Assembly (NCBI GenBank): GCA_030836185.1
Contig: JAURQH010000052.1
Coordinates: 1 to 64,000 of the forward strand
Length of the DNA: 64,000 nucleotides
From: Planctomycetota bacterium
GTDB taxonomy: Bacteria; Planctomycetota; Planctomycetia; Planctomycetales; Planctomycetaceae
Direction of reading: 5' to 3'
Shown here: in pieces, positions 1 through 64,000 of the stretch
How the letters are laid out: every line of letters starts with the position of its first letter
How positions within the stretch are numbered: the first letter of the stretch is position 1
Made by a program: the position numbers and the translations under genes
Notes under the pieces: model-generated
The model's input: the letters and a program-made list of their open reading frames with translations, nothing else
Databases searched by the model: none
What the model was told of the DNA's origin: nothing

Positions 1-125
1 AATGACAAAGAGAAATTTTGAAATGATTTGTTTGTACTTCTCGGGTTGGGCCGATGAAGATGAACTGTTGGAATCACTCGGTCAACGACCTCCATAAATG
101 GTGCAAACAAAGTGCCGAACATCAT
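1..125 (-). CDS. 5' part of an unidentified protein, cut by the left edge
   Basis: An open frame starts at a double ATG (125-120) and stays open to base 1, giving 41 residues beginning [11 protein letters not shown] purine-rich GGGAGG stands about seven bases upstream, a good ribosome-binding site. It lies 69 bases downstream of coaC on the same strand, so it may be the next gene of the housekeeping run. The visible residues show no recognised domain. A 31-codon frame at 2-97 on the other strand competes but has no visible ribosome-binding site. Confidence 0.4.
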
Positions 126-193
126 TGGGGGCCTCCCTGCCAACTTAATTCACAATGTCTCTTCGGCAGGTAAGAGCCCAGCCTACAGTTCTG

Positions 194-745
194 TCACTCA
201 GTTGTGCGATTCAATTCGCGTTCGACCGTAAGAAGTATCTCAGCAGGCTCCGCCATTCGTCCCGCTCCAATTGTACCGCAACTCAGCCAGCCTTCGCCCG
301 GCTCAACGATCACAATACCGTCTGACTTCAATTGCTCGACGTTACGCTGAACCGCAGGTTTGCTCCACATTTCGGTATTCATCGCAGGACAAACCACAAT
401 GGTCCCGGTGAAGGCTAACGCCAATGTGGAAAGCAGATCATCGGCCATACCGTAAGCAAGTTTGGCAATGCAGTTTGCGGTGGCCGGCGCAATCACCAAC
501 AACTCTCCCAAACGTGCCAGGCCAATATGTTCGCCTTGATAATGCTCGGTAGGCGTGAACAGGTCGTCGTTGACGGGGCGATTGGTGAGTGCTTCGAAAG
601 TCACCGGGCCAACAAACTCTTGAGCCGACTCGGTCATCACCACAGAAACGACGGCCCCCGCTTGCGTCAACTTACTGGCAAGATCGGCAGCCTTATAGGC
701 AGCGACACCACCACTCACGCCAAGGACTATCTGTCGATCCTGCAT
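194..745 (-). CDS. coaC: phosphopantothenoylcysteine decarboxylase (CoaC-type flavoprotein)
   Basis: HFCD-family flavoprotein that decarboxylates 4'-phosphopantothenoylcysteine to 4'-phosphopantetheine in coenzyme A synthesis. The product is about 183 residues and shows the family signatures in order: the [10 protein letters not shown] nucleotide-binding start, [19 protein letters not shown] in the FMN/substrate region, the CPAMNTEMW loop, and the substrate-clamp Cys in [12 protein letters not shown]. There is no C-terminal CoaB synthetase domain, so this is a stand-alone decarboxylase rather than the usual bifunctional Dfp. The ATG at 745 is preferred to an upstream TTG at 772 because GTGAGG lies just before it. 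It follows rpoZ at the end of the gmk run, an arrangement common near coaBC in many bacteria. Confidence 0.88.
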
Positions 746-792
746 GGTCACGGCCTCACTGTGAGAAACCAAACGGTGCGAAACGAAACATC

Positions 793-1056
793 CTACAGGT
801 CGGCGAGTGAAGGACCATCATCAGCCGCGGCACCCTCTTCACCATCCGCGACACGCAGATCACCCGAGGTGTCGAGATAGATCTTGTTTTCCATGATCTC
901 CTCCACCACGATTGCCACTTTGTCCTTCGTCTGTAATTCGACAAGAGGAGGAGCGCCACGATTAAGGGCGACCAGCCTTTTCTGAATGAGCGATGATAAT
1001 TTGAAACGTCCGCCAACCTTGTTGACGATGTCTTCTTCTTTGAAAGCCTCGTGCAC
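793..1056 (-). CDS. rpoZ: DNA-directed RNA polymerase omega subunit
   Basis: Small RNA polymerase subunit that helps beta' fold and assemble. The product from GTG at 1056 is 87 residues. It carries the omega-like stretch [19 protein letters not shown] followed by a V-rich segment, and ends in an acidic tail. The GTG is chosen because the gmk stop (1060-1058) lies one base upstream and a GAGG motif falls inside the gmk 3' end, giving translational coupling; an upstream ATG at 1122 would overlap gmk by 65 bases and adds residues unlike the family. The position directly after gmk is the classic gmk-rpoZ pairing. Sequence match to canonical omega is modest, as expected for planctomycetes. Confidence 0.8.
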
Positions 1057-1057
1057 G

Positions 1058-1672
1058 CTAGTCCGCCTCTTCTGTTCGCAGAATGTGTTTAATTTCCTCG
1101 ACAGCCCGATCCAGCTCGTCATTCACGACCTGGTACTTGTATCGATCTGCCAGAGCCAATTCTCGCCGGGCCGTCGCCAAGCGTTTTTGAATCACGTCTT
1201 CGGATTCCGTCCCTCGGCCTCTCAACCGCGTCTCATATTCATCATCGGAGGAGGCACTAATGAAAATCGTGACCGCCTCCGGGTATTCTTGCATTACATT
1301 CAAAGCCCCCTCGACATCAATTTCGAGGAACGCCCACGCACCTTGCTCTTCTGCTCGTGCAATCTCCGACTTTAAGGTACCATACCAGTACCCGGAACTA
1401 AAGACTTCCGCAGTTTCAAGGAACTCGCCTGCTTTTCGCTTTTGTTCAAACTCTTCCGCAGACAGGAAATGATAATCATCTCCATTATTTTCGCCAGTCC
1501 TCGGGGGTCTCGTCGTCGCCGACACGCAAACTCGTAGCGAGACCGGACTATCTTGCAGTAATTTGCGGACTATGGTGGTTTTTCCGCTCCCGCTGGGGCC
1601 AGAAAGCACCAGCAACCTACTGTTTCCGGCCGACTGATCACCCGATTGCGGCTGGGGTGCGTCACTCGACAT
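1058..1672 (-). CDS. gmk: guanylate kinase
   Basis: Phosphorylates GMP to GDP with ATP in the cytoplasm, feeding GTP and (p)ppGpp pools. The 204-residue product has the P-loop GPSGSGKT at residues 25-32, the GMP-binding stretch with [11 protein letters not shown], then DYHFLS and the YGT motif in the GMP domain, and EIDVEGA near the Walker B region. A roughly 18-residue polar N-terminal extension precedes the fold. Its ATG lies inside the 3' end of yicC (11-base overlap), so the two are probably translated as a coupled pair; rpoZ follows after one base. Length and motifs fit the family. Confidence 0.95.
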
Positions 1673-2546
1673 TCTGTAAGACCTCCCGCATTTTTTCGAC
1701 GGCTGCCTTCATTTCGACGACGCAGTGAGCAATTTCGACATCATTGGCCTTCGAACCAATTGTGTTCACTTCGCGGTTGAGTTCCTGAGACAGAAAATCG
1801 AGCCGTTTGCCTTCCGATTGATCACTGGTAATGAACTTCTCGAATTGCTTCAAGTGCGAGTCCAGTCGAATAATTTCTTCATTGATGTCACACCGATCAG
1901 AAAACTGGCTGACTTCCCGAATCACATCAGATGGCTGTAATTCGACATCAGCCCCTTCCAACAGATTTTTGACTCGTTCCAGGATTCGATCTCGATACTG
2001 AACCACAACTTGGGGGGCTCGCTCAGAAACCAATTTCACCTGTTCAGAAATGAGAGCCATTTGCGAACGCAGATCATCGGCCATCGACTCACCCTCATGC
2101 CGACGGAACGCATCAAATTTTTCGAGAGCTTCCCGTAACGCAGGCTCGGCTTGTTGCCATTCAGCATCCGCGTTGACATCGGATTCGTCTGGTTCCGCAA
2201 CCACACCGGGAAGTTGTAACAAGTCTCCCGCATTCATGACCGGTAGCTGAGTCATCGACTCACGAAGGTCATCCCATTGTTTCAGATAGGAATCCAGAAC
2301 ATCACCGACAAAAGAAAAATCCGCAGCCGAACGTCCCACAGTGCGTTTTATAGTGACATTAATCGTTCCGCGAGAGATCGTCTTTCGAACGACCTTTTCG
2401 ACGGCCGGTTCGAGGCCAGAGAACGAATCGGGCAAACGAACATTGAGCTTCAGATACCGATTATTGACGGCTCGTACTTCGACATGATACACGGTGTCAT
2501 TGCAGACCTGCCGAGCGTCACCATATCCCGTCATGCTTAACAACAC
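1662..2546 (-). CDS. yicC: YicC family endoribonuclease
   Basis: YicC/YloC family protein; the Escherichia coli member has endoribonuclease activity on small RNAs. The 294-residue product begins [11 protein letters not shown], the family's typical start, followed by [13 protein letters not shown], both hallmarks of the N-terminal domain. The C-terminal DUF1732-like part includes [19 protein letters not shown] and the ending with [18 protein letters not shown]. Its 3' end overlaps gmk by 11 bases, the usual yicC-gmk neighbourhood. secG lies 87 bases upstream on the same strand. Family assignment is firm; the RNA targets here are unknown. Confidence 0.93.
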
Positions 2547-2633
2547 GATGGTCGCTCACTTTCTTGTAACGTCAAACAGTTCGGCAGTACACCAGTTCTC
2601 GCTCATCATCAAAAGCAGAGACGCTCGTTGAAA

Positions 2634-3083
2634 CTATTGATCAGAATCGCTAGAAGGTTCTTCAGTCGACTTGTCAGCCGGTGCCGTTTCGGCCTCAGTC
2701 GCTTCTTCCGATTTCTCAGCTTCGGAATCCGAGTCGTCGTCGGTTTCCGTCGGAATCAATCCAGTGCCGGTTGATTCATCGGTTTCCGAGTCTCCTGCTC
2801 CGACAGAAGCACCCACAGAGGCAGCCTTATCACCACCGCCATAATTTCCTGAAGACGCGGCATCCATTAAGCGGATACTGGCTCCTGCGAGTAACACCCA
2901 AACCAAAGCGACACCAACAGTAATTTTTGTAAACACATCACCGGCCTTGGTTCCGAAGGCAGACTGTCCACCCATTCCACCGAAGGCACCGGCTAAACCG
3001 CCGCCGCGTCCGCGCTGAATGAGAATCAACAGAATCATAAAAATTCCGCTGAGCATAAGAAGTGTTGAAACAATCGTTGCCAT
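2634..3083 (-). CDS. secG: preprotein translocase subunit SecG
   Basis: Small inner-membrane partner of SecYE in protein export. Of 149 residues, two membrane segments are visible at about 4-22 and 53-72, joined by the Gly-rich loop [14 protein letters not shown] and [11 protein letters not shown] that mark SecG. The remainder, from about residue 85, is an acidic Ser/Glu/Asp-rich tail ending in SSDSDQ; such a long acidic C-terminus is unusual compared with a typical 75-110-residue SecG and would lie at the membrane surface. It sits between tpiA and yicC, and tpiA-secG adjacency is widespread in bacteria. Confidence 0.92.
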
Positions 3084-3203
3084 ATCCGCCCTGATCCTCT
3101 GACACCGTGAGACTGAATACTTTCAGACACCGATGTCAACTGCTGAGAAAAATGTTTGCGATTCGCCGTCACTCCGAGGACTGCGATCATCCCTGATAAT
3201 CTG

Positions 3204-3956
3204 TTAACCGGCTCCTGCAATAATCCCCAGGAAAGAGTCGGCTTTAAGGCTGGCACCACCGACGAGAGCCCCGTCGACATTTGGCTGACCAATCAGCTCG
3301 GCTGCATTATCTGGTTTAACGCTACCACCATATAAAATACGTGTATTTTCCGCAACCTCAGACGAGTAATGCAGTTCGAGCCACTTTCGTAAATATAAGT
3401 GGGCTTCCTCTGCTTGAGCGGGTGTCGCCGTCAATCCGGTCCCAATCGCCCAAACGGGTTCATAGGCAATCATGATATCAGCCATCTGATCTGCCGACAC
3501 ACCCGCCAATCCCCATGACATTTGCTCGTCCAGAACACTTTCCATCTGCCAGGCCTGACGTTCTTCGATCAATTCGCCGACGCAAAGCACGACTTTCATG
3601 CCGTCATCAAGGCCTTTACGAGCCTTTTTATTGACCATTTTGTTGCATTCGCCCAAAACATGACGCCGTTCGCTGTGACCGACCAGGACGTGTGAACAAC
3701 CAACGTCTTTGAGCATCTCTGTCGAAACTTCCCCCGTATAAGCACCGTTGTCTTCGATGTAAAGGTCTTGAGAACCCGTTTTAATGGAGGAGCCTTCGGC
3801 AGCCGCGACAATTCCGCCAAGGTAAGGAAAAGGGGGGAAAACGATCACTTCGGCGGAAGTTTCTCCCAATCCTGCTTTAAGTCCTGCGACAAGGGCTTCT
3901 CCTTCGGCCTTGTTGGTATTCATTTTCCAGTTGCCAGCAACAATGACTTGTCTCAT
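3204..3956 (-). CDS. tpiA: triosephosphate isomerase
   Basis: Interconverts dihydroxyacetone phosphate and glyceraldehyde 3-phosphate in glycolysis and gluconeogenesis. The 250-residue protein has the catalytic set in the expected places: Lys11 in GNWKMN, His94 in VGHSERR, Glu166 in AYEPVWAIGTG, and the phosphate-binding GGSV and GGAS loops near the C-terminus. Length is normal for the family. It lies between pheA and secG on the same strand, about 120 bases from secG, and is probably transcribed with the housekeeping run. Confidence 0.97.
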   Translation of the reverse strand: MRQVIVAGNWKMNTNKAEGEALVAGLKAGLGETSAEVIVFPPFPYLGGIVAAAEGSSIKTGSQDLYIEDNGAYTGEVSTEMLKDVGCSHVLVGHSERRHVLGECNKMVNKKARKGLDDGMKVVLCVGELIEERQAWQMESVLDEQMSWGLAGVSADQMADIMIAYEPVWAIGTGLTATPAQAEEAHLYLRKWLELHYSSEVAENTRILYGGSVKPDNAAELIGQPNVDGALVGGASLKADSFLGIIAGAG

Positions 3957-4060
3957 GACGTATTCAAATCCCTATAAAATGTGAGAGTTCTGCAAAATTG
4001 AAGCGGGAGCCAAAGCGCACCCGTGAATTGTGTTCAGGGAGAAATAACGAACCTGGGCCG

Positions 4061-5275
4061 TTAGTTCAAGGTTTCGGAGCGGGGATAAGTCCCTAAAATT
4101 TCTAAACGGACCGCCCCCTTTTCAAGTTGATCCAATGTTTTTCGTACTTTGGGGTCGTTCTCATGCCCTTCAAAATCGAGGAAAAACAGATATCCCTGTT
4201 CCTCTCCCCTCAAAGGGAATGACTCGATCCAAGTCAGGTTCAGCTTATTTGTCTTAAAAATATTCAACGCATCCGACAAAGAACCCGGTTCGTGAGGGAT
4301 CTGTAAAAGTAACGCCGTGCGATCAGAACCAGTCGGTTTTTGAAGATGATCGCCGATCACGGCAAAGCGAGTCACATTATGTTTGTTATCTTCAATTTTC
4401 TCGGCCACGATTTGAAGGTCGTATTCTACAGCCGCCTGGCGACTGGCCACCGCAGCGGCACCCGGCTTCTCGCGAGCCAATTGTGCAGCGGCCGACGTGC
4501 TGGTCACTTCGATCAATCGGGCATCAGGCATGTTACGAGCCAACCAGTCGCGACATTGCGACAAAGCTTGTGGCTTTGAATAGATTTCGGTGATTTCGCT
4601 CCGAGGACAACGCGACATCAAATTGTGATGAATGCTGACCAACACCTCACCACAAATCCGTAAGGGAAGCCGAGTGAACATATCGAGAGTATCGACAATG
4701 CGACCATCAGTGCTGTTTTCAATGGGAACGAGCCCGAAGTCTGCATGGCCACGATTCACTTCTTCAAACACAGAGGCAATCGTGCTCACGGGAATCAGGT
4801 CAGCACCTTTTCCGAAGCGTTCCAATGCCGCAAAGTGGGTGAAACTGTATTTTGGTCCCAAATAAGCGACTCTTGTCAACTTAACGCCGCTCTTCGCAAA
4901 ACTCAGAATGTCCCGAAAAATGGACCGCACAATTTGGTCGGGGAGAGGACCGGGATTGGCTTCTCCCAATTCGTTCAACATCGAGTCGTCTGCATGCGGA
5001 TCGTAAATCGAAGCTTTTTTCTCGGGACGTTTGCTGTAAAGCCTCTCCGTCAGTTGAGCACGCTTGTTGATCAGCTTGAGAATCTCTTTATCAATGCGTT
5101 TGAGATCCGCGTCGAGCCCCCCCCCATTACGGCTGGAACTGGTGGTTCGAGTTCCTTTATTGGTGGCCCGTTTCTTGGCAGACGACTTCGAAACAGGCTT
5201 TTTCTTGGTTGTGGATGCCTTCTTCGCCGCTTTACGAACCGTGGTTTTCTTTTTTGTTGTACGTTTTTTTGCCAT
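4061..5275 (-). CDS. pheA: prephenate dehydratase with chorismate mutase and ACT domains and a Lys-rich N-terminal tail
   Basis: P-protein of phenylalanine synthesis. About 404 residues from the ATG at 5275. Order: a very basic Lys/Ala/Thr tail (about residues 1-50, KKxxKK repeats resembling histone H1 C-termini), an AroQ-type chorismate mutase helix starting [16 protein letters not shown], a prephenate dehydratase domain from [12 protein letters not shown] through PIENSTDG to the catalytic TRF triplet in NVTRFAVIG, and an ACT regulatory domain with EPGSL and the ESFP counterpart of the Phe-binding ESRP motif. Phe feedback control is therefore likely. An upstream TTG at 5293 is a less likely start. 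The tail is the odd feature: it is not needed for either reaction and could bind nucleic acid or act in localisation. Confidence 0.92.
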
Positions 5276-5523
5276 CGAAAGCGGTCCGGTCAATCGTAGA
5301 TAACTGATTCCACTCCATTGGCTTACGCTATATTGTGCGTTATTTGGTCACGCCCTCAGTGTCGTGAGTCATGCTTTGTAATGAGCCGGGCAACCAAAAT
5401 CAAGGAGCCGATTTCAAGCGATCAAAACCACTGCCACAATGACACCGACGCTCGTTTTAACTCTCATCTCACCAGTTGCCATTTTGGCACACCCCAAAAC
5501 TTAACACGATTCCAAAAACGCTC

Positions 5524-5562
5524 TATCCCTATACACAACAGAAACTTACAGGACTCCTATCA
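5524..5562. promoter_or_regulatory. element shared with the blaI upstream region
   Basis: By-eye alignment with 50814-50851 gives 31 identities over 39 columns with one gap. Shared blocks are TATCCCT, AACAGAA, CTTAC and a CT-rich end. It lies 14 bases upstream of the sigma-54 site. AGAAACTTAC inside it resembles an ECF-type -35 box, but its role is unknown. Confidence 0.4.
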
Positions 5563-5575
5563 TATCGCAACAAAG

Positions 5576-5592
5576 TTGGCACACCCCTTGCA
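5576..5592 (+). promoter_or_regulatory. sigma-54 (-24/-12) promoter of dnaK
   Basis: The sequence TTGGCACACCCCTTGCA matches the RpoN consensus TGGCAC-N5-TTGC(A/T). The invariant GG (5578-5579) and GC (5590-5591) are exactly 12 bases apart, start to start. Transcription would begin near 5603, leaving a leader of about 95 bases before the dnaK ATG at 5700. Enhancer sites were not identified. Confidence 0.75.
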
Positions 5593-5699
5593 TTAGTAAA
5601 ACAGCACGCTGATCGGTCTGGCCGATTGGCAGTCAATTCAATCAAGATCACAAGACAATAACCCAACTCACGATCCTGAAAGATCGAGGAGCATTAAAA

Positions 5700-7610
5700 A
5701 TGGCAGTTGAATCAGAAAAAATTATCGGCATCGACCTCGGGACAACGAACTCCGTGGTTTCTGTGATGGAAGGTGGCGAATCCAAAGTGATCGCCAATCT
5801 TGAAGGAAACCGGGTCACTCCCAGTGTTGTCGCTTTCACGGAAAAAGAGGAAACCCTTGTGGGCGAGCCGGCCAAACGCCAAGCCGTCACCAACCCCCAT
5901 AACACGATCTATTCGGTCAAGCGATTTATGGGGCGTCGCCACAAGGAAGTTCAATCTGAAGAAAAAATGGTTCCCTACGGAATCGTTGGTGGTGACGAAG
6001 ATTACGTCAAAGTCGACGTCAACGGTAAGGAATACACACCGCCTGAAATCTCGGCTTTGATTCTTCGCAAACTGAAAGAAGCCGCGGAAAGCTATCTCGG
6101 TCACAAAGTCAACAAGGCCGTGATCACCGTTCCAGCATACTTCAATGATGCACAACGTCAGGCGACTAAAGACGCCGGACAAATCGCCGGGCTCGAAGTG
6201 GCTCGTATCATTAATGAGCCGACCGCAGCCGCACTCGCTTACGGATTACAGAAGAAGGAAGAAGAGAAAATTGCCGTCTTCGACTTGGGCGGCGGTACGT
6301 TCGATGTCTCGATTCTGGAAGTCGGCGATGAGATGGTGGAAGTATTGTCCACAAACGGCGACACCCATCTCGGTGGTGACGACTTCGACGAAGTCCTGAT
6401 TGGACACATTGCCGACGAATTCAAGAAAGAGCAGGGAATCGACCTTCGCTCTGATGCGATGGCTTTACAACGACTGCGTGAAGCTGCTGAGAAAGCCAAA
6501 AAGGAACTCTCCAGTTCCGCTTCAACCGATATCAACCTGCCGTTCATCACGGCCGATGCCTCGGGAGCCAAACACCTCCAACTGTCGATCTCTCGATCAG
6601 ACTTTGAAAAATTGATCGATCCACTTGTTGAACGTTGCCGCGGGCCCGTCGAAAATGCCCTGAGCGACGCCAAGCTGTCACCCGGCGACATTGACGAAAT
6701 CGTTCTTGTGGGTGGTTCAACACGAGTTCCCAAAGTTCAGGAACTCGTCAAGAAAATGTTCGGTAAAGAGCCACATCGCGGCGTGAATCCCGATGAAGTG
6801 GTTTCGATTGGTGCCGCCATTCAGGGTGGTATTATCGCAGGCGATGTGACTGACGTTGTCCTTCTCGACGTCACTCCTCTCTCTCTCGGTATCGAAACCG
6901 AAGGGGGTATCTTGACGAAACTCATCGAACGGAACACAACCATTCCGGCCACCAAGAAAGAAACATTCTCGACAGCCGCCGACAACCAAACAGCGGTCAC
7001 AGTGCGAGTGTTCCAGGGTGAACGGCAGATGGCCAACGACAACCGTCTCCTCGGACAATTCAACCTGGACGGCATTCCTCCCGCTCCGCGCGGCATGCCG
7101 CAAATCGAAGTCGCTTTCGACCTCGACGTGAACGGAATTTTGAATGTCTCTGCCAAGGATGTGAAATCTGGCAAGGAACAGTCGATCAAAATCGAAGAGT
7201 CCAGCGGACTTTCCGAGGATGAAATCGAACAAATCCGCAAAGATGCTGATGCTCACGCCGAAGAAGACAAGAAAAAACGTGAACTGGCCGAAGCCAAAAA
7301 CATGGGCAACACGCTGGCTCATGAAGCTGAGAAGGCACTCAAGGAACACGCCGAAAAAGTGGACGAGGGTTCCAAGACGGCTATCGAAGCTGCGGTCAAG
7401 AAAGTTCAGGAAGCCGTGGAAGGCGATAATGTCGACCAGATCAAATCGGCGACCGAAGAACTCTCGACGACGATGCAGGCCATGGCCGAACACTTTCAGG
7501 GAAGCCCTGAAGGGGAAGCTCCTGAAGGTGCGGAACCAGCCGGAGCCACAGCAGACACCGGCGGCGGAGATGACGACGATGTCATTGACGCTGAGTTTGA
7601 GAAGAAATAA
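5700..7610 (+). CDS. dnaK: chaperone DnaK (Hsp70)
   Basis: ATP-dependent Hsp70 chaperone acting with DnaJ and GrpE in the cytoplasm. The 636-residue product shows the three Hsp70 signatures in the ATPase domain: [12 protein letters not shown] near the start, [12 protein letters not shown] near residue 195, and [13 protein letters not shown] near residue 340. The substrate-binding domain follows ([13 protein letters not shown]), then a helical lid and the acidic C-terminus [14 protein letters not shown] strong GAGGAG lies 12 bases before the ATG. The gene sits alone behind a sigma-54-type promoter and is closed by a hairpin terminator before clpB, so it is probably monocistronic; no dnaJ or grpE is adjacent. 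Confidence 0.98.
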
Positions 7611-7618
7611 ACGAGTTG

Positions 7619-7656
7619 AACTCTCCTCCCTCATTCGGGTGGGAGGAGAGTTTTCC
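7619..7656 (+). terminator. rho-independent terminator after dnaK
   Basis: Perfect 12-bp stem AACTCTCCTCCC (7619-7630) with GGGAGGAGAGTT (7641-7652), ten-base loop, followed by a short T run. It begins nine bases after the dnaK stop. Confidence 0.85.
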
Positions 7657-7790
7657 TACCTTGAATCCCGAATGATCCCTTCAACAGTTCGCGACGCCCG
7701 TCGCGCTATCATATACTTTCAACAATCCGAGCGGTTTTTCACACGGCCTGACCGTGCCGCTCGTGTTGTGTACTCACGGAGTGTGAAATC

Positions 7791-10442
7791 ATGGCATTTC
7801 AATTTGAAAAACTGACGACCAAAGCCCAAGAAGCTCTGCAACGAGCCCAAAGTTTTGCGATTGAGCAAGGACACCAACAGTTACAGCCCATTCATCTTCT
7901 CAAAGGCTTAGTCGATGAAACCGATGGGATTGTGCGTCCGCTCTTCCAAAAGATGGGAGTCGATACACAACAGTTGCAGACAGTTTTAGAGAATGAATTG
8001 GCCCGACTTCCGAAAGTCTCCGGCAGCGATGCGCATCCCCAAGTCTCCCCAGCAGGAATTCGTGTGCTGGAAGCCGCGCAAAAAGAAGCCGACGCGATGC
8101 AGGACGAATTCGTCTCAACCGAGCATCTGCTTCTGGCCCTTACAAAGGTCGATGACCAGGCACAACGGCTGCTCAAAATGCACGCCGTCACAGAAGATGA
8201 TTTAAAAGCGGGTCTCAAAACCGTACGAGGAAACCAAAAAGTGACCGACCAACACCCCGAAGACAAATATCAAGCGCTCGAAAAGTACGGCAAGGATCTC
8301 GTCGAACTCGCGCGATCAGGAAAGATCGATCCGGTCATCGGTCGCGACAAAGAGATCCGTCGCGTCATTCAGGTTTTGTCTCGACGCCGCAAAAACAACC
8401 CCGTCCTGATCGGTGAACCGGGTGTCGGTAAAACCGCCATCATCGAAGGCTTGGCACACCGCATTGTGCTAGGCGATGTGCCTCAAGCTCTCAAAGATAA
8501 ACGAGTCATCGCTCTCGACATGGGAGCCCTCATCGCGGGAGCGAAATTCCGTGGTGAGTTCGAAGACCGCTTGAAGGCCGTCCTCAAAGAAGTCGAAGAG
8601 GCCGCCGGTCAAATCATCCTCTTCATCGACGAACTCCACACTGTCGTCGGAGCAGGAGCCTCCGAAGGCTCGATGGATGCCTCCAACTTACTCAAACCAG
8701 CCTTAGCGCGAGGTGAATTGCATTGCGTCGGCGCAACGACGCTCGACGAATACCGCATGCACATCGAAAAGGACGCAGCTCTCGAACGTCGCTTCCAACC
8801 GGTCAAAGTGAACGAACCCTCCGTCGAAGACACCATCGCCATTCTGCGTGGACTCAAAGAACGCTACGAAAAACACCACAACATCAAAATCAAAGATGCA
8901 GCACTCGAATCAGCAGCGACACTCTCCGACCGATATATCACGGATCGATTTTTACCCGACAAAGCTCTCGACCTGGTCGACGAAGCCGCCGCCCGTGTCT
9001 CGATGGAATTGCATTCCGTACCAGCGGAAATTGATGAAGTACAAAGACGCCTGACTCGTCTTGAACTTGCCGCCCGCCAACTCGAAGAAGAGCAGGAAGA
9101 GCACGCAGAGAAAGAACGGGAAGAGATCCGCCTCGAAACCGAACAACTCAAACAAAAACTCGCCTCACTCAAAGAACAATGGGAAGCGGAGAAGCTCGGC
9201 ATCGGCGACGTCCAATCACTGCGGGAAGAACTCGAAAACGTCGAGCGCGATTACTCACAACTCGAAGCCGGCATCCGTGAGAAACAAGCCTCCGGTCAAC
9301 TTGTCGATGAATCGAATTTCCAGAACCTATACGAGTTGGACAGCCGACAGAAACAATTACGGACTCAAATCGAGCAAGAAGAAGCCATCAGCGAGCAAGC
9401 CGCCGCCGAAGCCGCATCCGAGGAAGAACCCAAACAGAAACTGTTGCGAACCGAGGTTGGCCCCGAAGAAATCGCCTCCGTGGTCTCCGATTGGACCGGC
9501 GTCCCCGTCACACGCATGTTGCAAACAGAGAAGGACAAGCTCCTCAACATGGAGGTCGGCATCCACCGTCGTATGATCAATCAAAGTGAGGCGGTGACTG
9601 CGGTCTCGAACGCCGTTCGTCGTTCTCGTTCTGGTTTACAGGATCAAAACCGCCCCATTGGATCGTTCATTTTCCTCGGCCCCACGGGAGTCGGCAAGAC
9701 GGAACTCTGTAAAGCACTCGCCGAGTTTCTCTTCGACGACGAACGCAACATGGTCCGCATCGACATGAGTGAATTCATGGAGAAACATTCGGTCGCCCGT
9801 TTGATCGGTGCGCCTCCCGGATATGTGGGTTACGAAGAAGGGGGCAAACTGACTGAAGCCGTCCGGCGACAACCTTATTCCGTGGTGTTGCTCGACGAAG
9901 TCGAAAAGGCACACCGCGACGTCTTCAACGTCTTGCTTCAGGTGCTCGATGATGGTCGCTTGACCGACTCTCACGGCCGAACAGTCGATTTCAGCAACAC
10001 CATTATCGTGATGACCTCCAACATCGGCAGTCAGATGATCATGGATTTGGCAGGCACACCAGAAGAAGACACGATTCACGACCGTGTGCTGGAAGTTTTG
10101 CAACGCGAATTCTTGCCGGAGTTCCTCAACCGCGTTGACGACACAATCGTTTTCCATCCACTGGGCCGCGATGAAATCCGCCAGATCGTCGATCTCCAAC
10201 TGACGCAACTCGAAAAGTTGCTCCAAAACAACGGCTACGAACTCGAAGTGAGCGACGAAGCCAAGACGTTACTCGCCAACGAAGGTTACGACCCGGCATA
10301 CGGAGCACGACCTCTCAAGCGGGTGATTCAAAACCGGTTGCAGAACTCATTGGCCAACGAGATTCTCGCCGGCACATTACCGGAAGGCTCAACCATCAAA
10401 ATCGACGCCGCCCCTGATGGGTTTATCTTTACAAATGAGTGA
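7791..10442 (+). CDS. clpB: ATP-dependent disaggregase ClpB
   Basis: Hsp100 disaggregase that works with DnaK to rescue aggregated proteins. The 883-residue product has the duplicated Clp-N domain (about 1-150), a first AAA+ module with Walker A GEPGVGKT near residue 207 and Walker B LFIDELH, a long Glu/Lys-rich coiled-coil middle domain (about 410-530) typical of ClpB rather than ClpC, and a second AAA+ module with GPTGVGKT near residue 630 and [11 protein letters not shown]. The C-terminal D2-small domain includes [11 protein letters not shown]. It has no ClpP-binding tripeptide that I can see. It follows dnaK by 180 bases on the same strand but is separated by a terminator, so it should have its own promoter; no CIRCE element is visible. 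Confidence 0.97.
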
Positions 10443-10610
10443 TCATTCGAGCGAAACGAGCGATAAATTGGCCCCACCAACTGGCACCTTTCAACCATCG
10501 ACAGCAGTGGAAACGCTCTTGTTACTTTCGCGGGAAAGATCTTATAGTTCGATGCAATCAAGGGATCATCATGACCTCTCTTTCAATCTTTGCTAACGAA
10601 AAACAACAGC

Positions 10611-11234
10611 ATGTGGCCCAAACGCCTCTTAAACAAACGCCTCATCGATACCTTCTTTCTCAGAGAGGCGAAGTGGTCGGAGAGTCACGGAGCCACTCCC
10701 GGCCATCTTGGTGGAGGGCTGTTGTATTATTCGATTGTCTACTCCCTGCGTGTTCGACGATGTGTCTGTATCGGTTCGGGTGGTGGATTTGTCCCTCGCA
10801 TGATTCGGCAGGCTCAACGTGAAATGGGAGGAGACAGAGAGACGCATCTGATCGATGCAGATCTTCCTGAAGTTGGCTGGGGCAATCCGATGTGGCTGTC
10901 GAAGAAATCATTCTTTCGCAAAAACTTCCCCGACATCATCCTTCATCTCGATAAATCGGAAAACGTACTCCCGACTTTCGAGAAAAATTCGCTCGACTAC
11001 ATCCATATCGACGGCGATCATTCTTACGAAGGTTGCAAAGCTGACTTCGAACTCAGCCTTCCACTTCTTGCCCCCGATGGAGTCATGACATTACACGACA
11101 CAAGGTCACATCATCAGGACGAGCGTTGCGGAGTACACCGTGTCGTCGAGGAAGCCCGCGCTGCGAACTTCGATGTCGTCGATCTCACATCTCTCGGATG
11201 TGGCGTGGCAATCATTCGCCCTCGCGCGGCATGA
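10611..11234 (+). CDS. class I SAM-dependent methyltransferase-like protein
   Basis: About 207 residues. A Rossmann-like start with CIGSGGGFVPR matches a motif I glycine loop, and IHIDGDHSYEGCKADFE with LLAPDGVMTLHD matches the Methyltransf_24 family often found near glycan or cephalosporin-hydroxylase-type genes. The substrate is unknown. The ATG at 10611 is preferred to 10590 because the fold starts soon after either and neither has a clear ribosome-binding site. A TTGTTA...TATAGT pair near 10519-10550 with an 18-base spacer is a possible promoter. It stands alone between clpB and a repeat-rich region. Confidence 0.75.
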   Translation: MWPKRLLNKRLIDTFFLREAKWSESHGATPGHLGGGLLYYSIVYSLRVRRCVCIGSGGGFVPRMIRQAQREMGGDRETHLIDADLPEVGWGNPMWLSKKSFFRKNFPDIILHLDKSENVLPTFEKNSLDYIHIDGDHSYEGCKADFELSLPLLAPDGVMTLHDTRSHHQDERCGVHRVVEEARAANFDVVDLTSLGCGVAIIRPRAA

Positions 11235-11418
11235 CCATTTGCCCATAATTGTTTTGAATCAAGAATGCGCCATACCGATGTTTGCTCAATTTCTCGACTT
11301 CATGTTTTCGTAGAGTCCGCTGTGCGAACCGACAAGATCTTTGAAACGAATGAGAAGCATACGAATTTTCTATGGAGAAACTAAACTCACCGGATTTACA
11401 TACGAATCCGATTCAAGC

Positions 11419-11446
11419 GGTCCGCACTGTGTACACACAGCGGACC
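11419..11446. repeat. GGTCCGC/GCGGACC hairpin
   Basis: GGTCCGC and GCGGACC enclose CTGTGTACACACAG-like sequence. The same outer stem with a three-base loop recurs at 60570-60586, marking a dispersed palindrome family. Confidence 0.6.
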
Positions 11447-11556
11447 CGACTTTGTTGACCGTTCCACATTGCCGAACACGCCATCGTCCAAGAGTCTGAA
11501 ACTCCATACTCTTGAAATCGTCGCAACTCGTTCGCTCGACACCAAATTCAAGATCC

Positions 11557-11600
11557 TTCAAGAGTATGAGACAGACACACACTCTTCTCATACTCTTGAA
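11557..11600. repeat. 15-bp perfect inverted repeat with 14-base loop
   Basis: TTCAAGAGTATGAGA (11557-11571) is exactly complementary to 11586-11600. Additional partial copies of CAAGAGTAT/ATACTCTTGA flank it (about 11507-11516 and 11601-11610). No T run follows, so a terminator role is unlikely. Confidence 0.7.
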
Positions 11601-11707
11601 TACTCTTGAGCAAGTGGTTGCTGAGATTGAGGTTGCGACATTCTGGCTTTGTATTCCTCCAAAGCGGTGATTCCCCTCGGATTTGTACACAGGGAATTAG
11701 AAATTAA

Positions 11708-11749
11708 GTGCTTTGTGCTTTGTGCTTTGTGATTTGTGCTTTGTGCTTT
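11708..11749. repeat. GTGCTTT heptamer, six tandem copies
   Basis: Six head-to-tail heptamers GTGCTTT; the fourth reads GTGATTT. Such arrays can change copy number by slippage. It lies in gene-free DNA. Confidence 0.85.
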
Positions 11750-11950
11750 GGCTAACGCAGCATCTCACATCAGACCATTCAGAGAGTGGATGCTTGAATG
11801 CTGAATGCTTTTTTCAAATTGCCAAAGATCGAGACGCCCGTCGGCGAACCACGAACGCTAACTCTGGTACAAGAGGTTGGCAAGATGAATCATGGATTCA
11901 GATTTTGACGCAAAGATGCATTAGAACCGCGAAGAAAAACACTTCGGGTC

Positions 11951-11975
11951 TCACTGGCGGGTTGTTCGCCAGTGA
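11951..11975. repeat. dispersed palindrome, CACTGGCG family
   Basis: TCACTGGCG (11951-11959) pairs with CGCCAGTGA (11967-11975). A related hairpin with a longer stem is at 22258-22282, and a decayed reverse copy lies near 25215-25243. Confidence 0.65.
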
Positions 11976-11990
11976 ATGAAGATATTTGAC

Positions 11991-12020
11991 TCACGCAGAG
12001 GCGCAAAGGCGCAGAGAAGA
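11991..12020. repeat. CTCACGCAGAGGCGC dispersed repeat, copy
   Basis: Low-complexity block of CGCAGAG/CGCAAAG units. Related copies are at about 11906-11935, 12393-12413, 22199-22216, 22401-22430, and in reverse at 25181-25200 and 25271-25292. All are intergenic. Confidence 0.65.
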
Positions 12021-12024
12021 AACA

Positions 12025-12108
12025 GGGCCAACGGCCCGGCAATATGTCAGCCCAGGACAACGCCCTGGGTTTGGGTGACGATTAATTTTCAACAGCCCCA
12101 GCGGGGCG
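12025..12108. repeat. triple-hairpin intergenic module
   Basis: Three small palindromes in a row: GGGCCAACGGCCC (12025-12037), CCCAGG...CCTGGG (12051-12069) and GCCCCAGCGGGGC (12095-12107). The layout resembles REP-like intergenic modules known from other phyla; only one copy is in this window. Confidence 0.6.
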
Positions 12109-12121
12109 ACGCTACAATCGA

Positions 12122-12650
12122 CAACCACGAATGACTCGAATCAAACGAATAAAAAAAGGGAGTCGGCGGGCGCGCCATGAAGCGGAACCCCTCGAAACTT
12201 ATCCATGAAGGACTTGACCGCAGATGACGCGAATCACACGGATAAATAAGAGATCAAAAGAACGCTCATTGTGGCCTGTTTGATTTTGGTGTGTGGCTGG
12301 GGCGTTTTTATGCGAGCAAAGTAGAGCCAACTTTGACTTTACATGACGTTGACGAATTTCGGAACACAAACATGGCCCCAGTAAAAGATCGTGACTCGCG
12401 CAGAGGCGCCAAGCAATTTCTTTTTGTGCCGTGCACTTGCTCGCGTGGGCATGAGTGAGAAGAAAGAGTTTTGAATCAGGAAAGCAGGAACTCAGGAAGG
12501 CGAAACCACGAATTGCTAGAATCACACGAATAAAATGATTATCGCCGTCGTGAGACAGTGGAACAGTGGCTACCCGAGTTGACTCCCGTTTAACCAACAA
12601 ACGGGGCTACTCATTTTTTGATCCGCATCATCTGCGTGATCCGCGGTTCA
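12122..12650. repeat. ACGAAT/ATCACACG dispersed repeat cluster
   Basis: Four diverged copies of a block like CGCGAATCACACGGATAAA occur at 12122-12158, 12219-12252, 12505-12536 and, reversed, 12615-12650. They alternate with the CGCAGAGGCGC family. Confidence 0.55.
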
Positions 12651-12724
12651 ACCCAACTTCCAAAACGCTCTGCTGACTTGTAGCAAGGCTGACTACATTC
12701 CGGTGATCAAAGTCCAACAGGATC

Positions 12725-14128
12725 TCACGGCGAGTCGGTGGATTCCATCAGTGCCTGAGTCAATGGTTTGTCGTCAGGGATTGAGTATTCGAGTCCCAGT
12801 AACTTGGCGATGGTGGGAGCAATCGACGTATTGTTCACGGTCGGTATTTTGACACCGGGACGGATACCGGCTCCTGAGAGAATGCACATCGCTTTCATCT
12901 TGGGGGACTTGGCCAGCAAGCCGTGCGAACCGAGTGACGTTCCCCCCTCTTTTTGTGTCGCAATCAAACTCTCTCCCTTTACGGAACCCGAAACCGCGTA
13001 GCCGTCTTTCGCGACCAGAATCGCGTCGGGGGCTTGCTCGTATTCTCGCGGGTGTGGAAAACGGACTTCGTCGAAACGATCCGGCAACAGGACATCAGCG
13101 ACTCCCTCTTTCCCGGTGAACATTTTCTGGAATTTGCTGGCAGCCTGCGAGGCTTCAGCCGGGTTCGTGCAGTACACATATCCGATGCCCCCTTCAGGAA
13201 CCACATGCACCTGCGCCTGAGTCAGTTTGCCGTCTTCAACAGTCAAAAGTCCTGCCTGACGAAGCAAGACGTTCGGCAGGATCGCTTTAGGAGTTCGAGC
13301 GAAGCCGTGGTCTGCCACGAGAATAATCGTCGTCTGGTCTCGAATACCGGCGTCATCAAGCGCGTCAAGAATCCGTGACAGGCACATATCGGCATAGGCG
13401 TTGGCCGTGTAGCCAGCTTGCGACTGTGCTCCCAAACTGTGATGCATGAAATCGTTATTCAACAGATGCACCAGAGTCAGATTCGGTTTGCGTTCGCGAA
13501 TTAAATGGCAGGCCGCTTCGGTCCAGACATAATCCAAACCGACGATGCTCGCTTTTCTGAACGAAGCGTGAGTCTCATCCCGCAACAAACCGAGTTCGAT
13601 CAATTCTGTCCGTAATCTTGGCGTCGTATAGTCCAACGAATTGGGAACATCAGGAAATTGGTCATCGAACGACTTCGAGTTGCGCGTACAAGGCCAGTTC
13701 ACCTCGGCAGTCGTCAGCCCTGCGGCGTGGGCGACATCCACAATCGTAGGAACTTTCACGAGATCACTCTGGTCGCGATGCGAATCAATCCGCACCGGAA
13801 CTCCGATTCCTCCACGCTCCAGCACGCCGTTGGCGAGGACGCCGTGTTGTCCCGGCGGCAGCCCCGTGACAAGTGTCGTGTGGTTGGGCCAGGTGACTGA
13901 TGGATCGGAGACGACCATGCCTCCCTCAACAACACACCCTTCACGCGCCAGCCGACGAATGGTGGGTAGTGGAACCTTGGGATCATCGACAAGGTACGCC
14001 GCAAATCCGTCGATACTCACAACAACCACGTGTCGCGGAAGATCGGCAGTCCATGCCAGCGACAAGTGACTCAGATAGACAGTAGCCACAATCAGTGCAG
14101 AGTAGATCCAACGATGATACATTCCCAT
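12725..14128 (-). CDS. secreted alkaline-phosphatase-superfamily phosphodiesterase (nucleotide pyrophosphatase type)
   Basis: Type I phosphodiesterase/nucleotide pyrophosphatase family enzyme. The 467-residue protein has a signal peptide (about residues 1-28). Metal ligand Asp40 lies in VVSIDGF, and the nucleophile Thr is in the TWPNHTTLVTGL motif near residue 79. Further metal-binding stretches are HLLNNDFMHH and VADHGFARTP. The C-terminal GSHGLLAKSPKMKA part carries the final His. It probably hydrolyses phosphodiester or phosphomonoester bonds outside the cytoplasm; the substrate is not evident. It is a single gene flanked by repeat-rich DNA and a divergent SGNH hydrolase. Confidence 0.88.
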   Translation of the reverse strand: MGMYHRWIYSALIVATVYLSHLSLAWTADLPRHVVVVSIDGFAAYLVDDPKVPLPTIRRLAREGCVVEGGMVVSDPSVTWPNHTTLVTGLPPGQHGVLANGVLERGGIGVPVRIDSHRDQSDLVKVPTIVDVAHAAGLTTAEVNWPCTRNSKSFDDQFPDVPNSLDYTTPRLRTELIELGLLRDETHASFRKASIVGLDYVWTEAACHLIRERKPNLTLVHLLNNDFMHHSLGAQSQAGYTANAYADMCLSRILDALDDAGIRDQTTIILVADHGFARTPKAILPNVLLRQAGLLTVEDGKLTQAQVHVVPEGGIGYVYCTNPAEASQAASKFQKMFTGKEGVADVLLPDRFDEVRFPHPREYEQAPDAILVAKDGYAVSGSVKGESLIATQKEGGTSLGSHGLLAKSPKMKAMCILSGAGIRPGVKIPTVNNTSIAPTIAKLLGLEYSIPDDKPLTQALMESTDSP

Positions 14129-14499
14129 TCTCTCCCGCGTACGTGTTCCAGAATTTGTCGCAATGTCTCATCAACTGTAACAAGGCGCAGACAATACTTC
14201 CAAACTCGTCTTAAAAGCGAACAATCGTATGGAATAGGTCTGGTTCCACGGAACAGAAATTCTACTCCTGTTGAACAACTCGTTAACGTATATCACTCAA
14301 AGCTCATCTGACTGACTTGATCACTCTGGTGTGAAAAAAGACGTGAAACTAATGTTATATAGAGTTATCATGACCCGAGAGGGTTCTTGCTGGCAGTTCA
14401 AATTGATGGCCTCAAATCCTAAAGATGAGATTTCATCCGTAAAATGGAATGAAATCTGTTTTAGACTTCCTTCCATACTCGTCTTTCGGCGGAAATTCC
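14129..14499. other. divergent spacer, no gene seen
   Basis: Between the divergent phosphodiesterase and SGNH hydrolase genes. The only structure noted is a 9-bp inverted repeat AGATTTCAT (14428-14436) with ATGAAATCT (14449-14457), just upstream of the SGNH start, and a short GTTCCACGGAAC palindrome near 14250. No convincing promoter was identified. Confidence 0.5.
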
Positions 14500-15645
14500 A
14501 TGAGACGCTCCAAACGATACACCACTGCGATTCTTCTTCTGTGTGTTCTCAATCAGGCATTGGCCGACGAGCCGACGAAGCCGGAATGGAAGTACTCACC
14601 GCAATTACTGAGACCGTTCTGGCAGGGAGATGTCGTCGAAGGGGAGTCTGTGCTCTTCATCCGCAACGAACAGACCGGCGAAGCCCGGGCCTCGGTGTTG
14701 TTCCCCATTCGGAAAGTGCTGGCAGTCCGAAACTCGGTCGGCGATGTCACTTTCGAACAAGGGAAAGATTATCTCTGGAACGCAAACTCGCGAGAGATTG
14801 TGCTGCCGGCCGGTTCGCGGATTGTTTCGCAGACTCCGCAACAACTGCGTCGGCCCGCAAAATCGCAAAAGTACCAGCTCACACATCGCGACGGCAATGG
14901 TGAAATCTTCTTTGCTGGCCGACTCGAATATGCCGAAATGCAGACTTTAATCACTTACAGCCATGAACCGAGCCTGTGGAAATCGCCTCACCCAAAGTTT
15001 AATCCAGTACAGCTGCCACAAACCGTGGCCCGGTTAACCAATCGTCAGCCACTGACCATCGTCACACTGGGAGACAGTATTTCCACCGGAGCCAACGCAT
15101 CGGCGATTTATGAAGCGGCTCCCTATCAACCGGGGTATCCTGAGCTTGTCAGGCGTGAGCTGGCTGAACGATTCGGGAGTGCTGTCGTCATGAAAAATCT
15201 GTCGGTCGGCGGCACTGACACCGGCTGGGGACTGACACAAATCGACAAGGTTATCGAAGCCGAGCCAAATTTGGTGATCCTCGCCTTCGGTATGAATGAT
15301 TCGGCTGGACGGTCTGTCGAGTCCTATCAGAAAACCACTCGTAGTATGATCGAAAATATTCGCAAGAAACTGCCGGAATGTGAAATCATTCTCGTCGCAT
15401 CAATGCTGGGCAACCGCGACTGGGTCACATTAAACCACGACGTTTTTCCACAGTACCGTGATGCGCTGGCCGAACTGATCGAGCCGGGAATCGCGTTGGC
15501 CGATCTCACCTCGATCTGGACTGAATTTCTGAACCGAAAAAAGGACTGGGATCAGACTGGCAATGGCGTGAATCATCCTAATGACTTCGGACACCGTGTG
15601 TACGCCCAAGTGATCACGACGCTGCTCGGCCCAGGCAGTCGCTGA
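14500..15645 (+). CDS. secreted SGNH/GDSL hydrolase
   Basis: About 381 residues from the ATG at 14500, which directly precedes a signal peptide (MRRSKRYTTAILLLCVL...ALA); an upstream in-frame ATG at 14449 would bury it. The C-terminal two thirds is an SGNH hydrolase: block I nucleophile in TLGDSISTG, block II Gly in the following NLSVGGTDTGWG, block III Asn in FGMNDS and the catalytic Asp/His pair in HPNDFGH. The N-terminal ~150 residues form a beta-rich region common in planctomycete SGNH proteins. Likely an esterase, possibly deacetylating polysaccharides; the substrate is unknown. It ends 41 bases from convergent ndk. Confidence 0.85.
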   Translation: MRRSKRYTTAILLLCVLNQALADEPTKPEWKYSPQLLRPFWQGDVVEGESVLFIRNEQTGEARASVLFPIRKVLAVRNSVGDVTFEQGKDYLWNANSREIVLPAGSRIVSQTPQQLRRPAKSQKYQLTHRDGNGEIFFAGRLEYAEMQTLITYSHEPSLWKSPHPKFNPVQLPQTVARLTNRQPLTIVTLGDSISTGANASAIYEAAPYQPGYPELVRRELAERFGSAVVMKNLSVGGTDTGWGLTQIDKVIEAEPNLVILAFGMNDSAGRSVESYQKTTRSMIENIRKKLPECEIILVASMLGNRDWVTLNHDVFPQYRDALAELIEPGIALADLTSIWTEFLNRKKDWDQTGNGVNHPNDFGHRVYAQVITTLLGPGSR

Positions 15646-15686
15646 AAAGCTCTCAGCACTGGTTAAGACGCCCGATAGCAATTCAA

Positions 15687-16154
15687 TCACTTTTCATCGT
15701 CGGCACAAACCCACTCACCCAGAGTTGGTTCGTAATCAAGAAGTTCTTCAGGCTTGAAGTAGATACCGAGTTCACGAACGGCGGCTTCGGGGCCATCGCT
15801 GCCGTGAATCAAATTCATCTGACGGCTGACTCCGTAATCGCCGCGGATGGTTCCGGGTGCTGATTCGCGACCGTTCGTCGTGCCCATCATGCCTCGCATG
15901 ACAGAAATCGCTTCCGGCCCTTCAACCGCCAACGCAACAACGGGTGCTGCCGTGATGAATTCTTCGAGCAGCGGGTAGAACGGCTTCTCAACATGTTCGG
16001 CGTAATGCTCTGCCGCTAACTCCGGCGTCACATGGAGCATTTTCATGCCGACAATTTTCAAACCACGATTTTCGATTCGAGTAACGATTGCGCCAATCAA
16101 TCGGCGTTGGACTCCATCTGGTTTGACGAGAATCAATGAGCGTTCTGTAGCCAT
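15687..16154 (-). CDS. ndk: nucleoside diphosphate kinase
   Basis: Transfers the gamma phosphate between nucleoside triphosphates and diphosphates through a phosphohistidine. The 155-residue protein starts with ERSLILVKPDGVQR and has the active-site His117 in NLIHGSD. RGDYG and the GTIRGD segment match the nucleotide-binding part. A C-terminal extension (PEELLDYEPTLGEWVCADDEK region) completes the usual bacterial length plus a few residues. carA lies 64 bases upstream on the same strand. Confidence 0.97.
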   Translation of the reverse strand: MATERSLILVKPDGVQRRLIGAIVTRIENRGLKIVGMKMLHVTPELAAEHYAEHVEKPFYPLLEEFITAAPVVALAVEGPEAISVMRGMMGTTNGRESAPGTIRGDYGVSRQMNLIHGSDGPEAAVRELGIYFKPEELLDYEPTLGEWVCADDEK

Positions 16155-16218
16155 ATCTGTGTCTTCTCTACTGTGTTAGAAATTGTATTGAATGGTAGTT
16201 TGCAGTGATCAAAATAAA

Positions 16219-17364
<1,146 letters not shown>

Positions 17365-17424
17365 GATGCTGAGGCGACTCCTTGACTGTGTATTGATCCA
17401 TCATTTTTTAGCATAGGAGAGCGC

Positions 17425-17456
17425 AAAAAAGAAGGGACCGCCGGTGGGCGATCCCT
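17425..17456 (-). terminator. rho-independent terminator of the ArsR-type gene
   Basis: Read on the minus strand: AGGGATCGCC, four-base loop, GGCGGTCCCT (17456-17433), then a T-rich tail (17430-17425 are six A on the plus strand). It begins 44 bases after the regulator's stop. Confidence 0.75.
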
Positions 17457-17499
17457 CTGTGAAAATTCAATTTGGGAAAACTCAAATTTTGACGGAAGT

Positions 17500-17928
17500 T
17501 CAGGAGTCCTGGGTGAGAACAAAATCCTCAAATCGGACTTCTTCTTTTTCCGGGTCACTGATGCTGGTAAACAGTTCTGCAATGATCCGTTGGAAATAAA
17601 TCCGACGAACCGAGTAAAAATTGTGTTTTCCGTCGCGGCGAGGCTCGATGAGGCCGGCCACTCTCAGCAGGGCAAGGTGATGACTGACAGCCGGTTGGCT
17701 CTGCTGGAGCCGCTCACACAGTGCCGTGACGTGCAATTCACCTTCACGGATGAGGTACATCAAAATTCTCAGACGGGTTTCGTCGGAGAGAAGTTTGAAA
17801 ATTTGTGTCAGATCACGTTCGAGTTGATTAGAAATTTCTGGAATCGCAGACCCTTTTACAGAGGTCTCCGGTTCGATCAGATTGGTACTCATATTCAGGT
17901 CTTTCGAGTTTGAGGGTCGAGAATCCAT
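17500..17928 (-). CDS. ArsR/SmtB family transcriptional regulator
   Basis: Winged-helix repressor of 142 residues. The domain covers about residues 40-115: LSDETRLRILMYLIREGELHV, then the recognition helix in SQPAVSHHLALLRVAGLIEPRRDGKHNFYSV. No Cys pair of the metal-sensing alpha-3 type (ELCVCDL) is present; the corresponding stretch reads LHVTALCERL with a single Cys, so a metal signal is doubtful. An AGGA eight bases before the ATG at 17928 supports that start. It is monocistronic, closed by its own terminator. A dyad at 17962-18001 in its leader could be an autoregulatory operator. Confidence 0.88.
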   Translation of the reverse strand: MDSRPSNSKDLNMSTNLIEPETSVKGSAIPEISNQLERDLTQIFKLLSDETRLRILMYLIREGELHVTALCERLQQSQPAVSHHLALLRVAGLIEPRRDGKHNFYSVRRIYFQRIIAELFTSISDPEKEEVRFEDFVLTQDS

Positions 17929-18520
17929 TACTCTGTCCTAATAAAACTTCTTAAGGTGGTTGAGGCGATTTGCGGGTCCAATTTGGCAAATGAGCCGCCT
18001 CTCGGACAGATCCCATGTACATAGCCTTACACAGGCTTTGTTTTCATATTATTGAATGTGTAGTAAGTGAGATGACGTTTTAATCAGATGAGTCGTATCG
18101 ACCGGATGACACTGATGAAGAACTCACCCTTTGATGGTCATTCGGAAAGTTATAGAAGATAGGCTGTCTTTTCGATTCACGACACGTTGTTCATGAATCA
18201 GTCTTGTCTAATCAATTATTGTCGTTGTCTACGGGACCGTCAACGACTGTCGAATGAATTTTTCGCAAACAATCGACTCTCGATGGTATCATATCACACC
18301 TTGTAAAATTATATATAAACGCTATTTACGGAAAACATACGTCGAAAAGCATCGAGGTCTCCGCAATGCAGCCTGTCATTGATCAATGAGTAATTCCTTA
18401 CGACATTCGAGTTTGTGGATTGTGTGACAAAACCGAAAACCGCACAATCGGTATTCCCCTGATCTATTGAGTTCGTTGATTGACCAGAGAAAGCCCCCGA
18501 GTCGAATTGATATCATACTG
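17929..18520. other. 592-base spacer upstream of the ArsR-type gene and the SDR
   Basis: A+T-rich divergent spacer. It contains the dyad at 17962-18001; A+T-rich runs near 18040-18060 and 18300-18320 could be promoter -10 regions, but no clear -35/-10 pair was assigned. No gene is supported. Confidence 0.5.
17962..18001. promoter_or_regulatory. dyad upstream of the ArsR-type regulator
   Basis: GAGGCG-ATTTGC (17962-17973) pairs with GCAAAT (17986-17991) and CGCCTC (17996-18001), interrupted by a four-base bulge. It lies 34 bases before the regulator's start, a plausible operator or leader hairpin. Confidence 0.4.
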
Positions 18521-19288
18521 ATGGCAGATTTCGCCCAACTCCAAGATAAGACTGCTGTTGTGACTGGTTCCTCATCAGGAATCGGTCGCGCCATCGCCAT
18601 TGAACTCGCGCGTGCCGGTGCGAAGGTACTGGTTCATTTTGCTCACTCAGAAGATAAAGCCGCTGAAACTGTCGATTTGATCAAACGGGAAACTGGTACC
18701 GAATCGACTATCATCGGCTGTGATTTCAGTTCTGAAGAATCGATCAAAACATTTCCTGCGAAAGTGTGGGAGATCACTAACGGTGTGGACATTTGGGTCA
18801 ACAATGCGGGAGTCGACCTGTTAACCGGAGACGCCAAAGAATTGTCCCCAGAAATCAAACTCCGAAAACTGCTTGATATTGATGTCACTTCCACCGTCTT
18901 GTTATCTCGTGATGTGGGAAACCGAATGCACGATCAAGGAAACGGCGTCATCCTGAATATTGGTTGGGACCAAGCGGATCGGGGCATGGAAGGACTGAGT
19001 GGAGAGCTGTTTTCTGTTTCCAAAAATGCCATCATGGGATTCAGTCGCTCATTGGCAGTCAGCCTGGCCCCAATTGTCCGCGTCAATTGCATCGCACCGG
19101 GATGGATCAAAACGGCATGGGGAGAAGTCGCCGGCGACGAGTGGCAGCAACGAGTCCTCGAGGAAACACCCCTGAAACGCTGGGGGCTCCCCGAAGACAT
19201 TGCCAAGATGGCAAGGTTTCTGGCATCGGATGATGCAGACTACATTACGGGACAGGTCATTAACGTAAACGGCGGCGCCATTCGATGA
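18521..19288 (+). CDS. short-chain dehydrogenase/reductase-like protein lacking the catalytic Tyr
   Basis: 255 residues from ATG 18521, which begins the SDR fold; an upstream in-frame ATG at 18467 adds an unlike extension. TGSSSGIGRA (about 15-24) is the NAD(P) glycine motif and NNAG lies at 94-97. At the active site the usual Tyr-x-x-x-Lys reads F-S-V-S-K (Phe164, Lys168), and the catalytic Ser position reads NIGWDQ rather than NISS. It may therefore bind a dinucleotide or pterin without classical redox catalysis. It is followed after 40 bases by the DHPS-like gene and pabB, so it may belong to the same pterin-related unit. Function not established. Confidence 0.85.
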   Translation: MADFAQLQDKTAVVTGSSSGIGRAIAIELARAGAKVLVHFAHSEDKAAETVDLIKRETGTESTIIGCDFSSEESIKTFPAKVWEITNGVDIWVNNAGVDLLTGDAKELSPEIKLRKLLDIDVTSTVLLSRDVGNRMHDQGNGVILNIGWDQADRGMEGLSGELFSVSKNAIMGFSRSLAVSLAPIVRVNCIAPGWIKTAWGEVAGDEWQQRVLEETPLKRWGLPEDIAKMARFLASDDADYITGQVINVNGGAIR

Positions 19289-19328
19289 ATCGGATAGTGA
19301 TGATTCTGGAGGCAAAGGGCACAATGCT

Positions 19329-20738
19329 GTGACGAATCGCTCCACGGAACGCATTCTGTTTATCACAGGAAGACTGGCAGAACCGGCCCTCCGTCAGGTG
19401 AGCGACCGTCTTCGAGAGCGTTGGAGCCTCGACTGCGAAATCACCGTCCTGAATGTCACTGTCGCCGCGCTCATGCACACTCGCCTCATCGCCAATCGCC
19501 TACAACTCAACGAGCAGTATGATCGAGTCATCCTGCCCGGTTGGGTTCAGGGCGATTTAAGAGATCTGACGGAGAAATTCGGCGTCCCTTTTGAGCGTGG
19601 TCCTAAAGATCTCTACGATCTACCCACTTATCTCACCAATGCGGACCGCGAACCGCCCGATCTCTCGAAATATTCCATCGAGATCATTGCCGAGATCAAT
19701 CATGCACCGCAGATGTCTCGCGAAGACATTGAGTCGTTGGCTGTTCGCTATCGTGATAGCGGCGCGGATGTCATCGATGTCGGCTGCGTTCCGGGGGACT
19801 CTTGGAAAGACGTGGGAGAGACCGTTCGTGTCTTGAGAGACTTGGGACTGCGTGTCTCCATCGATAGTTTTGATCGTCCAGAAGTCGAAGTAGCCGTCAA
19901 AGCGGGAGCCGAATTGGTACTCAGTGCCAACAGTGAAAACCGTGATTGGCTCTCTCAATTGGATGTCGAAGCAGTCGTCATCCCCGATACGCCCGACGAC
20001 TGGGAATCACTCGAACAAACAGTCGATTACTTCCTGACCCAACAACGACCGTTCCGCATCGACCCGATTGTCGAACCCATCGGCTGCGGCTTTGCCAATT
20101 CTTTGCAACGCTATTGGAAAGCAAGACAGCAATGGCCCGAATTGCCCATGATGATGGGCATCGGCAATTTGACCGAGCTTTCGGAAGTCGATTCTGCTGG
20201 CGTGAATTTCCTCTTGGCCGGTTACTGCGAAGAACTCGGAATCGGCAGCGTGTTGACAACAGAAGTGATTAACTGGTGCCGATCATCGGTCGCAGAATTT
20301 GATCTCGCTCGGCGAACCATCCATCACGCCGTCACTCGAAGCATCCCCCCCAAACATCTCGAAAGTAGTTTGGTTATGCTGCGTGATCCAAAACTCCACA
20401 ATCTCTCTGCAGAAGAGATCATCAAACTGGCGGAATCGATCAAAGACCAAAACTTTCGTATTCTCGCCGAACAGGGACAACTTCATCTCATCAACGGGGC
20501 AGGGCATTGGAGCGGCAAAGATCCGTTCGAAATGTTCGACAACATGGTGGCCGATCAAAACGGTCCTCTCGACGCCTCTCATGCGTTCTATCTCGGCTAT
20601 GAGATGTGTAAAGCGATGACGGCTCTCACGCTCGGTAAACAATACCGACAGGATCAAGCACTCGACTGGGGCTTCTTGACGATGCCGGAAGTGAGTGCTC
20701 ACGACCGACGACGTAATAAGGAGTCACCCGATGAATGA
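19329..20738 (+). CDS. DUF6513/dihydropteroate synthase-like protein
   Basis: 469 residues from a GTG start. The N-terminal ~115 residues (ILFITGRLAEPALRQV...LPGWVQGDL) match the domain that precedes DHPS-like barrels in archaea, methylotrophs and planctomycetes. The rest resembles a dihydropteroate synthase TIM barrel: EINHAP, ADVIDVGCVPG, RVSIDSF and MMMGIGNLTELSEVDS. Known relatives are linked to tetrahydromethanopterin-type pterins rather than folate. The 3' end overlaps pabB by eight bases, coupling it to pABA synthesis. Inference: it joins a pterin to a pABA-derived moiety in H4MPT synthesis. Bona fide folP is not in the window. Confidence 0.82.
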   Translation: MTNRSTERILFITGRLAEPALRQVSDRLRERWSLDCEITVLNVTVAALMHTRLIANRLQLNEQYDRVILPGWVQGDLRDLTEKFGVPFERGPKDLYDLPTYLTNADREPPDLSKYSIEIIAEINHAPQMSREDIESLAVRYRDSGADVIDVGCVPGDSWKDVGETVRVLRDLGLRVSIDSFDRPEVEVAVKAGAELVLSANSENRDWLSQLDVEAVVIPDTPDDWESLEQTVDYFLTQQRPFRIDPIVEPIGCGFANSLQRYWKARQQWPELPMMMGIGNLTELSEVDSAGVNFLLAGYCEELGIGSVLTTEVINWCRSSVAEFDLARRTIHHAVTRSIPPKHLESSLVMLRDPKLHNLSAEEIIKLAESIKDQNFRILAEQGQLHLINGAGHWSGKDPFEMFDNMVADQNGPLDASHAFYLGYEMCKAMTALTLGKQYRQDQALDWGFLTMPEVSAHDRRRNKESPDE

Positions 20739-22158
20739 CTCCGACGCCTCGACCACGCCCGTCGTCCATGAACTATCACCAACGCCCGACCCATGGAAAG
20801 TTTGTCAACAACTGGCTCACCGAGACGGGCTGATCTTTTTTGACTCGGCATTGCGACATGCAGAACTCGGCCGTTATTCGTTCGTCATGGCGTCTCCTCT
20901 GCGCAAGTACGAATTAGAGACCGCAACGCATGGCCAAGACCCCTTTGAAACCGTGCGTGAAGACTTCGCAAAACTGAAGCTGACACACATCCAAGAACTA
21001 CCTCCGTTTCAGGGAGGCATCGCCGGCATGCTGGGGTACGAACTCAACAACTGCTTTGAGAAGATTGATTTGCAGGGCGTCGATGAGTTCCAAATGCCCG
21101 TCATGGCAGTGGGACTGTACGACTGGGTGATCGCCTGGGATCATGAACAAAATCGGTCGTGGATCATTGCTCACGGACTGAGTCAAGAAAGCCTGACACC
21201 TGATCAATCAAAAGCCCGGCAAACCATCGAAGCCATTCTTGCCAACCTGAGTTCAACAACACCCACTGAAACCTGGCGGTGCGATCAACCACCTGTGAAG
21301 TTGAAGGACTCAGGTCATCCCATCGAGTACAAAGACCTACCTCAACTGCAAAGCGACTTCTCGCGTGATGCCTACCTGAAATCTGTCGAGCAAGTCATCG
21401 AATACATCAAGGCGGGAGATATCTTTCAGACCAACCTTTCTCAACGCCTCTTGCACCCTTTGACTGATCCCGTGCGCGATCTTTATGGACGATTACGAAC
21501 CGTCAACCCGGCGACATACGGCGGCTTGATGCTCTGGGATGATTGGGCCATCGCGTCGGCTTCTCCTGAACAGTTCATGGAAGTACGCGAGAATAACGTC
21601 GAAACACGCCCCATCAAAGGCACCCGACGACGAGGACTTTCCCCCGAAGCTGAACTCTACACAGGAGACGAACTGCGGGAGAGTGCCAAAGAGATGGCGG
21701 AGAACGTCATGATCACCGACCTGTTGCGCAATGACCTGTCGCGTGTTTGCCAACCAGGAACCGTGCATACGTCTGAACTGTGTCGCGTGGAAACTTATGC
21801 CACCGTTCAACATTTGGTTTCTGTGGTACGAGGGTTATTGAAACCCGAACACGATGCCTGGAACCTACTGTCGGCCACATTCCCCGGCGGCTCGATCACC
21901 GGCGCTCCCAAAGTGCGTGCGATGGAGATCATCACCGAACTCGAGCCGACGGCACGCGGCCCGTATTGCGGCAGCCTCTTTTATCTCGGACACGACGGCT
22001 CGTTCGATAGCAATATTTTGATTCGGTCATTCGCAATCAAAAATGGCTGGATTCAATGTCGCGTGGGAGGCGGCATCACGGCCAAGTCGTCCCCTGCCGC
22101 CGAATACGAAGAGACGTTCCACAAAGCCGAAGGCATGCTGCGTGCGTTGAAGAAGTAA
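20731..22158 (+). CDS. pabB: aminodeoxychorismate synthase component I
   Basis: Chorismate-using enzyme making 4-amino-4-deoxychorismate with ammonia from PabA. The 475-residue protein has the TrpE/PabB N-terminal domain and the chorismate-binding domain. PIKGT near residue 295 carries the Lys that acts as nucleophile in PabB, where TrpE has Ala, so PabB is favoured. FPGGSITGAPK, YCGSLFYLGHDGSFDSNILIR and RVGGGITAKSSP are further conserved stretches. The ATG at 20731 has an AAGGAG nine bases upstream and overlaps the preceding stop; an earlier in-frame ATG at 20695 is less likely. The partner pabA lies 3.2 kb downstream beyond two unrelated genes. Confidence 0.92.
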   Translation: MNDSDASTTPVVHELSPTPDPWKVCQQLAHRDGLIFFDSALRHAELGRYSFVMASPLRKYELETATHGQDPFETVREDFAKLKLTHIQELPPFQGGIAGMLGYELNNCFEKIDLQGVDEFQMPVMAVGLYDWVIAWDHEQNRSWIIAHGLSQESLTPDQSKARQTIEAILANLSSTTPTETWRCDQPPVKLKDSGHPIEYKDLPQLQSDFSRDAYLKSVEQVIEYIKAGDIFQTNLSQRLLHPLTDPVRDLYGRLRTVNPATYGGLMLWDDWAIASASPEQFMEVRENNVETRPIKGTRRRGLSPEAELYTGDELRESAKEMAENVMITDLLRNDLSRVCQPGTVHTSELCRVETYATVQHLVSVVRGLLKPEHDAWNLLSATFPGGSITGAPKVRAMEIITELEPTARGPYCGSLFYLGHDGSFDSNILIRSFAIKNGWIQCRVGGGITAKSSPAAEYEETFHKAEGMLRALKK

Positions 22159-22257
22159 GCATCAATGAAGTATTCGCAAGAGTATGACATCCAATCTATT
22201 GACGCAAAGCCGCCGAGACACGAAGAATCACAAAGAGAACGAAGCATCAATTGGGTG

Positions 22258-22282
22258 GCACTGGCGGCTTGTCCGCCAGTGC
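22258..22282. repeat. dispersed palindrome, CACTGGCG family
   Basis: GCACTGGCGG (22258-22267), five-base loop, CCGCCAGTGC (22273-22282): a perfect 10-bp stem and the best-preserved copy of the family in the window. Confidence 0.75.
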
Positions 22283-22400
22283 GATGGTGGTGGAACAATT
22301 CTCTGAACCGCGGATCGCCCTGAGGAAGCGGAGAATTTGTAAGATGGGTGGCTGGGGACGAACGTAGTGAGCCCCCAGGTTTCTGACGTGTGAGAAATCA

Positions 22401-22430
22401 TCTCACGCAGAGGCGCCGAGACGCAGCGAA
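22401..22430. repeat. CTCACGCAGAGGCGC dispersed repeat, copy
   Basis: Begins TCTCACGCAGAGGCGCCGAG and continues in the same CGCAG-rich style; closely matches 11991-12020. Confidence 0.65.
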
Positions 22431-22603
22431 AAAAAAGAACAGATTCAAATCTGGGTAGCCGCTTTTGCTCATCAAACCGAGGTGGCAAAAACACAAGGGG
22501 CCTTTCGGGGTATTGGCATCACTCAACGCCGCGGATTAACAAGCCGGATGCTTTGGGCTTCGCCTGGGTGGACAGGCATTTTGATTCTCATCATTTTTTG
22601 TAG

Positions 22604-22621
22604 GGCATGCTCCCGCATGCC
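22604..22621. repeat. GGCATGC hairpin
   Basis: GGCATGC, loop TCCC, GCATGCC: a perfect 7-bp stem in gene-free DNA. Confidence 0.55.
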
Positions 22622-22983
22622 TTCCTCGCTAGCATGAAATGCGTCGAATGAGTGATGAGGCCACCATCTTTCCCGCCTGGCAAATGGATAAAGTTCTTGA
22701 CGAGGGTACTCTGCTGTCACAATGATGAGATCGCGGTGAGTGAATGTGTCTGTGTCCGCACGCTAGGAATTCCGATTCATGCAAACGACTGCCAAGCTAA
22801 GTGATCACGTCACGCCACTCTTGGAGGAAGACGAGAGATCATCGTCTCATTTCTCGTTGATTTCAGCGGTGTTGCCGATTTTGATTTTTTGTATTACAAA
22901 TCCAATGTCGAGTGTCTCAATCTGTATGAGTACACGCCATTCACACGGTGACTTGGAGAAGCTTTGGAGCGACCAGCCTGACG

Positions 22984-23886
22984 ATGTCCATGACCAAACT
23001 CATCAGTGAAACTCAAGCCAAGCTGGCCCTGTCCGCACGTCGGATCTGGATTAACCAGCGTTTTCGACGTAAGCTCGGCTACGTCGGCAACTTCGAAACC
23101 CCTCGCACCTTTGAGGAGAAGATCCAGTACCGCAAACTTTATGGCAACCATGAATTCTACGCCATGGTGGCCGATAAGTATCGAGTGAGGGATTACGTTG
23201 CCCAAAAAGTTGGTTCGCAATATTTAGTTCCGTTGCTGGGAGTCTATGATCGCCTAACCCCGGCAGTCTTTGAGACGTTGCCGGATCGATTCATTATTAA
23301 AGCAAATCATGGGTGCAAGTGGCATCAAATTGTTGAGGACAAGAACAGCCTCGACGTGCTGGCGACAGTCAACTACTTTGATCGACTTATTAATAAGCAA
23401 TATGGAAAGAATTCTTGCGAGTACCATTACAGACTCATCCCACCCAAAATCGTAATTGAAGAATTGCTGACCGACAATCGAGGTGTCTTAGCCAATTACG
23501 AGCTGTTTTGCTTCCATGGTCGAAATGGATTCGAATGGTCAATTTCCGTCGTGCTTCAGGAACTGAAACGCTCGATTGTGTTGGGAGAAAACGGAGAGCA
23601 GTGGGAGCGGCATGGTGGCTTCACCGACGAAGACTACGCCAAATACGTGAAACTCGAAAATCACGAAGAGATGGTCCAGATTGCCGAAACGCTTTCCGCC
23701 GATTTCGACTTTGCCAGAATCGATCTCTACAATGTTCAAGGTCAGATCTACTTCGGTGAAATTACATGTACGCCGGGTGGTGGATTCAATCCGATCAAAA
23801 ATCAGTCCACTGCGAGAAAACTCAGCGAGATGTGGCATCTTGATACCGACAATCCGCAGCTCTACGAGCAACGCCGCGTCGCGTAA
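22984..23886 (+). CDS. ATP-grasp (TupA-like) protein, likely glycan or surface-polymer modification
   Basis: About 300 residues. The N-terminal part (RIWINQRFRRKLGY...FEEKIQYRKLY) and central FIIKANHGCKWHQIVEDK match the TupA-like ATP-grasp family found in polysaccharide loci, with ADKYRVRDYV being the usual second block. The metal-binding end reads DFARIDLYNVQGQIYFGEITCTPGGGF. These proteins are thought to ligate amino-group substrates to polymers such as teichuronopeptide-like chains. The start is uncertain: ATG 22984 or 22990, with no strong ribosome-binding site. Its neighbour is a convergent GT2 glycosyltransferase, and both stand between pabB and pabA. Confidence 0.8.
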   Translation: MSMTKLISETQAKLALSARRIWINQRFRRKLGYVGNFETPRTFEEKIQYRKLYGNHEFYAMVADKYRVRDYVAQKVGSQYLVPLLGVYDRLTPAVFETLPDRFIIKANHGCKWHQIVEDKNSLDVLATVNYFDRLINKQYGKNSCEYHYRLIPPKIVIEELLTDNRGVLANYELFCFHGRNGFEWSISVVLQELKRSIVLGENGEQWERHGGFTDEDYAKYVKLENHEEMVQIAETLSADFDFARIDLYNVQGQIYFGEITCTPGGGFNPIKNQSTARKLSEMWHLDTDNPQLYEQRRVA

Positions 23887-23923
23887 GCAGTGGCTATAAC
23901 AGCGACATGTTGTCGCCCAGCGT

Positions 23924-24709
23924 TTATGATTCGATGGCCAAGCCGTGCTGGATTGAGACTGGGCCGCTTCGACTTTGCTCAAGCAACTCATTATTTCGCA
24001 TGAGATCGGTTTCAACAATTAATTTGTCATGCGGAAGATGAAACAATACCGCAGAAAATCTCGCATTTTTTCTTCGAATTCCCGCTCGTTGCAGACGCAG
24101 AGCAAATTCGGAGTCTTGCCGCCAGAAGCCGACGAACTCTTCATTGTGCCCGTTAACTTTGAGAATGTCCTCTCGAAACGCGGCAAAATTGCAACCACGA
24201 GTTCCCGCGATCCCCGCCTGTTCTGTCCAGAATCCCGGAATGCGTAAGATGAGATGAACTTTCGTGATATCACCTTTCATCCAATGAAGAAGTAATTGCC
24301 AAGTTGATTCATTTCCCCGGATGAGTTGAGACGCTTGATCATTGACGAAAATTCGCTTCCCCTGCACATACCAACCGCGTTCCGCCAGTTTCTCATGATC
24401 TCGTAGGAAAGAGGGACTGGGGATACAGTCTCCATCTGTATAAATAATATATTCACCGGATGCTCGGCGTGTCCCCAAATTTCGGGCGTGTGAAAGTCGG
24501 GGAGTGCCAATGTGCTGTTGTCTCACATGGTGAACTGGAAAATCAACATTTCTGCGAAACTTACTGACAACCCTCTCGGTATCAGAATCAGTTCCGTCTT
24601 CCGCAATGATGACCTCGTAAGGATTTTGGCGTTGATTCGCGTAACCTGCAAGCACCTTTTCCAGATAGACGGCTTGATTATGCGTGATGATGACAACACT
24701 GATTTGCAT
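23924..24709 (-). CDS. family 2 glycosyltransferase
   Basis: 261 residues with a GT-A fold start ISVVIITHNQAVYLEKVLAGY, the nucleotide-binding EVIIAEDGTDSDT, the D-x-D-like metal motif in YIIYTDGDCIPSP, and the acceptor/catalytic region with ED-type acidic residues replaced by FVGFWRQDSEFALRLQRAG. The latter resembles chondroitin-polymerase-type GT2 enzymes. No membrane segment is evident. The ATG at 24709 follows a G-rich GGGGGC and begins the fold; the ATG-less extension to 24736 is unlikely. It converges with the ATP-grasp gene (37-base gap), and the two probably act on the same surface glycan. Confidence 0.87.
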   Translation of the reverse strand: MQISVVIITHNQAVYLEKVLAGYANQRQNPYEVIIAEDGTDSDTERVVSKFRRNVDFPVHHVRQQHIGTPRLSHARNLGTRRASGEYIIYTDGDCIPSPSFLRDHEKLAERGWYVQGKRIFVNDQASQLIRGNESTWQLLLHWMKGDITKVHLILRIPGFWTEQAGIAGTRGCNFAAFREDILKVNGHNEEFVGFWRQDSEFALRLQRAGIRRKNARFSAVLFHLPHDKLIVETDLMRNNELLEQSRSGPVSIQHGLAIES

Positions 24710-25351
24710 AAAAGCTGCCCCCGATGATGGTCCCACTCGATAAGTGTTAGGTGGTCTTTCTTGAGAAGCAGGTTCTCACAGCAGAGATACCTCGGGGGAC
24801 TGGAGGATCATATCGCTGTGAATTTTGTGATTTCACTGTGAGAGTTTACTGTTGTAATCGACCCTCCACGATTCATCAATACCTACCCCTTCTGCAACGT
24901 GTCGAAAACCTCTCAAACTAGGGTAGTCTGGTCGAGTGACATGCTTTTGCCACAACGCGGGTTGAGAATGCTTATGGCTGCGGGGTAGCGTCAGAAGCAG
25001 AAGTCGCCGGATGTGATGGCTTCTTGTGCCTGCGGCACCCCGATTGACAAGCAAATGCGGCTACCCTTTTTGTTTGAGCCGCCAGCGAATAAAGATGCCC
25101 GCCGAGCAATGCGAAGAAACAAGGGCAACTGCGTGAGAAGAAGCATCTCCTTTCACTAGCCGGGCGATCTGTCTTATTTTCTCCGCGCCGCTGCGTGAGT
25201 TTTTTTCACACTGTCGGACAAGCCAACCAGTGCCACCTGATCACAGAATGAAGCTCTTTGCAATTCTCTAGTTCTTCGCGACTTTGCGCCAGAGAATTGA
25301 TCTACGAATCCCCCACTTGCAATCAACAGTTCCGTCGAGAACAATTACACC
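24710..25351. other. repeat-rich spacer before pabA
   Basis: 642 bases without a supported gene. Reverse copies of the CGCAGAGGCGC family lie at 25181-25200 and 25271-25292, and a decayed copy of the CACTGGCG palindrome lies near 25215-25243. The repeat types match those after pabB. Confidence 0.6.
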
Positions 25352-26020
25352 ATGATCCTCGTCATCGATAACTATGACAGCTTTGTCTACAACCTCGCTC
25401 GATTCTTTGAAGAGCTCGGCTGCGAAATGATGATCGTCCGTAATGATGCGATTACCATTGATGAAATCCGTGAGCTGAATCCCGCCTCGATTGTGCTTTC
25501 ACCCGGCCCATGTACCCCTGATGAAGCTGGCATCTGCGAAGACGTCATTTGTCAGTTCGGGCCAACCATTCCCATATTGGGAGTCTGCTTAGGGCATCAG
25601 GCCATTGCGACGGCTTTGGGAGCTTCTTTGAAGCGTGCCGTTGAACCGGTTCACGGTTTGACCTCTGAAATTGTCCATGACAAATCGCCACTATTTGCGT
25701 CTCTGCCGAATCCTCTGAAAGTGACCCGATATCACTCATTAATCGTCGATGAAAAAACTCTGGCCACCGACCTCATCATCACATCGAAGACTTCTGATGG
25801 GACGGTCATGTCGCTGCAACATCAATCGTGGCCGCTGTTTGGAGTGCAATTTCATCCCGAGTCGGTACTGACAGAAAATGGACATGATCTGCTCGAAAAC
25901 TTCTTAAAAATCAGTCAAATCGCAAGGAAACAGGACGTTCCACGCGAGGCTTTCCCGACTCAATGTCAAACTGAACAAGATTGGGAAATTTTTCCGAATA
26001 TGCGGCCTGTAAGCTGGTAA
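25352..26020 (+). CDS. pabA: aminodeoxychorismate/anthranilate synthase glutamine amidotransferase
   Basis: Class I glutaminase subunit delivering ammonia to PabB (or TrpE). The 222-residue protein starts MILVIDNYDSFVYNL and has PGPCTPDEAG, the nucleophile Cys79 in GVCLGHQ, and the triad His-Glu in FHPESVLTENG. The last ~25 residues (after about 190) are an extra tail. PabA and TrpG cannot be told apart by sequence alone; the pabB gene 3.2 kb upstream, with no trpE in the window, favours a pABA role, possibly shared with tryptophan synthesis as in other bacteria. Confidence 0.9.
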   Translation: MILVIDNYDSFVYNLARFFEELGCEMMIVRNDAITIDEIRELNPASIVLSPGPCTPDEAGICEDVICQFGPTIPILGVCLGHQAIATALGASLKRAVEPVHGLTSEIVHDKSPLFASLPNPLKVTRYHSLIVDEKTLATDLIITSKTSDGTVMSLQHQSWPLFGVQFHPESVLTENGHDLLENFLKISQIARKQDVPREAFPTQCQTEQDWEIFPNMRPVSW

Positions 26021-26455
26021 CAGTTTCCCACCAGAGTTACTTTCGAGACAGATATTTGACTGTAACCGAAGGAACGACATCGAATAAATCTCGCGAAATG
26101 CATGGATAAAAAATTCGCCTGGCTAGCAGCAGCCACATCTTACTAAGCGGCACGGAAGCCCTCAAACGCTCATGAGCCCTTCCATCGCCCTGATGTGTAT
26201 TTTCTGCTCAACCGATGAAACCCGATGATCTCACGACCGAGATCCTCTCTCATCACCGGACTGTGATCTGTTTCACGACCGGAACGCCTCTCGATACCGA
26301 TAACCCTAATGAGGTATTCGGATCTTTTATCCATTATTCGCAGAATTCGTTTTTCCTTCGAAACAACGAAACGCCAGGGACGGCGGCGGAAACGGTGAGG
26401 ATCACCGAATCGAACTGAATATGGATTTAACACAGATTGAGGCGAGGAGAAATTT
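26021..26455. other. 435-base spacer, nothing clear
   Basis: Between pabA and the secreted thioredoxin gene. A GCTCATGAGC palindrome lies near 26167-26176. Short frames at 26170-26538 (minus) and 26215-26418 (plus) have no ribosome-binding site or recognisable content. Confidence 0.5.
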
Positions 26456-27298
26456 ATGCCGTCCCTGAAATTGAATGTTCTCACATTCATTGCGAGCTTA
26501 CTGATTGTCAGCTCAGTCTCTGCCGAATCAACGTCCAATACCTGGCTTACCGACTACGAAGCCGCCATGAAAACGGCTCGTGAAACACAAAAGCCGGTCC
26601 TCTTACACTTTCACGCCATCTGGTGCGGACCTTGCCGTTCCATGGAACAACAAGTGTTGCATACTCCCGAAATCAAAAGCCTGCTGGGCGAAGATGTCAT
26701 TGGCGCGAAAATCGACAGCGACAAAAACCCCGCCATCATCAAGCGATTTGGCATCGGTGCATTGCCGAGTGATTTGGTCATCGACCCGAGCGGCAAAGTG
26801 CTCTACCGAGGATCGGGTTTCAAATCCAAAAACAGCTACCTCCGCGTGGTCACAACATCGGCAGACAAGTTTATCCCCAAGCAGCTCGAAATGACGGTCA
26901 CCCCGAACGAATCGACCGTCGAAGAAGAACAACCAGTCCTGCTGGGACTCGACGGGTTCAGCCCGGTGGTCTTACTCAAAGAACGACGTTGGGTGGAAGG
27001 GAACGAAGCATTTCTCGCAGAGCACAAAGGAATGACCTATCACCTGCAATCGGCGGCGGAAAAACGAATCTTCGATTCAGATCCCGAACGGTATGCTCCC
27101 CAGTTGCTTGAATGCGACCCGGTTGAAATGTATTTCGCTGATAAAGCCGTTCGTGGTTCCACTCAATATGGAGCCTATTTTGACGGCAAGCTATTCCTCT
27201 TCCAGAATCACGAAAACCGTGAAACCTTCAAGAAGAGCCCGCTGAAGTTCACTGCCACTCGCCACGTCTTCAAAGCCTCAGACATCGTCTTGCAATAA
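26456..27298 (+). CDS. exported thioredoxin-fold protein with a C-terminal YHS-like domain
   Basis: 280 residues with a signal peptide (1-23), a thioredoxin fold whose redox pair is Cys57/Cys60 in WCGPC, and cis-Pro region GIGALPSDLVID. The C-terminal ~110 residues (SPVVLLKERRWVEG...MTYHLQSAAEKRIFDSDPERYAPQL) resemble a YHS-type metal-linked domain, a pairing seen in planctomycetes. It probably keeps or forms thiols outside the cytoplasm, perhaps near metal centres. A GAGGAG lies eight bases before the ATG. Its stop abuts the stop of the convergent amidohydrolase gene with no base between. Confidence 0.85.
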   Translation: MPSLKLNVLTFIASLLIVSSVSAESTSNTWLTDYEAAMKTARETQKPVLLHFHAIWCGPCRSMEQQVLHTPEIKSLLGEDVIGAKIDSDKNPAIIKRFGIGALPSDLVIDPSGKVLYRGSGFKSKNSYLRVVTTSADKFIPKQLEMTVTPNESTVEEEQPVLLGLDGFSPVVLLKERRWVEGNEAFLAEHKGMTYHLQSAAEKRIFDSDPERYAPQLLECDPVEMYFADKAVRGSTQYGAYFDGKLFLFQNHENRETFKKSPLKFTATRHVFKASDIVLQ

Positions 27299-30200
27299 TC
27301 ATTGCACACCAACGTCTGAAACGGATTGCTCGACGGCTGGCTGCAATCGCTGACGATAGCGTTCGTAGAATTTTGTCTGTCGTGATTCTGGTCGATAGGG
27401 TTGTCCGTCGATAAACACGCCGTGGATTTGCGCGGTGTGCTGCAACGGTGAGCCATCCGTGATGATCAACGTCGCACGCTTACCTACATCGAGCGAACCA
27501 AGTTCTTGATCGAGTCCCAGAATTTCTGCGGCAGACAATGTCACTGCTCTCAATCCAATCTCGGGAGGAAGACCGAACGCAACGGCTCTGGCCGCTTCAA
27601 ACGGGGCATTCCGCGAATTGGAGGCATCATCAGAACGGATACAGAACCGAACTCCGGCCACATGGAGTCGTCCGGCATTGGCATACGGAGCGTCATACGG
27701 ATCCCAACTCTCTAAAGGACGTTCCATGACTGGTCCGAGAATCACGGGTATGTCCCGTTTCTTCAACTCTTCGGCGACCTTCCAGGCGTCCCCCGCGCCT
27801 CCCAAAATCAGTTTCAATTGATGCTCTTCGGCAAACGTGACGGCTTCCACGAGTTCTTTGCGAGCGTGAGCTTCAATGAGAACCGGCTTCTCTCCCGCGA
27901 GATAAGGAAGCATCGCTTCATAACGCGGGTCTTTCAGTATTGCTTGATCTTCTTTGAGTGCCGTATTTTTAGCATCCCGATAAACTTTTGCCTCTGCAAA
28001 GAATTCGTTTAATGATTCGATCTTCTTTTCGTTTTCTCCACGCGGCCAATTGATCCGCAAGGCGGCTTCCAGATCAATGGTCATCTGAGGAGTCGTCCAA
28101 CCGTGTAATTTGATCAACGATGCTTGCCCACTTATCAATCCTGATTTGGGTTGTGCAAGAATCGTGGTAATTCCCCCCGCCCGTGAAACAGGAATGAGTT
28201 CGGAATCAGGATTGATTCCCACACCGGCACGAAGATCGGCCTGAAATTCTCCCGACTCGGAGTAGTCGGACGTTTCTTTCACACGACCGATTTCCGTGAG
28301 CCCCAAGGTTGTGCCGGCATCAATCAATCCTGGATAGACGTGCAATCCATTCAGGTCAATCACTTTCGCACCGGCCTCTTGATAATCGACCTCAGTTCCC
28401 AAAGCGGTGATTCGACCATCTTCAATGATAAGCGTGCCCTTTGCGATGTCAGGACCGCTCACCGGATGCAGATGAGCATTCAACAAAACGTATTGACCCG
28501 ATTCACTGGAAAGAAGATCCAAAGGAGCAGGGCGTTCGTCTACCGAAAGTATCTTGATCGGAGTCGGCGGCTCTGCTTTCTCGCTATCTTCTGGAAGAAC
28601 GGCTGTCGAGGCTTGTGCGCGATCAAAGTAAATGTCCCCCTCAATCACAGTCATGTCACACCGGGCAAACGCATGAAAGGGATGTGCGTTGAAGATCGCG
28701 AGATCTCCATCCTTACCGACTTCGAGAGTTCCAATCCGATCATCAAGACCAAGTTCACGAGCCGAGTTACGAGTGATGGCCTGCAATGCAGCCGTTTCTG
28801 GCATGTTGCCATAACGGATCGTCTTGGCGGCTTCTTTTGTCATATGCCGAATCAGTTCGGCATCATCACTCTTAATCACAGAGTTAATACCGGCTTCATT
28901 GAGCAACGCTGCGTTATGAGGTATCGCGTCATACGCTTCTACCTTGTAAGCCCACCAGTCTGCAAATGTACTGCAACTGGCACCGTGTTCTTTGATCTCA
29001 GGCGCAATCTTGTAACCTTCCAAGACATGTTGCAATGACCAGACACGAATCCCCAAGTCGGACGCCACCCGCAACAACATCAAGATTTCATCGGCTCGAT
29101 AACAATGACTGTGAATGAACTTCTCGTGATTAACGATATCCGCCAATGCTTCCAGACGATAATCACGTCGTGGAGGAAGAAGCGAGTCAGGGTTCTCAGA
29201 GTTTTTCTTTAGCTTTTCAAATTCTTGCCAACGTCGTCGATAATCAATGGCTTCCAGAAAAGCACGTTCGAGAGTCGCTTCGACACCAAGTCGCGTATTG
29301 GGAAATCGCGATGTATTAGCTTTGACATTCTCCCCCAAGGCAAACTTCACACCCTGAGGATTATCTTGCAGCAAATGCTCTTCTGCGGTTTTTCCAAACT
29401 TGAGTTTGACCACCCCATCTTGGCCACCGATCACATTGGCAGAACCATGGAGTAACCGGGCGGTTGTCACTCCGCCCGCCAATGCTCGATACTCGGCCAG
29501 ATCATCCGTACGAACAACATCTTCAATACTCACTTCGGGAACAATCGAAAGTGTTGACTCATTCACGCCTCCTGAAATCATGATGTGACTGTGTGTATCA
29601 ATGATCCCCGGCATGATATATTTACCACTGGCATCGATCACGGCCATGCCCTCATCCGCACTCAAATCTTTTCCAATCCCGGCAATTTTCCCGTCACGAA
29701 TCAGAATTGATGAGTCTGCCAGAACTTCACCAGTCCCAGTCATAATTGTGGCATGAGTGATCAGCAAATTGCCTTTCAAGTCGCGTTGCATTCGGAGTCG
29801 ATCAGCATGGGTCTCCGTCGGTAACTCAGTCGAGTCTGCGGGATCGTCCCCAGGAATTTCCAAGGTTAATTGCACCGGGTTCTTCTCAGTCGTCGAAGGT
29901 TCGACAGGTTGACATTTTGCTGTCCAGTCGCTCGGCTTGCCGAATGGAGGCGTGAGCGTTCCCGACATATCGTCCTTGTTGACAGTTCCCGAGAATCTCA
30001 AAATCAGCTCTCTTGCACCGGCACCAATCACAACATTCCAACTCACCTTCTTGCCGTCGATTTTCCCCGAATCGAGACGACCGTCTCCTTGCTCACTTCG
30101 GAACAAACCGCTGAGTTTGCTTCCATCTTGGGTAAACTCAATCGAAGCCGCTGTTTCCGCAGAATCATTTTGCAGAAGAAAGTTCCAAGTCCCGGCGATT

Positions 30201-31633
30201 TTCTGTGAGGGTGATGTTTCATCTGCGCCTTCGCTTTTCCAAGGCTTCAATTCTTTGTCGATTTCCTGTTGCCGACCATCGACAAAGACACGAGCCATCT
30301 TGGTTTGCTCTTCAAACAGCGGACCGTTCGCAACAACCAGATGAGCCAGAAACCCCGGTTCAATTTCTCCCAGACGCGGCAAATCGAGAATTTCAGCCGG
30401 CGAGGTCGTCAGTGCGGCAAGAGCTTCATCAGGCGACAGGCCATGTTTGACGGCAGTTCGCATTGCGGGAAGTAATTTGTCATGACTATCGAGTTCCGTC
30501 GAACCAACGGCCCAAGAAATTCCGGCCTTATTCAATTGAGACAGCAACTCCACACGTTTCTTCCAATGATCGAGTTTTTCCTGTTGAACAGTGAGCGGGT
30601 CCTTAGGTTCTCCGTGAAAGTCTTCAGCGTTTTCGTCAATTACAATTTTGGGCTCATCGCCATAATCGAGAGAAACAATCAATGTGGCTTCAGCCTCTTT
30701 GAGTTCCTCAACGGTCTTCCACGCCTCACTCACACCCATCAGAATGGGTTTGCCGAGAAGTTCATGTTTTTGATGGAACTGGATTGCTCGGAGAATATCA
30801 TCGCGAGAGTCCGCCTGCCACAACGCAGGAATCTCGGAACGATCAACCTGATTTAGTAATTCCCAAGTCGCATCTTCGGCCGGTCGAGACACCGGTTCCT
30901 CTGCAGCATACAACTTTTGATGCAGGGCATACCGTCGAGCATCGCTTACCGCCTGCCTCAAATGGGCAGTCGTCCCCATCAATGTCGCAGGATAAATACT
31001 GCCACCGGGTGCAAAAAGCCGAAGGGTGAGTCCCGCAGACTCTCTCAATTGTACTTCGCGTAACGGAGCTTCGCGTAAGGCGATGATCGTTGACTGACCA
31101 CTACTCACTCGCCCTTGAGGAACAACGTGGGCAGTGGTGAATCCTTGTGCTGTCAATTTCTGGATCTGCTTCTCATCACGAACCAAGATCTCACTGGCTT
31201 TGAGTTCTGGTGAAAGTTGATGGCGATGATCTTCACGAGTCGCCGCCAAGGCATAACGCTGAAACTCAGCTTTCCGCTCCTCAGGTTTCGGAAACTTGAT
31301 TTCTTTCGGTAGCAATGATCGACAACGGGCATCTATCAAACCGGCATAGAGGTAAAACCCTGTTAAGTCGAGTGACTTCACGCCGGGTGGAGGCGTGATC
31401 TCTGAACCGATTTTCTGAATCAAATCTCCCACGATCAAAACATCCGCAACAACTGGCTCAGCCCCCGGCTTAGAAACCACCGTCGCACCTTTGAGTAACC
31501 AACCGGTCTGCTCAAAACCCGATGTGACCGACTGCCCGTCCGTCTCATGCCCTGAGCTGAAGCAAATCAAAGCAGCCAGCATCAAGATCGTCACAGAGCG
31601 GAATTTGTGTTGAAATGGGCTCGATTTGATCAT
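27299..31633 (-). CDS. giant exported triple amidohydrolase-domain protein
   Basis: 1444 residues with an N-terminal signal peptide. Three amidohydrolase (imidazolonepropionase-like) modules are readable: about 45-460, 620-1000 and 1050-1440, with a beta-rich ~100-residue insert (about 475-585, IAGTWNFLLQ...) between the first two. Only the middle module has the metal-binding His-x-His (DTHSHI, near residue 680), later His residues (HSHCYRADE, SLQHVLEG) and the Asp in VIKSDDAEL. The first reads GLIDARCRS and the third GLIDAGTTL at the same place, so both look inactive. Each still has the composite-barrel beta-sandwich ends (DVGKRATLIITDG). Likely a periplasmic hydrolase of cyclic amides or peptides with two scaffold domains; substrate unknown. 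Confidence 0.9.
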   Translation of the reverse strand: MIKSSPFQHKFRSVTILMLAALICFSSGHETDGQSVTSGFEQTGWLLKGATVVSKPGAEPVVADVLIVGDLIQKIGSEITPPPGVKSLDLTGFYLYAGLIDARCRSLLPKEIKFPKPEERKAEFQRYALAATREDHRHQLSPELKASEILVRDEKQIQKLTAQGFTTAHVVPQGRVSSGQSTIIALREAPLREVQLRESAGLTLRLFAPGGSIYPATLMGTTAHLRQAVSDARRYALHQKLYAAEEPVSRPAEDATWELLNQVDRSEIPALWQADSRDDILRAIQFHQKHELLGKPILMGVSEAWKTVEELKEAEATLIVSLDYGDEPKIVIDENAEDFHGEPKDPLTVQQEKLDHWKKRVELLSQLNKAGISWAVGSTELDSHDKLLPAMRTAVKHGLSPDEALAALTTSPAEILDLPRLGEIEPGFLAHLVVANGPLFEEQTKMARVFVDGRQQEIDKELKPWKSEGADETSPSQKIAGTWNFLLQNDSAETAASIEFTQDGSKLSGLFRSEQGDGRLDSGKIDGKKVSWNVVIGAGARELILRFSGTVNKDDMSGTLTPPFGKPSDWTAKCQPVEPSTTEKNPVQLTLEIPGDDPADSTELPTETHADRLRMQRDLKGNLLITHATIMTGTGEVLADSSILIRDGKIAGIGKDLSADEGMAVIDASGKYIMPGIIDTHSHIMISGGVNESTLSIVPEVSIEDVVRTDDLAEYRALAGGVTTARLLHGSANVIGGQDGVVKLKFGKTAEEHLLQDNPQGVKFALGENVKANTSRFPNTRLGVEATLERAFLEAIDYRRRWQEFEKLKKNSENPDSLLPPRRDYRLEALADIVNHEKFIHSHCYRADEILMLLRVASDLGIRVWSLQHVLEGYKIAPEIKEHGASCSTFADWWAYKVEAYDAIPHNAALLNEAGINSVIKSDDAELIRHMTKEAAKTIRYGNMPETAALQAITRNSARELGLDDRIGTLEVGKDGDLAIFNAHPFHAFARCDMTVIEGDIYFDRAQASTAVLPEDSEKAEPPTPIKILSVDERPAPLDLLSSESGQYVLLNAHLHPVSGPDIAKGTLIIEDGRITALGTEVDYQEAGAKVIDLNGLHVYPGLIDAGTTLGLTEIGRVKETSDYSESGEFQADLRAGVGINPDSELIPVSRAGGITTILAQPKSGLISGQASLIKLHGWTTPQMTIDLEAALRINWPRGENEKKIESLNEFFAEAKVYRDAKNTALKEDQAILKDPRYEAMLPYLAGEKPVLIEAHARKELVEAVTFAEEHQLKLILGGAGDAWKVAEELKKRDIPVILGPVMERPLESWDPYDAPYANAGRLHVAGVRFCIRSDDASNSRNAPFEAARAVAFGLPPEIGLRAVTLSAAEILGLDQELGSLDVGKRATLIITDGSPLQHTAQIHGVFIDGQPYRPESRQTKFYERYRQRLQPAVEQSVSDVGVQ

Positions 31634-32499
31634 GAATCAATCCAAAATGGAGTATTTAGGCGAGAAAGTCTCCAGGTTTCAGAGACTCTCTTCGATATCC
31701 TTCGCGCGTTAAGATTCGTCCTATTGTGCTGAATATTGTTAGTTTATGACAACTAGGGAAGCCTGTTTTCCATGATTCCCGAGAAATTCGAAGGAGAAGA
31801 AGTCTATCTGCAACGACTGGCTTTCTCTTAGAAAAGAGCTGAATGGAATTGACAATGAATGCCGAAGAGTTATGATATTACCAACTTAGGTACTCTTTAC
31901 CTGAGCCACTTCACCCATTACGGGTGTTCTCCTGGTGTTCATGACCAGCGAGAATCCAAAGCCGACAGTTAGTCGTTTGGTCAAGTTGCTTGTTTTCTGG
32001 CTTATCAGTAATAAGCCGGATCTTTGTTTCCACACTGGTGGAGAAAATGGCGGGAACTACTTTCCTGTCCTCTTCCGCAGTGGAGAATTGATTCACACGA
32101 GTGAATGGATATCTCGCAAGCAGCAGGACTTGTGTGCAATTAATCAAGCGGTCAATTGCAAAACCGGAAGTCGAACACTCTTCAATTCAGAATTGTTGAG
32201 TCTGCAAAGTCTTCCAACTGTGCGTTACCTATCAAGGTACGCTGACATCACCGACATCGGAAATGTCGGGCCAAACTCTTGGGTTTGGTGAAATCTGACT
32301 CCCGAAACCGGAAGTGGATTGCATACGTTCTGCAACCCTTCGACATTTCTATTAACAAACAGGTTAGACGCCTCAGTGATGAAACAGACGGCCCAATTTG
32401 GTAATCCGCTCACTGCTCTCTCGACAGATGGGGTGATGATTTGCAACATCAACACCCCACAGGCGTCCTCTCTAAAAACCTCCATCGCTGGAACCATTC
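31634..32499. other. 866-base region: rho promoter and long leader
   Basis: Holds a strong sigma-70-type promoter (31849-31876) that leaves about 617 bases of leader before the rho ATG. An open frame at 31935-32291 (118 codons) lies inside the leader but has no ribosome-binding site or recognisable content, so it is not called as a gene. No tandem repeat or clear hairpin terminator was found. Confidence 0.6.
31849..31876 (+). promoter_or_regulatory. sigma-70-type promoter of rho
   Basis: TTGACA (31849-31854), 16-base spacer, TATGAT (31871-31876). The -35 box is a perfect consensus and the -10 box has one mismatch. Expected start near 31883. Confidence 0.7.
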
Positions 32500-34167
32500 A
32501 TGGCTGATTCAAAAGCAGACGAGACCTCAGAAACAACAAAACCCAAGCGGAAACGAGCCACCAAGAAAAAAGTGGCCAAAAAAGAAACCGCCAAGAAAGA
32601 CGTTGATATTATCTTCTCTGAAGATGATGGCGGTACTGCCGCAAAACCAAAACGCAAAAAACGGGCGGCCAAAAAAACCACTCGCAAGCCAGAGCCGGTT
32701 GCTGCAGATAGCTCTGATAGCAAACCCTCAAACGATCATCAGGAAGCGACCTCCAGCTCGAATTCCTCTGATTCGGAATCGTCAAATTCCGAACCAGCAA
32801 ACTCGCAAGAGAACAAATCCAATAGTTCCAACGATGACTCCAATGATCGCCAGGATAATAACCGCGGTCGTCGCAATCGTGGTCGGCGTCGCCGAGGTGG
32901 TGGAAATAACTCCGGTGGCGGAGGTGGAAACCAACAAAATCGCGGTGGCAACCAGAACAACCGTGGAAATAACAGAGGTGGCAACAATCGCGGCGGGAAC
33001 AACCGCGGCAAAGGGCGTCAACGTCGATCCAATGTCGAGCCCAGCAGCGCAGAGATCATCGGCCCCTACGAAGGTGTGTTGGAAATGCACCCCAAAGGTT
33101 ACGGCTTCCTGAGAGCAGCCGACGCCAACTATAGTGCACAAGAGAGCGATCCGTTTGTCTCCAGTTCGTTGATCGAAAAATACAATCTTCGCGAAGGTGT
33201 CAAAATCAACGGTGAAGTCGGTCCCGGCAGTCGCGGACAAGGCCCCCGTTTGAAAACCGTCGAAAAAATTGACGAGCGGACTCCTGAAGAGTACGAACAG
33301 ATCAAATCATTCGAAGAGCTAACGGCAATCAGTCCCAACGAACAGGTGAAACTCGAAACGGGACCAACACCGATCACAACTCGCGTGGTCGATCTGCTCA
33401 CACCGATCGGAAAAGGTCAGCGGGCACTCGTGGTCGCCCCACCTCGAACCGGTAAAACCATGTTGCTGCAAGACATGGCTCACGCCATCAGCATCAATCA
33501 CCCGGAAATTCATCTGATCGTGTTGCTGATCGACGAACGACCAGAAGAAGTCACCGAGATGCGTCGCAACGTCAAAGGAGAAGTGATTGCTTCTTCGATG
33601 GACCGCGATGTCGAAAGTCACGTCCGCATCAGTCAGCTCATCTTCGAACGCGGCAAGCGAATTGCCGAATCGGGTAAAGATGTTCTCATCCTGCTCGACT
33701 CGATCACACGAACTGCCCGTGCCTTCAACAAATGGGTTGGTAACTCTGGGCGAACGCAAACTGGTGGCCTCGATATTCGTGCTCTCGATATTCCGAAAAA
33801 ACTGTTCGGCACAGCCCGCCGCTTTGAAGAGGGTGGCTCGTTGACCGTCGTGGGGACGGCATTGATTGACACGGGAAGCCGTGCCGACGATGCCATTTTC
33901 CAGGAGTTCAAAGGAACCGGTAACATGGAACTGGTGCTGAATCGCGATCTTGCCGATCGACGAATTTGGCCCGCCATCGATATCAGCCTTTCAGGAACCC
34001 GCCGTGAGGAATTAATCCTCTCGCCGGAAACTCTGGATGGAGCCACAATGCTTCGCCGTTCGTTGGTCTCGATGAGCCCGGTGGAAGCGATGGAACAATT
34101 GACCAAGATTCTTCAGAAGTATCCGACCAACACGGAGTTTCTGGAACGGGTCAAAGCGATTCTGTAA
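32500..34167 (+). CDS. rho: transcription termination factor Rho with long low-complexity N-terminus
   Basis: Hexameric RNA helicase ending transcription. Of 555 residues the first ~180 are disordered: a Lys/Ala-rich histone-like part (KRKRATKKKVAKKE, KPKRKKRAAKK), a Ser/Asn-rich part, and an Arg/Gly/Asn-rich part (RRNRGRRRRGGG, then NRGGNNRGG repeats). Then come the cold-shock-type primary RNA site (EGVLEMHPKGYGFLR), the P-loop APPRTGKTML near residue 313, LIDERPEEVTEM (Walker B region), and the Q/R-loop stretch SGRTQTGGLD. Such Arg-rich inserts occur in actinobacterial Rho and bind RNA. It is monocistronic with its own promoter and terminator. Confidence 0.97.
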   Translation: MADSKADETSETTKPKRKRATKKKVAKKETAKKDVDIIFSEDDGGTAAKPKRKKRAAKKTTRKPEPVAADSSDSKPSNDHQEATSSSNSSDSESSNSEPANSQENKSNSSNDDSNDRQDNNRGRRNRGRRRRGGGNNSGGGGGNQQNRGGNQNNRGNNRGGNNRGGNNRGKGRQRRSNVEPSSAEIIGPYEGVLEMHPKGYGFLRAADANYSAQESDPFVSSSLIEKYNLREGVKINGEVGPGSRGQGPRLKTVEKIDERTPEEYEQIKSFEELTAISPNEQVKLETGPTPITTRVVDLLTPIGKGQRALVVAPPRTGKTMLLQDMAHAISINHPEIHLIVLLIDERPEEVTEMRRNVKGEVIASSMDRDVESHVRISQLIFERGKRIAESGKDVLILLDSITRTARAFNKWVGNSGRTQTGGLDIRALDIPKKLFGTARRFEEGGSLTVVGTALIDTGSRADDAIFQEFKGTGNMELVLNRDLADRRIWPAIDISLSGTRREELILSPETLDGATMLRRSLVSMSPVEAMEQLTKILQKYPTNTEFLERVKAIL

Positions 34168-34191
34168 CGCGTTTTCCACACACAAAACGCG
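34168..34191 (+). repeat. 8-bp-stem hairpin just after rho
   Basis: CGCGTTTT (34168-34175) pairs with AAAACGCG (34184-34191) around an eight-base loop; it immediately precedes the terminator and may help define the 3' end. Confidence 0.55.
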
Positions 34192-34231
34192 AAAAGCCGG
34201 GCGAGACAAATTGTCTTTCCTGGCTTTTTTT
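34192..34231 (+). terminator. rho-independent terminator after rho
   Basis: AAAAGCCGGG (34192-34201) pairs with 34219-34228 (one G-T pair); the inner GAGACAA/TTGTCTT extends the stem. The 3' side runs into seven T (34225-34231). Confidence 0.8.
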
Positions 34232-34346
34232 CGGGAACGATCTGAGGACATATCTGCGAAGCTGAAACACAGTGTCCTTCGAAAATTCACCTCAAATTCT
34301 CCTTGCGAAAGCCATCTTATCACAGCCAAATTGGGTTGCAATTTTA

Positions 34347-34392
34347 TTGTACACATCCCTCGTGATTGCATCCGAGGGCTATCAAGCGAATC
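34347..34392. repeat. 46-base flanking repeat, left copy
   Basis: Aligns without gaps to 36379-36424 at 37 of 46 positions by eye (core TATCAA-CGAATC and CTCGTG). The pair brackets the FG-GAP/ASPIC gene. Confidence 0.55.
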
Positions 34393-34435
34393 TCAATAAA
34401 TCCATTTCACACGGCACGAGCGTGACACCAACAAG

Positions 34436-35377
34436 TTACTTGCTGTTTTTGTGACTGGTTTCAACGACTTTGAGAACCTGATCGGGCGCGACTCCGTCAA
34501 TCACTTGTCGGAGACCGCTGGGCCATCTAATCTCCAAAGAAATTCTGTCGCCGGGATCCAACGGACCAAAGCCGAAGTGCAACCGAGGATCGTCTTGTGT
34601 TTTTTCATGAACACCGTGATCTGCCGTACGAAGATAGGTTTTATTATTCACAGTTGCATGCACTATTGCGCCAATCCCCTCGTTGTTCGACGTGGTACCT
34701 TCGAGATCCACCATTAGCCAGGCATTCGGGCTATGGTCGATGCCAAGGAACAAGTCATAGGTACCGCGAGTAAATACCACTTCTGGGTTTCTCTTGCCAT
34801 CCCTCGCTCCATTGGCAACGAGCAGATCCAGTACTCCATCGCCGTTGAACTCCCCCATGGCGACGCTGAAACCCAAGCCATTATCTTGGCTCGGTGCACA
34901 TCCGGGACCAATGCGAGGAATAAACTTCGGTACAGACAAGTCTTGATCAGCGATTTTCGTCATGGAATTTCCGACATTTTCCCACAACACATTGGGGAGA
35001 TTGCCGACTATGTGCTCGGACCCGAAATCGGAATTGACTTCATAGACATCGATGTCGCCATCATTATCAAAATCACCCGCAGTGGCATTTCTACTGCTAA
35101 ACCCGTGACGGCTGACATTTGATTCCCTGGAAACGTCGATGAAATCAGTTCCCGTATTCAACATCAGCACATCACGCCCCCCTTTTCCCATACGATTCAT
35201 TTTTGTCACCAACCAGACATCAGGTCGGGTATCCCCATTGAAGTCGGCGACGGCAACATCCTCCGCTCTTTTCTTGCGCACGGAATGGGGAATCGATGAA
35301 GTCGCGTCCTTAAACTGATGATGGTCACCGAGGACAAAGGCATTATCGGTTCTGGCGCCCTTTAGAAAGAGATCCAT
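34436..35377 (-). pseudogene. C-terminal part of frameshifted FG-GAP/ASPIC protein
   Basis: 313 codons of FG-GAP (VCBS) repeats with calcium-type D-x-D/N-G-D loops (DFNGDTRPD, DFDNDGDID, EFNGDGVLD), then an ASPIC/UnbV-like C-terminal domain ending EIRWPSGLRQVIDGV. It lacks any signal peptide of its own. Reading upstream of its ATG in the same frame gives AIPADFNGDGQMDLF, which continues the protein of the preceding frame, so the true gene is one unit from 36150 to 34436 broken near 35440-35450. A one-base deletion, an assembly error or recoding could explain it. Such proteins are secreted integrin-like propellers of unknown ligand. Confidence 0.75.
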
Positions 35378-36150
35378 CTGCCCATCGCCGTTAAAGTCGG
35401 CGGGAATTGCGAGTGAGAGGCCATTGCCTTCGACTCCAGCGTCTCGCGGTCACGCACAAAAGTATGATCTTTTTGCTGAATAAACCAGATCGAAGGGAAA
35501 CCGTGATCTGGGCGTGGCTCATTACCGAGAAAGACGTCCAAAAGACCGTCCTGATTGACATCCAGGAACGTTGCCGTCCGCGCCCGACCGAGTGAATAAT
35601 ATAGGCCTCGAGAGTCGGATTCACTATTCGCATCGTCACCAAACACAAACTGGAGTTCTTTGGGATCGGCTCCCTCATTGACCAGGAGTCGATTTCCCAA
35701 AACATTCATGGGCTTATAGACCTTTCCTCCTTTACCGCCGCCGTGCATCACGAGGACTTCGCGAATTCCGTCACGATCGAGATCCACCCACGTTGCGCCG
35801 TGCTGATCAAAACCTTCACGGGTTTCCAGCCTCTCAAAGGTACCCAATTCTTCGGCGATGCGGTTACGTAGAATCACCGAACCGCGACCGTGCTGAGTGA
35901 GCCAGATGTCCGTATCTCCGTCGCGATCCGCATCGGCTAACGCAACACCAAAGGAGGCGTTGTGATCATCGAACAGCAACCGTTCGTTGTGCAAGACAAA
36001 AGCCGAGATGGGAGACCCTATCGTTCCATCGCTGTTATCCAATTCCGAATCGGCCTCGTTGTTCATGATCCATGTGGCTACAAAAAAACAGCCGATCGAA
36101 ACAACAATCAACACAGGCAGCAACCAGAACACAGATCGAGTCCTCTTCAT
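35362..36150 (-). pseudogene. N-terminal part of frameshifted FG-GAP/ASPIC protein
   Basis: 262 codons starting with an N-terminal membrane segment (about residues 8-28, VFWLLPVLIVVSIGCFFVATWI), followed by FG-GAP repeats with DADRDGDTD, DLDRDGIRE and DVNQDGLLD loops. The last ~20 residues after FVRDRET are out of frame: they read Ser/Pro-rich sequence unlike the repeats, while the neighbouring frame restores the repeat. The product would be an anchored extracytoplasmic propeller if the shift is bypassed. It is flanked by diverged 46-base direct repeats at 34347-34392 and 36379-36424. Confidence 0.75.
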
Positions 36151-36499
36151 CTTAAAGCTCCTTCCAGATTGAAGAGTTGCACGGTGAAAGAACCAAGCAA
36201 ATTATTGATGCGCCTTTCCCTAATGGTAGAGGAACTCGATGTTCCAGTCACGGAGTGGATCGTACCAGAACCAATCAGTGATTCAAGGGGCAGAGTCCCG
36301 AGACTCTGTTTAACGGCAGGAAGGTGAGGTTGGCGACATATCGGCTCGTAAAATGCTCATCGAGTCCTCTAGAGTAAATTGCACACCTCTCTCGTGTTTG
36401 CGTCTGAGAACTATCAATCGAATCAACACTATCTCATCGGCGTTATCCGTGGTCCAAAGTAATCGATATCGAGTTTACACATCTGCACTCGCAGAAAAT
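36151..36499. other. 349-base spacer with repeat and hairpin
   Basis: Contains a CAGAGTC/GACTCTG hairpin near 36291-36308 and the right copy of the 46-base repeat (36379-36424). No gene is supported. Confidence 0.5.
36379..36424. repeat. 46-base flanking repeat, right copy
   Basis: Partner of 34347-34392; same orientation, nine mismatches by eye. Confidence 0.55.
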
Positions 36500-36952
36500 T
36501 CAACCACGTAAATTGCTCAAATCGCTTTCCACAACTTTGCGATCGTCGGCGTCTTCGATCTGACTCGCAAACTCGGTTGCCTGTTGCAAATGTGATGCAA
36601 AGTTCGCTTGATCGCCGGCAACTCGATATCCTCGCCCTAATGCTTCGTGGGCACACGCCAGATTGAAGGCAGGCTCTCCCGCAGAACTTAAGCACTTCTG
36701 CGCCCAAGCGACCGCTTCATGTCCGTTACCCAGCACGCTGTATACACGTGAGACCTGCCAATAACCAATGGAACATTTTTCAGCGTTACAGTCAGGTCGT
36801 TGTGTCCAATGATACAATGATGCCAATGCATGGAGCAGCATCTGCTCGTCATCTTCTGCTGACCGATCCTGTTGGTCGAGATAGGCCCAGGTCTTGTTGA
36901 AATATTCGACCGCCATCCATTTGTGAGCGGCTGCTTGTTCTGCTTCGTTCAT
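36500..36952 (-). CDS. small TPR-like protein of unknown function
   Basis: 150 residues from the ATG at 36952, preceded by AAGGCG. The sequence is helical with TPR-like spacing (ALASLYHWTQ, SRVYSVLGNGHEAVAWAQKCL, AHEALGRGYRVAGDQANFASHLQQA), ending in EDADDRKVVESDL. Two Cys (RPDCNAEKCSIGYW) near the middle are notable. No signal peptide or membrane segment. It probably mediates protein contacts in the cytoplasm. Its neighbours, a frameshifted propeller gene and a toxin-antitoxin pair, do not point to a role. Confidence 0.72.
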   Translation of the reverse strand: MNEAEQAAAHKWMAVEYFNKTWAYLDQQDRSAEDDEQMLLHALASLYHWTQRPDCNAEKCSIGYWQVSRVYSVLGNGHEAVAWAQKCLSSAGEPAFNLACAHEALGRGYRVAGDQANFASHLQQATEFASQIEDADDRKVVESDLSNLRG

Positions 36953-37204
36953 AATATCGCCTTGAGAATAACTGCCATTCAACAACTCACCATTCAAGCA
37001 TCAGCAAACTCTCTCCCCAACTTCCGATCAACTAAGATTTCAATGTATTTTGAGGCCAAATAGATCGCCAATCCAAACTCGATGAGCAAGGAGTTCCATC
37101 AATGGGTCGAATTGATCGTTGGCAACCGAGACAGAGCATCATTGAATGAACGGAATCATTGATCCGATTGTGTGAGCGATCCTGACTTTTCAGTTCATCA
37201 ATCA

Positions 37205-37513
37205 CTATCCCCCCTCATCACTTAAGCGTTTCTTCCAGTACGAGGATTCACGATGCAAATGCATTACTGCAACGACGACCGTTTGTCCTGATCCCTCATT
37301 TGCATACAGAACGGCATAGGGAAATCGGTTCACCATGCAGCGCCGAATTGGTCCCTCGAAGATCGGCCAAGAAGAGGAATGCCCCTCGATTCGTGCCAAG
37401 GCGTTTTGTATTTCAAAGAAAAACTCGAATCCGAGTCCTTCTTGCTGCTGCTCGTAATATTCAATAGCGGATTGAAACTCATCATCAGCTTCAGGATGAA
37501 AGATGAGCGTCAC
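37205..37513 (-). CDS. RelE/ParE-type toxin
   Basis: 102 residues of the RelE/ParE superfamily: IFHPEADDEFQSAIEYYEQQ at the start, then FFFEIQNALARIEGH, RRCMVNRFPYAVLYAN and a final VVVAVMHLHRESSYWKKRL. The family either cleaves mRNA on ribosomes or poisons gyrase; the FPYAVLY and MHLHR pattern is closer to ParE-type members. It starts at a GTG that overlaps the antitoxin stop (GTGA), the usual antitoxin-first arrangement with coupled translation. Confidence 0.88.
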   Translation of the reverse strand: MTLIFHPEADDEFQSAIEYYEQQQEGLGFEFFFEIQNALARIEGHSSSWPIFEGPIRRCMVNRFPYAVLYANEGSGQTVVVAVMHLHRESSYWKKRLSDEGG

Positions 37514-37737
37514 TGACCCAGCCGCTTTCGTGCTTTTTCCAAAACTTCAGTTGCTGGCACTCCAGTGATATTTCCCTGTCGTAGTTCTCGAAGTCGGCGT
37601 GTTGCTTCCTGAGCCCACTGGCCATCGACGACATCATCAGGTCGATGGAGCGTTTTCAGCAAACCATCCACCACTTGAGCGCGAGCCTCAATTGAGAGTG
37701 AGGCAGCTTCCTCAAGAATTTTCTGTGGATCCAGCAT
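37510..37737 (-). CDS. addiction-module antitoxin
   Basis: 75 residues from the ATG at 37737, which has a perfect GGAGG eight bases upstream; a longer frame to 37803 is less likely. The sequence (ILEEAASLSIEARAQVVDGLLKTLH, then QWAQEATRRLRELRQG) matches the short unstable antitoxins that pair with ParE-type toxins. It overlaps the toxin by four bases. No separate DNA-binding domain is visible, so autoregulation is uncertain. Confidence 0.85.
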   Translation of the reverse strand: MLDPQKILEEAASLSIEARAQVVDGLLKTLHRPDDVVDGQWAQEATRRLRELRQGNITGVPATEVLEKARKRLGQ

Positions 37738-37830
37738 TGAGTTGCCTCCAAAAAAACTTACATCAAGAATAATGAACTGCATATTAGCATAGGTAACTCT
37801 CACAGGCTTTGCAATTTCTTTTCCGTGAGT

Positions 37831-39471
37831 CTACCCCACAACCTCACGGGCTCGCCAGATTGATTTCAATACCTCGTCAACATGTTGTTCATCGGCGAAC
37901 GGACTCAGCAAATACGATTTCAAAGCGTTGATCGGCTCACCAGTATCCGATTCGCGGTAGCAATCGGTCATCGAAATCACCACTCCCTGACCGGTCAGTG
38001 CTTCGGACTGCATTTGTTCGAAGATACGTCGGTTGTATTCGTTGTACTCGCGCAATTTTTCTGTGAACTTCGGATCCTTCAATTCTCTCTCGTGGACCTC
38101 AAACGTATCCACACCTTCTGGATATACTCGAAACAAAGTGACGGGGCCAAAGTTATCACCATTCAGAACGGTCGTGGCCGAGTGACCTTTGAGATGATCG
38201 CGTAAATGTTCGGCCAACGTAACGACATGTCCCAACAAAGAACGCAGGCCATTCTTGCCGAGTAACTTCAAGCTGGCGAATGCCGACATCGGTCCTGCCG
38301 CACTGCGCGATGTTTCTAACGAGTAGCGACCGGGATGATAATCACCCGATTGAAACAGGTAGGGTGTTTCTTCCTGTCCACGCGATACGAGTGCCATGTC
38401 GTCCACATTTTTCACCAGGAACAGACTCGATATATAAGGTGTGTAGCCGGTTTTATGAAAATCAATGCCCGTGGAATCGGCTTTGGAGATGTGCTTGATA
38501 CGTCGGATAGTTCCCGCCAAGGCACGCACGGTTCGACTCGGAAAGTTAAGCGGGTTCCGCTCGAACGAATAATCGTGAAAGACAGACCAGGCCCAACCAA
38601 TGACGGCATCGGCGTGAATATGGGGTGTGTATTCGAGTCCGAATTCGTCCACCAGGCGATCCCGAATTTCGATCACTTCTTCCAGATCATCGAGGCCGAA
38701 ATGATCGGTCGTCCCCATCGTGGCCACGATTCCGGCAACCTTCTTGTTCTGCTTGAGGAGATCACGCAGATGAGATTCCAGCAAACAGGTTCGAATTTCA
38801 TTTTCAGGATTCGCGGGTATCTCGATGACCTGATCGCTACCAATCCCCATCCATTGCGCAACCGTGCGGACGGCATAATGAGCGCGTTCCGAACAGAGGA
38901 TATAAGCGGGCTCGGTCAATCCGGTTTTACCTGTTCCCGGACACGCTTTTTCCAGCCCCAATTTTAACCCGTAAAGCAGGGTGCCGGTCCCACCAAAGGT
39001 GAACAGGCCGCCGACTTTCTCAGGATCGAAACCGATAAGATCGGCCGTCATGGCGATGGCTTCGATTTCGCTGAGCACAATTCGTTGAGCCGATTCCTCA
39101 CTCGCCATGTTGGCGTTATAAATCGTTGGCAGCAATCCTCCAATGATTGAAGGAATGGACGGAGGTGGAATCACGTTGATTTGTGACTTAGGATGCCCCC
39201 AGATGAACATGCCGTTCAAATGATTGACAAGTTCGGTGGAGACCTGCTCGACAGTCGATGAGTCCTCCTGCATGCGCTGCTGTTTTGCGGCGTGATAATC
39301 TAATTCTCCCGGCGTACCGAGCATCGGTGCCTGAGACTTCAGATCGTCGACCTGATCGAGAGCCCTCATAAAAGAATACGCGAAGTAGGCATCATGAACC
39401 CGATCGGAGACCGGTTGAGGAAAGGACTGTCGCAGTGATTGGACAATTTGATGGTAATTGGATTTGGTCAT
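37831..39471 (-). CDS. pyridoxal-dependent amino acid decarboxylase family protein
   Basis: Group II PLP decarboxylase fold, 546 residues. FTFGGTGTLLYGLKLGLEKA binds the cofactor phosphate, HIHADAVIGWAW contains the Asp that contacts the pyridine N, and the Schiff-base Lys is in DSTGIDFHKTGY near residue 339. The size and motifs fit glutamate/tyrosine/aspartate-type decarboxylases; the substrate cannot be told from sequence. The gene ends 30 bases from the antitoxin frame and starts six bases after the Gfo/Idh/MocA gene's stop, so the two are probably one operon, hinting at a joint pathway on an amino-acid-derived compound. Confidence 0.9.
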   Translation of the reverse strand: MTKSNYHQIVQSLRQSFPQPVSDRVHDAYFAYSFMRALDQVDDLKSQAPMLGTPGELDYHAAKQQRMQEDSSTVEQVSTELVNHLNGMFIWGHPKSQINVIPPPSIPSIIGGLLPTIYNANMASEESAQRIVLSEIEAIAMTADLIGFDPEKVGGLFTFGGTGTLLYGLKLGLEKACPGTGKTGLTEPAYILCSERAHYAVRTVAQWMGIGSDQVIEIPANPENEIRTCLLESHLRDLLKQNKKVAGIVATMGTTDHFGLDDLEEVIEIRDRLVDEFGLEYTPHIHADAVIGWAWSVFHDYSFERNPLNFPSRTVRALAGTIRRIKHISKADSTGIDFHKTGYTPYISSLFLVKNVDDMALVSRGQEETPYLFQSGDYHPGRYSLETSRSAAGPMSAFASLKLLGKNGLRSLLGHVVTLAEHLRDHLKGHSATTVLNGDNFGPVTLFRVYPEGVDTFEVHERELKDPKFTEKLREYNEYNRRIFEQMQSEALTGQGVVISMTDCYRESDTGEPINALKSYLLSPFADEQHVDEVLKSIWRAREVVG

Positions 39472-39477
39472 TTTGAA

Positions 39478-40584
39478 TCATCCCAAATCGTAATCAATAT
39501 CGACCCAGGTTCGCTTCTCGTTAGATTCCAACACCGCATCCGCAATGAACTGTGCAGACGCACCGTGATCGAAGCCGGGAATCGCATCACGCCCCTCGAC
39601 GATGGCCGACACAAACTCCCAAACAAGGTCATATCGAAAGACAGTACTCGGTTCCCCCGCATGCGGATCGCGCGGTGAGCCGGGAATCACAAGATGCTCT
39701 TCCGGGATGGGAACTTTCTCCATACTGCCACTATATTTACCAACCAGAATCACGTTGGGATCGGTCAACTGATAAACGGCCGACCCTTCTGAACCATTGA
39801 CTTCGGCCCATTCAAAGCCGACTCCATTGTTGTGATGACCTTTCATCACTGTCGACCCCTCCCAAACACCAACCGCTCCACTTTTGAATCGACCGATGAG
39901 AGACGACCAGTCATCAACTTCTGATGGAGGACACGACTTGCCATCGTCGGTCACTTCCCGTGGCGTGAATTGAGCCACCGCACCACAGACCGATTCAATT
40001 GGTCCCATCAAATCCTGAGCAAAGTCGATGCGATGAATGGTCATGTCGAACAAGTCGCCAGCACCCGCTTTATCTTTATATTGTCTCCAGCCCCAACTTG
40101 TTTCGGGCAAGTCAAGAAACCGTTGTGAGCGAAAATGACGTGGTTCGCCCAATTTGCCGCTATGAACAAGGTCACGCAAGAATCGCATGGAGGGAGCAAA
40201 ACGATAAGTGAACGCCGTCATGTGTCGCAAATCACGATCACGTGCCGCGCGATACATCTCGGCTGCGTCAGAGAAATCGAGCCCGAGTGGTTTTTCACAC
40301 ATCACGTGCTTACCACCCTCAAGGCAAGCGAGCGTGAGTTCTTTGTGAGTGAAGTTCGGTGTGGCGATGATCACGGCGTCGATGTCTTTATCGTCGGCGA
40401 TGACTTGCACATCGGTTGTTGTCTTAATCGAGCCCCAGTCTGTCTCTCGTTGAGCCAACAACGCTTCATTGGGATCGCAAACCGCGACCAACTCCGCACG
40501 AGGGTCAACATTAATGCCGGGGACATGATGAAAATCGGAGACGGCACCCGCTCCGATAATGGCAATACGGACTTTGTCACTCAT
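39478..40584 (-). CDS. Gfo/Idh/MocA family oxidoreductase
   Basis: About 368 residues from ATG 40584. The N-terminal Rossmann domain shows RIAIIGAGAVSDFHH; the next conserved block is the EKPLGLD motif with its Lys, then the C-terminal alpha/beta domain with HRIDFAQDLMGP. The family oxidises or epimerises sugars, inositols and related polyols with NAD(P). No signal peptide, so it acts in the cytoplasm. It precedes the PLP decarboxylase by six bases. Confidence 0.9.
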   Translation of the reverse strand: MSDKVRIAIIGAGAVSDFHHVPGINVDPRAELVAVCDPNEALLAQRETDWGSIKTTTDVQVIADDKDIDAVIIATPNFTHKELTLACLEGGKHVMCEKPLGLDFSDAAEMYRAARDRDLRHMTAFTYRFAPSMRFLRDLVHSGKLGEPRHFRSQRFLDLPETSWGWRQYKDKAGAGDLFDMTIHRIDFAQDLMGPIESVCGAVAQFTPREVTDDGKSCPPSEVDDWSSLIGRFKSGAVGVWEGSTVMKGHHNNGVGFEWAEVNGSEGSAVYQLTDPNVILVGKYSGSMEKVPIPEEHLVIPGSPRDPHAGEPSTVFRYDLVWEFVSAIVEGRDAIPGFDHGASAQFIADAVLESNEKRTWVDIDYDLG

Positions 40585-40671
40585 GGTGTGGATTTCTAAA
40601 TGAGAGTCAGTCGAATTCAAGATTGGTCGAGACGCCAATCATAACTGAGCCTCGCCACAAATCCAATCCGC

Positions 40672-41919
40672 TTAAGGCCCACCCTGTAACTCTTTGACAA
40701 GCTGCCAGGCATCATCCGTCGAGTGAATTTTCTCATCCAATTGAGCAACAATGACTGCCTCCAGCAATGTCTTGAACTCTTTACCTGGCTTCATTCCCGC
40801 CTGGATAAAATCATCTCCCGTGAGTAATGGTTCTGGCGAGAGAACTTCAAGCGGTGTGCTTTTCAAATAATGGTCGCAGAATTCATAAGCCCGCATCGAA
40901 CCTTCGAGAATCAATTCGTTTGCTCGAGTCAATTCCAGTAAGTCATGGCGGTATTCTGACGACAACAAACGCTTCAACCGATGCAACGAAAGTTTCTGTG
41001 GCTCTTGCAAATCCGAAAGGTGCTCTCGCAGCCAAGCCATACGCTGTCGTTGTTCGTTAGAAAGTTTCAAACGCCGAGCGAACTCGCCAATTCCTGATTT
41101 TGAAAGATGTCGCCCCAGAATGACGAGGACTAATTCAGGAGTTGGCACTACCAACTGTTGCAGCAGAGACATCAGATCTCGGCGTTCGTTCGAATCCATC
41201 GCAGGCAAGGGGAGTTCAGGGAGGATGACCGGCCATAGCCCCAAAGTCTCTGATAATTGAACCGCCTGACGACGATTGTCGTGTGCCAGCATCTTGAGAA
41301 GCTCTTGCGCGATGCGTTCAACACTGACAACGGTAATTTCTGCCACATGCTGCTTAATGGCTTCAGCCGTTGACGACTCCACATCAAAGCCGAAGCGGGT
41401 CGCAAATCGAACCGCACGTAACATGCGTAATTTGTCTTCCGCCAATCGATCTTCGGGATCTCCAATACATCGCAGGACACGTCGTTTCAGATCTTCTTCA
41501 CCACCCACATAATCGTGAATAGTTTCCGTTAAGGGATCGAAGAACATACCGTTAATGGTAAAGTCTCGACGGTGTGCATCTTCTTCGAGAGTGCAATACT
41601 CGACCGATTCGGGACGACGACCGTCAAGATACTCACCTTCACGCCGAAACGTGGCGACTTCAATCGGTTCCACTCCATCTGGCCCAAGCACCAGCATCAC
41701 ACCGAAACTGGCACCCACGGGAACGGTTCGTTTCTTTCCGAAGACGGACCGAACTTCTTCAGGAGTCGCCGTCGTCGCCACATCATAGTCTGACGGATCA
41801 TGACCGAGCACCAAGTCGCGCACACAACCACCCGCCCACAATGCCTGAAAATCGGCATCGCGAAGTTGCTTGACAACATCGACGGCAAAGTCGCGGTCTG
41901 GTTGTTGACGAGTTGACAT
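40672..41919 (-). CDS. CCA tRNA nucleotidyltransferase/poly(A) polymerase family protein
   Basis: 415 residues. The class II nucleotidyltransferase head has GGCVRDLVLG and the metal-binding DYDVATTATPEEV pair near residues 30-55, followed by RRDFTINGMFFDP and RMLRAVRFATRFGF, all signatures of CCA-adding and poly(A) polymerases. The C-terminal half is helical. Whether it adds CCA, only A, or poly(A) cannot be read directly. Since no tRNA in the window tests CCA encoding, its task stays open. It is 88 bases upstream of the oxidoreductase start on the same strand. Confidence 0.92.
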   Translation of the reverse strand: MSTRQQPDRDFAVDVVKQLRDADFQALWAGGCVRDLVLGHDPSDYDVATTATPEEVRSVFGKKRTVPVGASFGVMLVLGPDGVEPIEVATFRREGEYLDGRRPESVEYCTLEEDAHRRDFTINGMFFDPLTETIHDYVGGEEDLKRRVLRCIGDPEDRLAEDKLRMLRAVRFATRFGFDVESSTAEAIKQHVAEITVVSVERIAQELLKMLAHDNRRQAVQLSETLGLWPVILPELPLPAMDSNERRDLMSLLQQLVVPTPELVLVILGRHLSKSGIGEFARRLKLSNEQRQRMAWLREHLSDLQEPQKLSLHRLKRLLSSEYRHDLLELTRANELILEGSMRAYEFCDHYLKSTPLEVLSPEPLLTGDDFIQAGMKPGKEFKTLLEAVIVAQLDEKIHSTDDAWQLVKELQGGP

Positions 41920-41939
41920 AAATAGCTAACCAACAGTTT

Positions 41940-42761
41940 TTAACGCGAATGCTTCAATACGAATTTGATCAAAGGTTGCGGGTCATCAAGCCCATGCTTA
42001 TGACCGATGCCCGGTTTGATCACAACTTCCAGCGGCCCCTCCGCTTTCTTCCACGCATTGACGATGGGAATGACATTCTCTTCCATTGGCACAATGTCAT
42101 CAGCATCACCCGTTACGACAAACAACGGCAGCTTGGTGTTCGCCAATGCGTCCGCTTGATCAAGCGGATTCCCGTCCCAATCAACCGCCTGCTGATCATT
42201 TTCAAACTGGTACGCCTGCAACATGTTCTTCCATGTTGGCGGGGAGCCTTTTCCATGTCCACGACCACCGGGCCAACTTTTAATATCGCAAACCGGTGCA
42301 TCGACATAGATACAACTCACCTTGTCGGCGTTCTTGGCCGTCCAGTTAAAGACAATCAAGCCTCCCCGACTCATCCCTTCCAACACCGGCTTTGACGCCA
42401 GTTGATATTCTGTCGTGAGTGTTTTGTAACACTTATCCCAATGTGTCGTGGCTGCGGGCGATCCAAACAGATTGGCTACATCGCAATACACCAGGTGGTA
42501 CCCAGCCTTCAACAAGGCAAGATCGAGTTCAGGACGATGACCGAAAAATCGGGCTCGCCAAATCCAAGGGCGTCCCTCCACAATCATTTCTGGTTCAACG
42601 ACAATCGCCGCTCGACCATGCAAAGAAAGATCGTGACGAGTGTATCCATTCCATTGGCTGGTTTTTCCGGGCCACTCTTTCGCCTCCACCAATGAATGAG
42701 TTATCGTGAGAAGAAAGACAACCACCAAAACAACCGTGAGTGATGAGAAGCGATGACGCAT
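41940..42761 (-). CDS. exported alpha/beta hydrolase
   Basis: 273 residues from ATG 42761, directly before a signal peptide (hydrophobic run about residues 7-24, ending LVEA). The nucleophile Ser is in the GMSRGGL elbow, the acid in GDADDIVPMEEN and the His in GIGHKHGL, giving a complete triad in dienelactone-hydrolase-like order. The WIWRARFFGHRPELDLALL segment is typical of planctomycete secreted hydrolases near carbohydrate genes. Likely an esterase for glycan decorations; substrate unknown. It precedes the CCA family gene by 20 bases, perhaps co-transcribed. Confidence 0.85.
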   Translation of the reverse strand: MRHRFSSLTVVLVVVFLLTITHSLVEAKEWPGKTSQWNGYTRHDLSLHGRAAIVVEPEMIVEGRPWIWRARFFGHRPELDLALLKAGYHLVYCDVANLFGSPAATTHWDKCYKTLTTEYQLASKPVLEGMSRGGLIVFNWTAKNADKVSCIYVDAPVCDIKSWPGGRGHGKGSPPTWKNMLQAYQFENDQQAVDWDGNPLDQADALANTKLPLFVVTGDADDIVPMEENVIPIVNAWKKAEGPLEVVIKPGIGHKHGLDDPQPLIKFVLKHSR

Positions 42762-42790
42762 GGACTCTCCGTTTCTGATTCCCTGAACTG

Positions 42791-42997
42791 ATGCCGAGTG
42801 AGACTCCCGATTATGTCGTATTCGAGCAAAGGTTGAAATTACCGAAAGGCAAATCATACCGGGATTTACACGAAATTCGTGAACAGCGAGAGTTTTCTCC
42901 TGAAAATAGTGATCCAGAATTCAAAGACTTGCGTTATCATAGAATTATCGAACTCGAAGCCTCACTTTCAACGGTCTTTCGACCACCGGCTTTGTGA
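42791..42997 (+). CDS. small hypothetical protein, weakly supported
   Basis: A 68-codon frame starting 30 bases from the divergent hydrolase start. The predicted protein is polar and helix-forming (YRDLHEIREQREFSPENSDPEF) without a domain or signal that I recognise. No good ribosome-binding site is seen. Kept because the composition looks protein-like and the space would otherwise be a plain promoter region. Confidence 0.28.
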   Translation: MPSETPDYVVFEQRLKLPKGKSYRDLHEIREQREFSPENSDPEFKDLRYHRIIELEASLSTVFRPPAL

Positions 42998-43077
42998 TCA
43001 TTCGATGACCTGACTATTTGATCTCAGTAGTCTGTTGAGTTGCCCATCAAATATCATTTTCAATCAGCGAGGCATCC

Positions 43078-44415
43078 ATGCCACTCAAAACTCTCGGCGA
43101 AATGCGTGATTGGTCAATCACTCAGTGGTCTCTCTCAGTGGGAATGATTCTTTTTCTCGGTTGGGGTTCTTCTCAACTGTGGAGTTCCTGGAACGGCCCC
43201 ACGGATGATTCCATTCAACTCGGACAAGAACTCTTTGTTCATGAATGGACCGCCAACGATCCTCTTTCCCCCAACGGAGACGGTCTTGGCCCGGTCTTTA
43301 ACGCCAAGTCGTGTGTGGCGTGCCATTTTCAAGGTGGTGTCGGTGGAGCCGGCCCGAACGAGCATAACGTCACCGCGTTCACAGCATTCTCCAATCCGTC
43401 TGATTCTGAAACCAAAATTATTCAAGGGGTCGTTCACGCGGATGCATTGATGCCAACGCAATTGGAAACGACCGAAAAATTGCGGAACGAATTCCCCATC
43501 ATCAAAGGTCTCGTCAGTAGCGATGGACATTGTTCCTACCTGGAACCCGACTTCAACCCGTTGATTATGGCTTCGATCAATACACCCGCCTTGTTTGGAA
43601 TGGGTGAGATTGATCGCATTTCGGGCAGCACCATCAGAAATGCCCGGCGCTGGAAACTGTTGAGCAATGTCGGTCAAGAGTTACAGGGGAACTTCAGTTC
43701 CATTCCTTCCGGTCGCCCTCACATTCTACCGGATGGCCGTGTTGGAAAATTTGGCTGGAAGGCTCAGTTTGCGACGCTCGAAGAATTTGTTGCAGCCGCT
43801 TGTGCGGTTGAAATCGGATTGACAAATCCCAAACGCCAACAAGATCTCCCCCATACACACAAACCCGATCAAGACGCAGGACTGGATATTGACCGCGGTC
43901 AGTTCAAAGCGCTGGTCCATTTCTGTGCGTCACTTCCGGTCCCGCAAGAGGTTACTGGCGACACGCTCACAGAACAGAGCGACATCCAGCATGGCCGCCA
44001 ACTGTTTGGTGAGGTGGGATGCGCGGCATGTCATACGCCGGAAGTTGACGGCGTTGCGGGAGTCTACAGCGACTTCCTGTTGTATTCTCTCGAAAGTTCT
44101 GAGTCTGGAGGCGACTCTTACGAAGAGTTCCCGGAAGACTTCGAGATACCAAGTGGCGAACCACAACCAAACGAATGGAAAACACCACCCCTCTGGGGGG
44201 TGGCAGATTCCGCACCGTATCTGCACGACGGATCGGCACCGACTCTCGAAGCGGCAATTACAGCTCACCACGGAGCGGCCAGACGAGTTCGAGAACAATA
44301 CCTGGAACTGGATCGAAACGATCAGCTCGCTGTCCTCAAATTTCTGGGCTCATTAAAAGCACCGAACCAGCCAACCACAACTTCTTCAGAAACCGTCATT
44401 GCCGATAATCGCTGA
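43078..44415 (+). CDS. dihaem cytochrome c-type oxidoreductase (DUF1111 family)
   Basis: 445 residues with an N-terminal membrane segment (about 17-35). Two haem c sites are visible: Cys79-x-x-Cys82-His83 in SCVACH and Cys315-x-x-Cys318-His319 in GCAACH. Between and after lie stretches typical of DUF1111 proteins (DGLGPVFNAKSCVACH, MGEIDRIS, WKTPPLWGVADSAPYLHDGSAPTL). It is expected to work at the outer face of the cytoplasmic membrane in electron transfer; physiological partner unknown. It stands alone, with a small lipoprotein convergent to it. Confidence 0.88.
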   Translation: MPLKTLGEMRDWSITQWSLSVGMILFLGWGSSQLWSSWNGPTDDSIQLGQELFVHEWTANDPLSPNGDGLGPVFNAKSCVACHFQGGVGGAGPNEHNVTAFTAFSNPSDSETKIIQGVVHADALMPTQLETTEKLRNEFPIIKGLVSSDGHCSYLEPDFNPLIMASINTPALFGMGEIDRISGSTIRNARRWKLLSNVGQELQGNFSSIPSGRPHILPDGRVGKFGWKAQFATLEEFVAAACAVEIGLTNPKRQQDLPHTHKPDQDAGLDIDRGQFKALVHFCASLPVPQEVTGDTLTEQSDIQHGRQLFGEVGCAACHTPEVDGVAGVYSDFLLYSLESSESGGDSYEEFPEDFEIPSGEPQPNEWKTPPLWGVADSAPYLHDGSAPTLEAAITAHHGAARRVREQYLELDRNDQLAVLKFLGSLKAPNQPTTTSSETVIADNR

Positions 44416-44440
44416 GAAAACCGCCGCTGACAAAATCGAT

Positions 44441-44635
44441 TCATTCGGTGGTTGAGCTGCCTTCGCTCTCTGGATCCTCGAGGAACATGTCTTCGGGTGA
44501 GCCTGACGCATCTCCCAAATCATCCTCAGTCGGGGCAGGGGGAGCGGGAACATCTGTTGTTGATGCCGAATCGGAACATCCCGTCAAACAGATTGTTGCC
44601 GAGAAGAGTAGAATCAGAAATACGATGTTTTTCAT
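44441..44635 (-). CDS. small lipoprotein
   Basis: 64 residues: a lipoprotein signal peptide (MKNIVFLILLFSATICLTGC) with lipobox Leu-Thr-Gly-Cys, Cys20 being the likely lipid site. The mature part is short, acidic and Pro/Ser-rich, with no fold. Function unknown. It lies convergent to the dihaem gene (25 bases) and divergent from the sigma factor gene. Confidence 0.7.
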   Translation of the reverse strand: MKNIVFLILLFSATICLTGCSDSASTTDVPAPPAPTEDDLGDASGSPEDMFLEDPESEGSSTTE

Positions 44636-44795
44636 CCGTGTTGCTCCAGCAAGAGTACTAACTTGATCCTCTCCGAAGAATCAATGTGAAGATCATAGCA
44701 GAGAAGCACAACAGATCACAGATTTACGCCCTATTGACTACGAAATCGACCAAACGACTTGTTGCATGACGACTGCGGCACTGCAACAATGTTTA

Positions 44796-44826
44796 GATTC
44801 GAGAATCGTAATTTTGGAAACTTTCC
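44796..44826. promoter_or_regulatory. two palindromes upstream of the ECF sigma gene
   Basis: GATTC-GA-GAATC (44796-44807) and GGAAA-C-TTTCC (44816-44826) lie 50-85 bases before the sigma factor ATG. GGAAACTT resembles the -35 box of ECF-type promoters, so the second may be an autoregulated promoter. Not otherwise supported. Confidence 0.35.
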
Positions 44827-44879
44827 TATTTTTCGGGAATAATCCAATCCTCCCCCGACTCCTCACTTAATGAGTACAG

Positions 44880-45392
44880 ATGTCTGAAGCATCCTCTCAA
44901 CCAGAAATTCGCCAATTAGTCGTCGAGCATTATGAAATGCTCTATCGATTTGCTTGGCGTCTCTCCGGCTCGAAAGAAGATGCGGAAGATTTAACACAGC
45001 AAACGTTTTTGACCGCACAACGTAAACTGCACCAATTGCAGGATCCCGGTGCTGTCAAATCTTGGTTGTGTACAATTTTAAGACATCTGTTTTTCAGAAC
45101 CAATCAACCAAAACAAACATCTCTCGACTTGGTCCCGGAACTCGATGTTGTGAGTTCCGACGGAGACGGTCTTGACACATTTGATTCCGAGGCTCTACAA
45201 GCGGCTTTGGATGATTTACCTGAGGACTTTCGAACACCGATCCTGTTGTTTTATATGGGAGATTTTTCCTATACCGAAATCGCAGAGCAGATGGAAATTC
45301 CTCTCGGAACCGTGATGAGTCGACTGGCACGCGGCCGTGAGCACCTGAAACAAAAACTGATCACCCGCGGTTTTATTGAAACACCACACTAA
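44880..45392 (+). CDS. ECF-type RNA polymerase sigma factor
   Basis: 170 residues with region 2 (YEMLYRFAWRLSGSKEDAEDLTQQTFLTA, the core-binding and -10 part) and region 4 (LPEDFRTPILLFYMGDFSYTEIAEQMEIPLGTVMSRLARGREHL, the -35 reader), linked by a short acidic spacer; no regions 1 or 3. It is followed after 20 bases by an anti-sigma-like membrane protein, the typical ECF pair. Palindromes upstream could be its autoregulated promoter. Confidence 0.93.
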   Translation: MSEASSQPEIRQLVVEHYEMLYRFAWRLSGSKEDAEDLTQQTFLTAQRKLHQLQDPGAVKSWLCTILRHLFFRTNQPKQTSLDLVPELDVVSSDGDGLDTFDSEALQAALDDLPEDFRTPILLFYMGDFSYTEIAEQMEIPLGTVMSRLARGREHLKQKLITRGFIETPH

Positions 45393-45412
45393 ATTTATTC
45401 ACCTTGTGATTC

Positions 45413-46276
45413 ATGAATATTTCCGATCTTCAAAACCTGATGGATCGACTTGCTCATCAAATTGATGAGGGTGAAGAAATTGTGTCTGCAGATCAGGAAC
45501 GGCAACTTGAAGACGAGTTATCTCGACATCCTGAATGGGCCGACGAGATGCGATCTCGCGAACTGTTTGATGTTCAGTTGCGTGACTCTCTTTGTGAATT
45601 GCAAGTCCCAACCGGCGGTCAAGACAGGCTCTTGGCATTGCTCGAAGAATCTGCAGAACCCAATGTTGAAGACAGTTCCGAACTCCTCAACACACAACCA
45701 GCCACAACGCAAGAACGACCATCACGCCGGCGTGTGATTGGTATTTTCTCTGCGGCCTGCTTATTGTTTGTTGCCTCGCTTGGTGTGTTCCTTTCGACAT
45801 TGACTCCCGTCCTGACGGTCGCCGAAGTCCAACAGAACATCCCCCGCATGTGGGATCTTTCCACAGAAGAATTACTTCCTACCGATGTTGCGATTTCATC
45901 CTCGGCAACTTTGCCAAATGGCGACTGGGAGAATTCTCGAATTCACTATCAAACAGACTGGTCTCTCACTGAGTTGAATTCAACAGCCGGTCAATTTGCT
46001 GAGTTTCGCAAGTTTTCATTTCAATCTTCGCGAGGAATTGTTCACAACGGCTTACTTGTCAGCTTGCCAACCGCAAAGTTTCCCGCGGAAGAACACCCCT
46101 CAGCCACAAGCCCGTTCTCTGCTGACATTCGTTATCTCTCAACGCCCAGCGGCCTGACTCTCGCAATTGTCACTTGGACCAATCCCGAGACCAACAGCCT
46201 CTATTTTCTCGCAGTTCCTGCGGAATCGCGAACTCTTGATGCTCTTGACGCACTGCTTTACGTGAATCCTGTCTAA
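45413..46276 (+). CDS. anti-sigma-factor-like membrane protein
   Basis: 287 residues: an N-terminal cytoplasmic part (1-107) rich in acidic residues and including RHPEWADEMRSRELFD, a single membrane segment at about 108-132, and an extracytoplasmic part with no recognised domain. No zinc-binding H-x-x-x-C-x-x-C motif is seen, so it is not a ZAS-type anti-sigma by motif. The role follows from position: 20 bases after the ECF sigma gene, same strand. It probably holds the sigma factor inactive until an envelope signal. Confidence 0.75.
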   Translation: MNISDLQNLMDRLAHQIDEGEEIVSADQERQLEDELSRHPEWADEMRSRELFDVQLRDSLCELQVPTGGQDRLLALLEESAEPNVEDSSELLNTQPATTQERPSRRRVIGIFSAACLLFVASLGVFLSTLTPVLTVAEVQQNIPRMWDLSTEELLPTDVAISSSATLPNGDWENSRIHYQTDWSLTELNSTAGQFAEFRKFSFQSSRGIVHNGLLVSLPTAKFPAEEHPSATSPFSADIRYLSTPSGLTLAIVTWTNPETNSLYFLAVPAESRTLDALDALLYVNPV

Positions 46277-46369
46277 CAGAGAATCTGTCTTTGGCATCGT
46301 CCGTGTGATATTGTGAGTTCTTCTCAACCAGATCTCACTAAAGACAGCTCTCACCAGAGGACTCAAATC

Positions 46370-47809
46370 ATGCGTTTCTTCTCGGCCCTCGTTCTCTTAT
46401 TCATGACTGGTCTTGTAAGCTCGGCGGCAGAACGCCCCAATATTCTGTTTATCATCTCGGATGACCTTTCTGCAGAGGCACTTTCCTGTTACGGCAACAA
46501 GCAGTGCCAAACTCCGCACATCGATTCCATCGCCAAGCAGGGCATGAAATTCACCCGCGCTTATTGTCAATTCCCTGTCTGCGGACCATCGCGTGCCGCT
46601 TTGATGTCGGGAATGTACCCACAAGCTGTCGGAGTGACTGGCAACGGAAGTTCCGAGAACTTCACAAAACGCATGGGCGACCGTCCCTCCATGTCTCAGT
46701 TATTCAAAGAGAACGGCTGGTACTCGGCCCGTGTCAGCAAAATTTATCACATGCGTGTTCCCGGTGATATTACTAAGGGAGTTGATGGTCCCGATCATGC
46801 AGGCTCTTGGAGTGAGCGATTTAATGCACATGCTCCCGAGTGGATGAGCAAAGGTGAACACATTCATCTCACCAACGAAAAACTCCGTTTTGAAAAAGAA
46901 ACCCATTACGGTCTAGGGTTCGGCGGCGCGTTTTATGTCGTCAAAGGCACAGACCCGGAAGGCGCTGCGCAAGCCGATGTCATCGCCTCCCGTAAAGCGG
47001 TAGAATTACTGGAAGCCCACAAAGAGGAACCGTTCTTTCTTGCAGTCGGCCTAGTCAGGCCCCATGTCCCGCTCGTCGCCCCTCATCAATATTTCAACAG
47101 CTACCCTTCTGAAGAAATGAGTCTTCCCCCCAAACGAGAAAACGATTGGGAGGACATCCCCAAAGCGGGGATCTCGAAAAGTTCCAAAAGCAGTGGTTTG
47201 GAGGGAAGGATCGCTCAACAGAAGCAAGTCCTTTCTGCCTACTATGCGTCAGTTTCTTTCATGGACGATCAGGTCGGAAGAATCCTGAATGCTCTCGACC
47301 GACTGGACCTCCGCAAAAAGACGATTGTCATTTTCACGTCTGATCACGGATATCATCTCGGAGAGCACGACTTTTGGCAGAAGCTGAGCTTACACGAAGA
47401 ATCGACGCGTATTCCCATCATCATGTCTGTCCCCGAGAAGTCAGCAGGTATCAGCCAATCGCTTGTTCAGCAAATCGATTTCTATCCGACATTAGCCGAA
47501 TTGGGAGGACTTCAAATCCCCGAGCATGTGCAAGGCAAGAGTTTCGCCAAACTATTGGACGACCCAAGTCAGTCAATACATGAAGAGGTTTATTGTTTGA
47601 GAGGCAAAGACCATCTGTTACGCACAGATCGCTGGGCATATTTGCAATACAAAAACGGTACTTCTGAGCTGTACGACATGCACAACGATCCTCAGCAGTT
47701 TACAAATCTCGCAAACACCCCCGAACACCAGTCACAATTCGCAGAGATGGAACGTCGACTCACTCTCAAACTGCAAACAATCAAAGCAGGAACACTGCCA
47801 GCTAACTGA
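46370..47809 (+). CDS. secreted sulfatase, iduronate-2-sulfatase-like
   Basis: 479 residues from ATG 46370, just before a signal peptide (to about residue 20) and after AGAGGA; an upstream ATG at 46313 adds an unlike leader. Metal ligands Asp31/Asp32 lie in FIISDDLS, and the formylglycine Cys71 is in CGPSRAAL, the C-x-P-S-R type needing a formylglycine-generating enzyme. FTSDHGYHLGEHDFW supplies further active-site residues. Likely removes sulfate from polysaccharides of algae or animals. It is the first gene after the sigma/anti-sigma pair and may belong to their regulon. Its end overlaps the convergent acyltransferase by eight bases. Confidence 0.93.
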   Translation: MRFFSALVLLFMTGLVSSAAERPNILFIISDDLSAEALSCYGNKQCQTPHIDSIAKQGMKFTRAYCQFPVCGPSRAALMSGMYPQAVGVTGNGSSENFTKRMGDRPSMSQLFKENGWYSARVSKIYHMRVPGDITKGVDGPDHAGSWSERFNAHAPEWMSKGEHIHLTNEKLRFEKETHYGLGFGGAFYVVKGTDPEGAAQADVIASRKAVELLEAHKEEPFFLAVGLVRPHVPLVAPHQYFNSYPSEEMSLPPKRENDWEDIPKAGISKSSKSSGLEGRIAQQKQVLSAYYASVSFMDDQVGRILNALDRLDLRKKTIVIFTSDHGYHLGEHDFWQKLSLHEESTRIPIIMSVPEKSAGISQSLVQQIDFYPTLAELGGLQIPEHVQGKSFAKLLDDPSQSIHEEVYCLRGKDHLLRTDRWAYLQYKNGTSELYDMHNDPQQFTNLANTPEHQSQFAEMERRLTLKLQTIKAGTLPAN

Positions 47810-49052
47810 GGCTCTCTTCAGAAGTATTGGTCTCGGAACTATCCTCATCGACGACAACGCTGCCTGTTCTCAAAGTTGACCGACGCCCATTGAAAATCAC
47901 TTCTGGCCAACGATTCCGAATCAGAAGCTGATAAGTAATGAGCGACCCCAAAGTCGCCCCTACAACCGTGATCAAATACTTCGCAAGCACCGTATATGTC
48001 GTCTCATTCAGCCCCAGATGAATCGCACCGCAAAGCAGGTGATGAATAAAGTAGACCCAATAAGAACTGGCACTCAAATATTTCAAAGCCGATGATAACG
48101 GTGGATTCCATCGCAGCGTAAGGGTCGTAATACCGATGGAATAACCTAAGGCAACCAACGCCAGAATCACGCCGGTGTAGGCTTCTGAAAGAGCAGGGGG
48201 GCCACCCAGAAACGCTCGAATTTGCGGAATCGCCAACGGCAGCATCAAGACTGCTATGATGACCGTAAGCATGGCGGTTCTCATTGCCAAGCGTGGAGAT
48301 TTCCGAACACTCGACACTAATGAAACTCCCGCCGCAAAATAGATTCCGAAGTACCAAACCCGTTTCGCAATCGGCATCACGCTGTGATCAAAATCAGCCA
48401 CAATGCTGGGGTAAACTGTCAAGAACGGGATCGCCCAAACCAGTGTCACAAAGACCAGAGCCAAATACTGCCGAGTGCCTCCCCAGGAAAACCAGCGCTC
48501 GGTTCCCGGATGACTGCTACCACGAATTTTGCAGGATAAGACCAGTAATATCGTATAGAGCAACAGATATTGCAGATACCAGAAATGCGCAATACCCCAC
48601 AGTCGAGGATCATAATCTTTGGCGTCGAACTCCCAGTATTGGTTCCATGTTAGCTCACCGCGATCAACGTATCCTAGGTTCCAAATGTAAAACTCTGCAA
48701 TGAGAATCGGGACTCCAAAACAGAGAAAAGGTATCAGCAAGCGGTCACGACGATTGCGAAACAATGCCGCTTCACCACGACGATCAAGCATGATGCGTGT
48801 GCTCACGCCACTCACGATAAAAAAGAGTGGCATAATGAAACATTCAATGCTCCAGACAAACCAGGTCACAAAGTGACTTTGCTGAGCGGCATCAATTCCT
48901 TTGACGCTCCATGCCAAGCCGGGCATCATTTCGGGGAGATAGGGGATCCCGGCATGCAACGCGACAACCAGCAACGTGGCGACTGTGCGCAGAATATCAA
49001 CGCCCGTCAATCGGCCTTCTGGAATTTCTGATTGCCGATCAATGTGACTCAT
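47802..49052 (-). CDS. acyltransferase 3 family membrane protein
   Basis: 416 residues with about ten membrane segments. The N-terminal GVDILRTVATLLVVALHAG has the Asp-Arg and His hallmarks of acyltransferase-3 (OafB/OpgC-type) proteins. Such enzymes move acetyl or succinyl groups onto sugars across the membrane. ATG 49052 follows AAGGA by about ten bases and begins the family start; a longer frame to 49133 is less likely. It converges with the sulfatase and lies 59 bases downstream of the DinB gene on the same strand. Confidence 0.88.
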   Translation of the reverse strand: MSHIDRQSEIPEGRLTGVDILRTVATLLVVALHAGIPYLPEMMPGLAWSVKGIDAAQQSHFVTWFVWSIECFIMPLFFIVSGVSTRIMLDRRGEAALFRNRRDRLLIPFLCFGVPILIAEFYIWNLGYVDRGELTWNQYWEFDAKDYDPRLWGIAHFWYLQYLLLYTILLVLSCKIRGSSHPGTERWFSWGGTRQYLALVFVTLVWAIPFLTVYPSIVADFDHSVMPIAKRVWYFGIYFAAGVSLVSSVRKSPRLAMRTAMLTVIIAVLMLPLAIPQIRAFLGGPPALSEAYTGVILALVALGYSIGITTLTLRWNPPLSSALKYLSASSYWVYFIHHLLCGAIHLGLNETTYTVLAKYLITVVGATLGSLITYQLLIRNRWPEVIFNGRRSTLRTGSVVVDEDSSETNTSEESLS

Positions 49053-49111
49053 CGCTGAGCGGTCCTTCGCGAAACTGGCGACGAAACAATAACCAATCCC
49101 CGCAAATTCCA

Positions 49112-49603
49112 CTAGCCGTTTTGTGCAACCCAAAGATTCATCGTTAAGTGAGCCTGTCCTTGATGATGGGCTTCATGCCAGGCAATCACTTGAAACAATG
49201 TTTCCAAAGTCCAGCCTCGACCTTCCAGAAACTCCGTTGGAGATTTCCCCAAGTCCTCTTCCCCAAAGGTCCGAATGGTTTTGAGGAAATGTTCGCGTGA
49301 GTGACTTAACAACTCGCGAATTTCACTCAATGTTGGAATCGTGTCATCAGGAGTCGAGCCACCTTTGAATCTTGGAACCAAATCGGGGAAATCGGGTTCT
49401 CCCGCATTCAATCGTTCTGTCGCAAAGACCTCTTCCGTCACACCAATGTGCATCACTTGCCAAGCGATGTGAGCTCTGCCCACACCGGGACGCCAACCGA
49501 GAACTTCCTCAGCCTTGCCAGTCTCTTCAATACGATCAAGCAGTGCCAAAGTTCTGCCACGTTGAAAATCCCACATTTTCGCATAGGTCTCAATTGTCGA
49601 CAT
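49112..49603 (-). CDS. DinB/YfiT-like protein
   Basis: 163 residues of the DinB four-helix fold, with metal-type His positions in HIAWQVMHIG and WHEAHHQGQAH. Family members are thiol- or metal-dependent transferases, many of unknown substrate. ATG 49603 begins the fold; an upstream in-frame extension to 49711 would overlap the divergent CNNM promoter. No signal peptide. It is 120 bases from the divergent CNNM gene. Confidence 0.83.
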   Translation of the reverse strand: MSTIETYAKMWDFQRGRTLALLDRIEETGKAEEVLGWRPGVGRAHIAWQVMHIGVTEEVFATERLNAGEPDFPDLVPRFKGGSTPDDTIPTLSEIRELLSHSREHFLKTIRTFGEEDLGKSPTEFLEGRGWTLETLFQVIAWHEAHHQGQAHLTMNLWVAQNG

Positions 49604-49722
49604 TCGATTCCTCTCAAGGCTCATCGGGTGCTTACTGTGAAAAGTCATTATGACGAGTTTCCAATGCCACGTCACGTCATTGATGGACTTTGATCTGCCG
49701 AAGTCGAACACGACTCGTTAAA

Positions 49723-50760
49723 ATGCAACCCAAACATGATCATCCCTTGGAACTTAGACTTATGATTGCCCTTTGCTTGTATATCGTCGTCTTTCTGGCC
49801 TTATCGGGCTTGCTGGCCTTGATCGATGCCGCAGTCCTCAGTGTCACAATCGCAGAGACTGAAGAAATGGTGATTCACGACAAGCCGGGGGCTGCAGCGC
49901 TCAGAACGGTTAAAAATAATATCACGCATGCGGTCGTCGTCATTGTCATCATCACCAATACCATCAATGTGCTGGGGCCAATCCTTGTCGGGCAAACAGC
50001 AACAAACTTGTACGGCAGCTCGATCATCGGAATCATCACAGGCGTTTTGACCTTCGGGACCATCATATTTTCTGAAATCATCCCCAAGTCATTAGGAACT
50101 CACTATGCACCGCTCATCTCACGAATCGCCGCGCCGCCGATTCTTGCTTTAACTTATGGGTTATTCCCACTTGTCTTTGTATTCGAAAAGATCGCATCAT
50201 TCTTTCAGCGAGGCGAACGACAAATCGGAACTGAAACACAAATTCGTTCTCTCGTGACCATTGGACAGAAAGCTGGTCGCATCGAAGATGATGAAAGCCA
50301 GATGATCCATCAGGCGTTTGTCCTCAATGACCTGACCGCTGCAGACATCATGACGCCGATTGATCGAGTCGTGATGCTGCCTCAATCATCGACTGTCAGA
50401 GAAGCAGCCCTCGTCATCCTCAGCCACGAATTCTCACGATACCCCGTACACGGGGACTCGGTGGACGACATCAAAGGTATGGTCCTCAGTCGGCAGATAC
50501 TCTCAGCGATTGAAGCAGGACGAGACGCTGAGACCATCGAATCGTTCATACTCAAGACACCTCGTGTGAAAGCGGAGAAAAAATCTGACACGCTATTGAT
50601 GATGTTTCGTCAGCGACAAACTCATCTGGCGACCGTGCACCAAGATGGCAAAATGCTAGGACTGGTCACTCTGGAAGATGTCCTCGAAGAATTAGTGGGT
50701 GAGATCAAGGACGAAAAAGACAATCCCGCCGAGCGGGATATGGAACCTGATCAGGAATAA
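49723..50760 (+). CDS. CNNM/HlyC-CorC-type membrane protein with CBS pair
   Basis: 345 residues. The N-terminal DUF21 (CNNM transmembrane) domain begins MIALCLYIVVFLALSG... and includes NTINVLGPILVG and EIIPKSLGTHYA; a CBS pair follows (DIMTPIDRVVMLPQ, LGLVTLEDVLEELVGEIKDE), and there is an acidic C-terminal tail. The family handles Mg2+/Co2+ transport or its regulation by ATP-Mg binding to the CBS domains. No C-terminal CorC_HlyC domain is seen after the second CBS. Start uncertain: ATG 49723, or 49762 at the first membrane segment; the longer TTG frame at 49690 is unlikely. Confidence 0.87.
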   Translation: MQPKHDHPLELRLMIALCLYIVVFLALSGLLALIDAAVLSVTIAETEEMVIHDKPGAAALRTVKNNITHAVVVIVIITNTINVLGPILVGQTATNLYGSSIIGIITGVLTFGTIIFSEIIPKSLGTHYAPLISRIAAPPILALTYGLFPLVFVFEKIASFFQRGERQIGTETQIRSLVTIGQKAGRIEDDESQMIHQAFVLNDLTAADIMTPIDRVVMLPQSSTVREAALVILSHEFSRYPVHGDSVDDIKGMVLSRQILSAIEAGRDAETIESFILKTPRVKAEKKSDTLLMMFRQRQTHLATVHQDGKMLGLVTLEDVLEELVGEIKDEKDNPAERDMEPDQE

Positions 50761-50813
50761 CCCTCTTCAGCAAACTGGGTTGTGACTGAAAACCTCTCTA
50801 TAAAAAAACACCG

Positions 50814-50851
50814 TATCCCTCTAAATAACAGAACCTTACGGCCTACTACCA
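50814..50851. promoter_or_regulatory. element shared with the dnaK upstream region
   Basis: Aligns with 5524-5562 at 31 of 39 columns (TATCCCT, AACAGAA, CTTAC). AGAACCTTAC inside it resembles an ECF-type -35 box. It lies about 110 bases before the BlaI-type ATG. Confidence 0.4.
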
Positions 50852-50874
50852 AATAAATACTATATTATTAGTAG
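50843..50874. promoter_or_regulatory. candidate BlaI-type operator
   Basis: CTACTA (50843-50848) and TAGTAG (50869-50874) are complementary, and an inner TACTA (50858-50862) pairs with TAGTA (50869-50873) across six bases. BlaI/MecI family operators are TACA/TGTA-containing dyads, so an autoregulatory site is plausible. Confidence 0.45.
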
Positions 50875-50960
50875 ACAAGCTGCCGATCAAAGTCTATAAT
50901 CTCGTCAGAGTCACCGCACGAACCTCAGCAAGGTATGTCCAGCGGAAAGAAATCAACCAG

Positions 50961-51350
50961 ATGGCAGCACGTCCGCAAACAGAAACGCCCACTGATGGCG
51001 AACTCGAAATCCTGAAAGTTCTTTGGGAGCAGGGACCGTCCACGGTGCGTGAAGTTCTGGGGGAACTCAACAAAACTCGAGCACGCGCTTACACCTCGGT
51101 CATGACCATGATGAACCTGATGGTCGATAAACACTTGCTTCAACGTGAACCACAAGGCCGAGCGTTTTTGTATCGACCAGCCTCGGCACAACGAGCCGTC
51201 TTGAGTGAAATTGTGGACGATCTGGTTGGCAAAGCATTTGACGGATCGGCAAGTTCCCTCGTGGTCGCCTTACTTGATAAATCAAAGTTAAGTCCCGATG
51301 AAGCAGAGAGAATTAAAGAAGCGATTCTGGAGTATCAAGCCTCCAAGTAG
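50961..51350 (+). CDS. BlaI/MecI/CopY-type transcriptional repressor without a sensor partner
   Basis: 129-residue winged-helix repressor: TDGELEILKVLWEQGPSTVREVLGELN is the classic family start and YTSVMTMMNLMVDKHLLQREPQGRAFLY the recognition helix and wing; the C-terminal dimer part ends SPDEAERIKEAILEY. The BlaR1/MecR1-type peptidase normally encoded next to it is absent; the next gene is a Pro-rich exported protein. A palindromic TACTA/TAGTA dyad lies about 90-120 bases upstream. Confidence 0.9.
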   Translation: MAARPQTETPTDGELEILKVLWEQGPSTVREVLGELNKTRARAYTSVMTMMNLMVDKHLLQREPQGRAFLYRPASAQRAVLSEIVDDLVGKAFDGSASSLVVALLDKSKLSPDEAERIKEAILEYQASK

Positions 51351-51511
51351 TCATCGAATCACATACAGTGTCTCGAAGAATACCCTCTGTGAAGCACCCT
51401 CAGAATTTTTGAATTTTCAAACGTATATTTCGGCAATGTCCTGTAAGAATCTGAGACCAAATTTAATCAGCAGCGTCTCGCTGCGATGAATATTTTAAGA
51501 AGGAAAAAGAT

Positions 51512-52255
51512 ATGAATTATTTGAAGCGCTTTCGAGAAAAAATGAGTGAATCGCTCTCAACACATCGGCGCAGTTGGTGGACCGCTGGCGTATTGGCGGT
51601 GTTAGTCCCTATTGGACTATTTGGTTCGTCACTTTTGGCTCAGGAGCCTCCGCGTGATCGCGAACGTCCGCCAGCTTCGGAACGCGGTGACCGGCCAGAA
51701 CCTCCTCCACGAGATGCCCAAGGCGGTCGACCTCCAGGACCTCCCAGAGATTCCCAAGGCGGTCGACCTCCGGGACCACCTCCACACGGTCGTGATGGCG
51801 ATCGCCCAGGCCCCCCTCCTCGTGGAGAACAAGGTCAACGCCCACCTCATCCACCAGAAGGTCGTGATGGCCATCGACCACCGGGACCTCCTCGCGGAGA
51901 AGGAGAACAAGGCGATTTGGCTCATGAAATCCACCTGTTAAGACAAGAAATTCGTCAACTCCGTGAAGAACTTCATCGGCACGGACCTCCTCCGCATGGC
52001 CTACATCACGGCTCTCCACCAAGAGGAAGAGAAGGACACCAAGGTCCACCGCCAAGAGGACCGCAGGGGGACCGTCAAGGGCCTCCACCACGTGGACCAC
52101 AAAGTGACCGACAAGGGCCTCCTCCACGTGATGGTTTTGGAGGACCACCACCCCGCGGGTCTCGAGATGGTGATCGACAAGGACCGCCACCACGCGGTGA
52201 TCGCCCCGAAAGAGAGGGAGACCGTCCTCAACGTCCAGAACGGGAAACTGAATAG
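51512..52255 (+). CDS. exported Pro/Arg/Gly-rich low-complexity protein
   Basis: 247 residues. A hydrophobic segment (about 25-43, WWTAGVLAVLVPIGLFGSSLLA) forms a signal peptide or anchor, followed by tandem repeats such as GGRPPGPPRDSQ, DRPGPPPRGEQG and GDRQGPPPRGPQ. A short charged helix, AHEIHLLRQEIRQLREELHRH, interrupts the repeats near the middle and could form a coiled coil. GAAGGAAAAAG before the ATG is a good ribosome-binding site. The function is unknown; candidates are an envelope adhesin or a surface spacer. The repetitive DNA makes long spurious frames on both strands. Confidence 0.75.
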   Translation: MNYLKRFREKMSESLSTHRRSWWTAGVLAVLVPIGLFGSSLLAQEPPRDRERPPASERGDRPEPPPRDAQGGRPPGPPRDSQGGRPPGPPPHGRDGDRPGPPPRGEQGQRPPHPPEGRDGHRPPGPPRGEGEQGDLAHEIHLLRQEIRQLREELHRHGPPPHGLHHGSPPRGREGHQGPPPRGPQGDRQGPPPRGPQSDRQGPPPRDGFGGPPPRGSRDGDRQGPPPRGDRPEREGDRPQRPERETE

Positions 52256-52355
52256 TCCAAGTTTGCTTTCGCGGGCAAACAAGAGCGGTCTGAACAGATC
52301 CCGGAACACACACTTGCCGACTTCGTTGGTGAGTGCAGGAACTGACAGACACTTA

Positions 52356-52387
52356 AGCTCGGGAGAGAAATCTCTCGGGCTTTTTTT
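52356..52387 (+). terminator. rho-independent terminator with GAAA loop
   Basis: AGCTCGGGAGA (52356-52366), tetraloop GAAA, TCTCTCGGGCT (52371-52381), then six T (52382-52387). It closes the Pro-rich gene and ends only 25 bases before the GNAT start. Confidence 0.85.
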
Positions 52388-52412
52388 GTGCGCACTCCTT
52401 ATCATACTCAGC

Positions 52413-52856
52413 ATGAATGCCACTCTACGAAAATATGAATCCACCGATTTGGAAGCCGTCCTCTCCTCATGGGAGAACGCCACCCGCATTGCGCACCCAT
52501 TCTTCACTGAAGAATTTTTGGATCAGGAACGTCATAACATTCCTGAAATGTACCTCCCCAATGCCGAGACATGGGTGGCCGAGAATGCACAAAGTGTCGT
52601 CGGATTTTTCGCTCTCATAGGAAACGAAGTGGGTGCGATCTTTGTCGATCCTGATTTCCAAGGGCAAGGAATCGGAACGCTACTCATCGATAAAGCTTGC
52701 GAACTGCGAGGCGATTTAGAGGTTGAGGTCTTTGCCGAGAATCGGGTTGGGCGACCGTTCTATGAAAAGTACGGCTTTGTTCCTCTGTCGGAGAGCATTC
52801 ATGAAGCGACTGGAAAGAAACTGTTACGACTCCAATACCGCTCCTCCAAGGATTGA
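52413..52856 (+). CDS. GNAT family N-acetyltransferase
   Basis: 147 residues. The acetyl-CoA motif lies in FVDPDFQGQGIGTLLIDKA (Gln/Arg-x-x-Gly-x-Gly type), with an N-terminal WENATRIAHPFFTEEFL and a C-terminal FYEKYGFVPL. The RHNIPEMYLPNAETWVAE stretch resembles YjaB/YhbS-type peptide or amine acetyltransferases; the substrate is unknown. The start is the ATG at 52413; the frame is open further upstream only because the Pro-rich gene is low in stops. The next gene starts three bases after its stop, so the two form an operon. Confidence 0.86.
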   Translation: MNATLRKYESTDLEAVLSSWENATRIAHPFFTEEFLDQERHNIPEMYLPNAETWVAENAQSVVGFFALIGNEVGAIFVDPDFQGQGIGTLLIDKACELRGDLEVEVFAENRVGRPFYEKYGFVPLSESIHEATGKKLLRLQYRSSKD

Positions 52857-52859
52857 ATC

Positions 52860-53342
52860 ATGAACACCGAACACAGCGCGCGGCAAGTTCTCTTACACGG
52901 CATTTCATTGGTCCTTGCAGGTTTGATATGGGGATTATTTGTTCCGATGACACCATACCCTCGTCTGGCTTTGACGGCCCACATTCAGTTTGAGTCGAAC
53001 GGCCTACTATGGATTGTCGCGGCAATTCTTCTCCTGAAACTCCCCCATCAGGTGGGAACAAAGTCGATGCTCGTAATTTTAGCTTCAACTTGGTTAACGT
53101 GGCCAATGGTGCTCTCTGAAGTCGCCAATGCCTGGTGGGGAACGAATGAAATGTTGACCATTGCAGCAGCACAGGCAGGAGCGACAGGAGGCCAACCGTG
53201 GCAAGAGCTAACCATCAAACTGACTCACATGATCGGTGGTTTGGTGCTGATTATCGCTTGGTTATTGATACTCATCGGTTTTCTTCCGAATCACTCTGGA
53301 TTCCATCTTGTAACGACTCATGAATTAACTCCTGATGAGTGA
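52860..53342 (+). CDS. four-helix membrane protein of the styrene-oxide-isomerase/hydroxylaminobenzene-mutase type
   Basis: 160 residues with four hydrophobic segments (about 10-30, 45-62, 70-90 and 120-142). PRLALTAHIQFESNGLLWI matches the PRLGL-AH-(E)-x-x-x-NG pattern of the StyC/HabB group, which isomerise epoxides or rearrange hydroxylamines, the His in AH being a haem ligand in StyC. The match is by pattern only and the usual Glu after His is Gln here. It follows the GNAT gene by three bases. Databases often label such proteins as hydrogenase, which is probably wrong. Confidence 0.6.
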   Translation: MNTEHSARQVLLHGISLVLAGLIWGLFVPMTPYPRLALTAHIQFESNGLLWIVAAILLLKLPHQVGTKSMLVILASTWLTWPMVLSEVANAWWGTNEMLTIAAAQAGATGGQPWQELTIKLTHMIGGLVLIIAWLLILIGFLPNHSGFHLVTTHELTPDE

Positions 53343-53482
53343 CCAGCCACCCCACATTTTTTTGGATTTTGAGTCTTCTTCTGTTAGCATAACCTCACCA
53401 GTTTTGCCCCTGCGGTTCGCGGGCCATGATGCGTGAATCGTTGCCACACTCGTAGACATTTCGTTCGCGTTCGAGGTGTGCC

Positions 53483-54172
53483 ATGCCGAACCCCTTTGCT
53501 GTTGACTGTCCGACCTGTGCCAAAACGTTCAAAATTAAAAATCAGACGCTGATTGGGAAACGCATCATCTGCCCCGGTTGCGAAAATGCGTTTCGTATCG
53601 ACCCCGATCAGATTCAAAAAATCGCTCCCAAACAAGCGGCTCCCAAACCGAAGTCAGAGTCGGCATCAAAACCAAAGCCACAATCCAAACGTCGTAAACG
53701 CCCCGCAGCACCGGCTGCCACTTCGGATAATCCCAATGACGAGTGGTTGTCAGCTTTGAGCGAAACCGAGAGTTCCATGTCGGATGCCGAAAAAAACAAT
53801 TTGAAGTCTGAGTATGAAGCTGAGCCAAATGGTAACGAAAACTATTACATTTCACTCGCAGCAGAGCAGGTAATCCAAGAACATTGGGAGTCTGATAAAG
53901 AGGTCGAATATGTCGATACAGACTACGCCTATGACTATCCCGCGGATGTCTGGAAAAACGCCAAAACGCAATGGGAAGAACTGTCCCCCGAACAGCAAGC
54001 CGCCCGAACGAAGGAAGAAGAATCGGGAGTAGCTGGTCTTGGCTCTGCCGCCATGACCGGCTCTATCATTTCGTCCACATGGAGCACTCTCGGGCCATTC
54101 GACGGACTGTGGGTTTTACTGGCGAGTTTCACGGCGTTTCGCGTCGGTGCGAATGAACACGAAGTCGATTAA
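53483..54172 (+). CDS. MJ0042-type zinc-ribbon protein
   Basis: 229 residues. The N-terminal C-x-x-C...C-x-x-C ribbon (CPTCAKTFKIKNQTLIGKRI, then CPGCENAFRI) is the MJ0042/zf-family that heads many planctomycete and deltaproteobacterial proteins. A Lys/Pro/Ala-rich linker, an acidic part, and a C-terminal hydrophobic segment (about 190-218, AAMTGSIISSTWSTLGPFDG...) follow, so it is likely a membrane-attached regulatory or scaffold protein. Role unknown. Confidence 0.8.
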   Translation: MPNPFAVDCPTCAKTFKIKNQTLIGKRIICPGCENAFRIDPDQIQKIAPKQAAPKPKSESASKPKPQSKRRKRPAAPAATSDNPNDEWLSALSETESSMSDAEKNNLKSEYEAEPNGNENYYISLAAEQVIQEHWESDKEVEYVDTDYAYDYPADVWKNAKTQWEELSPEQQAARTKEEESGVAGLGSAAMTGSIISSTWSTLGPFDGLWVLLASFTAFRVGANEHEVD

Positions 54173-54256
54173 AAGATCTCGAACACTTTCGGTTTCGCCG
54201 GTGTCGATTAGAATAAATCACCGAACTCGACTCAAACTGACCAACTGACTTAATCC

Positions 54257-54889
54257 ATGCCCCTCATCCAAGCCATTGAATTTGTTGCCGTGATGGTTTC
54301 GGCCATCTATGGAATCCTGTTGGCGTCGCGCAAGGGAATGGATTTTGTCGGTTTGTTTTGCGTCGCTTTCGCGGTCGCGTTTGGTGGAGGATCGCTGCGA
54401 GACCTATTTCTTGATCGGCATCCACTGTTTTGGATCGCCAACGGTCATTATGTAATTTGCGTGTTCGGACTGTCCTTGGTGGGAGCCGTCATCCCCCGCG
54501 TCTTACACAGGCTGGAACGATATTTACCGATCCCCGATGCGATGGGAATGTCGCTCTTCACCGTTCTCGGCACCAGCTATGCCTTGGAATACGAGTCTCC
54601 ACTCTTCATCGCTTCCATTATCGGAGTGATCACGGGAACTTTTGGTGGAGTGATCGCGGACATCATCTGTAATGAAGTACCGTCTCTGTTCAAACCGGCT
54701 ACGACATTTTATGCCACCTGCTCTTTTGCAGGAAGCTGGTCTTTCCTGACATTGCACTGGTTAGGCCAAAGCGAGACCGTCTGCATGTTTGTTGGTGCGA
54801 CAATCACATTTGCCTTCCGACTGCTGGCAATGGCATTCAATTGGCGATTGCCGGCAGCTCAAATTTCCTCAGAGCCGACAAAAGATTGA
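54257..54889 (+). CDS. TRIC/UPF0126 family membrane protein
   Basis: 210 residues with about six to seven membrane segments arranged as an internal repeat: FGGGSLRDLFLDRHPLFWI in the first half and TFGGVIADIICNEVPSLF in the second, both being the GGG/GG-x-x-x-D motifs of the prokaryotic TRIC cation channels. Likely a K+ or glycine-linked ion channel in the inner membrane. Single gene. Confidence 0.9.
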   Translation: MPLIQAIEFVAVMVSAIYGILLASRKGMDFVGLFCVAFAVAFGGGSLRDLFLDRHPLFWIANGHYVICVFGLSLVGAVIPRVLHRLERYLPIPDAMGMSLFTVLGTSYALEYESPLFIASIIGVITGTFGGVIADIICNEVPSLFKPATTFYATCSFAGSWSFLTLHWLGQSETVCMFVGATITFAFRLLAMAFNWRLPAAQISSEPTKD

Positions 54890-54956
54890 TTTTAAGGGGT
54901 TGATGCATTACCCTAGGTCTATTGCATTAACGTGTCTTTTGTAGGAATCCAAGCTC

Positions 54957-55592
54957 ATGGATAAAATCATTCGTGGCGTTCACGAGTTTCAGGGACATCC
55001 TTTTAGTGAAAAGGAATCTTTATTCAGTGAATTGGCGAGCGGTCAATCTCCACGATCTCTGTTCGTAACCTGTTCGGACTCTCGAGTGGTTCCCAATTTG
55101 GTCACACAAACGAATCCCGGAGAACTCTTCGTGATCAGAAACGCAGGGAATCTTGTTCCCAAATATGAGCAGGATCAGCCAACTTCCGAAGCCGCCACAA
55201 TTGAATATGCCGTCAATGCTCTGAAAGTTCCGAATATCATTATCTGCGGACATTCCCGGTGTGGAGCAATGGGAGGTTTGCTCGCTTTAGATCAACTCGA
55301 TGCCTTACCTGTGGTGCAGTCACTCCTCTCCAAAGAGACAGCAGCAGACCGCGTGAGAGAAAAAAATCCGAATGCCTCAGCGGAAGATCTGCTCAAATAT
55401 ACAATTCAGGAAAACGTGCTTGTCCAGATTGAAAACCTGAAAACACACCCTTGTGTCACGGCTGCCATTGATGAAGGACGCCTCTCTCTCCACGGCTGGG
55501 TGTATCAATTTGAAACGGGAGATGTTTTTATTCATTCGGACCGATCATCGTCTTTTGCTTCCGTCCGAGAGAGTGGTGAGGCATTTGCTTAA
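54957..55592 (+). CDS. beta-carbonic anhydrase
   Basis: Hydrates CO2 to bicarbonate with zinc. The 211-residue protein has zinc ligands Cys39 (CSDSR), His99 and Cys102 (CGHSRCGAM), and the Asp41-Arg43 dyad that gates the site. It also has the EYAV stretch and FETGDVF near the end, as in plant- and E. coli-type Can. No sulfate transporter gene is adjacent, so it probably supports carboxylation reactions or pH control. Confidence 0.95.
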   Translation: MDKIIRGVHEFQGHPFSEKESLFSELASGQSPRSLFVTCSDSRVVPNLVTQTNPGELFVIRNAGNLVPKYEQDQPTSEAATIEYAVNALKVPNIIICGHSRCGAMGGLLALDQLDALPVVQSLLSKETAADRVREKNPNASAEDLLKYTIQENVLVQIENLKTHPCVTAAIDEGRLSLHGWVYQFETGDVFIHSDRSSSFASVRESGEAFA

Positions 55593-55883
55593 GAGACGCA
55601 TTTGTCGAAGATTGAGGACACCCCGATCACCACAGGCGGCCCGACCATCGTTCTTAAAACGTGTTCCTCACTCTCTCATGCTTAAGAATTTGCAAGAAAA
55701 CGACTTACAATCGTGACATCTGCGATTCTTTCGGATTTTTTCCCGGATTTTGGCTTGGAGAACACGGGACAGAGGCATTTAATTGACCGATAAATCGAAA
55801 CATAGCCCGGCTAGACGTACGCAATCACATTAGCCCACTGACTTAAATCTTAACGGGACTGGCATGGTCCTTTGGAGAAATCA

Positions 55884-56786
55884 ATGTCGAATTCCGGTTC
55901 GGAATCCACTCCTTCACCCCAGAAGGAGGGTTCGAAAGAATCGTGTAGCTGGATTTTGGAACGACTGATTATTGAATCAGGTCGCCAAATTGATCGACCG
56001 CGCGTTCGCCGTGCCGTGCAAGAGGCGGACGAAGCCCATGATGGTCTCAAGCACGAGAACTGGTGGCTGGTTTTAAGTGAAGCGGCTGAAAGCTTGGGAT
56101 TCAAGAGTAAGGTCATCGATGCAACCTCATCACAAGCCGTACAAATGGCTCTCGATGGTGACCACGTCTGCTGGAAAACAAACGCAGAAGACTTCTCATG
56201 GAGAGCCGTCTCGAAATCCGAACGGTCCAAGCTACAAGTTCTGCACCCGTTTTCGAAGTCTCCCGCTCACTGGTTGAACAAGGGACAACTCAAAAGATTG
56301 ATCAAAGAGTCTCAAATCGACTCTTCGGTCAGATGTGTGGTGTTACAGCCTTACGAAGCCTTAGGAATTGAAATGGGACACGACACAACACCTTTTCAAA
56401 GATTGAAAAACTTACTGCGGCCGGAATGGTCCGATATTTGGGTCGTTCTGGTCTTCGCATTGGTGGCTGGACTGCTCAGTCTGGCGACTCCGATTGCTGT
56501 TGAGTCCCTTGTGAATACAGTTGCCTTTGGAACACTCATGCAACCGGTTTTCATCCTTGCCATCATTTTGTTTGCTTTCTTGGGTATGCAGGCGATGATG
56601 CGTGGCTTACAAACTTTCATCGTGGAAATTATCCAACGACGGATGTTTGCGAGAATCTCAGCAGACTTGGCCTTTAGGCTTCCACGAACGAAAACTGAAG
56701 TTGAAGCATTACTCGAATACTTCAGAACCCGCGCACTTTATCGTGCCATTCTCGCAGAAGATCACCAAAGCCGAGCAGGGCAATGA
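55884..56786 (+). pseudogene. truncated ABC exporter with N-terminal peptidase-like domain
   Basis: 300 codons from ATG 55884 (GGAG upstream). Residues up to ~150 resemble the degenerate peptidase C39-like region of type I secretion exporters (ESLGFKSKVIDATS...LLQPY style), then the first membrane helices are readable (about 182-245: IWVVLVFALVAGLLSLATP, FILAIILFAFLG). After LAFRLPR the sequence becomes unrelated (TKTEVEALLEYF...) and stops. A whole exporter is about 550-750 residues with Walker A and LSGGQ motifs; none of these exist here. The 3' end converges on the PQQ gene 19 bases away, suggesting a deletion at the junction. Confidence 0.7.
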
Positions 56787-56805
56787 ACGATCAAGAGTCT
56801 CCTTT

Positions 56806-58371
56806 TTACTTCGAGAGATCGTAAACCAGCAGAACGTCCTGATCGCGGATAAACAGTTTCTTGTCGCCGACCACCGGATAAGCCCATTGCTGTCGTTCGC
56901 TTCTGAATTCTGCCGGCGTTTGAAACTGAGCAATTTGTTCATATTTCTCATGATTGGCTTTCAGCAATGTGATAGGTCCCTTTTCATCACGAACAATTAA
57001 ATGTCCGTCAGCATAGGTCACAGAACCTTTTCCCGGTGCTCGGTCTTGCCATTGAATCTTTCCCGTTTTGGGATCGAGACAAGTCATGACTCCCGGATCG
57101 CTACTGCCATAGAGATATCCATCCACTAGCACCATGCCTCCGTGATGATTCTTCATGTCACGTGTATGATACTTGTGTTCTGCTTCAATTTTGTTACCCG
57201 CCGTTTCAAGACTGACAAGCGAACCGCCCGTGCCATAACCCGTGGCGTAAAACACCGAATCCGCGAATTGAATTGGTGAAGAGCAGTTCGCCGTACCGTT
57301 CACCGCATTTTTGTCTTCCCAGAGATAATCGCCCGTCTCCGCATGCACTCCAAAAATACGGTCGTGGACCATATTCACGTATTGTTTGACTCCTCCCACC
57401 TCGATGACGATGGCCGACGAATACCCGGCTTGTGGATTGCCGGGAGCCTGACAGGTCCACAGTGTTTGTCCCGTCCGTTTGTTGAGAGCCACCATGGTGC
57501 CGCGCTGTCCACCGGGAGTGCAGATGAGCTTTTCACCGTCGATCAAAACAGATTCACTGATCCCCCAAGTGATATTACTTCCACCGAACTCCTGAAGAAT
57601 GTTTTTCGACCAGATACCTCGACCGGCAGTCGTCATGCAGGCCAAGTCTCCATTGGCGCTCAGTGCATAAACAACTTCTCCATCGACAGTTGGCGTGGCA
57701 CGCGGACCGCCTCCCATTCCGTCACTGCGTTTGTTTCCGATAGCTGTCGCCCAAAGTGCTTTCCCATCCGTAATACTGACTGCAAACACTGCTTCGCGGT
57801 CTCCCTGTGTTCCCATCGTAAAGACTTTGCCACCCGCAACCGAGACAGAAGAATACCCTTCTCCAAATCCTTTCTGAGACCACAATGGTTTTGGCCCCGA
57901 AGAGGCCCAGTCCCAATTCAGATCTTTTTCAGTCGAGAGTCCATCTCTGTTCGGGCCTCGCAATTGTGGCCAGACGGCTCCATTACTTGCGACCGCCGGT
58001 GCCTCAGACTTGTCCGGCATCGGTTCAGGCTCTGGGGTTGGTTTGGGCTTGGGAGTCGGCTTTGGTTTTGCAGGTGAGGCCGATGTCTTCAAACTCACAC
58101 GGCTAATCTGAGTTCCCGTTGTACTAACTGTTCCCGTGTAGCCAACTTTGATGTCCTCCAACTTGGCTGGCTTACCATCAATTTTGATACTTGCAGAGGA
58201 TGAAATCGTAAGCCGCTTCGTAAAACTCCTTGCGGGTATTGAGATCGTCAGGGATCCACGTTTTGCATCAAATTGTTTGACGACACCACTATAGACTGCC
58301 GCAACCGACAATGACGGGGACACCAACGAAAATAGAAGAGCCAATAAAATCACACGAGAGGCAGAGAGCAT
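56806..58371 (-). CDS. exported PQQ-repeat beta-propeller protein
   Basis: 521 residues with a signal peptide (1-24). A beta domain of about 80 residues follows, then a Pro/Lys-rich linker (KPKPTPKPKPTPEPEPMPDK) and a beta-propeller starting AVWPQLRGPNRDGLS, whose WxGxxRDG-like opening and repeats (DGKALWATAIG, GQTLWTCQAPG, GDYLWEDKNA, GKIQWQDRAPG) match planctomycete PQQ-binding-like proteins. No dehydrogenase active-site Asp/Glu was picked out. Likely a secreted or periplasmic scaffold rather than an enzyme. Confidence 0.87.
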   Translation of the reverse strand: MLSASRVILLALLFSLVSPSLSVAAVYSGVVKQFDAKRGSLTISIPARSFTKRLTISSSASIKIDGKPAKLEDIKVGYTGTVSTTGTQISRVSLKTSASPAKPKPTPKPKPTPEPEPMPDKSEAPAVASNGAVWPQLRGPNRDGLSTEKDLNWDWASSGPKPLWSQKGFGEGYSSVSVAGGKVFTMGTQGDREAVFAVSITDGKALWATAIGNKRSDGMGGGPRATPTVDGEVVYALSANGDLACMTTAGRGIWSKNILQEFGGSNITWGISESVLIDGEKLICTPGGQRGTMVALNKRTGQTLWTCQAPGNPQAGYSSAIVIEVGGVKQYVNMVHDRIFGVHAETGDYLWEDKNAVNGTANCSSPIQFADSVFYATGYGTGGSLVSLETAGNKIEAEHKYHTRDMKNHHGGMVLVDGYLYGSSDPGVMTCLDPKTGKIQWQDRAPGKGSVTYADGHLIVRDEKGPITLLKANHEKYEQIAQFQTPAEFRSERQQWAYPVVGDKKLFIRDQDVLLVYDLSK

Positions 58372-58511
58372 AGGAGACCTTATTATGCGTGGGCAAACAA
58401 TGAATCATACAGAGACGAACAATGGCCAGCGTGAAGTGTCTCTAACATCGTATTCACGATACCTGACCCATTATTGTGAGACAAGAGGAATCCCCACGCG
58501 ACGCCTCCTCT

Positions 58512-59288
58512 TCACGGCAAAGTCACCCGACCACCATCGGCCACATAAGTCTGCCCCGTCACAAAACTCGATTGCTCAGTCAGTAAAAACGCAACCACTT
58601 CGGCAATCTCGGCAGGCTGACCGAAACGTGAGATCGGTGTCGAATCGATTAACGCCTGCTTCGCTTCGTCCGACACATTATCAATAATGTCAGTATCTAC
58701 GAGACCCGGAGCGACCGCATTCACACGAATATTATGAGGAGCAAACGCCTCGGCACAACTCCTGGTGAAGCCAATCACGCCTGCTTTCGTGGTGGCATAC
58801 GAGATACAATTCTTTCGCGGACGCAAGCCGGCAATCGACGTGATGTTCACAATGCGACCGAAGTTCCGCTCAATCATGCTGTCTTTGACGGCCCAAGTTG
58901 TGAAGAACGGTCCGTCGAGATTGACGGCCTGCTCCCGTTTCCACATCTCGGCGGTGGTCTCATCATGAGAGGCCGGGTAGAAGATACCGGCATTATTGAC
59001 AAGTAATTCCACCGGACCAATTTGCGATTCGATTTCGGCGACAAGACTCTTCACATCGTCTTCGTTGGAAACATCGGCCTTCACGGCAATCGCGGTCCCG
59101 CCGTCATTTTCAATCTTGCGGACCACTTCATGAGCGGCATCCCCGTTACTTTGATAATTGACGGCAACCTTGGCTCCCAATGAAGCCAGTTTCAGACAGA
59201 TCGCCCGCCCGATACCGCGCGAGCCGCCGGTGACAAGGGCTACGCGATTGGTGAGTTGAGAGTTGTCGTTCGTCATGTCGATATTCAT
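58512..59288 (-). CDS. SDR family oxidoreductase, FabG-like
   Basis: 258 residues: [17 protein letters not shown], catalytic Ser in VNITSIAG and Tyr-x-x-x-Lys in SYATTKAG, then the C-terminal [25 protein letters not shown] typical of 3-oxoacyl-ACP reductases. All catalytic positions are intact, unlike the SDR near 18.5 kb. ATG 59288 overlaps the preceding stop by one base (TAATG), so translation is probably coupled; later ATGs at 59276 are possible. Without an adjacent fatty-acid gene the exact substrate is open. Confidence 0.88.
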
Positions 59289-60037
59289 TAGTCCCAAAAT
59301 TCATAAACAGAAAACTCCCGACCGCTTTGAATTTGACAGTCCGAATGAAGTTTTCGAAATTCGTTGAGTGCCTCATCTGAAAACTGGGTCGTTCCAATCG
59401 AAAGCCATTTGAGGTGTGGCAATTGGCCGATTTCCCATAAATCCTGATCCGTCAGATCGCCTTCCACTCTCAACGCTCTCAGATTGGGAAGTGTAACCAG
59501 TTCTCGAAAATCGGGGTCTTCAATTACTGATCCTGCGAGATCTAATTTTTCCAACGATTGCATCTTTGTTATTTGCCTAAATGAGCTTTTCGGTAGATCA
59601 TAAAAATGAAACGAAAGGTATTCTATGGACGTGGACTTGACTAACTCTTTCAGTTCGGACTCAGAGATTTGAAATTCCAACTCCGCTTGGCCAAATGAGT
59701 CATAATCGAGAGACAACTCTCTCAACGCAGATCTACGAGCAAGAACCTTAGCCCCCTCGACAGTCAATCGAGTATTGTGTAAGACCAACGCGGGACTATC
59801 CAATTCAACGATCAGACTGATTTCGGCTGGATCACTTTCATAGATTTCGATCTTTTCAAACTGGCACAATACCATGTATGCATCTTCTCCCAGAACGTCC
59901 CACACCCATTCAGGTGGCTCATAGCTCAATTCATAGCCATTGGACAAAACGGTATCAATGATCAGTGTCCTACGATAACAACGATACCCGACGACACTCA
60001 CCAACAAAGTGACCGTTAACACAGACGCCCACAACAA
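59288..60037 (-). CDS. LRR-like membrane-anchored protein; start doubtful
   Basis: 249 residues from a TTG. An N-terminal membrane segment (about 2-18, LWASVLTVTLLVSVVGY) is followed by leucine-rich-repeat-like sequence (LRELSLDYD, SLEKLDLAGSVI, NLRALRVEGDLT, HLKWLSIGTTQFSDEAL). Upstream in the same frame, residues SRRIWRR give a positive-inside flank, but no ATG or GTG exists before the next stop at about 60080. An ATG in another frame at about 60113 could join if one base were missing, so the N-terminus may be frameshifted. Function unknown. It is coupled to the downstream SDR. Confidence 0.7.
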   Translation of the reverse strand: MLWASVLTVTLLVSVVGYRCYRRTLIIDTVLSNGYELSYEPPEWVWDVLGEDAYMVLCQFEKIEIYESDPAEISLIVELDSPALVLHNTRLTVEGAKVLARRSALRELSLDYDSFGQAELEFQISESELKELVKSTSIEYLSFHFYDLPKSSFRQITKMQSLEKLDLAGSVIEDPDFRELVTLPNLRALRVEGDLTDQDLWEIGQLPHLKWLSIGTTQFSDEALNEFRKLHSDCQIQSGREFSVYEFWD

Positions 60038-60312
60038 CCGCCGCCAGATACGGCGGGAGGCCGATTGTTGACTGTGCGATTAATCGAGAGTTTCGGACGC
60101 TGAGTGGATCATGCATCCAGACTAGGCTTTTCACACAAATGAAGCTAGACCTCACAGAGAGCGATCATCTAGAGAAACTTGCAATCCTCTATCCCACGGG
60201 CCTCTTTCAGTGTCAGACCAGTTGGAAAATCCCCCTCGGTTGGAATTTTCGCAACGGCAACTTACAATTCGGGTTCGAGGAATTTGAGGCATTCTCACGT
60301 GACTCCCGAAAC

Positions 60313-60472
60313 GTAGGTCAGGCTGTGCCTGACAGACTGTAAAAGAGTCAGGAACACTCGATGAGAGTCAGCAAGTGGCACCCAGTCAACGAAATCAGAT
60401 AACCAATGCGAGTTCACCGCACACGCAACTGAAGTCAACGCAGACAGAAATGTCAGGCACAGCCTGACCTAC
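60313..60472. repeat. inverted 22-base repeats, each a hairpin
   Basis: 60313-60334 and 60451-60472 are exact reverse complements, and each contains GTCAGGC-TGT-GCCTGAC. A head-to-head pair of a dispersed palindrome. Confidence 0.75.
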
Positions 60473-60494
60473 CAGAAGAACAATCAGAGCGTAG

Positions 60495-60511
60495 GGCCGG
60501 TTCTACCGGCC
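60495..60511. repeat. GGCCGG hairpin
   Basis: GGCCGG, loop TTCTA, CCGGCC. Confidence 0.6.
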
Positions 60512-60569
60512 AGAAGTCATAAGCAGACAGACGAACCAAGATCGATAGGCCAACCAAAGACAACACCAC

Positions 60570-60586
60570 GGTCCGCACAGCGGACC
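60570..60586. repeat. GGTCCGC/GCGGACC hairpin
   Basis: GGTCCGC, loop ACA, GCGGACC. The outer stem matches 11419-11446. Confidence 0.65.
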
Positions 60587-60649
60587 CTACGGACGGGTGC
60601 CATGTCCTTGCTGGCGTGGGCACGTCCTCAGATGACCAACATTTAATAT

Positions 60650-60734
60650 GTAGGCTGGGTTAGAAGAGTCAAACGATTCGTAACCCAGCAGAGAGAATCA
60701 CAAGCTGGGATACGCTGACGCTATCCCAGCCTAC
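60650..60734. repeat. GTAGGCTGGG compound palindrome
   Basis: Ends GTAGGCTGGG and CCCAGCCTAC are complementary. Inside lie two hairpins with GCTGGGTT/AACCCAGC (60655-60688) and GCTGGGATA/TATCCCAGC (60704-60730). It ends 44 bases before ileS. Confidence 0.65.
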
Positions 60735-60777
60735 TTATCGAAATTCTAATTCCTAACAACTAACTCCTATCATCCAC

Positions 60778-64000
<3,223 letters not shown>

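Follow-up and report, generated by a model that had tools for sequence, protein, structure and literature searches.

Promoters recognised by sigma-54 are silent without an activator, and their consensus reads TGGCAC...TTGC with GG-N10-GC. The closest described systems are those of the NtrC-family sigma-54 two-component type, which likewise combine a sigma-54 promoter, upstream dyads and an activator composed of receiver, AAA+ and Fis-type helix-turn-helix (HTH) domains, and in which the kinase gene lies beside the activator gene, as it does in G000, the genome studied here. Our locus differs from them in its targets, which are the main Hsp70/Hsp60 chaperone genes, in its dyad, TGCCA-N3-TGGCA with a 45-bp tandem spacing at dnaK, and in its kinase, whose only Pfam domains are HisKA and HATPase. 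An NtrC-type activator is also tied to heat shock in the Myxococcus HsfA/HsfB heat-shock two-component system; the targets differ, that of HsfA being the lonD protease gene and not the main chaperone set, and HsfA is also mentioned as binding other promoters.

A further likeness is found in Chlamydia, whose phylum is related to the planctomycetes. CtcB/CtcC of Chlamydia also pairs a kinase with an NtrC-type regulator, and hrcA and grpE are sigma-54 targets (PMC7482065, PMC8762339). Chlamydia departs from our locus in possessing hrcA, in a reported tandem sigma-66 promoter, and in a CtcC that has no domain for DNA binding (PMC7482065, PMC8762339). Within the planctomycetes themselves, sigma-54 promoter enrichment of a chaperone cluster comprising the GroEL, IbpA, GroES, GrpE, DnaJ and DnaK COGs was predicted earlier (PMC12316311, 2025); in the accessible text of that report the enrichment, derived by COG and promoter matrix, concerns Planctomycetia and to a lesser extent Phycisphaerae, and the chaperone genes are assigned neither an enhancer motif nor an activator nor a gene-by-gene architecture. 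Sigma-54 control of planctomycete chaperones is thus already predicted, and what we add are the dyads and a candidate activator. A search of titles and abstract openings in one open library returned no mapped planctomycete dnaK start.

We analysed a 64-kb stretch of G000 (the window) that carries dnaK, with the following features around its start:

5432..5444, + strand: UAS2, the distal one of two enhancer-like dyads, TGCCACAATGACA, placed 45 bp before UAS1
5477..5489, + strand: UAS1, the proximal one, TGCCATTTTGGCA, placed 99 bp before the sigma-54 site
5576..5592, + strand: predicted sigma-54 (RpoN) -24/-12 promoter of dnaK, TTGGCACACCCCTTGCA, an exact consensus match conserved in the class
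5603..5699, + strand: predicted dnaK mRNA leader, its start deduced from the -12 position
5700..7610, + strand: dnaK (Hsp70), 636 aa (PF00012, E 2.5e-259)
7791..10442, + strand: clpB, 883 aa, downstream of dnaK (Pfam AAA_2, ClpB_D2-small, Clp_N)

The original prediction, made from this stretch alone, had placed an RpoN -24/-12 site with GG/GC spacing and a leader of 95 bases before dnaK. This site is confirmed at 5576-5592 as an exact consensus match, with GG at 5578-5579 and GC at 5590-5591 separated by ten bases; the leader would measure 97 nt, close to the length first proposed, if C5591 is taken as -12 and +1 lies near 5603. TTGGCACACCCCTTGCA, separated by 107 bases from the dnaK ATG (at 5700), shows zero mismatches to YTGGCACRNNNNTTGCW and is the sole exact match within the window. 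Window matches to the consensus at up to two mismatches number 10, against 10.1 in shuffles, and the weaker ones are therefore attributable to chance. Across the 5.16 Mb genome, YTGGCAYRNNNNTTGCW has two exact matches, one of which is the dnaK site, and 75 matches when one mismatch is allowed, compared with 82 for the reversed control. As there is no genome-wide excess of this site type, the dnaK site alone is a lead and no proof of a promoter; we take it as one because it is conserved among relatives.

Two other sequences surfaced in these searches. The second exact YTGGCAYRNNNNTTGCW match, TTGGCACACATGTTGCT (G000:C28:72499-72515, - strand, locus L074), lies beside short ORFs of unassigned function, with no dyad within 170 bp. 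TTGGCCTGAGACTTGCA is present in 11 identical copies in G000 (e.g. C1:47580, C3:87, C15:136666), three of them at most 200 bases from a contig start, as expected for a repeated, perhaps mobile, element.

Conservation of the GG/GC pair across relatives had been set beforehand as the check on the original prediction, and the pair is retained. From 59 listed genomes of the class we obtained 55 dnaK upstream regions belonging to 54 genomes, one of which has two copies; G006, G011, G013, G015 and G018 were left out, no dnaK with upstream sequence having been found. On a sigma-54 score with hand-set weights based on the consensus, 35/55 regions carry a site of at least 0.9 within 250 bp; neither the reverse strand nor reversed text yields any, and shuffles average 0.08. 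At a score of at least 0.8 the count rises to 49/55 (controls: 4 on the reverse strand, 3 in reversed text and 2.6 in shuffles). Among the exceptions, the dnaK of G043 scores 0.70. In G046, which has two dnaK copies, the second (L039, G046:C133) differs from the first in lacking both sigma-54 site and dyad, so that the two may be regulated separately.

We performed an open dyad scan upstream of the sigma-54 site in 83 regions scoring at least 0.78, covering the 82 with more than 60 bases upstream. It gave one result, TGCCA-N3-TGGCA, in 41 regions and in none of the shuffles; at no more than one mismatch this dyad is present in 73 of the 83 regions, which had been chosen for their sigma-54 score. 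Without such selection, 84/103 regions contain it at up to one mismatch (45/55 dnaK and 39/48 gro, that is, groEL-groES...grpE operon, regions), against a shuffled rate of 0.6% per region, and dyad and sigma-54 site occur together in 44/55 dnaK and 38/48 gro regions. The dyad is exact in 28/55 dnaK regions, and at dnaK and the gro operon alike it mostly precedes the sigma-54 site by 80-160 bp. The idea that dnaK is tied to an enhancer-binding activator thus gains independent support from an upstream enhancer-like dyad that had gone unnoticed in the original prediction.

At dnaK the dyads come in tandem. Two of them, each with at most two mismatches, stand exactly 45 bp apart in 26/55 regions and 38-48 bp apart in 38/55, and the spacing is kept though neither the inter-dyad sequence nor the distance from the promoter is constant; 50 shuffled sets contained no 44-46 bp pair. 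A 38-48 bp pair is found in 4/48 gro regions. Distances between dyad and promoter are helically phased (period 10.8 bp, R 0.54, n=81), a value matched by 0 of 2000 jittered sets and still at R 0.51 in a thinned set of 75, the rows behind both phasing and tandem being related by descent and hence not independent events. Such phasing is the expected trace of an activator acting by DNA looping, and the dnaK site thus has a phased upstream site of the kind an activator would use. No other pair of dyad and sigma-54 site was found in the 64 kb, even at a score of 0.8 and two mismatches, and the window scan gave clpB no pair of its own. We consider it very likely, judging from the DNA, that the dnaK promoter and its enhancer are functional.

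Dyad and sigma-54 site also precede a chaperone operon. Cpn10 and GrpE searches located groES and grpE on the same strand, within a few kb of each other. A groEL-like gene precedes this groES and has a sigma-54 site in front of it, which in G000 is ATGGCACAGTGATTGCA, at C104:199034. Of 50 groES-grpE regions obtained, 48 were analysed (L202, at a contig edge, and L210, unrecognised, were left out), with groEL recognised by sequence features, and the gro counts given above for dyad and sigma-54 site are undercounts, some groEL starts being misplaced and the strong sites of G015, G026, G036 and G045 missed. At a second groES of G000, on contig C72, an exact dyad is followed after 121 bp by a weaker site with a score of 0.84. 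A wider regulon in G000 was rejected: 0/9 other exact dyads (besides those of dnaK and the C72 groES) have a site scoring at least 0.8 within 260 bp. A wider dyad list was considered for the first of its 54 places. Of the 75 sigma-54-like sites, 32 were examined for dyads, 30 loci at up to two mismatches and C30:15155 and C104:199034 at up to one. In Rhodopirellula baltica, Cpn60, Cpn10, GroEL, DnaJ and GrpE have locus tags from RB8966 to RB8974, and dnaK, groEL, dnaJ, grpE and clpB are heat-induced (PMC2754498).

The arrangement reaches beyond the class. In a set of named genomes (80 loci, with L288, L321 and L352 left out), dyad and sigma-54 site occur together in 9/12 Planctomycetia-like dnaK regions and 5/6 dnaK regions of other Planctomycetota, the class labels of named MAGs being assigned in this analysis, partly on identity. 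All six of the latter, two Candidatus Scalindua among them, have an exact dyad, at 109-113 bp, and 0/6 have a 38-48 bp pair. In dnaK regions of other phyla the dyad was found at up to one mismatch in 0/59, and a sigma-54 score of at least 0.9 or at least 0.8 was reached within a 320-bp stretch in 2/59 and 7/59, respectively.

We then considered which protein might read the dyads. G000 has nine strong Sigma54_activat proteins, which imply the presence of RpoN; a text search of the fetched loci, a small part of the genome, gave no RpoN box. One of the nine, encoded at G000:C11:4915-6321 (L058), has the make-up of an NtrC-family enhancer-binding protein (EBP), with a receiver (PF00072), an AAA+ domain with GAFTGA (PF00158) and a Fis-type HTH (PF02954); solved relatives of the NtrC-family type are 4l4u, 1ny5, 3dzd ('NtrC family'), 1ojl (ZraR) and 5m7n. 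It alone among the nine is a reciprocal best match in 9/9 comparison genomes, the other eight reaching at most 5/9; these genomes comprise five class members and four other Planctomycetota, and some of their EBP sets are incompletely parsed (L247, L273, L382, L402, L410, L415, L419 and L434 were not parsed, and one G063 place was left out). A match at 51-100% identity is present in 58/59 class genomes, the next ones standing at 47% or less among the matches listed. The neighbouring gene in G000 encodes the histidine kinase described above, and an ORF identified as kinase-like solely from its H-box adjoins the C11-type gene at 31/59 loci. The adjoining kinase is larger and different in G038 and G056, and by eye those of G059 and G061 seemingly have an N-terminal membrane segment.

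In four other Planctomycetota the recognition helix of L058 is 94% identical to that of G000, compared with 57% for the AAA+ domain and 39% for the receiver. Three family-f3 genomes (G038, G047 and G056) have a changed helix, NISERT, and dnaK dyads of two mismatches; at gro, G038 and G047 have dyads with a single mismatch. G004, G022, G028, G046 and G050 have the helix GERTLYRK, yet their dnaK dyads also show two mismatches. As a control, whole HTH_8 identity in other Planctomycetota is 63% for L058 and 59-61% for the family of L065, another EBP of G000 (two genomes). This control tempers the assignment, as do the poor dyads of genomes whose helix is canonical, and on the correlation of phyletic distribution and helix conservation we rate L058 as the activator of the dnaK dyads only a little above an even chance.

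Autoregulation of the candidate activators was rejected, no consistent dyad or sigma-54 site being found upstream of them. Two individual dyads were seen: G000 has one with one mismatch near the C11-type gene, and G044 (L254) has an exact one, TGCCAAAGTGGCA, at the start of that gene, a possible case of autoregulation with no consistent counterpart elsewhere.

Should promoter and dyads be functional but read by a different EBP, that EBP might be the receiver-less, PspF-like L059 (G000:C90:26929-27429) or another of the genome's own EBPs. L059 has reciprocal best matches in 10/10 sampled class genomes and clear matches in 3/3 named ones, and its recognition helix, NRNTLHKKI, resembles that of NtrC, whose half-site also ends in CCA-N3-TGG. 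It was our first choice and was set back, as no clear ortholog is found in six other Planctomycetota genomes, all of which have an exact dnaK dyad: its best bits there are 262-286, where class genomes give 396-421 and an unrelated phylum gives 298, and in the comparison genomes it is reciprocal best in only 5/9. We regard a reader other than L058 as rather unlikely. In G000 and three other genomes, L059 has GAFTSA instead of GAFTGA.

From the sites and their arrangement we infer the following mechanism. dnaK would be transcribed from a sigma-54 promoter driven by an EBP, which would bind the two tandem 13-bp dyads at 5432-5444 and 5477-5489 and contact RNA polymerase at 5576-5592 via DNA looping. 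Dyad and sigma-54 site also stand before the groEL-groES...grpE operon and another groES, so that a small Hsp70/Hsp60 sigma-54 regulon may exist, and this would explain chaperone induction in a lineage without HrcA. The C11 NtrC-type regulator is the candidate EBP, to which the adjoining histidine kinase would pass a stress signal by phosphorylation. The likeliest signal is heat or misfolding, because the same genes are heat-induced in R. baltica (PMC2754498). As a whole, this combination of sigma-54 promoter, tandem dyads, C11 activator and chaperone regulon is the best explanation we can offer, and a reasonably probable one.

HrcA/CIRCE control has little footing at this locus. The original prediction had seen no CIRCE and doubted HrcA/CIRCE control, and both points hold: neither a CIRCE element (0 in the 64-kb window at up to three mismatches) nor an hrcA gene (HrcA in 0/59 class genomes, the control being positive in 7/14) was found. 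dnaK might still be transcribed mainly through a different sigma factor, either the housekeeping one or a heat-shock one that has escaped recognition, with the sigma-54 start secondary. Promoters are often paired, and heat regulation of rpoN itself is unnecessary in sigma-54 systems. A precedent exists in the tandem sigma-66 and sigma-54 promoters of Chlamydia hrcA-grpE (PMC8762339), and the R. baltica rpoN is unchanged on heat shock (PMC2754498). On the other side, no sigma-70-type match was found in 5290-5760, where 0.7 would be expected, although planctomycete housekeeping promoters may differ from that consensus, and most of the genomes examined have kept the dyads and the phased sigma-54 site, a sign that these matter. 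We think a secondary role for the sigma-54 start doubtful. That the sigma-54 match arose by chance in an intergenic region, a reading favoured by the lack of a genome-wide excess, is rejected as extremely improbable, being contradicted by conservation (35/55 strong), dyads and phasing.

With its main chaperones under sigma-54, a planctomycete would have to relay a specific signal in order to raise Hsp70/Hsp60, whereas model bacteria use circuits built on sigma factors or repressors. Most of the planctomycete genomes examined share the arrangement, a sign that folding genes are switched on in an unusual way, by an activator, and the dyads, the spacing rule and a named candidate regulator make planctomycete folding-stress sensing directly testable. 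A bolder and decidedly speculative extension is that sigma-54/two-component control of Hsp70/Hsp60 is ancestral in Planctomycetota, replacing HrcA and sigma-32 with one NtrC-type regulator and one dyad phylum-wide, and that Chlamydia CtcB/CtcC is a relic of this circuit.

The leader and the upstream neighbour of dnaK were also inspected. The predicted leader has a 5' hairpin and folds no better than shuffles (z -0.90), and no Rfam match was obtained in it at the gathering score; an RNA thermometer or riboswitch was rejected on these grounds. The ORF at 4061-5293 (- strand), which by eye resembles chorismate mutase/prephenate dehydratase, points in the opposite direction to dnaK, and the intergenic region that the two have in common holds both dyads.
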